A DNA stretch of 22,173 bases, from positions 1-22,173 of the IMG/VR virus record IMGVR_UViG_3300049491_000392. The stretch is one strand, 5' to 3'. A program made the translations under genes and the position numbers. The notes under the pieces are model-generated. The model was not told where the DNA came from, did not search any database, and saw only the letters and a list, made by a program, of their open reading frames with translations. Positions 1 to 22,173 of the stretch are shown here, one piece after another; positions within the stretch are counted from its first letter, which is position 1; each line of letters begins with the position of its first letter. Source of the stretch: a virus.

Positions 1-10
1 GCGCGGTCAT
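1..10 (-). CDS. Start of a further late gene, cut off by the window edge
   Basis: An ATG on the minus strand at 10-8 is preceded by AGGGAG three to four bases upstream, which is a good ribosome binding site. Only Met-Thr-Ala plus one base is visible, so no product can be named. It follows the large tail protein gene in the same direction after a 110-base gap. That gap holds no convincing open frame, only weak inverted repeats without a T-run. From its position it is probably another tail-fibre, lysis or post-structural gene; that is inference from gene order only. Confidence 0.45.
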
Positions 11-120
11 GGTTCTCCCTTGCGAGGTGGATTGGATGGTTCGCCCGATCGGGGCGCGTGGTCAGGTAGCCGCCGGTATGTGACCGTCCACCAGCCTGCG
101 CACTGTGGCGGCGCGTGGAC

Positions 121-2556
121 TCAGGTTGTCGGGTACAGCGTCGCCAACGCCGAATAGTTCGCGGCTCGGATAGCGATTTCTTTGTGCCAGTCCGTCGCGT
201 CCCCCGGACGCCATGTCATGTAGTAGTGCGTCGCACTCCACACCGTACCCGCAGGGATCACCTTCAACCCGAAGTTGGTGTCACCGACCGACGCGGAGAA
301 GGTGGGCGACTTCCACCAGATATTCATATAGTTCTTGCCGTTGTAGACGCGGGTCCGGACGCTCGCGACCTCGGGGCGGGATAGCACCGCCTCAGTGTCG
401 TAGATGTTGCCGTAGCACCAGCCGTACCGGGGCTCGAAGAACGCCGACCACGTCGCTGTGCCTGACACCTCCGCAGCCTGGACGGACGAACACACGCCCA
501 ACCTGCGCGCGGTGTTCACCTGAGGCGGAGATTGCGTTCCTGCCACGCCCGAACCGTCATCGACCCAGTTGATAGCTGACGGGCCGACGGTCGCGACGAG
601 ACGCTCGAACCCGGAGGTTCGGCCGTAGATTCGGTAGCCGGTGGCGTTTGCCACGGCCGGCCAAGAAAGCGCCACGGTCGAGGTCGATCCCGTCGTGGTC
701 TGCGTCGCCGCCGTCGAAGGCGTCGACTCCCCCGCCACCGTGATGCTGGTGACCCGGTACGAGTACGTCGCCGCCGCCAGCGCCCCCCCCGTTGGGGAGG
801 TCGACGGAGTGATGGTCGGTGCCGCAATCAGGGCGTGAAAGTCGGTGTCTCCCACCACGGTCAAGCCCTGGCCGACGCGCGCCAGGACAGGTGTACTAAC
901 CGAGTCGTGCGAGGTAAGCCACTCAAATAGATTCCCGAACGTCTGCTGCGACAGGATGGTCGAAGTCCGATCCACTCGGACGATGCCGTCGGGAAACATT
1001 GTGATGGTTCGGTCCACGTTCGCGAACGGCGTGATTCCGTCCGAGGTCCGCCGGTATTCGGTCGGGAGGAAGAACTGGACCCGGCGGCACGCCTCCAGAG
1101 CTTTGGCCGGGGTGTACGTGACGAACCCGGCACCCTTGTCGACCTTCACCGTCGCTGTACCGCCCGCTCGTGGATACTCGCCGCCGTGCACGTTGCCGTA
1201 CAGCGCGGTGCCTGCAAACGGCCCCCCGGGAGTCACGACCTGCCAAATTTGGTCGTTGTTGTTCGCCCGAGCCTGGATGTACGACTTCCCGGCGACATCA
1301 GGACTCTGCGGGTCATTGCCGACGGAGAGGCCGGTGTTGACGAACTCCGGGTCCGGCCTAGCGCCGTTCCACGCCTGGTCGCCGCTGTACGACTGGATAT
1401 GGATCGGGCAGTACGGTCCGGCGGTGCCGTCGAACCCGAAGTCGTGCCGCTGCACCTTCCACGACCGGGTCGGAACGTCCCGATGCTGCTGGAACACGTT
1501 TAGGGTCTGAGTGTTACCGAAGTCGGTGGTGATCAGCATCGGCCGCCGCACCGAACCCACGTTCCGAAGGGTCACATTCGAGATGCTGACGGTCCCCGAC
1601 GGCGCGTTGTTCTGCGACTCCAGCCGCAACTCGAACCAGGCGAAGTCGAACTGCGGCATGAACTCGAAGATGATGTGCCCGGATTGCTTCACGGACGACA
1701 CCGTCGCCAGATACTGCTGCGCCGACCCGGCTAGAATCGTCCCACCCGAGTCCGTGAGCAGCACTGAGATCCCAGCCCACCCCGACGGAACCGTAATCGC
1801 GTAGTCGAACTCCAACCGGTAGGAGTAGTCCCGGTTCGCCGAAGGCATCAACGACCCAATCCGAGTCCGCACAAAGTTGTTGCTCGTCCCGTTTGCGGTC
1901 AGCGACGGTGACACCGTGGACGAGTTGTACGGGCCGCCCACCTGGAAATTGCCGACCTGCCACATCTCTGGCCCAATAGGCGTCTCTGGCGCCCACGGCG
2001 ATATGACTTGGCCGTTCCTGCGCCCGAAAGCTTCGCCAAGCGTTGCTCCATCGACGGCCGCAGCTAGGGACGCCTGCGTGGCATAGGTGCCGCTACCAGC
2101 TGCGGTGATCGCAGCGAGCGCAGCAGCGGAAAGGTCATCCAAGCCGACCTGCCCCTTGCCGGAGAGGCCGTCGTCAACGAAGCCGCGGGTGATCTTGCCA
2201 GCTACCGTGCCGACGGCCGGGGCCACGGCCCGCAGGTCGACTGTGGTGTTCGCCGGAGCATTGATCTTGTAGATCTTCTGATCCCACACCCAGGGCTCAA
2301 ACACCTCGTACTGCCAGCCGGCCGGGGCTATGTCCGCATCGTCAGTGGCTGGCAGGACGACCGAGAAGGACCCAGCGCCATCCAACGTTGCCAGGTAGAC
2401 CCGCTCTGGGCGCATCTGGGCATAGCTGCCCTGGAACGCCCCGGGGGTTGGCCGGAAAGAAATGGTGCCTGATCGGGGTGCGCCGACGGGGTCGACGAAA
2501 GTGCCCGTGACAGTGGCGCCCGACCAAGAGGCCGGCCACTCGGGAAGAACTGGCAT
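121..2556 (-). CDS. Minor tail protein / receptor-binding tail fibre with FnIII-like domain
   Basis: An 811-residue protein, ATG start with GGGAG six bases upstream. Residues 1 to about 115 look like a beta-sandwich base (SGTISFRPTPG; NTTVDLRAVAPA), of a type often seen at the N-terminus of actinophage minor tail proteins. A short helical linker with Ala-rich DDLSAAALAAITAAG follows near residue 140. The middle is beta-rich and shows no catalytic motif that I recognise. Residues about 573-680 form a fibronectin type III-like domain, seen from TYSYRVTSI, ESTPSTA, VALSWPAVANATGYRIYG and the closing WVDDGSG. The rest is Trp/Tyr-rich, as in fibre tips. It is the last complete gene here, 68 bases after the amidase. 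Its size, beta-rich composition and place after the tail genes suggest adsorption to the host wall. No cleavage or enzyme site is seen, and the receptor cannot be predicted. Confidence 0.8.
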   Translation of the reverse strand: MPVLPEWPASWSGATVTGTFVDPVGAPRSGTISFRPTPGAFQGSYAQMRPERVYLATLDGAGSFSVVLPATDDADIAPAGWQYEVFEPWVWDQKIYKINAPANTTVDLRAVAPAVGTVAGKITRGFVDDGLSGKGQVGLDDLSAAALAAITAAGSGTYATQASLAAAVDGATLGEAFGRRNGQVISPWAPETPIGPEMWQVGNFQVGGPYNSSTVSPSLTANGTSNNFVRTRIGSLMPSANRDYSYRLEFDYAITVPSGWAGISVLLTDSGGTILAGSAQQYLATVSSVKQSGHIIFEFMPQFDFAWFELRLESQNNAPSGTVSISNVTLRNVGSVRRPMLITTDFGNTQTLNVFQQHRDVPTRSWKVQRHDFGFDGTAGPYCPIHIQSYSGDQAWNGARPDPEFVNTGLSVGNDPQSPDVAGKSYIQARANNNDQIWQVVTPGGPFAGTALYGNVHGGEYPRAGGTATVKVDKGAGFVTYTPAKALEACRRVQFFLPTEYRRTSDGITPFANVDRTITMFPDGIVRVDRTSTILSQQTFGNLFEWLTSHDSVSTPVLARVGQGLTVVGDTDFHALIAAPTITPSTSPTGGALAAATYSYRVTSITVAGESTPSTAATQTTTGSTSTVALSWPAVANATGYRIYGRTSGFERLVATVGPSAINWVDDGSGVAGTQSPPQVNTARRLGVCSSVQAAEVSGTATWSAFFEPRYGWCYGNIYDTEAVLSRPEVASVRTRVYNGKNYMNIWWKSPTFSASVGDTNFGLKVIPAGTVWSATHYYMTWRPGDATDWHKEIAIRAANYSALATLYPTT

Positions 2557-2624
2557 TTAGACTCCCATGAGACTAGGGGGAAGGGGTGAGGCAGCCACGC
2601 TTGCACTGCCAGGGCGGGTGTGAA

Positions 2625-3500
2625 TCAGGGATTGTCGTAGCGCGCCACGTAGGCGTTGAACTTGGCCAGCTCGGCGACCGAGAGGTCGATACGGCCGAGG
2701 GCGGCGTCGATGCCGGACAGGTCGACCGGGGGACTGACCACCGTGGTGCCACCGCCAGGGATGGCGGCGACGGCGGCCTTGAGAGAGGCGATGTCGGCAC
2801 TGGCGGTGGCCAGGCCGGCCTTCAGGGCGGCAAGGGCCTCCAGCACGTCACTGAGAGCGGTGACAGCCGAGACGGTTGTGCCGTCGGGGCGACGCACCTT
2901 GTAGCGAGCGCCGGGAGTCTGGCCGGAGAACAGGCGGTCGACGACGGCGTCGATACTGGCCGGCGTGAGGTCTACTGCAGGCACGAGGGGGTCTCCTTGC
3001 TGGGACGCGGGAAGTTCGGGGGCGACCATGCCGGCCTTGACCCAGGCGATGAGCTTGGGGCCGGGGCACTCGGTGGCGTAGTCGAAGCCGTGGTAGGACT
3101 TGGTGAGCTGCTTGCCGGTGCGCTGGCACGCCTCGTCATAGAGCGCGCGAGCAGTGCGAAGCGCTGCGTCACTGGGCGTCTGGTCCGCACCGATGCCGAT
3201 GTAGATGCCTATGCCAGTGGTGTTGTGTCCCGGACAGTGAGCGCCAATGAGGTTCCATCCACGCCCCTCGTAGGCCACGCCCTCCTGGTCGACCACGAAG
3301 TTGTAGCCGACGCCACTCCAGCCATTGGCCAGGTGGATGGCCTCGATCTCCCGAGGGACGGCCACTCCGGCGGACGCCTTGGGGACGCCACCGTGGTAGT
3401 GGATGAGCACCTCGGTGCGAGAGCTGAGGGGAGTGGAGTAGGGGGTGGTCTGCCAGGGCTTGGCGCCCCAGCTGGACCGACTCACGACACTGACTGGCAT
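2625..3500 (-). CDS. Endolysin: PGRP / amidase_2 N-acetylmuramoyl-L-alanine amidase
   Basis: The predicted role is cutting the bond between N-acetylmuramic acid and the first L-alanine of peptidoglycan, for host lysis. The start at 3500 is preferred because AGGAGG lies four bases upstream and the PGRP fold begins at once (SRSSWGAKPW); the frame stays open upstream to 3590 but with unrelated low-complexity Arg/Gly codons. Residues 1-160 are the amidase domain. Zinc ligands are H34 (VLIHYHGG), H137 and C145 (YHGFDYATEC, the H-x7-C spacing of T7 lysozyme), with the conserved GVGYNFVVD and GAHCPGHNTTGIGI segments. Residues about 178-291 are a Pro-rich linker plus two helical Ala/Leu segments that I do not recognise; they may bind the wall or mediate oligomers. 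There is no signal peptide, so a holin is needed. The gene follows the small membrane-protein gene by 8 bases. Confidence 0.9.
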   Translation of the reverse strand: MPVSVVSRSSWGAKPWQTTPYSTPLSSRTEVLIHYHGGVPKASAGVAVPREIEAIHLANGWSGVGYNFVVDQEGVAYEGRGWNLIGAHCPGHNTTGIGIYIGIGADQTPSDAALRTARALYDEACQRTGKQLTKSYHGFDYATECPGPKLIAWVKAGMVAPELPASQQGDPLVPAVDLTPASIDAVVDRLFSGQTPGARYKVRRPDGTTVSAVTALSDVLEALAALKAGLATASADIASLKAAVAAIPGGGTTVVSPPVDLSGIDAALGRIDLSVAELAKFNAYVARYDNP

Positions 3501-3508
3501 GGGGCCTC

Positions 3509-3796
3509 CTAGCCGCCGGTGAACTTGTCGATCAGGGCGCCGAAGGTGCCGCCGGCCGCTGCCAGGGCGCCCATGACGACGAAGCGCCACTTCTCCAAGG
3601 CGCGGAGCCTGCCCTCGATGTCGCTGCCGGAGGTAGTGGAGTGCTTCTCCAGGACGGCAATGCGGGCATCATGGTCGATGCTCTCGAGCTTGCGAATGCG
3701 GGACTCGTGGTCGGCTCCTTGTGAGAGGACGCCATCGAGCTTGGTTTCGATACGTGCGAGCGTGACTACTACCGCCTCGGTTACGTTCTCTGGCAT
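3509..3796 (-). CDS. Small coiled-coil, single-TM membrane protein; holin or XhlA-like candidate
   Basis: 95 residues. Residues 5-65 are amphipathic with heptad spacing (VTLARIETKLDGVL; SRIRKLESIDHDARIAVLEK), ending in RLRALEKW. Residues about 70-88 form one membrane segment (FVVMGALAAAGGTFGALI), with the short C-tail DKFTGG. This plan, a soluble coiled coil plus one C-terminal helix, is that of XhlA-type proteins and some phage holin-like proteins. Its start ATG shares one base with the stop of the S74 fibre gene (TGATG), so translation is probably coupled, and the amidase gene begins 8 bases after its stop. Position directly before the endolysin supports a lysis role: membrane permeabilisation or anchoring of a partner. 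A structural tail role is not excluded. One TM segment is fewer than in most class I and II holins. Confidence 0.65.
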   Translation of the reverse strand: MPENVTEAVVVTLARIETKLDGVLSQGADHESRIRKLESIDHDARIAVLEKHSTTSGSDIEGRLRALEKWRFVVMGALAAAGGTFGALIDKFTGG

Positions 3797-5049
3797 CAGA
3801 CCCCCAGCTCCCCTTCGATGAGGGAGACGCGAGTCGACATGTCGTCGACCAGACCGGTCAGGTGTTCGATGTCCGCCTGCTGACGCTTGACCACGTCGAG
3901 CAGAGCGACGCTGAGCAGGTCGTACCGGATGCTGTCGATCTCGCCCTCGTGGCGGATGACGATCTCCGGGACCAGCTCGTTGACTTCCTCTGCGATCAAG
4001 CCGTACTCGTCGTTCGGGGTGTCGTCGCCCTTGCGGTCGTAGACCCTGGGCTCAAGCGCCAGCACCTTGTCGGGGTCGACCGAGTATGGCCGGACGTTCT
4101 GCTTGTACCTGATGCTCGAGGTGTTCCGGCAGAAGTCGTGGTTGCCGTCGACCCACACCGCATACCAGCTGGAGCCGGCGGGCGTGTAGGAGTGGGGGCG
4201 GTCGGAGCCATTGGCCTTGTCGACCCCCCTGGTGACGTTCGCCCCGGTGTGGACGTGGGCGGGCAGGGCGTGTGTGTGGCTTGTCGCCGCGTAGCTGTGG
4301 GTGTGCGCGTCGGGCGGGAACGAGCTGGGCTTGCCGGTGATGCTCACCCAGTCGTGCACGTGCGAAGACGGTGTAAACGAGCTGGGCTTGCCGGTGATGG
4401 CGTTCCAGTCGTGCCCGTGCGTCGAGGGGGTGAAGGTGCTGGGCTTGTCCGTGATGGCAGCCCAGGCGGCCGAGCCGCCGAGACTGACCCAGGAGCTGCC
4501 GTCGAACCACTCCCACCCACTCGAAGAGGTGTTGTAGCCGAGCTGGCTCCTGCGGGGGGCGGTCGGCTTGGTGTCGTTGCTCCAGATGCCCACCCGCGAG
4601 CCGACGAAGGGGCGGTAGTCCGCGATGAGGGCGTTCGAGATCGCCACCGCACTGGGGGCGACGGTGACGGTGGCCAACGGCAGCTCATAGAGCCCCGTAT
4701 CGGTTTGCGTCAGCGCCGGAGCGCCCGAGCCGGGGGTGCCGGTCAGGACGAGGGGGGCGATCGAGTTGGTCGACGGATCCATTCGTAGGACGACGCGGTC
4801 GATGCGAGTCGACGGGCTGGCGGCGGCGATAGTCACGGTCTGGTCCGCGGTCATCTGGATGGCGTGGCCACGAAGCACCGCGACGCCGGCCGCGACAGTG
4901 AGGACCATGCTCGAGCCGGTGCCGGTCACCTTGAAGCCAGCGCCACCGAAGGCGTCGGCCACGCCGGAGTCCTGTAGCTCGCGGAATAGCTTGCTGTACT
5001 GCGACTCCGTGACGGTCACGCCGTCGAACGGATAGGCGAAGATTGCCAC
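3796..5049 (-). CDS. Tail fibre protein with HxH repeats and C-terminal peptidase S74 chaperone
   Basis: 417 residues, GTG start with AGGAGG seven bases upstream. Residues 1-150 resemble the N-terminal attachment part of actinophage fibres (YPFDGVTVTESQYSKLF, then a beta-rich block). Residues 196-252 hold three 19-residue repeats of the form W..IT.KPS.F.P..H.HDW, followed by a His-rich stretch; HxH pairs occur at 211/213, 230/232, 249/251, 258/260 and 265/267. In T4 gp37 such pairs coordinate iron along a trimeric needle. The C-terminal 110 residues are an S74 intramolecular chaperone: RNTSSIRYKQNVRPY gives a Ser311/Lys316 dyad at the expected spacing, then VLALEPRVYDRK, YGLIAEEVNELVPEIV and a terminal coiled coil. 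In this family the chaperone trimerises the fibre and then cuts itself off, here likely next to S311 or S312. The gene lies 29 bases after the Gp37-like gene. Confidence 0.9.
   Translation of the reverse strand: MAIFAYPFDGVTVTESQYSKLFRELQDSGVADAFGGAGFKVTGTGSSMVLTVAAGVAVLRGHAIQMTADQTVTIAAASPSTRIDRVVLRMDPSTNSIAPLVLTGTPGSGAPALTQTDTGLYELPLATVTVAPSAVAISNALIADYRPFVGSRVGIWSNDTKPTAPRRSQLGYNTSSSGWEWFDGSSWVSLGGSAAWAAITDKPSTFTPSTHGHDWNAITGKPSSFTPSSHVHDWVSITGKPSSFPPDAHTHSYAATSHTHALPAHVHTGANVTRGVDKANGSDRPHSYTPAGSSWYAVWVDGNHDFCRNTSSIRYKQNVRPYSVDPDKVLALEPRVYDRKGDDTPNDEYGLIAEEVNELVPEIVIRHEGEIDSIRYDLLSVALLDVVKRQQADIEHLTGLVDDMSTRVSLIEGELGV
4294..4464 (-). repeat. Three 57-bp in-frame tandem repeats in the tail fibre gene
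   Basis: Three consecutive 57-base units encode residues 196-214, 215-233 and 234-252 of the fibre. Each carries the Lys-Pro-Ser turn and an H-x-H pair. The copies have diverged at the DNA level but keep the protein pattern, so they look maintained as structural repeats. Copy number could change by recombination and alter fibre length. Confidence 0.85.
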
Positions 5050-5078
5050 GAGGGCGCCTCCTGGGGCATTGTCGAGGG

Positions 5079-7106
5079 CTAGGCCCTCGCGTGGAAGGTG
5101 ATCCCTTCGAGGGACAGATATGTGATGGAGGTAGCGCCCGTGGTTCCGGGCGTGCTCGAGAACGACACTTGACCGTCGGCGAGGACATCGAGGCGCACAG
5201 CCCGCTCGGTCGGAGACCAGCCTGGAGAGTTTCCGATCACCGTGAATATCTTGCGCGTTAGCGGTCGGAAGCCCACCGGCAGCGTGCCGATTGTTGAGAA
5301 GCTAGAGGCGCCGGCATGTTTGACCAGACCCTGCAGCTGCACCGTGTCGCTCGCGACCTTGCGGTAGGCGGGATTCTCGAAGCCGCCGTCGTAGCTGGCC
5401 CAGCCGTTCTGCATGCCTAGCGCGCGCCAGGTGTCATCCAGCTCGCCCGTACCCCACCTGAGTCCCGAACTGGTGCTGTCGCCGTTCTTAATGGCAATGA
5501 GAATCCAGTCGTACGGAATCGCAATCTCGCCCGGGTCGCTCCAGTTGGAGACTCGGAACTTGGACGAATCTGAGGCGAAGCCATCGACCGGAGGTTCATA
5601 CCAGAGAGCGGTGAATGCGCCGAGGGGGATCTTGCCCCCGGCGACCGTTACTGAAGACCCACCGGAGTAGCTAGGGATCACGGTGGTGTCGGACGGCATG
5701 TCAATCTCGAGATAGCCGTCCGGGCGCGAAGCCGCCAGGTTCTCGTTGGAGATGGCGAGGAAGCGGTCCGACCAGTAGATGCCGCCGGAGTCGGCGCCCT
5801 TGACGCCACCGCCGATCAAGCCGGCCTGGTCGCGCTGCCCCAGATTCATCAGGTTGAGGTCGCTGTAGATGCCGCTGGAGAGACCATTGACGTACGCGAT
5901 GGTCGTCAGGCGAGCCGTCTCGATAGCAGCCGTGATGTCGGTGAGTCGAGCGAACTCGGCGTTGCGCTCGAGGGCGCTCACGCGGGAGTTGATGTCACCC
6001 TGGCTGCCGACCTGTGTGACCAGAGGCTGGCCGATGGTGGCGCCGAGCTTGAAGCCGTCACTGCTGGCCTTGAGCTTGTAACCAGTTACCGTGGAGGGCA
6101 GCTCCTCGCCATTCACCACGACCGAGACGCCGTCGCCGATGTTCCAGTCGCGGCCGAATCGCATGGTGCTCGACTCGTCGTCTTGGGGGACCACCTGGAT
6201 GTCGTAGCCAGTGAAGCCCTGGTCCTTGAGGATCTCGTCGGCCTTCTGCTGGTACTCGGTCTCGTCGTCGGTCTGGCGCTGGTCGACGAACTTCTCGATG
6301 CGCCGGCCCCACTCGGCCTGAGCCGCGATGCTGGCAGGCGAGGTGGCTAGCAGGAAGGCTCGGTCGACGCCTTCGCCCTGGCCGGCGACCATCACGTGCG
6401 TGACGCCAGGGGCCAGGATCTCGACGGTATGACCGGAGAGCGTGCCGTTGTGGATGTCGAGACGGATCTCGTCAGTGCGATCGACGACGGCGAATGTCTC
6501 AAACATTAGGACACTGCCCCGCTGGACGATGCGGAAGCCCAGATTGCCGAGAGAGGCGATCTCCGCCAGTAGCAGCCCAAGCACCGGGAAGCGCGCCGAC
6601 TTCTTGAGGCTGGGACCGCGGTTGAGGTTGGTGCCCATCGTCAGGTATGGAGCGCGGCGACTGACGGGAGCGCCAGGACCACAATTGGCGTTGACGTACT
6701 GGTGCAGCAGGGTCTCGGCGTTCGCCGTCCTCACGTCATGTGAGGTGACCTGGCCGGCCACGGTGTCCGATGTGGGCGTCGGCCAGGCCAGGTAGTCGGA
6801 GAGGATGACGTCGTCTGTTGCGCCGCTGAACGTCAGCGTGCCCCTCGTGTCGAGCGGGGTGGCCGAACGCTTCGGCTTGATGGTGGGGCCGGAGACCAGG
6901 ACGTCGCTCGGTCCATTGATGATGAGCCCCGAGCCCGGAGTCTCGAGGAACGGAACCATCGGGTGCTCCGCGGGGAGTTTCAGCTCCCACTCGCCGACGT
7001 TGTTGAACCGGTTGGTCAGGGTGAAGTCGAGGTCACGGGGAAGGATTGTACCGACCCTGGCCAGCGCCTTGTTGCGAACCTCAACCGTGATGTCCTCGAG
7101 CTTCAC
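5079..7106 (-). CDS. Minor tail protein, ReqiPepy6 Gp37-like, with C-terminal fibre domain
   Basis: 675 residues, GTG start 3 bases after the stop of the distal tail gene; the ribosome binding site is weak, so translational coupling is likely. Residues 1 to about 370 match my memory of the Siphovirus ReqiPepy6 Gp37-like family, which sits at the tail tip: LTNRFNNVGEWELKLP, SGLIINGPSDVLVSGP, a GTLTFSGATDDVILSDYLAWP-type stretch and a long middle beta domain with IRLDIHNGTLSGHTVEILAPG. Residues about 380-420 are a helical linker (RVSALERNAEFARL). Residues 430-675 are beta-rich. The end (SYDGGFENPAYRKVASDTVQ, LQGLVKHAG, GTLPVGFRPL) resembles a C-terminal domain shared by many actinophage fibres and baseplate proteins. 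It probably acts as the tail hub next to the distal tail protein, with a receptor or glycan-facing C-terminal part; that split is inference. Confidence 0.85.
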   Translation of the reverse strand: MKLEDITVEVRNKALARVGTILPRDLDFTLTNRFNNVGEWELKLPAEHPMVPFLETPGSGLIINGPSDVLVSGPTIKPKRSATPLDTRGTLTFSGATDDVILSDYLAWPTPTSDTVAGQVTSHDVRTANAETLLHQYVNANCGPGAPVSRRAPYLTMGTNLNRGPSLKKSARFPVLGLLLAEIASLGNLGFRIVQRGSVLMFETFAVVDRTDEIRLDIHNGTLSGHTVEILAPGVTHVMVAGQGEGVDRAFLLATSPASIAAQAEWGRRIEKFVDQRQTDDETEYQQKADEILKDQGFTGYDIQVVPQDDESSTMRFGRDWNIGDGVSVVVNGEELPSTVTGYKLKASSDGFKLGATIGQPLVTQVGSQGDINSRVSALERNAEFARLTDITAAIETARLTTIAYVNGLSSGIYSDLNLMNLGQRDQAGLIGGGVKGADSGGIYWSDRFLAISNENLAASRPDGYLEIDMPSDTTVIPSYSGGSSVTVAGGKIPLGAFTALWYEPPVDGFASDSSKFRVSNWSDPGEIAIPYDWILIAIKNGDSTSSGLRWGTGELDDTWRALGMQNGWASYDGGFENPAYRKVASDTVQLQGLVKHAGASSFSTIGTLPVGFRPLTRKIFTVIGNSPGWSPTERAVRLDVLADGQVSFSSTPGTTGATSITYLSLEGITFHARA

Positions 7107-7109
7107 TTG

Positions 7110-7967
7110 CTAGATCACCAACCATCGCCTCGGGCGCCACGCGCAGGTGATGCGCGAAGCGGAAGTGGTGTCGAGCATGGATGCCGTGGCCTCGGTGGTG
7201 CCGGGCGGGATGGTCCACAGTCGCGGAGCCGGGAGAAGCGAGCCATAGCGGCTTGCGCCAGTGCCGTCGCGTACCGAGCCGGCCTTGGTATCTACCACCA
7301 GCGTCTCGCCTACGCCAAGCGTGCCGGCCCATTCGAATGCCTCGCCAGAAGGTAGGGCGGCACGGAAGTTGCGACCCGGACCGGTGACGATCCAGACCGG
7401 ATAGGCATCGGCGTCGCCGATGTTTTCCAATGGAATCGAGCCGATGGCCTGGGAGCTGAACAGCGACATGGACACCATGGAAGTGAGGAACGCTCCACCT
7501 GCGCCGCCGCTGACGATGCTCTTGGACTCCGCCCGGCCGGCGGTGAAGTAGGGGTCGCCGGCTCGGAGGGTGAGCACTGTGCGAAGGTCGCTCTCGCCAG
7601 TGGTGTCGTTGCCGTAGGAGTAGCTGCCCCCACCGACTCGAGCCACCGAGGTGAACCACTCGCTGCCGTCTTCCTCGACGAATACCAGCTCGCATGGCTC
7701 GGAGAGCATGAGCGCCAGCCGGCTCATGTAGGTCTTGAGGGCTTCGCGGTTCTCTCCCGCCACGTAGAGCGGGAGGTCGATGTCCCTGGCCTGCACGCGA
7801 CGACTGCGGTAGACGGAGCCGTCGCCAGCCCCGTCGGACCACTGCACGTTGACCGGGGGCAGGCCCAGGCCGGTTACCCCAGCGAGGGCCTGCACGCCAT
7901 GACCGCTCTTGTAGACGGCATCGAGGTCGAACTCGTCGACCGAATTGCGGAGCTTGAGGCTCGGCAT
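7110..7967 (-). CDS. Distal tail (Dit-like) protein
   Basis: 285 residues, starting at an ATG that shares one base with the tape measure stop (TAATG), so the two are probably translationally coupled. The N-terminal half fits the siphovirus Dit or phage tail family: VTGLGLPPVNVQWSDGAGDG, then SVYRSRRVQARDIDLPLYV, then a helix (EALKTYMSRLALML) and a ridge of beta strands (CELVFVEEDGSEWF; LRTVLTLRAGDPYF). The C-terminal half, from about residue 170, is a galectin-like beta domain typical of this group (IGDADAYPVWIVTGPGRN; GETLVVDTKAG). Dit forms the ring joining the tail tube to the tip complex. Position after the tape measure and before the Gp37-like gene is the standard order for Dit then hub. 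Length is normal. I see no carbohydrate-binding insertion. Confidence 0.85.
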   Translation of the reverse strand: MPSLKLRNSVDEFDLDAVYKSGHGVQALAGVTGLGLPPVNVQWSDGAGDGSVYRSRRVQARDIDLPLYVAGENREALKTYMSRLALMLSEPCELVFVEEDGSEWFTSVARVGGGSYSYGNDTTGESDLRTVLTLRAGDPYFTAGRAESKSIVSGGAGGAFLTSMVSMSLFSSQAIGSIPLENIGDADAYPVWIVTGPGRNFRAALPSGEAFEWAGTLGVGETLVVDTKAGSVRDGTGASRYGSLLPAPRLWTIPPGTTEATASMLDTTSASRITCAWRPRRWLVI

Positions 7968-10900
7968 TACCAGCCCACCATTCTCGATCGCTCAGTCGCC
8001 AAGAACAGCTCCTCCTCCGAGGAGAGGGAACTGCCCGGAGCGGCGTAGTAGTTGAAGGTTCGGCTGGCACCACTGGACGCCTCGAGAGATGCCCCTCGCA
8101 GGGCCTGCGAGGCCGCTGGAGACCACTGGAAGGCGCCGATGGTGGGAGAGTCCACCTCGGTGTTCCCAATCTCCTTAGTGAAGCCCTGGAGGCTTTTGCG
8201 GACCACGTCGTACCGACTCTCAAGGCCATTGAGGAAGCCCTCGATAACCAGCTGGCCGGCGGGGGTAAGGAGCACCTTGTCGAGTGACTCCGGCCCCTTC
8301 CAGCTCGTGAGCTTCGAGGTCAGGTTGCCAAGCGTGGACTGAACCCCACTGAACATCCCCTTGATTCCGTCGATGAACCCCTGGATCAACCGCCTGCCGG
8401 CATTGAGAAGCGTGCTGCCCACATTGCCCATGGCGGCGGAAGCAGCGCTGGGTAGACCGCGGACGGCGGCAACGGCAGCACTTACGCCGTTGATGAACGC
8501 GCCCTTGATGAAGCCCCAAGCCAGCTGCGCGCCGAGCTTGATGTCAGACCAAGCGCCGGAGAACAGATTCCTGATGGCCGTGAGCGCAGCGCCAGGTGCC
8601 GCTCGCAGCTCATTGAGGAAGGTGGACCAGCGAACCTTGAGCGCATCCCAGATGGCGATGGCCGCTGCCCTGATGGCGTTCCAACCCAGGGCGAAGCCGT
8701 CCTTGATCAGCTGTAGTCCGACCTTGGCAACCTTGAGGATGCCGACGGACCAGAAGAGATCCCAGGCACCCTTGATGAGGTTCCAGACGCCTATGACCAA
8801 TTCCTTGGCACCGTTCCACACCCTCGCCCAGTCGCCTGTGAACAGGCCGGCGATGATGTCGAAGGCTCCCTGGAAGATGCCCACCAGGCCGTTGACAACT
8901 TCACCCACGCCCCGAAAGGCGGTGATGATGGTGTCGAGCAGGAACCCGCCGATCCACTGGAGCACCGGGGCCACGACCACCATGAGCATGGAGGCGAAGC
9001 TTGCGATGCCAGCGATCAGGGGGACCAGGGCGTTAATGACGAAGACGATGACCTCGGCCAGCTTCGGCATGTAGTCAGCGATGAGCTGCCCCAGCACGGT
9101 GAGAACCGGGCCAAGGATGGCTACCGCCAGCTGAATGATGACCGTGAGCAGAGGGCCCAGCGCGGTTAGCACGGTCGCCACGGCCTGGCCAACAATCACC
9201 AGGATGGGACCGAGCGCATTGAACGCTGGCACCAGCACTGCGGCAAGCTGGAGAGCCAGCTGGACGATAATCGGAACCAGTGCGCTGACAATGCTCGTCA
9301 AGGCCGGCAGGAGGCCACCTGAGAGCAAGCCGGCGATGGCCGTACCCAGAGTGGCAAAGACCGGCGCCAGGCCCGTGACGGCCTGCGTGAGGGCTCCCGT
9401 GAGGACCGTGATGATGGGCTGGAGAGCGGGCAGGATTGCCAGCAGCATCGGAGCCAGGGCCTGGAAGACCGAGGCCAGCAGCGGACCGAGCTGAGCGGCG
9501 AAGGCCCCGAGGATAGTGCCGAGAGAGCCGAGCACCTGCGCAACCGGACCGAAAGCTGGGGCGAGCCCCTCGATTCCCGCCTGGAGCCCAGTGAAGAAGT
9601 CGATCAGACCATTGGTGAACGCCGGCTGTGACAGCGCCCCGGCGACCGCCCCCAGCAAAGTGCCGATTGCGGCACCTGCAATTGGAAGGATGGTCTGGAG
9701 GGTCGATGTCAGAGTGGCGAAGAACGTCTCAACCTGCGGGCCAGAGCGCTCGGCGATGAGCGACATGGCCTGGTGCGCAGCGTTCAGCGTGCCGACCAGT
9801 CCGCTCTGAAAGCCTGCGCTACTGGTGACGTTGTTTACACGCTCTAGCGTGTCGGCCATCATCGTGAGGGTGGAGCCGCCGGCCTGTTCGGCCGCCCGGA
9901 CGATGTCGGCGAAGATGCCGCCGATGCCACCGAGGACGCGCCCCAGCTCGGTCAGCTGGAAGATGGCGTTGTCGATCCAGCCCTGGAGCCGACCATCCGA
10001 GGAGGCCGACGTGAGGAAGTTGGAGAACTGGGTCGACAGGTCGACGAACCACTGCGCGAGCCGGGGGAGGTATCCCGCTCCGGTCTCGCCCAAGATCTTG
10101 ATAATGTTCGCCAAGGCCGAAGTGCCCGTGGTGGCGATGGTGATGCTGTCCGAGAGATCCTTGAACATATTGGCCAGCGCGCCGTTGAACACGCCCGTGA
10201 GGGCGGTGGCGAAGGCACCGAAGAAGCCACCCAGCGAAGTACTGATCTGGGTCATGCCGGCGAAGAACTGGGGGAACAGCGTGTTGATGAGAAGCTTGAA
10301 CGGCTCTGCGGCCTTGGCCCAGAAGTTGTCGCTCATCTGATCCTGGAGCATCTTCCATGCCTGGCCGGCCTTGGCGGCCTTGCCCAGTCCGATGGCGAAC
10401 TCCGGGACGTACTTGTTGAAGTCCTTGAGCGCTACCGCGGAGGCGATGACGCCAATGGCCAGGCCGCCGAAGATGCCCGGCAGCACCAGCGCCGCAGGTC
10501 CGATCTGCGCCAGCGACGACGACAGCGCAAACAGGTTGCTGGCAGCCGTGAGGGCGTAGCCGCCGAGACCGGCGATGGCCAGCGCGAGACTGCCGATGAG
10601 CGGGAGGTTCTTGTCGAGCTTGCCCAGTGCCGTGCCGATGTCGTCGAGGATCGTGCCGACAGCGCGAGCGCCCGAGAGGGCGGCCAGCGCGGTAGCAGCC
10701 TTGGAGGCGGCGAGGCTATTGACGACGGGGAACAACTGCACGGTGCGTGGGCGCGCGAGGAAGTCGAGGCGAGCCCGAGAGAGCGCGAGAGAACCGTTGA
10801 CGAAGTTGAGGGAGACGTTGATCTTGATGGGACTGTGGTCCCGCTGGAAGTCGCGCAGCTCCTTGGCGACTTGCTGCTTACTCTCCTGGCTCAGCTCGAG

Positions 10901-11245
10901 GTCAACCACCGACGCAACGAGATCGGCATTGATCTTCAACTTGCGCGACTTGAGCTTGCCATCGAACTGGCGCAGGGCTCGAGTTATGGTCTCGTCGAAG
11001 CCATCCGTCGACACCGTGGTGTAGAGACGGATCTTCCGAGAATCCATCGCCCGGTTCTCCGCATTGATCTTGCGGATGCCCTCGAGCATCGTGCGCCGTG
11101 CGCCAGTGAGGTCGATGACCGTCGGGAGACTGATCTCGAGAGACTTCTCGATTGCGTCCAGCTTGCGCTTGGCGTCGCGGCGGAAGTCGTCGGTGTCCGG
11201 GAGAACCTTGACGCCGACGCGACCGATTAGCTGAACGGCTGGCAT
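7967..11245 (-). CDS. Tape measure protein
   Basis: 1092 residues, the longest gene here. The start at 11245 is chosen because GGAGG lies 8 bases upstream and the family-like sequence begins there (MPAVQLIGRVGVKVLPDTD); the frame is open 195 bases further upstream, but that stretch overlaps the end of the tail chaperone frame and is low quality. Residues 20-200 are helical and charged. Residues about 210-275 are strongly hydrophobic. Residues about 545-770 form a long Leu/Ala/Val-rich helical zone with a regular Pro/Gly rhythm (ALGPLLTVIIQLAVAILGPV). Residues 800-1000 are Trp-rich helices typical of tape measures. The protein sets tail length and may cross the host membrane during DNA entry. 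At roughly 0.15 nm per residue the tail would be about 160 nm (inference). No lytic transglycosylase or peptidase domain is visible. Confidence 0.95.
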   Translation of the reverse strand: MPAVQLIGRVGVKVLPDTDDFRRDAKRKLDAIEKSLEISLPTVIDLTGARRTMLEGIRKINAENRAMDSRKIRLYTTVSTDGFDETITRALRQFDGKLKSRKLKINADLVASVVDLELSQESKQQVAKELRDFQRDHSPIKINVSLNFVNGSLALSRARLDFLARPRTVQLFPVVNSLAASKAATALAALSGARAVGTILDDIGTALGKLDKNLPLIGSLALAIAGLGGYALTAASNLFALSSSLAQIGPAALVLPGIFGGLAIGVIASAVALKDFNKYVPEFAIGLGKAAKAGQAWKMLQDQMSDNFWAKAAEPFKLLINTLFPQFFAGMTQISTSLGGFFGAFATALTGVFNGALANMFKDLSDSITIATTGTSALANIIKILGETGAGYLPRLAQWFVDLSTQFSNFLTSASSDGRLQGWIDNAIFQLTELGRVLGGIGGIFADIVRAAEQAGGSTLTMMADTLERVNNVTSSAGFQSGLVGTLNAAHQAMSLIAERSGPQVETFFATLTSTLQTILPIAGAAIGTLLGAVAGALSQPAFTNGLIDFFTGLQAGIEGLAPAFGPVAQVLGSLGTILGAFAAQLGPLLASVFQALAPMLLAILPALQPIITVLTGALTQAVTGLAPVFATLGTAIAGLLSGGLLPALTSIVSALVPIIVQLALQLAAVLVPAFNALGPILVIVGQAVATVLTALGPLLTVIIQLAVAILGPVLTVLGQLIADYMPKLAEVIVFVINALVPLIAGIASFASMLMVVVAPVLQWIGGFLLDTIITAFRGVGEVVNGLVGIFQGAFDIIAGLFTGDWARVWNGAKELVIGVWNLIKGAWDLFWSVGILKVAKVGLQLIKDGFALGWNAIRAAAIAIWDALKVRWSTFLNELRAAPGAALTAIRNLFSGAWSDIKLGAQLAWGFIKGAFINGVSAAVAAVRGLPSAASAAMGNVGSTLLNAGRRLIQGFIDGIKGMFSGVQSTLGNLTSKLTSWKGPESLDKVLLTPAGQLVIEGFLNGLESRYDVVRKSLQGFTKEIGNTEVDSPTIGAFQWSPAASQALRGASLEASSGASRTFNYYAAPGSSLSSEEELFLATERSRMVGW

Positions 11246-11250
11246 GTGGC

Positions 11251-11963
11251 CTACCTCCGAGAGAGCATGGCGTGGAGAGAGGCGACGGTAGCCGGAGCCT
11301 TGCTCTCCCCCTTGGGGCGTGACTGGGGGCGAGGCCAGGCGGGCAGCTTTGGAGGCTTGCCCTTCCATTGGCCGGTGGCTCGGGTGTTCAGATTGACCGC
11401 CTCGTAGAGGTCGGCCATGAGATGCCTGCTGGCATCCCAACCGTAGTGATCTCGTCCACCCGAGGCGAGGGCGACGGTCAGCGAGCTGTCAGGCAGCCCC
11501 TGCACGAGCCTGATGACAAGTGCCGGCGACGGGCCCCTACCCTCGATGACGTCAATCAGGTCGACGCCGTAGTACCGCTTGAGGTCGGGATAGAGGCCCT
11601 CGCCGAGATCGTCAATCAGCTGGCAGAGGCTGAGGCTTCCCCCAGCTCGGTCACCTTGCCGTAGCGCTCGAAGACCTCCATCATCGAGGCGAGGTCGCCC
11701 TCGAGAGCGTCGATGAGCTTGGTGGCGTGGGCCTCGCGCAGGATGACCGTGCGCAGGATCTCGCCAAGGAGCGTCTCCTCATCCTCCTCGCGGTCGTCCG
11801 CATTGAAGGCGTCCTGGAACTTCTTGAGCTGCTCACGGCGCTTGCCCGGAAGGCGAAGCGGATTGACCAGCGAGACGGTCGTGCCGTCCACGTCGATGTC
11901 GAGCGAGCCGTACTTGGCCTCTGCGGCCGAGCGGATGTCGTCGAGGGTGAAACTGTTGGCCAT
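11251..11963 (-). CDS. Tail assembly chaperone G-T fusion made by -1 ribosomal frameshift
   Basis: Reading gpG to the G-run at 11643-11639 and then moving back one base opens a frame with no stop down to 11251. I translated it codon by codon. It continues as SLSLCQLIDDLGEGLYPDL, KRYYGVDLIDVIEGRGPSP, ALVIRLVQGLPDSSLTVALA and ends ADLYEAVNLNTRATGQWKGK plus a basic Pro-rich tail. This is the recognisable T part of siphovirus tail chaperones. The fusion is about 237 residues: about 109 from gpG and 128 from the new frame. In lambda the equivalent G and GT proteins bind the tape measure and recruit tail-tube subunits, and are absent from the finished virion. The T part alone has no well-placed start near its beginning, which supports production by frameshift. 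The tape measure gene follows after 5 bases. Confidence 0.9.
11616..11963 (-). CDS. Tail assembly chaperone G
   Basis: 115 residues in the unshifted frame, ATG at 11963 with AGGAGG six bases upstream. The frame is open to 12023, but the added codons are His/Arg-rich and lie beside an intergenic hairpin, so the inner start is preferred. The sequence fits actinophage tail assembly chaperones: SFTLDDIRSAAEAKYGSLDI, then VSLVNPLRLPGKRREQLKKF, an acidic stretch (DREEDEETL) and a helical end (LASMMEVFERYGKVTELGE). It sits between the major tail protein and the tape measure, the fixed place of this gene in siphoviruses. Ribosomes that do not shift stop at 11616 and release this short form, normally in excess over the fusion. 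Confidence 0.92.
   Translation of the reverse strand: MANSFTLDDIRSAAEAKYGSLDIDVDGTTVSLVNPLRLPGKRREQLKKFQDAFNADDREEDEETLLGEILRTVILREAHATKLIDALEGDLASMMEVFERYGKVTELGEASASAS
11637..11643 (-). other. Slippery site for -1 frameshift (G GGG GAA)
   Basis: The minus strand reads CTG GGG GAA GCC in the gpG frame, giving the heptamer GGGGGAA. Slipping one base back moves exactly into the T frame. The P-site Gly codon re-pairs perfectly (GGG to GGG), but the A-site Glu codon would face GGA, so the fit to the X-XXY-YYZ rule is partial. It lies about 20 bases before the gpG stop codon, a normal distance. No clear pseudoknot was found by eye. Confidence 0.75.
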
Positions 11964-11999
11964 GGCGGACCTCCTAGTGTGGTGGCGGAATGGGTGGTG

Positions 12000-12041
12000 C
12001 CTCTCCTCGCACGGGTCCGCCACCCACAGAGCGAGGAGAGG
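12000..12041 (-). promoter_or_regulatory. Strong hairpin after the major tail gene (attenuator or mRNA-stabilising)
   Basis: Arms CCTCTCCTCGC and GCGAGGAGAGG pair perfectly over 11 bases (12000-12010 with 12031-12041). The 20-base loop can form a second small stem (GGGT with ACCC). It starts 27 bases after the major tail stop and ends 36 bases before the tail chaperone start. No T-run follows on the minus strand, so it is not a classical intrinsic terminator. It may attenuate transcription or protect the upstream mRNA 3' end, lowering chaperone and tape measure output relative to tail-tube protein. Confidence 0.6.
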
Positions 12042-12068
12042 GTCATGGGGTCACACTTGCACAGCTGG

Positions 12069-12608
12069 TTAGCTGAGCGGTGTCACCGCGTAGGTCCAGG
12101 TGTTCGACCCGTCCTGGAGCGGGGTCACCTGGATGGGCAGACCGGCGAGCGACTCGCTGTCCGCGATGGAGATCGAGTCGGCGCGGTAGATCTCCGCCTT
12201 GGGGCAGTAGAAGGCGAACTCGTGAGCGCCGTCGATGAAGACGATCAGGAACGCCTTTACCGTGGTGACCGGGTTGCTGGGGACGCCCAGGGTGCCGTCG
12301 GCGTTGGTCACCATGTTCGAGCCGAAGAACAGCTTGAGGCTGTCGGCGTCGAACTGCTGGAGCGTGAAGGTGAAGGACTCGGTCCGCTTGCTGTACGTGG
12401 TGCGGAGCGACTTGTTCTGGAGGGTGCCCAGTACGGTGGCCTCGCCGCCGTCGGACGACATTCCGAAGATGTCCTCCAGCGAAGTGTGGCCGATGTTCGC
12501 CCAGGGGACGTCGACCGTGGTCAGGTCGGCGGGAAGTGCGGTGCTGGGCGGCGCGACGAAGTAGTTGCCGGCGCCGATGACGAGCGTTGCGTTGTCGTTG
12601 AGTGCCAC
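12069..12608 (-). CDS. Major tail (tube) protein
   Basis: 179 residues, GTG start with AAGGAG nine bases upstream. The sequence is beta-rich and Thr/Ser/Gly-rich. It begins ALNDNATLVIGAGNYFVAPP, an N-terminus common among actinophage tail-tube proteins, and continues with VDVPWANIGHTSLEDIF, TESFTFTLQQFDADSLKLFF and a final ITVTP-like strand (LPIQVTPLQDGSNTWTYAV). In the virion it would stack as rings around the tape measure. It lies between the tail terminator gene and the tail chaperones, the conserved place for the tube gene. It is short for the family and lacks an added Ig-like C-terminal domain, so the tail surface is probably plain. The strong hairpin just after the stop fits high expression. 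Confidence 0.9.
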   Translation of the reverse strand: MALNDNATLVIGAGNYFVAPPSTALPADLTTVDVPWANIGHTSLEDIFGMSSDGGEATVLGTLQNKSLRTTYSKRTESFTFTLQQFDADSLKLFFGSNMVTNADGTLGVPSNPVTTVKAFLIVFIDGAHEFAFYCPKAEIYRADSISIADSESLAGLPIQVTPLQDGSNTWTYAVTPLS

Positions 12609-12632
12609 GGGTGTGGGCTCCTTCTGTGAGAG

Positions 12633-13130
12633 CTAGGGCGCGTACGGTGACGCGGCGGGCTTACGGATGCCGATGTGGTACGACGCCTCGTAGCGAATGA
12701 CGCCCGTGGGCAAGTCGGCGTACTGAACAGGACCCGTGGCGGTGGCCCAGTCGGGAGCGCGCCGAGGTGGCGTCTCCAGCGTGCAAAGAATGATGTGGCC
12801 ACGCCCCGGGACGACGATCTGGTTCAGCCAGGCGTCGCGCAGAATCACCCGAATCGCTTCAGCGAGAATGGCTGCATCCTCGTCAGCGTCGACCCCTTCG
12901 ACGAAGCAGTTGATGTCGACCCGGGCAGAGTCGGTGAATCGAGGGTCGCCATTCCAGTTGCCGATGATGCGCCCGCGGCGCACCAGGACGAAGGGGAAGG
13001 TCTGGTCCATGGCGATGAGGGACCCGACGGGGATCTCGGGCTCCAGCCTCTGTCGCAGGATTGGCAGAATGACATCCTCGACAGGGGAGAACTCGGCGAT
13101 CGCCTTGATGTGACTTGGGATTCCTGTCAT
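12633..13130 (-). CDS. Tail terminator / tail completion protein (lambda U-like)
   Basis: 165 residues. The ATG overlaps the previous stop by four bases (ATGA), so translation is probably coupled. The sequence fits small alpha/beta tail-completion proteins: an N-terminal helix (VEDVILPILRQRLEPEIPV), a strand (TFPFVLVRRGRIIGNW), RFTDSARVDINCFVEGVDAD and a helix (EDAAILAEAIRVILRDAW), then strands to the end. The R-V-D-I-x-C-F and helical D-A-A-x-L-A-E-A-I pattern is typical of this role in actinophages. It comes last of four neck genes, directly before the major tail gene, where the terminator normally sits. Predicted work is to cap the finished tail tube and present it to the head. The assignment rests on pattern and position. 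Confidence 0.75.
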   Translation of the reverse strand: MTGIPSHIKAIAEFSPVEDVILPILRQRLEPEIPVGSLIAMDQTFPFVLVRRGRIIGNWNGDPRFTDSARVDINCFVEGVDADEDAAILAEAIRVILRDAWLNQIVVPGRGHIILCTLETPPRRAPDWATATGPVQYADLPTGVIRYEASYHIGIRKPAASPYAP

Positions 13131-13513
13131 TGCGACTCCCCTCTGCGCTTGCGCACCTTCGGAAGTCTTCGAGTGCGATCTCTCCTGATGTGGGCGGCCT
13201 GCGAGAGGATGTAGAGCCCCTCCATCTCGCCGTATGTCTCGCCCGTCTCCGGGTCGATGTAGCCGGCGCGGCCGAACTCGATGCTCAGTGCGGCAAGGTC
13301 GCCTGCGGTGTCGTCGAGAATCACGTAGTAGTCGAGGTCGCCCTGAACCACGTCGATGGAGGCGTGCCCCTCGAGCGTGTGCTCGAGCAACAGCCCCTCG
13401 GCTCGGACGCCGATCTCGAACGCTCTGTCTTCCAGCTCGCCCTGGACCGGCGGCAAGTAGGCGATGAACTTCTCGATCTTCTTGCCGGCTACTCTGCGGT
13501 AGACCTCAGCCAC
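13127..13513 (-). CDS. Neck / head-tail connector protein, DUF5403-like
   Basis: 128 residues, GTG start with GGGAG seven bases upstream; it overlaps the preceding gene by 8 bases and the next by 4. The N-terminal helix (EVYRRVAGKKIEKFIAYL) and the middle stretch DRAFEIGVRAEGLLLEHTLE, followed by strands with DYYVILDD and SIEFGRAGYID, resemble actinophage neck proteins annotated as DUF5403 and the HK97 gp10-like group. The tail is very basic (RRDRTRRLPKVRKRRGESQ) and could touch DNA or the portal. Its place between head closure and tail terminator supports a head-tail joining role. The exact biochemical role is not known to me. Confidence 0.7.
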   Translation of the reverse strand: MAEVYRRVAGKKIEKFIAYLPPVQGELEDRAFEIGVRAEGLLLEHTLEGHASIDVVQGDLDYYVILDDTAGDLAALSIEFGRAGYIDPETGETYGEMEGLYILSQAAHIRRDRTRRLPKVRKRRGESQ

Positions 13514-13847
13514 CCGGTCGCTCCCGGAGGTCGATGCTCCAGTGGCGCGTCTGGCGAACGCCGTGATGGTAGGCCGGCGGGGTGACGACGTCCCACATGC
13601 GCCCTCGGTACTCGACGCGCGACCAGAGGTTCACGTCGGTGAGGTCCGGGGCAACGATCATGCGCAGGATGTTGATCTGCTGCTGTCCGGGCACCTCGGC
13701 TCGCGCCGAGCGCTGGGGCACGAAGACTGCCCGCACCTCATGGGGGCCGACCTCGTCAGCGCTCACGTTGACGTTGCCGCGACGGTCGACCGTGGTGATG
13801 GTCTTCCATACCTTGGCCAGCTCGCCCTTGCGGCGCTGCACGCTCAC
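13506..13847 (-). CDS. Head closure / stopper-like connector protein
   Basis: 113 residues, GTG start overlapping the previous stop by four bases (GTGA). The sequence is mainly beta: KVWKTITTVDRRGNVNVSAD, VRAVFVPQRSARAEVPGQQQ, then NILRMIVAPDLTDVNLWSRV and YRGRMWDVVTPPAYHHG, ending WSIDLRERPGG. A small barrel with E-Y-R-G-x-x-W-D-V-V followed by PP and a His-rich turn is common among phage stopper or head-closure proteins. It would sit under the adaptor ring and hold packaged DNA until the tail joins. Identification is by size, strand pattern and position second of four neck genes. Confidence 0.7.
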   Translation of the reverse strand: MSVQRRKGELAKVWKTITTVDRRGNVNVSADEVGPHEVRAVFVPQRSARAEVPGQQQINILRMIVAPDLTDVNLWSRVEYRGRMWDVVTPPAYHHGVRQTRHWSIDLRERPGG

Positions 13848-14308
13848 CAGTCGCTCGAGTCGGAATTGAAGAACGGGAACGGCTTTTCGCCATCGAAGTC
13901 CGTCGGGACATAACCCTCGGGCGTGGCCGGCTTGCGCCCCCAGGCCACGATGGGCGAGGAGTAGATGCCGCCACCTCGGCCCGCGAGGGTCTGAATAGCT
14001 GCGACCTCGGCGGCTGAGAACTCGGGGCTCCCGGGCATCGCGCCGCGGGCTCGAGCCCAGACGAGAATCTCGTCGCCGGCCCGACTCTGCTCATAGCCGT
14101 CGGGGTTGCGCAGGTAGCGCCGCGCTGCACTGATGACCGTAGAGACCACCAGTCGCGGGGCATCTTGCGAGTCGTGCCAGTCCCGGCCGTAGAAGCGTGC
14201 CTTGTCGGACAGCTCCTCCAGCACAGACAGCGCGAGCCTCTCCTCGTCCGCCGACAGCTCCCACTCGATGCGAGCCTTGAGGTCGTCGATCGTTGCGAGT
14301 AGCTCCAT
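13844..14308 (-). CDS. Head-tail adaptor protein
   Basis: 154 residues, first gene after the major capsid. The ATG at 14308 has GGAGG six bases upstream; the frame stays open to 14359, but that stretch runs into the intergenic hairpin and is rejected. Residues 1-75 are helical: LATIDDLKARIEWELSADEE, then LALSVLEELSDKARFYGRDW and RLVVSTVISAARRYLRNPDG, the helical bundle of the HK97 gp6 or SPP1 gp15-like adaptors that ring the portal. The C-terminal half (EFSAAEVAAIQTLAGRGGGI; ATPEGYVPTDFDGEKPFPFF) is typical of actinophage adaptors and probably extended. Role: first connector below the portal. Confidence 0.8.
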   Translation of the reverse strand: MELLATIDDLKARIEWELSADEERLALSVLEELSDKARFYGRDWHDSQDAPRLVVSTVISAARRYLRNPDGYEQSRAGDEILVWARARGAMPGSPEFSAAEVAAIQTLAGRGGGIYSSPIVAWGRKPATPEGYVPTDFDGEKPFPFFNSDSSDW

Positions 14309-14334
14309 GAGCCACCTCCAGTTGACGAGGGGTA

Positions 14335-14368
14335 GGTGGAGGGGCAAGCCGAAGCCCACCCCTCCACC
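14335..14368 (-). promoter_or_regulatory. Very stable UUCG-capped hairpin after the major capsid gene
   Basis: It begins 8 bases after the major capsid stop. Arms GGTGGAGGGG and CCCCTCCACC pair perfectly over 10 bases (14335-14344 with 14359-14368). In the minus-strand RNA the stem continues through three G-U pairs and two Watson-Crick pairs to a C(UUCG)G tetraloop, about 15 pairs in all. The G-U pairs work only in the minus-strand transcript. No T-run follows, so mRNA protection, processing or partial attenuation is more likely than simple termination. Confidence 0.65.
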
Positions 14369-14376
14369 CCATGGGC

Positions 14377-15477
14377 TTAGGCGTTGTTCGCGCCCGGGTC
14401 GGTCACGTCGGTCTCAGCGCCGCGACCCGTCGGGGTCCACACGCTCGCGTCCGAGATGCCGGTGAACTGCGCCAGCTCGCTGGCAGCGGCCGGGTAGTCC
14501 GAGGCCGCGTCGAGGCGCAGCTTGATGCCCCGGACGAAGTGCTCGCCCGTGGTGATCTTCTCGGTGTTGTTGCCTGCGTCCCAGCCGACCAGGATGTCGG
14601 TGACGCTGCGGGTGCCGGCGTAGCAGTTCACGACCGAGCGGTCCTGCATGTGCTCGCTGTCGTAGTCGCGCACCCAGCGGAGGCCATAGCCCTCGAAGGA
14701 GATGGTGGCGCCGTAGGGCACCGACTGCGGGACGGACGGAGCGGCGGTGGCCAGAACGAAGGCCGAGCTGGCGAAGGCGTAGGCCGTGTCGCTCGGGATG
14801 CTCTGGTCGGTGACGAAGGTGAAGCCGTAGCGCGAACCCAGGGTGGCGCTGCGGAACGCCGACTCGGCGGCCGAGTCACCGACGTTCTGCGCCAGGGTCA
14901 GCTTGTCGTCGTTGAGCAGGGCGGCCTCGAAGTCCGAGCCGACCAGCATGTAGCGGGCGCCGCTCGGGACGTTGAAGGCGTTGAGGACCCGACGGGCCTC
15001 GACCAGGGCGCCGCGCAGGTTGCGCTCGGCGTTACCGATGGTCACGTTGTACGCCTGGCTGGTCAGAACCGAGATGCACTTCCGGTTCAGGCCACGAGCC
15101 ACGGCCTTAGCCTGCGGGCGCAGCAGGTCCGACCACTGCTTGATGTCGAAGTCCATCTGCTCATCGGTCGCCTTGACGGCCGAGTAGACGTTGCCACCGA
15201 AGGTGACGGCGATCTTCCGCTCGTTGTACTGGTCGAACACGATGCCCGCACGGGTACCCGGCGTGGTCGACGTGGTCGAGCCGGAACGCCATTCGTAGTT
15301 CCGGAAGGGCAGAACGCCCTCGACCTTCATGTTGATGGTGTCGTTCTCGGCACCCTTGTACTCGTCCACGCCGGTGCGGGTGAACAGGTTGGGGATGACC
15401 AGCTCCTGCTCGAGCATGCCGACGGCGGCTGCGACCAGCTTCTCCGGCTTGACTACGAGGTGCTCATTGGTAGGCAC
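14377..15477 (-). CDS. Major capsid protein, P22 coat-like (HK97 fold)
   Basis: 366 residues, GTG start with GGAGGG six bases upstream. The N-terminus (PEKLVAAAVGMLEQELVIPN, LFTRTG) and the following GDTINMKVEG-like strand (AENDTINMKVEGVLPFRNYE) are characteristic of P22 coat-like proteins in actinophages. KIAVTFGGNVYSAVKATDEQ is the long-strand region, and QWSDLLRPQAKAVARGLNRK the spine helix. The domain ARYMLVGSDFEAALLNDDKL is followed by GSRYGFTFVTDQSIPSDTAY. About 60 C-terminal residues are Ala/Thr/Asp-rich. There is no N-terminal delta domain or separate prohead protease, in keeping with the separate scaffold gene upstream. The gene is flanked by two hairpins. Confidence 0.93.
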   Translation of the reverse strand: MPTNEHLVVKPEKLVAAAVGMLEQELVIPNLFTRTGVDEYKGAENDTINMKVEGVLPFRNYEWRSGSTTSTTPGTRAGIVFDQYNERKIAVTFGGNVYSAVKATDEQMDFDIKQWSDLLRPQAKAVARGLNRKCISVLTSQAYNVTIGNAERNLRGALVEARRVLNAFNVPSGARYMLVGSDFEAALLNDDKLTLAQNVGDSAAESAFRSATLGSRYGFTFVTDQSIPSDTAYAFASSAFVLATAAPSVPQSVPYGATISFEGYGLRWVRDYDSEHMQDRSVVNCYAGTRSVTDILVGWDAGNNTEKITTGEHFVRGIKLRLDAASDYPAAASELAQFTGISDASVWTPTGRGAETDVTDPGANNA

Positions 15478-15502
15478 GTGCGTCCCTCCAGGGGGAATGA
15501 GG

Positions 15503-15531
15503 AAACCCCCACCAGCCGCAGCTAGAGGGGG
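15503..15531 (-). terminator. Hairpin with short T-run between scaffold and capsid genes
   Basis: On the minus strand CCCCCTCTAGC and GCTGGTGGGGG pair around a TGCG loop (15506-15531) with one T-T mismatch and one G-U pair, followed by TTTCC. It lies 29 bases after the scaffold stop and 28 before the capsid start. The T-run is short, so it could be a leaky terminator, or an mRNA cleavage or stabilising site that gives the capsid message its own 5' end. Confidence 0.45.
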
Positions 15532-15560
15532 CTCGAGTGAAGTAGGTGAGTGTTGCTAGC

Positions 15561-16076
15561 TCAGCGCCGCGTCATGCGGGCAAGCTTGCGGGGGTCCATC
15601 TCTCCGTCGTCGTTGTCTGACGGATCGAGGCCACCCCTGGGTGTGCCGGCCGGCGGTGCCGGGGGAGCAAGCAGCTTGGCAAGCTCCTTGGCGTCAGCCT
15701 CCAGCTCCTCGGGCGTCGAGCCCTGCAAGCGTGCGGCCAGCGACGCCGGCAGTGAGTGCTTGCCTGCGACATCCCTTACGAGAATGTCTCGCTCCAGCTT
15801 GGCGTTGGACTCTCGCAGCTCCTTGAGCGCAGCCTCGTGATCCTCGGGGCTCTTGGCCTCCGAAACGCGCTTCTCGGCTTCGCGGAGCTTGGTGCGGTAG
15901 TTGGCCGCCTCGGCACGAACGTCAGTCAGTGCCTTGCGCGCCCACTCGGGCAGCTCGTCCTCGGGCTTCTTGTCGCCCGGAGGGGCTGTCACCTTGTCCT
16001 TGTCTTCGGTGACCTGCGACTCCTGGTCGCCGTCCGTACCGGTGCTGGGCTTGCCGTTCTCATCGGGATCGGGCAT
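15561..16076 (-). CDS. Capsid scaffolding protein
   Basis: 171 residues, very acidic at the start and highly helical. The N-terminus (MPDPDENGKPSTGTDGDQES) is disordered. Residues about 45-95 are a coiled coil (EWARKALTDVRAEAANYRTK, REAEKRVSEAKSPEDHEAAL). A helical block follows (SLPASLAARLQGSTPEELEA), then a Pro-rich link and a basic end (MDPRKLARMTRR), the usual capsid-binding charge pattern. The ATG lies 4 bases after the minor capsid stop, with GGAGG overlapping that stop. Position directly before the major capsid gene is diagnostic. It would assemble the procapsid and then leave. No protease motif is seen. Confidence 0.92.
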   Translation of the reverse strand: MPDPDENGKPSTGTDGDQESQVTEDKDKVTAPPGDKKPEDELPEWARKALTDVRAEAANYRTKLREAEKRVSEAKSPEDHEAALKELRESNAKLERDILVRDVAGKHSLPASLAARLQGSTPEELEADAKELAKLLAPPAPPAGTPRGGLDPSDNDDGEMDPRKLARMTRR

Positions 16077-16080
16077 TGCG

Positions 16081-17184
16081 TCATGCCTCCTGGGCGGTAG
16101 TCGTGTTTCGCGCCACCTGGGCGCGCTTGGTTTCCTGGCGAATGAAGTAGCGCCAGGCAGAGACAGCCGCCTTGCCCGACAGGCCGCGAGTGACCTTTGG
16201 CCAAAGCTCGCTGTACTGCCGATTCAGGTCGAACTGGCTGCCCCCGTACTGGTCGTCCGAAAACACGGGGACGGCGACGCAGTGGCAGTTGTCGTGGAAG
16301 CGGTCACCGTCGTCATAGCCGCTCGCCCCACCCGCGAGGGTGGCGCTGCGCTCAGACTTGTAGACCGGCCCACGCGAAATGAGCATTGCGCACCAGCCGC
16401 AGGGCGTTCCAGTGAGCGACACTCGAACCCAGCCGATCGCACGCTTGTCACGCTCCGCCAGCGTCCAGATGGTGGACCTGCCACCGTCCATGCTGACGCG
16501 CGCCTGGGCGCTCGACTGGCGAGCACCGACGTCGTCGTGGATCTTCTGTCGTTCCTGATCGACCTTGCTCGCCGGGTCTTCCGGATTGAGCTGGTCGACC
16601 TTGCGCTTGAGGTTCTCGATGGCCAGCTGCTCGAGAGCAAGCTGGATCTCCTCCTCGGCAGCATCCTCGATGCGCTGCTGCTCAACCTCTAGCTGAGCCA
16701 GCTCCTCGAGCAAGATACGGTCGGCGTCGCCGTCGGAGAGCGGCCGGTAGGGCGCGCCCTTGCTGACGATCGACTCGACAAGGTTGTTGTCCTCGGTGTC
16801 CGGGGCGCTGGAAGGCAGGGGGGCGTCAGAGGTGGCGACATCTACGTCGTCCACCTGCGAGACGAAGTCCTGTCTCAGCTCGCCGAGAGTGACGCTGGAC
16901 TGAGCCGGCCGAGCCGGATCGACCACCGTCGCATCGGTGAGCAGGGCCCGAATCAGGCGGTAGTAGGAGAAGGCCAGGGCTCGCGCCGCCAGGCGCCTGC
17001 CCATTACCCTCTCAGTGGCCCTAGAGAGCCAACTGGAGGCTTGTAAGGCGGTCGCCGTAGCAGGGACACTCTGCCAGTCCGCCAGGGCCTCACGGACGGC
17101 CTGAGCGCCCACCTGGGCCATCGCCACCTGGAAGGCGCGAGTGGCGGCGTCCGCCTCGGCGATCCGCTGTGGGGTCGTCGCCAC
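16081..17184 (-). CDS. MuF-like minor capsid protein (VG15-type)
   Basis: 367 residues, GTG start with AGGAGG five bases upstream; that site overlaps the portal stop. Residues 5-85 are helical (AIRAFQVAMAQ-type). Residues about 150-220 form a long acidic coiled coil (LLEELAQLEVEQQRIEDAAE). The C-terminal part has a Cys/His cluster: PCGWCAMLISRGP (C262, C265) and HDNCHCVAVPVF (H297, C300, C302), which looks like a metal site and is a hallmark of this family of minor head proteins encoded after the portal. SEA-PHAGES annotations often call it a capsid maturation protease or MuF-like protein, but I see no clear protease triad. It probably enters the procapsid with the portal and may be ejected with DNA. 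There is no C-terminal toxin domain. Confidence 0.83.
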   Translation of the reverse strand: MATTPQRIAEADAATRAFQVAMAQVGAQAVREALADWQSVPATATALQASSWLSRATERVMGRRLAARALAFSYYRLIRALLTDATVVDPARPAQSSVTLGELRQDFVSQVDDVDVATSDAPLPSSAPDTEDNNLVESIVSKGAPYRPLSDGDADRILLEELAQLEVEQQRIEDAAEEEIQLALEQLAIENLKRKVDQLNPEDPASKVDQERQKIHDDVGARQSSAQARVSMDGGRSTIWTLAERDKRAIGWVRVSLTGTPCGWCAMLISRGPVYKSERSATLAGGASGYDDGDRFHDNCHCVAVPVFSDDQYGGSQFDLNRQYSELWPKVTRGLSGKAAVSAWRYFIRQETKRAQVARNTTTAQEA

Positions 17185-17193
17185 TCACACCTC

Positions 17194-18606
17194 CTAAGTG
17201 ATGGTGCGCGTGATGGTTGATCCAGACCTGGAGTCGCGGATCGGCGGAGCGGAACGACTGAGGGCGTCCGCCAGGGTGGCGACAGGGTCCTCGTCCGCGA
17301 GGCGCTCCCAGTCTTCGATCTCCGTCTGCGTGACGCCGGGCACCCGCGGCCACAGGCCACGTGCCGGAATCTCGAGCGACTCACGCAGCTTGCCGAGAGC
17401 GTCGGCCGTCTGCGCAATGGAGCGCTGCTCCATGTCGCGCCAGATGACCTCGCCCTGATAGTCGTCAGCTGAGGACTCGCCGTCCAGCTCGCCGGCAATC
17501 CGGAAGACTCGCTCCCAGCTCTCGCCGAAGCCCACTCGGAACTCCTGTCCCTTGCGTGCATTGGCCGTCTCGGCGGCGTCGAGCGCCTCGGCCGAGAGGT
17601 TCGCGATCTGGCCGAGAAGGTAGTGAGGGGGGGTCTGTGACACGGCCGCCAGGTGGCGAATACTCATGTCGATCGAGGCGATGAAGCCCTCGAGCGGGCT
17701 CTCGTCCAGAGTGCCGAACTTGACGTTCTCGTCCTCGGCGAACAGGAACCGCGCGGCGTTGTGGTTGATCGGGACGGGCTTAGGGTTGCCGAACTCGTCC
17801 AGCACCAGCTCGCCGGTGTCATGGTCGCGCTGGAGGGGCGGAGCCATGCCGCTGACGTAGCGCACCTTCATGCTTGTGTAGGTCTGCGCAACCAGCAGGT
17901 CGAAGACCGTCTGGTTGATGCGGTCCTGGAGCCGCTTCATGGGCTCGATCACGCCAACGGTGCGACCTTCGAGGTCGACCGAGGCGGCGAAGCGAGTGAC
18001 CGGGCAGGTGCTGTTCCCGTGCGCAACTGCATTGGTCATGCGCACGTTGGCGTCGGAGTGCACGCCGTCGAGCGTCAGGTCGTAGCGCTTCGTCGCGTCC
18101 CACAGGATGGCCGTGCCCAGCTCGTCATCGGTGGGGAAGGTGACGATGGTCAGGGCCGCGAGGGGCTCGATGTCGTTCGCCGGGTCCTGGAACACGGCTG
18201 CGGTGAGCAGGGCGCTCAGGCCGCGAGTGCGGACACCCTCGACGCGCTTCTCGGTGACAGTGAAGCTGTGGCCGAACTTGAGCGCTCCACGGTGGACGGC
18301 GAGCTGGCGAGCATCCATGCCAGAGCGCTGCCAGTGCCGCCACTGGGGCGACTCATTCTTGGTGGCTCCAGGCTTCGGTCGGAAGCCGTCGATGTAGAGC
18401 GTCTGTGCCGGCGTATCGACCAGCAGGGGCATCCAGTTGGAGACCGCGCGACTGGCGAGCAGCTTGTACTCCGTGTCGGCATTGTCGGGCACGTACGGCC
18501 CGACCTGCTTACCGCGGTGGTACTCGTCGATGCCAAGCAGCCGGGGACGGTCTTTGTGCAGAATGCCGAGCAACTGGCGCGCAAGGGCCGTTGGGCTTGG
18601 GGTCAC
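17194..18606 (-). CDS. Portal protein (SPP1 gp6-like)
   Basis: 470 residues, GTG start with AGGGAG five bases upstream, 20 bases after the terminase stop. The N-terminal part (YHRGKQVGPYVPDNADTEYK, LLASRAVSNWMPLLVDTPAQ, TLYIDGFRPKPG) is the standard opening of actinophage portals in the Phage_prot_Gp6 group. The wing region follows (GALKFGHSFTVTEKRVEGVR; ALTIVTFPTDDELGTAILWD). The clip and stem helices include RLQDRINQTVFDLLVAQTYT and AAVSQTPPHYLLGQIANLSA, with the loop QTPPHYLL typical of the family. The C-terminal crown has ETEIEDWERLADEDPVATLA-like helices. Twelve copies would form the DNA channel at one capsid vertex and dock the terminase. Confidence 0.93.
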   Translation of the reverse strand: MTPSPTALARQLLGILHKDRPRLLGIDEYHRGKQVGPYVPDNADTEYKLLASRAVSNWMPLLVDTPAQTLYIDGFRPKPGATKNESPQWRHWQRSGMDARQLAVHRGALKFGHSFTVTEKRVEGVRTRGLSALLTAAVFQDPANDIEPLAALTIVTFPTDDELGTAILWDATKRYDLTLDGVHSDANVRMTNAVAHGNSTCPVTRFAASVDLEGRTVGVIEPMKRLQDRINQTVFDLLVAQTYTSMKVRYVSGMAPPLQRDHDTGELVLDEFGNPKPVPINHNAARFLFAEDENVKFGTLDESPLEGFIASIDMSIRHLAAVSQTPPHYLLGQIANLSAEALDAAETANARKGQEFRVGFGESWERVFRIAGELDGESSADDYQGEVIWRDMEQRSIAQTADALGKLRESLEIPARGLWPRVPGVTQTEIEDWERLADEDPVATLADALSRSAPPIRDSRSGSTITRTIT

Positions 18607-18626
18607 ACTTACACTCCCTTTCGGGG

Positions 18627-20273
18627 TTACGTGAAGTAGCCGCGACCGGTGCGCTGCTTGCGCTCAGGGACACGGGTGCGGACGTCGTGCAGCGCCTGAT
18701 GCGCGAGCATGAGGGCGGCGTAGAGGTCGACCTTGCGAGGCGACTCGCGGGACTCCTTGCCGAAGCTGACGCCGTAGTTGTTTACACGGCGCCGGGCGTT
18801 GAGGATGTGCCGGCGGAGTCGACGGTCGCCGTTGTTGCGGACCTTGCCGTCGAGGATGGACTGGAGCAGTCGCTCGTGGGCCAGCGTGCTGCGCTGGAGC
18901 GAAGACCGCATATCCCAAGCGATGGCGTGGGAGACGCTGGCCTTGGCGTCCAACTGTCCGCGGTACTGCTCCGCCCAGTCATCGATGTAGCTCTCCCAGA
19001 GAGCAACGTCGGCGTAGAAGGCGCGCACGTTGTAGAGCCGGAACGCCTCGTGTACCGCTCCGTCGACCTTGGCCTTGTTGACCTGCCATCCGACGCCGGC
19101 CGGCCCCTCGGGGCAAGCCTCATGGAGCAGCACGAACGCCGTCTGGTCGGAGACCCGAATGGCCACCAGGCCGGTGTCGTCGTCCGTCTTGCCGCCGTCG
19201 AAGCCCATGACGATCTCATCGCCGGGCTTGAGGTCGGTTTCGTCGGTGTTGTCGTCCCAGTTGGCCGTGGTGTAGAGAGCGTCCTCGTCGGCGACGATCT
19301 GATTGAGCCACATCCGCCGGCTGCGCGAGGCGGGGATGGTGACGTCCAGGACCGACATCACGATGGCGTCGACATTCAGCCACACTGCATCGCCCCGGAT
19401 CTTCGGGACGACGATGTGCAAGCCCTCGGGCGTGAGCGGCGTGGACGGATGGGCCTCGATGGAGTCGTACAGCATGCCGACATCGGCAGCTCGACCCTCG
19501 AGCACCTTCTCGTACGCTTCGCGCATGCGCTCGGCGACACTGTCTTCGCCGGGGAGGTAGGCGTTAGTGATGGCCAGGTAGCGCGAGTCCATCTTGGTGA
19601 CGTTGCCGTCGATGGTCTCATGCATCTTGTGGCCCTGATTGCCGAGCACCCAGTGATGGGTCTCGTTCAGTAGGGTGAACGTGGTCCGCTTGCCCTCGAT
19701 GGCGCGGTAGGAGCTAGTCACGGCCTCGAGCCGGACGCGGCCACCACGGGCGCGGATCAGTTCTGCGCCCTGGGCGATGTCGTAGGCGGCCTCGAACTCG
19801 CGGGAGATCAGAGCCGGCATCAGCGCCATGGTGTTGCGCGTCTGATCTTGGGAGACGGCGGCGACCTGAACCCAGGCGGAGGGATGGGCGCCGCCAATCG
19901 GGGTGCCGTTCTCATCGAAGTGTGAGAAGCGACTTGGCCCAACCAGCTCAACGAGGCACATGACTGCGCCCATCGGGTCCTTGCCCCACCCCTTTAGCCG
20001 CTGGAGGACGCCCTTGCGGTAGACGAAGCGACCCTGCCCGTCGACTGCGTACCACCAGAGGAGGAAGCGCAGCTGCTCCATGGTGAAGCGCCAGGGTTTC
20101 GGATTGTCGTCGGTACTGTCCTCGGCCCGGAGCCACTCGGAGCACCAGCCGGCTATCTGCCAGCCGAGCGTCCGCTCAGGCAGGTCCCAAGAGTCGTTTA
20201 CACGCCTCCAGGTAGGTCCGAAGAACGTAATGGGGAGGGCGTCGATCTCCGCCGGGGGAAGTGCGTCGATGAT
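18627..20273 (-). CDS. terL: Terminase large subunit; real start lies upstream of the first ATG
   Basis: The ATPase and nuclease that drives DNA into the capsid. Numbered from the in-frame ATG at 20081: Walker A-like LKGWGKDPMGA (30-40), Walker B TLLNE (136-140) and RNase H-fold acidic residues D295 (GFDGGKTD), D358 (FYADVALWE) and D452 (SPRKVDLYAALML). The frame stays open upstream to a TGA at 20279-20277. I translated this stretch as IDALPPAEIDALPITFFGPT, then WRRVNDSWDLPERTLGWQIA, then a Trp-rich run to PWRFT. This is the usual N-terminal region of actinophage terminases, so it is coding. It contains no ATG, GTG or TTG. GAGGGG at 20285-20280 lies six bases before an ATC at 20273, which I use as the provisional start (548 residues). 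Frameshift or base error are the alternatives. Confidence 0.9.
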   Translation of the reverse strand: MIDALPPAEIDALPITFFGPTWRRVNDSWDLPERTLGWQIAGWCSEWLRAEDSTDDNPKPWRFTMEQLRFLLWWYAVDGQGRFVYRKGVLQRLKGWGKDPMGAVMCLVELVGPSRFSHFDENGTPIGGAHPSAWVQVAAVSQDQTRNTMALMPALISREFEAAYDIAQGAELIRARGGRVRLEAVTSSYRAIEGKRTTFTLLNETHHWVLGNQGHKMHETIDGNVTKMDSRYLAITNAYLPGEDSVAERMREAYEKVLEGRAADVGMLYDSIEAHPSTPLTPEGLHIVVPKIRGDAVWLNVDAIVMSVLDVTIPASRSRRMWLNQIVADEDALYTTANWDDNTDETDLKPGDEIVMGFDGGKTDDDTGLVAIRVSDQTAFVLLHEACPEGPAGVGWQVNKAKVDGAVHEAFRLYNVRAFYADVALWESYIDDWAEQYRGQLDAKASVSHAIAWDMRSSLQRSTLAHERLLQSILDGKVRNNGDRRLRRHILNARRRVNNYGVSFGKESRESPRKVDLYAALMLAHQALHDVRTRVPERKQRTGRGYFT

Positions 20274-20285
20274 GCATCACCCCTC
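20268..20285 (-). promoter_or_regulatory. Ribosome binding site and unusual start region of the large terminase gene
   Basis: The minus strand carries GAGGGG (20285-20280), then TGATGC, then two ATC codons at 20273 and 20270. The ATG at 20277 is only two bases from the Shine-Dalgarno and is out of frame with the terminase: its own frame gives a 33-residue Arg/Pro-rich peptide before a stop. Spacing to the first ATC is six bases, which is near optimal. The site lies 10 bases after the small terminase stop. Confidence 0.5.
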
Positions 20286-20295
20286 GGTTGATCGA

Positions 20296-20724
20296 TCAGG
20301 CCAACAGCTCCTTGCGGTAGGACTCGATGGCGGTTACCGAGGCCGACTTGGCCCCAGTCACTGGCTCGTCCAGCTCGATCCGCACCCGGCGCCGCTGGCC
20401 CTCAGTGAGGAGCAGGTCGCCCAGGCCGGCCATGACCGTCTGCAGTAGCTGTGCGGACCGTCGGGCCTGCAACTTGTAGTTCGACAGGTCGTCGCACAGG
20501 GAGAACAGGATGGCGATGTCGCTCTGCTGGTAGAAGTCCGCCTGCCCCGACTCTTGGGCCGAGCGCCACACGAAGTCGGCGATGGGGTGCCAGGCGGGGT
20601 CGCCCTCGGGCCAGCTGACTGGCCGGGCAGTGCCCCTGGTGACAGGCACCTGCTCCTTGCCCTTCCGGGCTCGGGGGCGGGCGAGTGCGGACTCGCGCTG
20701 GGGGATGGGTCCTCGAGCGCCCAT
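20296..20724 (-). CDS. terS: Terminase small subunit
   Basis: 142 residues. The ATG at 20724 has AGGAGG five bases upstream. The frame is open to 21003, but that part is a shadow of the peptidase gene. The start MGARGPIPQRESALARPRAR is the familiar basic N-terminus of actinophage small terminases. WPEGDPAWHPIADFVWRSAQ, DFYQQSDIAILFSLCDDLSN and helical QARRSAQLLQTVMAGLGDLL make up the DNA-binding and oligomerisation helices. The C-terminal end (VRIELDEPVTGAKSASVTAI) is typical of the part that contacts the large subunit. Rings of this protein recognise the packaging site. It begins 14 bases after the NlpC/P60 gene stop. Confidence 0.9.
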   Translation of the reverse strand: MGARGPIPQRESALARPRARKGKEQVPVTRGTARPVSWPEGDPAWHPIADFVWRSAQESGQADFYQQSDIAILFSLCDDLSNYKLQARRSAQLLQTVMAGLGDLLLTEGQRRRVRIELDEPVTGAKSASVTAIESYRKELLA

Positions 20725-20738
20725 GGCGACCTCCTGGG

Positions 20739-21470
20739 TCAGAGCTTGGGGTGACGCCCGTACCTGACGGGCTCGGTGTGCCAGATGGCGTCCTCGCCGA
20801 TGCGAGTGCCGCGCTTCTTGGCGTTGAACATGTAGCCGGGGCGGCTGTAGATGCCCACGTGGTGGGGTTGGCCGGCGCCGATGAAGACCAGGTCGCCGGG
20901 GGCCGGGCTGCGCACCTGGTTGCAGTAGTCGAACTGGTCCCAGCTGACCCGCGGCAGGCTCAGGCCGAGCTTGCCGTAGACGTACTGGGTGTAGCCCGAG
21001 CAATCCATGCCGGAGAGGCTCTCGCCGCCCCAGACGTACGGGATGCCGAACAGGCTTCGGGCGACGACCAAGAGCCGCTGACGGGTAGTGCCGCCCTTGG
21101 GGGCGGGCTGGGCCGCTCGAGGCGAGCTGGTGGCGCGAGGTTTGGGTGTTGAGGTCTTGGCCGGCGAGGGAGCCGCCAATGGCTTATCGGAGGCCGCCTG
21201 GGCCTCGGCGCGGTCGTCGGTCAGTGAAACGCGCACGGTATCGCGCGAAGCACGCACGGCTTCCTGACGGTCAATCAACAGGCCGGCAGAGAGGTCGTCG
21301 GCGGAAGCATCGCCAGGGACAGACCTGGTAACGATGGCCGCAACGCCACTGAGGGCGGCGGCGGAGAAGATGGTGCTGAACAGCCTGCGTCGACTGACTG
21401 GCGGGTCTTCGGCGCGATGCTTCGGCTGGCGGCGGGGAATGATCTGGGTCTCGTCGTCATCTCGAATCAC
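20739..21470 (-). CDS. Exported NlpC/P60 peptidoglycan peptidase with Tat-like signal
   Basis: 243 residues from a GTG at 21470 with AAAGG eight bases upstream; the frame upstream to 21551 is low complexity and has a poorer context. Residues 26-57 look like a Tat signal peptide: SRRRLF, a hydrophobic core (STIFSAAALSGVAAIVT) and a DASA cleavage site. A charged helical part and a Pro/Ala/Ser/Thr linker (100-127) lead to the NlpC/P60 domain at about 128-235. Catalytic Cys157 lies in SGMDCSGYTQYVY and His204 in PHHVGIYS; the third polar position appears to be Asn216 (MFNAKK), which the family tolerates. GIPYVWGGESL and SPAPGDLVFI are diagnostic. Such enzymes cut the peptide stem between D-Glu and the next residue. 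It could be a second lysin, a wall remodeller or a captured host gene. Confidence 0.85.
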   Translation of the reverse strand: MIRDDDETQIIPRRQPKHRAEDPPVSRRRLFSTIFSAAALSGVAAIVTRSVPGDASADDLSAGLLIDRQEAVRASRDTVRVSLTDDRAEAQAASDKPLAAPSPAKTSTPKPRATSSPRAAQPAPKGGTTRQRLLVVARSLFGIPYVWGGESLSGMDCSGYTQYVYGKLGLSLPRVSWDQFDYCNQVRSPAPGDLVFIGAGQPHHVGIYSRPGYMFNAKKRGTRIGEDAIWHTEPVRYGRHPKL

Positions 21471-21589
21471 GCAACGTACCTTTCGTAGAACGATGGGGCA
21501 CCCCGGGGGCGAAGGGAGAGGAGGAGAACCTCCGCCCGCACCGGGGGCCATTGGCGGGAGGACTGGAGCGCAGCCCTTAATTCCCGCCC

Positions 21590-21913
21590 TCAGCGCTCAA
21601 TGAGACCGGGGTGGGTCTCAGAGCGCCGAAACTTGGCGTTGTTACGCCGTCGTTGCGCCAGGAGCGCAGCGTTTCCCTCACGGGAGGATTTCTGCCGGTG
21701 ATGAAACCCACAGAGCGATGTAAGGTTGGACTCCTTATGGTCATCGCCGGCAGTGACGTGGTCTACATCCGTGGCTGGATCAGGGCATCGTTCTCTGGTT
21801 TCAGGGTGGGAGAACGTGCAGCGGTATCCATCGCGGCGCAGGATGCGGGACCGAATTGCATCCCAGTTCGGTGGTAGGCGAGAGCGCCTGTTCGAGCCCG
21901 ACCAGTTAGGCAT
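21590..21913 (-). CDS. HNH endonuclease
   Basis: 107 residues, ATG at 21913 with a modest GGTGAG site. The core is NWDAIRSRILRRDGYRCTFS, then DVDHVTAGDDHKESNLTSLC and GFHHRQKSSREG. It shows the beta-beta-alpha metal motif with D51-H52, N63 and H72, and structural cysteines at 32, 43 and 68. The ends are basic. Small HNH proteins beside the terminase genes are widespread in HK97-like phages, where some are needed with the terminase to cut at cos. Here only the NlpC/P60 gene separates it from the small terminase, so a packaging role is more likely than a homing one. A 119-base gap follows, with short GC-rich inverted repeats but no clear terminator. Confidence 0.92.
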   Translation of the reverse strand: MPNWSGSNRRSRLPPNWDAIRSRILRRDGYRCTFSHPETRERCPDPATDVDHVTAGDDHKESNLTSLCGFHHRQKSSREGNAALLAQRRRNNAKFRRSETHPGLIER

Positions 21914-21996
21914 GGGCTCACCACCGCTGGAACAAGGTGGCCCCGACGACGTGTGCGGTGCTTCCGCGTGCCGACCCGGGGCGGTCTATTGGCCTG

Positions 21997-22027
21997 CTAA
22001 GGCTTAGGGCTTAGTACTAAGCCTTAG
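21997..22027. repeat. Large inverted repeat with nested 16-bp perfect palindrome
   Basis: Arms CTAAGGCTTAG (21997-22007) and CTAAGCCTTAG (22017-22027) are exact reverse complements separated by 9 bases. An overlapping perfect palindrome, GGCTTAGTACTAAGCC, lies at 22008-22023. Only one of the two foldings can form at a time. The centre AGTACT is the same as in the 29-bp array next to it. It lies 84 bases upstream of the HNH start, so it may be an operator, a cos-like or terminase-binding element, or a terminator for rightward transcription. Confidence 0.75.
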
Positions 22028-22053
22028 GGCGATATGTTAGTGCAGAATGAATC

Positions 22054-22158
22054 TATCCTCTATCTAAGTACTATAGAGACTTTATCCTCTATCTAAGTAC
22101 TATAGAGACTTTATCCTCTATCTAAGTACTATAGAGACTTTATCCTCTATCTAAGTAC
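22054..22158. repeat. Array of 29-bp direct repeats (3.6 copies), AT-rich
   Basis: Units begin at 22054, 22083, 22112 and 22141. The first three are identical over 29 bases and the fourth matches for 18 bases before diverging. There are no spacers. Each unit holds arms CTCTAT and ATAGAG around CTAAGTACT, so it is partly two-fold symmetric and resembles an operator or iteron. The unit is 31% GC in a GC-rich window. The array continues close to the window end, so flanking sequence is unknown. Confidence 0.9.
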
Positions 22159-22173
22159 GTAGTAACCTTAGAT

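What the first reader, a model, noticed from the sequence alone, without database searches (positions are those of the whole stretch)
20079..20285. Large terminase has no canonical start codon although coding clearly extends 190 bases upstream of its first ATG
Seen: from the ATG at 20081 back to a TGA at 20279-20277 the frame is open and encodes the usual terminase N-terminal region (ITFFGPTW, RTLGWQIAGW, PWRFT). None of its roughly 65 codons is ATG, GTG or TTG. GAGGGG sits six bases before an ATC at 20273. The nearby ATG at 20277 is out of frame and only two bases from the Shine-Dalgarno. Explanations: AUC initiation; a +1 shift on the C-run at 20254-20258 (plus-strand GGGGG) after starting at 20277; or a one-base error in that homopolymer, which would join the ATG frame to the terminase. 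Low-efficiency initiation could hold terminase levels down.
Basis: partly seen in the sequence, partly recalled or inferred. Interest (0 to 1): 0.62.

Follow-up and report, generated by a model that had tools for sequence, protein, structure and literature searches.

The report
Phage packaging motor gene starting AUC
The gene for this virus's DNA-packaging motor has none of the three normal start codons and almost certainly starts at the rare codon AUC, and many related viruses do the same, which suggests they throttle this protein with the host's own start-codon proofreading.

Summary
In detail: 64 terminase codons upstream of the first in-frame ATG (20081) are open and hold no ATG, GTG or TTG. 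It is neither an assembly error nor a frameshift. Relatives at 66-73% identity place the start inside a one- to three-codon gap. An in-frame TGA ending the Shine-Dalgarno (GGTGA) bounds it on one side and conserved Ile-Asp-Ala codons on the other; only ATC fits. In the window this is ATC 20273 or ATC 20270.

Of 132 related TerL start regions (plus the window), ATG, TTG or GTG serve 87. Twenty-nine have AUC (22), AUU (6) or AUA (1) at the same spacing; one has GUC. The class switches at least 16 times on a TerL tree, so it recurs rather than being one defect. Streptomyces uses the same layout for infC (ATC) and sigR (GTC), the latter shown to be repressed by IF3. I therefore read TerL as held low by IF3 discrimination, with a long Shine-Dalgarno rescuing initiation. 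That last step is inferred.

The non-AUG class strongly co-occurs with a recoding insert in the Walker A codons (18 AUH and 1 GUC; none of 87 canonical in this clade). The window lacks this insert.

The parts
18627..20273 (-). Large terminase subunit (TerL) coding sequence, 548 codons plus stop, starting at ATC 20273 (or ATC 20270)
   Evidence: Translation; PHROG phrog_9 terminase large subunit E=4.8e-74; tblastn 68-70% identity to Arquatrovirinae TerL
20271..20273 (-). Proposed AUC start codon (first candidate), 6 nt after GAGGGG
   Evidence: Only near-cognate codons between the in-frame TGA and the conserved N-terminus are ATC 20273 and 20270; homologous ATC in L090, L135, L148, L146
20268..20270 (-). 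Second in-frame ATC, equally spaced for initiation; aligns with the sole ATC of L090 (ATC GAC GCN)
20277..20279 (-). In-frame TGA that ends the Shine-Dalgarno and bars any upstream in-frame start
20176..20280 (-). Out-of-frame 34-codon ORF from GTG 20280 / ATG 20277; not terminase, starts not conserved in relatives; considered a bystander
20254..20258 (-).
20079..20273 (-). N-terminal TerL region upstream of the first ATG (20081), with conserved GPTW...LPERTLGW
   Evidence: 15-sequence alignment, invariant L14 G20 P21 W23 W30 L32 P33 T36 L37 G38 W39
19974..19994 (-). Walker A codons KGWGKDP; no recoding insert in this phage
20296..20724 (-). Small terminase subunit, 22 nt upstream of ATC 20273
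   Evidence: Pfam PF25673 Terminase_7 E=1.8e-38
17194..18606 (-). Portal protein, next gene of the late operon
   Evidence: PF05133 E=2.4e-35, phrog_104

Best explanation
TerL is translated from an AUC codon (20273 or 20270) placed by an extended Shine-Dalgarno (GAGGGGUGA), with initiator fMet-tRNA mispaired at the third position. Because AUC is a codon that initiation factor IF3 rejects, initiation is slow, and this packaging motor, needed in few copies per capsid, is made far below its operon neighbours (small terminase, portal). Shown here: the open frame, the absence of canonical starts, the homologous positioning, and the recurrence of AUC/AUU/AUA in relatives. Inferred: actual initiation at AUC, IF3 dependence, and dosage control as the purpose.
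For: (1) Frame and start are boxed in. In the window, L090, L135/L136, L148/L308 and L191 the TGA of GGTGA is in frame and only one to three codons precede the relatives' coding sequence; ATC is there each time. L146 (ATC) and L164 (ATA) likewise lack any in-frame ATG/GTG/TTG. (2) GAC GCA/GCT/GCC/GCT/GCG after the ATC in window, L090, L081, L161 and L135 shows synonymous drift, i.e. coding from the first codon on. (3) Spacing after the SD 8-mer: AUH at +3 to +7 in 29 of 29; canonical starts at +2 to +6 in 71 of 72. (4) 132 start regions plus the window: ATG 41, TTG 26, GTG 20, ATC 22, ATT 6, ATA 1, GTC 1; at least 16 changes between classes on the tree. (5) Host precedent: in Streptomyces infC starts at ATC and sigR at GTC behind AGGAGGTG, with a GTG inside the RBS wrongly annotated as start; sigR is IF3-repressed and ATG raises a reporter about 4-fold (PMC5472188). 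Five lysogens whose prophage TerL is of this class have host infC with GAGGAGGATCC-ATC-AGC (or a one-base variant) in front of its conserved N-terminus.
Against: No protein or ribosome data exist for this phage, so initiation at AUC is not shown directly. In 22 of the 29 AUH loci an in-frame GTG lies inside the Shine-Dalgarno and could in principle be used; the window is not among them. A few insert-bearing TerLs outside or at the edge of the clade (L295, L316, L325, L292) have only that GTG and no AUH, so some phages may start there. The window's SD pairing (-12.0) is weaker than that of most AUH relatives (-15.7 to -21.1; L164 -11.8).
Confidence: 0.85

Rival explanations
1. A +1 ribosomal frameshift on the C-run after starting at the out-of-frame ATG 20277 or GTG 20280.
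For: The arithmetic works: a +1 step joins the frames; CCC-C is a possible slip site.
Against: Relatives without a C-run have the same ATC GAC GCN in terminase frame directly behind the SD; the ATG/GTG frame is not conserved; ATG is only two bases from the SD.
Confidence: 0.04
2. Sequencing or assembly error (extra base in the C-run, or G read as C in an ATG).
For: The window is a single metagenomic virus contig; reads could not be inspected.
Against: Independent genomes, including isolates phiHau3, GreenWeasel, BroPlease and Triumph, have ATC at the homologous position; two metagenomes (L135, L136) share ATC ATC GAC GCG.
Confidence: 0.04
3. In relatives with ATC at +5, and only there, translation starts at the GTG inside the Shine-Dalgarno and the AUH codon is an ordinary Ile.
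For: That GTG is in frame in 22 loci; L222 has GTC (Val) where others have ATC/ATT; annotators of phiHau3-like phages chose it.
Against: Impossible in the window and in six further main-clade loci (TGA in frame, or no canonical codon). The two spacer codons vary freely while AUH is kept. sigR had exactly this misannotation and was shown to start at the GTC (PMC5472188).
Confidence: 0.15
4. TerL of this phage starts at ATG 20081 and the upstream region is untranslated.
For: It is the first canonical in-frame codon.
Against: It would delete the conserved GPTW...LPERTLGW region, present in every relative aligned; no Shine-Dalgarno at usable spacing is apparent there.
Confidence: 0.02

Closest known systems
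Streptomyces infC (IF3 gene), ATC start (PMC5472188; host loci L330-L332, L335, L336)
   Same: Strong Shine-Dalgarno followed by ATC then Ser/Ala codons; no canonical start at the right place
   Different: Cellular gene in an autoregulatory loop; TerL is a phage late gene with no known feedback on IF3
Streptomyces sigR, GTC start repressed by IF3 (PMC5472188)
   Same: AGGAGGTG RBS with an in-frame GTG inside it that annotators pick; real start is a non-AUG codon downstream; keeps one operon product below its partner; L222 TerL even has GTC
   Different: GTC rather than AUH in most; cellular stress regulator; start proven by Edman sequencing and mutagenesis
E. coli infC (ATT start)
   Same: Non-AUG start disfavoured by IF3
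   Different: Different organism and gene; autoregulation
Streptomyces phage phiHau3 and prophage StrepC.1 terminase with likely UUA-linked translational bypass (PMC5009743)
   Same: TerL of the same family; phiHau3 has ATC at the homologous start position
   Different: Published feature is the Walker A bypass; the window has no such insert; an AUC start is not mentioned in the passages of the review read here (the 2013 primary paper is not held)
Arquatrovirinae TerL with ordinary starts (Likavirus TTG, Camvirus ATG, Omarvirus GTG)
   Same: Homologous gene, operon position and Shine-Dalgarno
   Different: Canonical start codon at the same site

Membership tests
Large terminase subunit (TerL) | Profile match and conserved Walker A-like KGWGKDP with homologous operon position | tested here: met
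   phrog_9 E=4.8e-74; Walker A codons intact; TerS upstream and portal downstream
Genes with a non-AUG (IF3-discriminated) start codon | No ATG/GTG/TTG positioned to start the conserved coding frame | tested here: met
Genes with a non-AUG (IF3-discriminated) start codon | Near-cognate codon at normal spacing from a Shine-Dalgarno, conserved by position in homologues | tested here: met
   29 AUH loci at +3 to +7; tree
Genes with a non-AUG (IF3-discriminated) start codon | Initiation at that codon shown by N-terminal sequence or mutagenesis | not testable with these tools
   needs protein or reporter work
Genes with a non-AUG (IF3-discriminated) start codon | Expression responds to IF3 level or infC fidelity alleles | not testable with these tools
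   inferred from sigR (PMC5472188)
phiHau3-type terminase bypass | Out-of-frame or stop-bearing insert after the Gly codon of KGWG | tested here: not met
   Window reads AAG GGG TGG GGC AAG GAC CCG without insert
Programmed +1 frameshift genes | Conserved upstream start and slip site | tested here: not met
   C-run and out-of-frame ATG/GTG absent in relatives

The most novel reading that the evidence does not exclude
A large group of actinobacterial phages puts its packaging motor behind two successive translational gates: IF3-disfavoured AUC/AUU/AUA/GUC initiation mimicking the host infC start, and, in many of them, a stall-and-hop in the Walker A codons. There a Gly codon is followed at once by UUA or any of the three stop codons, with a gap of a few bases before a usually Gly-like landing codon. 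Since stops can replace UUA, the hop would be stall-driven rather than tied to the bldA tRNA. The two gates are gained and lost together.
Probability: 0.4. Interest if true: 0.87.

Novelty: new variant of a known kind. Interest (0 to 1): 0.68.

Why it matters
Non-AUG starts outside ATG/GTG/TTG are documented for very few bacterial genes (infC, sigR) and I found none reported for a phage terminase in the papers held. Here one essential phage gene switches repeatedly between canonical and AUC/AUU/AUA/GUC starts, a natural experiment in setting protein dose by start codon. It implies that a late phage gene is under the control of host IF3, that gene callers and annotators misplace or split these terminases, and that packaging may depend on a translational limit on motor supply.

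Tried and rejected
Megablast of the TerL region against phages: no match. Homopolymer error and +1 shift: rejected by relatives without the C-run. One inherited oddity: rejected by at least 16 changes on the tree. A single spreading 5' cassette as the whole cause of the AUH-insert link: a tree of the N-terminal segment alone still gives 17 and 11 changes, with few columns, but sister pairs differ mostly in the first ~300-400 nt, so exchange of that segment may contribute. PDB sequence search: no match. A first Shine-Dalgarno picker mistook the Glu-Glu-Ile codons (GAGGAGATC) for an SD; it was restricted and rerun. L191 has an internal frame break and was left out of the counts. In the DNA alignment the L135/L136 coordinates were set too far downstream; their start region was read instead. 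Primary papers on phiHau3 (JB 2013) and on all-codon initiation (NAR 2017) are not held.

Full report
Observation. On the minus strand the small-terminase stop (TGA 20298-20296) is followed by TCGATCAACC GAGGGGTGA TGC ATC ATC GAC GCA CTT CCC CCG GCG GAG ATC GAC. The terminase frame is closed by TGA 20279-20277 and open from there to 18627. Counting from ATC 20273, the first ATG is codon 64 (20081), the first GTG codon 184 and the first TTG codon 284. It did not mention the second ATC at 20270, the out-of-frame GTG at 20280, or that the in-frame TGA is the tail of an extended Shine-Dalgarno.

What the gene is. The product is a large terminase subunit (phrog_9, E=4.8e-74) between a small terminase (Terminase_7) and a portal gene (SPP1_portal). 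Its nearest annotated relatives are Streptomyces phages of Arquatrovirinae at 68-70% identity. The host is not known; I take it to be an actinobacterium. The N-terminal part upstream of ATG 20081 carries residues invariant in 15 relatives, so translation must begin well before that ATG.

Where translation starts. Relatives fetched by homology and by pattern were examined at the homologous site. A Shine-Dalgarno close to GGAGGTGA lies there in most. In the window, L090, L135/L136, L148/L308 and L191 its TGA is in frame, leaving one to three codons before the conserved coding sequence. In each, ATC is the only near-cognate codon: GGTGA TGC ATC ATC GAC GCA (window); GGTGA CCC ATC GAC GCT (L090); GGTGA CCG ATC ATC GAC GCG (L135); GGTGA TTC CAA ATC TCA GCC (L148). 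L146 (ATC) and L164 (ATA) also lack any in-frame ATG/GTG/TTG. L320, L294/L296 (ATC) and L312 (ATT) show the same layout outside the counted set. The Ala codon after ATC GAC drifts through all four third bases, as expected of coding sequence from the start.

How common it is. Among 132 distinct start regions at 52% TerL identity or more, 87 have canonical starts (ATG 41, TTG 26, GTG 20), 28 have AUC/AUU/AUA, one has GUC (L222), and the remainder were not classifiable with the SD rule. The window adds one AUC. In 22 of the 29 AUH loci the AUH codon is at +5, where a GTG inside the Shine-Dalgarno is automatically in frame; start choice there is less certain. The spacing of AUH starts (+3 to +7) matches that of canonical ones (+2 to +6). 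Against a 12.5% chance expectation, 29 of 33 loci without a usable canonical start have AUH behind the SD (binomial p about 2e-22, phylogeny ignored). On a 131-row tree that excludes these columns the class changes at least 16 times. Sister pairs such as L226/L210 and L174/L101 differ in it, and differ mostly in the first 300-400 nt, so exchange of the 5' segment is a likely route.

Mechanism. [quoted passage not shown] In Streptomyces, infC starts at ATC and sigR at GTC behind AGGAGGTG; the annotated sigR GTG lies inside that RBS; IF3 excess lowers SigR, IF3 fidelity mutants raise it, and changing GTC to ATG raised a reporter about fourfold (PMC5472188). Five genomes carrying AUH-class TerL prophages have host infC with an SD (GGAGG) then ATCC then ATC AGC in front of its conserved N-terminus. 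The TerL layout matches both. I conclude that TerL starts at AUC and that IF3 keeps it low; the first part is a strong inference from sequence, the second an analogy. A few motor subunits per capsid against many copies of structural proteins from the same operon would give the reason; this was not tested. It is not established whether IF3 level or anything else modulates it during infection.

A linked oddity in relatives. phiHau3, GreenWeasel, BroPlease and Triumph carry a 10-nt insert in the Walker A codons (GGC TTACYCC GGT AAG GAC), known for phiHau3 and StrepC.1 as likely bypassing at UUA (PMC5009743). I find many more: GGC TTAC GGC, GGC TTACC GGC, GGC TTAG GGC, GGC TAACCC GGT, GGT TGACCC GGC, GGC TAGAAA AGC/GGC. 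The codon after Gly is UUA or any stop. In the main clade 18 AUH and one GUC TerL have it and none of 87 canonical ones. In 10 independent pairs on well-supported branches the two traits went the same way about 5.5 times and never the opposite (median p 0.03). Outside the main clade the link is not absolute (L192 and L323 have ATG with an insert). The window TerL has no insert.

Limits. Everything is sequence inference. The tree is a quick one with long branches. The SD rule leaves some loci unclassified.

Noticed in passing
L058:971, L059:971, L073:2272, L074:2290, L112:3265, L148:2366, L168, L174-L178, L222-L226, L293, L298, L308, L312, L313, L320-L322, L326, L327: TerL Walker A codons interrupted after the Gly of KGWG by UUA or a stop codon plus a few bases before a Gly-like codon and KDP: many more likely bypass sites than phiHau3/StrepC.1, and stops can take the place of UUA.
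   Followed up: partly
L297, L302, L292, L304, L309, L315, L324: The same kind of insert in clearly more distant actinophage terminases (e.g. TIRRLKGWG^KDPFLAAL), so the site is a hot spot across TerL lineages.
   Followed up: partly
L295, L316, L325, L292: Insert-bearing TerLs whose only candidate start is the GTG inside the Shine-Dalgarno, with no AUH behind it; start unexplained.
   Followed up: no
L222 (SD GGAGGTGAGTCCC then GTC): GUC at the position where its relatives have AUC/AUU; possible second case of a GUC start after Streptomyces sigR.
   Followed up: no
L059 (BroPlease), L073 (GreenWeasel), L074 (Triumph), L058 (phiHau3): Public annotations split TerL into two or three CDS or give only a misc_feature, apparently because of the insert; the first piece is started at or near the GTG inside the Shine-Dalgarno.
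   Followed up: yes
window 20296-20724: Small terminase is called 'minor tail protein' by phrog_226 and some GenBank records but matches Pfam Terminase_7; probable misnaming.
   Followed up: no
window 22054-22158: 3.6 perfect copies of a 29-bp tandem repeat at the contig end, upstream of the HNH gene.
   Followed up: no
window 4319-4456: 57-bp tandem repeat (2.4 copies) inside the predicted tail gene 3796-5049.
   Followed up: no
window 11251-12023: Two short neighbouring ORFs before the tape measure gene look like the usual tail assembly chaperone pair with a programmed frameshift.
   Followed up: no
L191:3001-4636: Prophage TerL of Actinorhabdospora filicis has an ATC-only start region but an internal frame break away from Walker A; decayed gene or error.
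   Followed up: no

Follow-up and report, generated by a model that had tools for sequence, protein, structure and literature searches.

The window analyzed here is the entire linear IMG/VR record IMGVR_UViG_3300049491_000392 (22173 bp), and it carries on its minus strand a late operon that begins with an HNH endonuclease gene (21590-21913) and continues through an NlpC/P60 gene (20739-21551), the terminase small subunit gene (TerS, Terminase_7; stretch scanned 20296-20793) and the terminase large subunit gene (TerL, 18627-20081) to the portal, head maturation protease, capsid, tape measure, tail and amidase genes. TerL was closest to the proteins of the Streptomyces Arquatrovirinae (up to 71.5% identity) and to those of actinobacterial prophages, with 73% identity for Saccharothrix and 71% for Lentzea and Paractinoplanes. 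HNH was up to 61% identical to the protein of phage R4 and its relatives and 68.6% identical to that of a Saccharothrix prophage; neither HNH alone nor a pattern scan of IMG/VR with the NlpC/P60 protein identified a close relative. It should be noted that homology between the TerL frame and its relatives continues in the upstream direction past the first standard start at 20081 (20050-20340, minus strand) and no in-frame ATG, GTG or TTG was listed in that stretch, which suggests that the start is unusual or that the record is flawed. Because HNH is the first gene of the operon, the tandem array described below lies in the non-coding 5' leader, of which the record holds 260 nt (21914-22173, minus strand). 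There is good support for the array being part of the late-operon leader. It occupies the place directly upstream of HNH-TerS-TerL at which leaders of the R4-like, Arquatrovirinae type are found. The initial annotation was right to place it ahead of the genes for packaging and late functions, and this proved to be the important part of the description, since relatives have a conserved leader there. Where the relatives are complete, roughly 640-1040 bp separate the left end of the record from HNH, mostly with one or two small genes in that interval, and the non-coding stretch before HNH shows a dip in GC.

The array occupies positions 22054-22158 (minus strand). Tandem Repeats Finder (TRF) reported a period of 29, 3.6 copies and 100% matches with no indels, and an independent script found three identical units followed by a partial unit of 18 bases, all of which agrees with the initial annotation. 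A chance origin is excluded for an exact 3.6-copy array of such length. The contrast in composition that had been noted was also evident, as GC was 31% in the array compared to 65.2% in the record; the lowest-GC 105-bp windows of the record were those of the array region (0.305), and the next lowest before position 21900 had 0.533. Each unit can form a predicted hairpin with 6-bp arms and a 9-nt loop. The units had been described as symmetric around AGTACT, and the AGTACT palindrome is indeed there, but the symmetry does not have a single shared center, as a second dyad (CTCTAT-N9-ATAGAG) is centered about 1.5 bp from it. AGTACT occurs five times in the window: three times in the array, once elsewhere, and once in a feature that was absent from the initial annotation, a perfect 16-bp palindrome GGCTTAGTACTAAGCC (22008-22023) with the same core as the array. 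This palindrome is the center of an inverted repeat with 11-bp arms that match at 100% (21997-22027, minus strand). Some 9-mers of the palindrome region, AAGGCTTAG among them, recur in the leaders of L033, L034 and L043 and were not found in the six other leaders compared. Only 15 bases of the record (22159-22173, no strand assigned) lie beyond the array before the contig edge, and the upstream part of the leader is missing. The array may therefore be truncated, and its full length and true copy number are uncertain, as copy numbers are wherever an assembly breaks at a repeat.

The left-end leader of the Streptomyces Arquatrovirinae (R4, Lika-, Cam-, Caelum- and Janusvirus, a group that we take to be cluster BD) has in common with that of the window the gene order leader-HNH-...-TerS-TerL, a GC dip, direct and inverted repeats and a structured RNA element. 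It differs in that the unit sequence is not common to both, and the Crp-like and promoter stretch of the window is off the contig. In the relatives, which comprise these Streptomyces phages and actinobacterial prophages, the order of elements was the same in phages and prophages: a Crp-like site (TGTGA-N6-TCACA), a promoter-like TATA element at near-fixed spacing, a lineage-specific stretch rich in hairpins and repeats, the structured RNA, and HNH.

Of these elements the window holds the stretch of hairpins and repeats and the structured RNA, and the first two would be located past the end of its contig. For the structured RNA, a covariance model built from 19 sequences, with the window excluded, matched the minus strand of the window at 21937-21985 with 27.2 bits and E 7.4e-5, and the element there consists of P1, GU, P2, a hairpin and AC. 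The window thus has the structured RNA that is characteristic of R4-like late-operon leaders. The stem-junction just before HNH is shared by 22 aligned leaders (alignment A1), for which RNAalifold predicted 19 pairs, 14 of them changed on both sides; in the named structure 96.1% of the cells pair, a value reached by none of 500 shuffles and compared to 33-50% in slid controls. With a cutoff of E<0.05 on the operon strand, 11 of 62 further sources had the element upstream of HNH, as did 30 of 65 in a second set that includes some other copies of the training phages. A wider alignment (A6), in which 22 sequences from many hosts were used and the window was included, gave an 11-pair stem with pairing in 97.5% of cells and 8 pairs changed on both sides, and G-T before P2 and A-C before the partner strand of P2 were invariant. 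In L019 the element lies at 582-643. No Rfam 15 family scored above its gathering threshold in window positions 21500-22173 or in seven relatives, except for a tRNA in L005. With its strong covariation, the element is a candidate new RNA family, and it may be guessed that it gates late expression. The Crp-like site, the RNA element and the array were not reported in the literature searched for such phages (titles and the openings of abstracts, with few subscription journals), and since most subscription journals were outside that search this is weak evidence of novelty; the conserved folded RNA next to the array appears to be undescribed. Separately, in some Streptomyces prophages the RNA model R2 instead matched the opposite strand upstream of the leader (L047 3604-3653, L048 3094-3142 and L042 3620-3665, all minus strand).

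The upstream elements were characterized in the relatives. Among 142 leaders (126 non-redundant) and 336 control windows, a Crp-like site with no more than one mismatch was present in 56 of the 126 non-redundant leaders (25 perfect, 31 with one mismatch) and in none of the controls, and the remaining 70 leaders had 2-5 mismatches, which is the control level. When whole records were searched, each of the eight complete phage records had a leader site with no more than one mismatch, and three of them had one more elsewhere, whereas every perfect site was in the leader. Additionally, the pattern AAGTGTGA-N6-TCACA with one mismatch allowed matched in 10 of 12 records and in the leader only; the whole records of D29 and Alvy had no match. 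The sites lie, for example, at 426-441 in L019 and at 427-442 in L195. When 52 non-redundant leaders were searched for motifs over the 75 bp that follow the site, CCTATTTATAAGTGTAAG was obtained, and in all but one of them (51 of 52) this promoter-like element started 25-35 bp past the site. If TATAAG is the -10 hexamer, the center of the Crp-like site would be near -60, as is the Crp center of class I Crp promoters. A late promoter of phage phiC31 is described in older literature. Sites such as TGTGACCACGGTCACA in the relatives fit the sequence GTG(N)6GNCAC that S. coelicolor Crp is reported to bind, according to a source that cites Gao 2012 for it (PMC10033298). The putative sites differ from those of that Streptomyces Crp regulon in that they sit in phage leaders, and the window does not include the stretch in question. 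Judged by sequence, Crp may bind the phage-leader sites. The sites with 0-1 mismatch in relatives are located 177-365 nt upstream of HNH and the contig of the window reaches 260 nt upstream; no Crp-like site with fewer than two mismatches was found in the window, whose contig stops before the Crp-like and promoter positions. It ends before or near the place expected for the promoter element, and neither a sigma-70 promoter nor a terminator was found by scans around the array. The array was also considered as a multiplied promoter. Its best score against the matrix from the 52 leaders was not above background (5.8 bits, versus 12.4 for the best chance match in the record), so that this idea is not supported.

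Between the promoter-like element and the RNA element, the leaders are strongly folded. Of 44 stretches tried, L035 had no site and was left out, and among the other 43 the folding z score relative to shuffles was below -2 in 39 and below -3 in 28, compared to 4 and 1 of 32 control stretches. The middle segment of the window had a z score of -2.7 and is hairpin-rich in the manner of R4-like leaders. Neither of two clade alignments showed covariation in the mid-leader hairpins (A4 had it in 0 of 20 pairs, and no pair was predicted for A5), so that the support for this folding is purely thermodynamic. A closing-stem test gave a mean longest pairing of 8.5 versus 6.8 for shuffles, with 18 of 56 clearly above, which is suggestive only. 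The type of repeat varied by lineage: GTAAG-type repeats occur in most genera and AAGTAC-type repeats in R4, Likavirus, Speedwell and the window, with both types in the R4 leader. TRF detected seven arrays in 6 of 57 leaders (0.50/kb) and 58 arrays outside (0.13/kb). Strong arrays were seen in the window (3.6 copies of a 29-bp unit), in the Haloactinopolyspora prophage L053 (4.2 copies, also of 29 bp) and in Izzy (2.8 copies of 47 bp); they are in the same place and their units are unrelated, which fits the recent expansion that had been suggested from the identity of the copies.

Of several readings the most likely, with a probability of about one in two, is that the array represents the variable hairpin segment of the late-operon leader in the form specific to this lineage and acts through RNA hairpins. 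By homology, a promoter would lie just beyond the contig end, with a Crp-like activator site some 60 bp before its probable start, and the missing part of the leader probably carries both. Transcription would then pass through the hairpin-rich segment, which here consists of tandem 29-base units, and the transcript would continue through the conserved structured RNA into HNH and the rest of the operon. We infer that the array is transcribed and that it acts as RNA hairpins, which may slow, process or stabilize the leader RNA, with the sequence and copy number of the units free to change between lineages.

The main rivals to the RNA-hairpin reading are a cluster of operators and a near-neutral duplication. 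As operators, the units would be bound by a phage or host regulator at the palindromic AAGTACT-type core of each unit, with cooperative repression or activation of late transcription. Of the roles proposed in the initial annotation this is the most plausible, though we consider it rather improbable. The AGTACT palindromes are in register, the separate perfect palindrome nearby has the same core, and AAGTAC is enriched over shuffles in the leaders of R4, Speedwell, Izzy and the window; in R4 it is also enriched in the leader (5) compared to the rest of the genome (33). However, other genera have GTAAG-type repeats and several leaders lack AAGTAC, the palindrome does not recur in the rest of the fragment, and no cognate regulator was identified in it. 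Sites of the stoperator type were not enriched in the window either. The stoperators of L5, like the array units, are repeated short sites in phage intergenic DNA, but they are asymmetric 13-mers spread over the genome as described in PMC5712189. The two matches to GGTGGMTGTCAAG in the window, each with two mismatches, are at chance level and none is in the array.

The second rival, a near-neutral tandem duplication (or in part an assembly product at the edge of the contig) in a leader tolerant of insertions, is an unlikely account of the array. The perfect identity of the copies, the position at the contig edge and the unrelated units of Izzy and L053 are all compatible with it. So is the outcome of the search for the unit that had been proposed in the initial annotation, as two exact unit fragments (a 21-mer and a 17-mer) were not found in the IMG/VR collection. 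Against it, leaders as a class are strongly folded, and the density of arrays in leaders is about four times that elsewhere, although the 6 of 57 leaders on which that ratio depends is a small number.

The remaining proposed roles did not find support. A terminase recognition site (cosB or pac) would suit an array upstream of the HNH, TerS and TerL genes, and HNH next to terminase is a part of the packaging machinery in other phages. In complete relatives, however, the left end is at the distance from HNH given above and has a conserved terminal block of different sequence, the leader elements look transcriptional, and the repeats change between genera with closely related TerL, all of which makes this role very improbable. 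Replication iterons or a partition site, of which AT-rich direct repeats are typical, can be dismissed almost entirely, as no replication or partition gene was among the fragment proteins scanned and the helicase and primase genes annotated in R4 are near 27-30 kb, far from the leader.

The RNA-hairpin reading can be compared with transcription data from related phages. In Rhodococcus phage WC1 the region nc_1 is reported to rank first among all features by mapped reads at 30, 60 and 120 min and to be inactive at 5 min (PMC10986025). The region lies between WC1_1 (123-374) and WC1_2 (718-885), and it resembles the R4-like leaders as a left-end intergenic RNA that has many hairpins and stands before an HNH-like frame. 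As in some of the window's relatives, it has a perfect Crp-like site (TGTGAAGCTCATCACA at 427, 0 mismatches). It differs from the window in that no 29-bp array is mentioned in the accessible parts of that report (PMC10986025). In BobbyDazzler (L194), which is near-identical to WC1, an HNH-like frame begins at about 688 after the leader, and the RNA model R2 had no match in this leader. This shows that what is probably a homologous leader is a late transcript in WC1; it does not extend to the array of the window. WC1 itself (L195) appears to have an unannotated HNH-like frame on the plus strand at about 688-970, opposite WC1_2, which was found in the near-identical L194. A left-end late start comparable to the one proposed here is described for the mycobacteriophages D29 and L5, with late transcription in D29 starting about 230 bp from the left end (PMC5712189). 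Neither a Crp-like site nor the RNA element was found in the left-end stretch of D29.

A wider and more tentative reading, which we think somewhat doubtful, is that many actinophages with R4-like packaging have a single late promoter that would be activated by a host Crp-type protein from about -60, with hairpin arrays, in many cases a gating RNA, and a link to host cAMP or nutrients. Its scope would extend from Streptomyces to Rhodococcus phages and to prophages of Saccharothrix, Lentzea and Kribbella. If it is true, virion production would be tied to the cAMP or nutrient state of the host. The late transcription start in L5 and D29 is called not well understood in one account (PMC5712189), and leader elements of this kind would link the late switch to a global regulator of the host. 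The Crp-like site, the TATA element and the RNA element are precise places for tests in related phages for which laboratory strains of Streptomyces and Rhodococcus serve as hosts. The array shows that the middle of the leader has been rebuilt repeatedly and thereby which part is free to vary, and the larger interest is in the conserved parts of the leader around it. A second tandem repeat of the window, imperfect and with a period of 57 bp, was observed at 4319-4456 within a gene with a Peptidase_S74 domain (3796-5049), and the tail protein gene of R4 also carries a 57-bp repeat.
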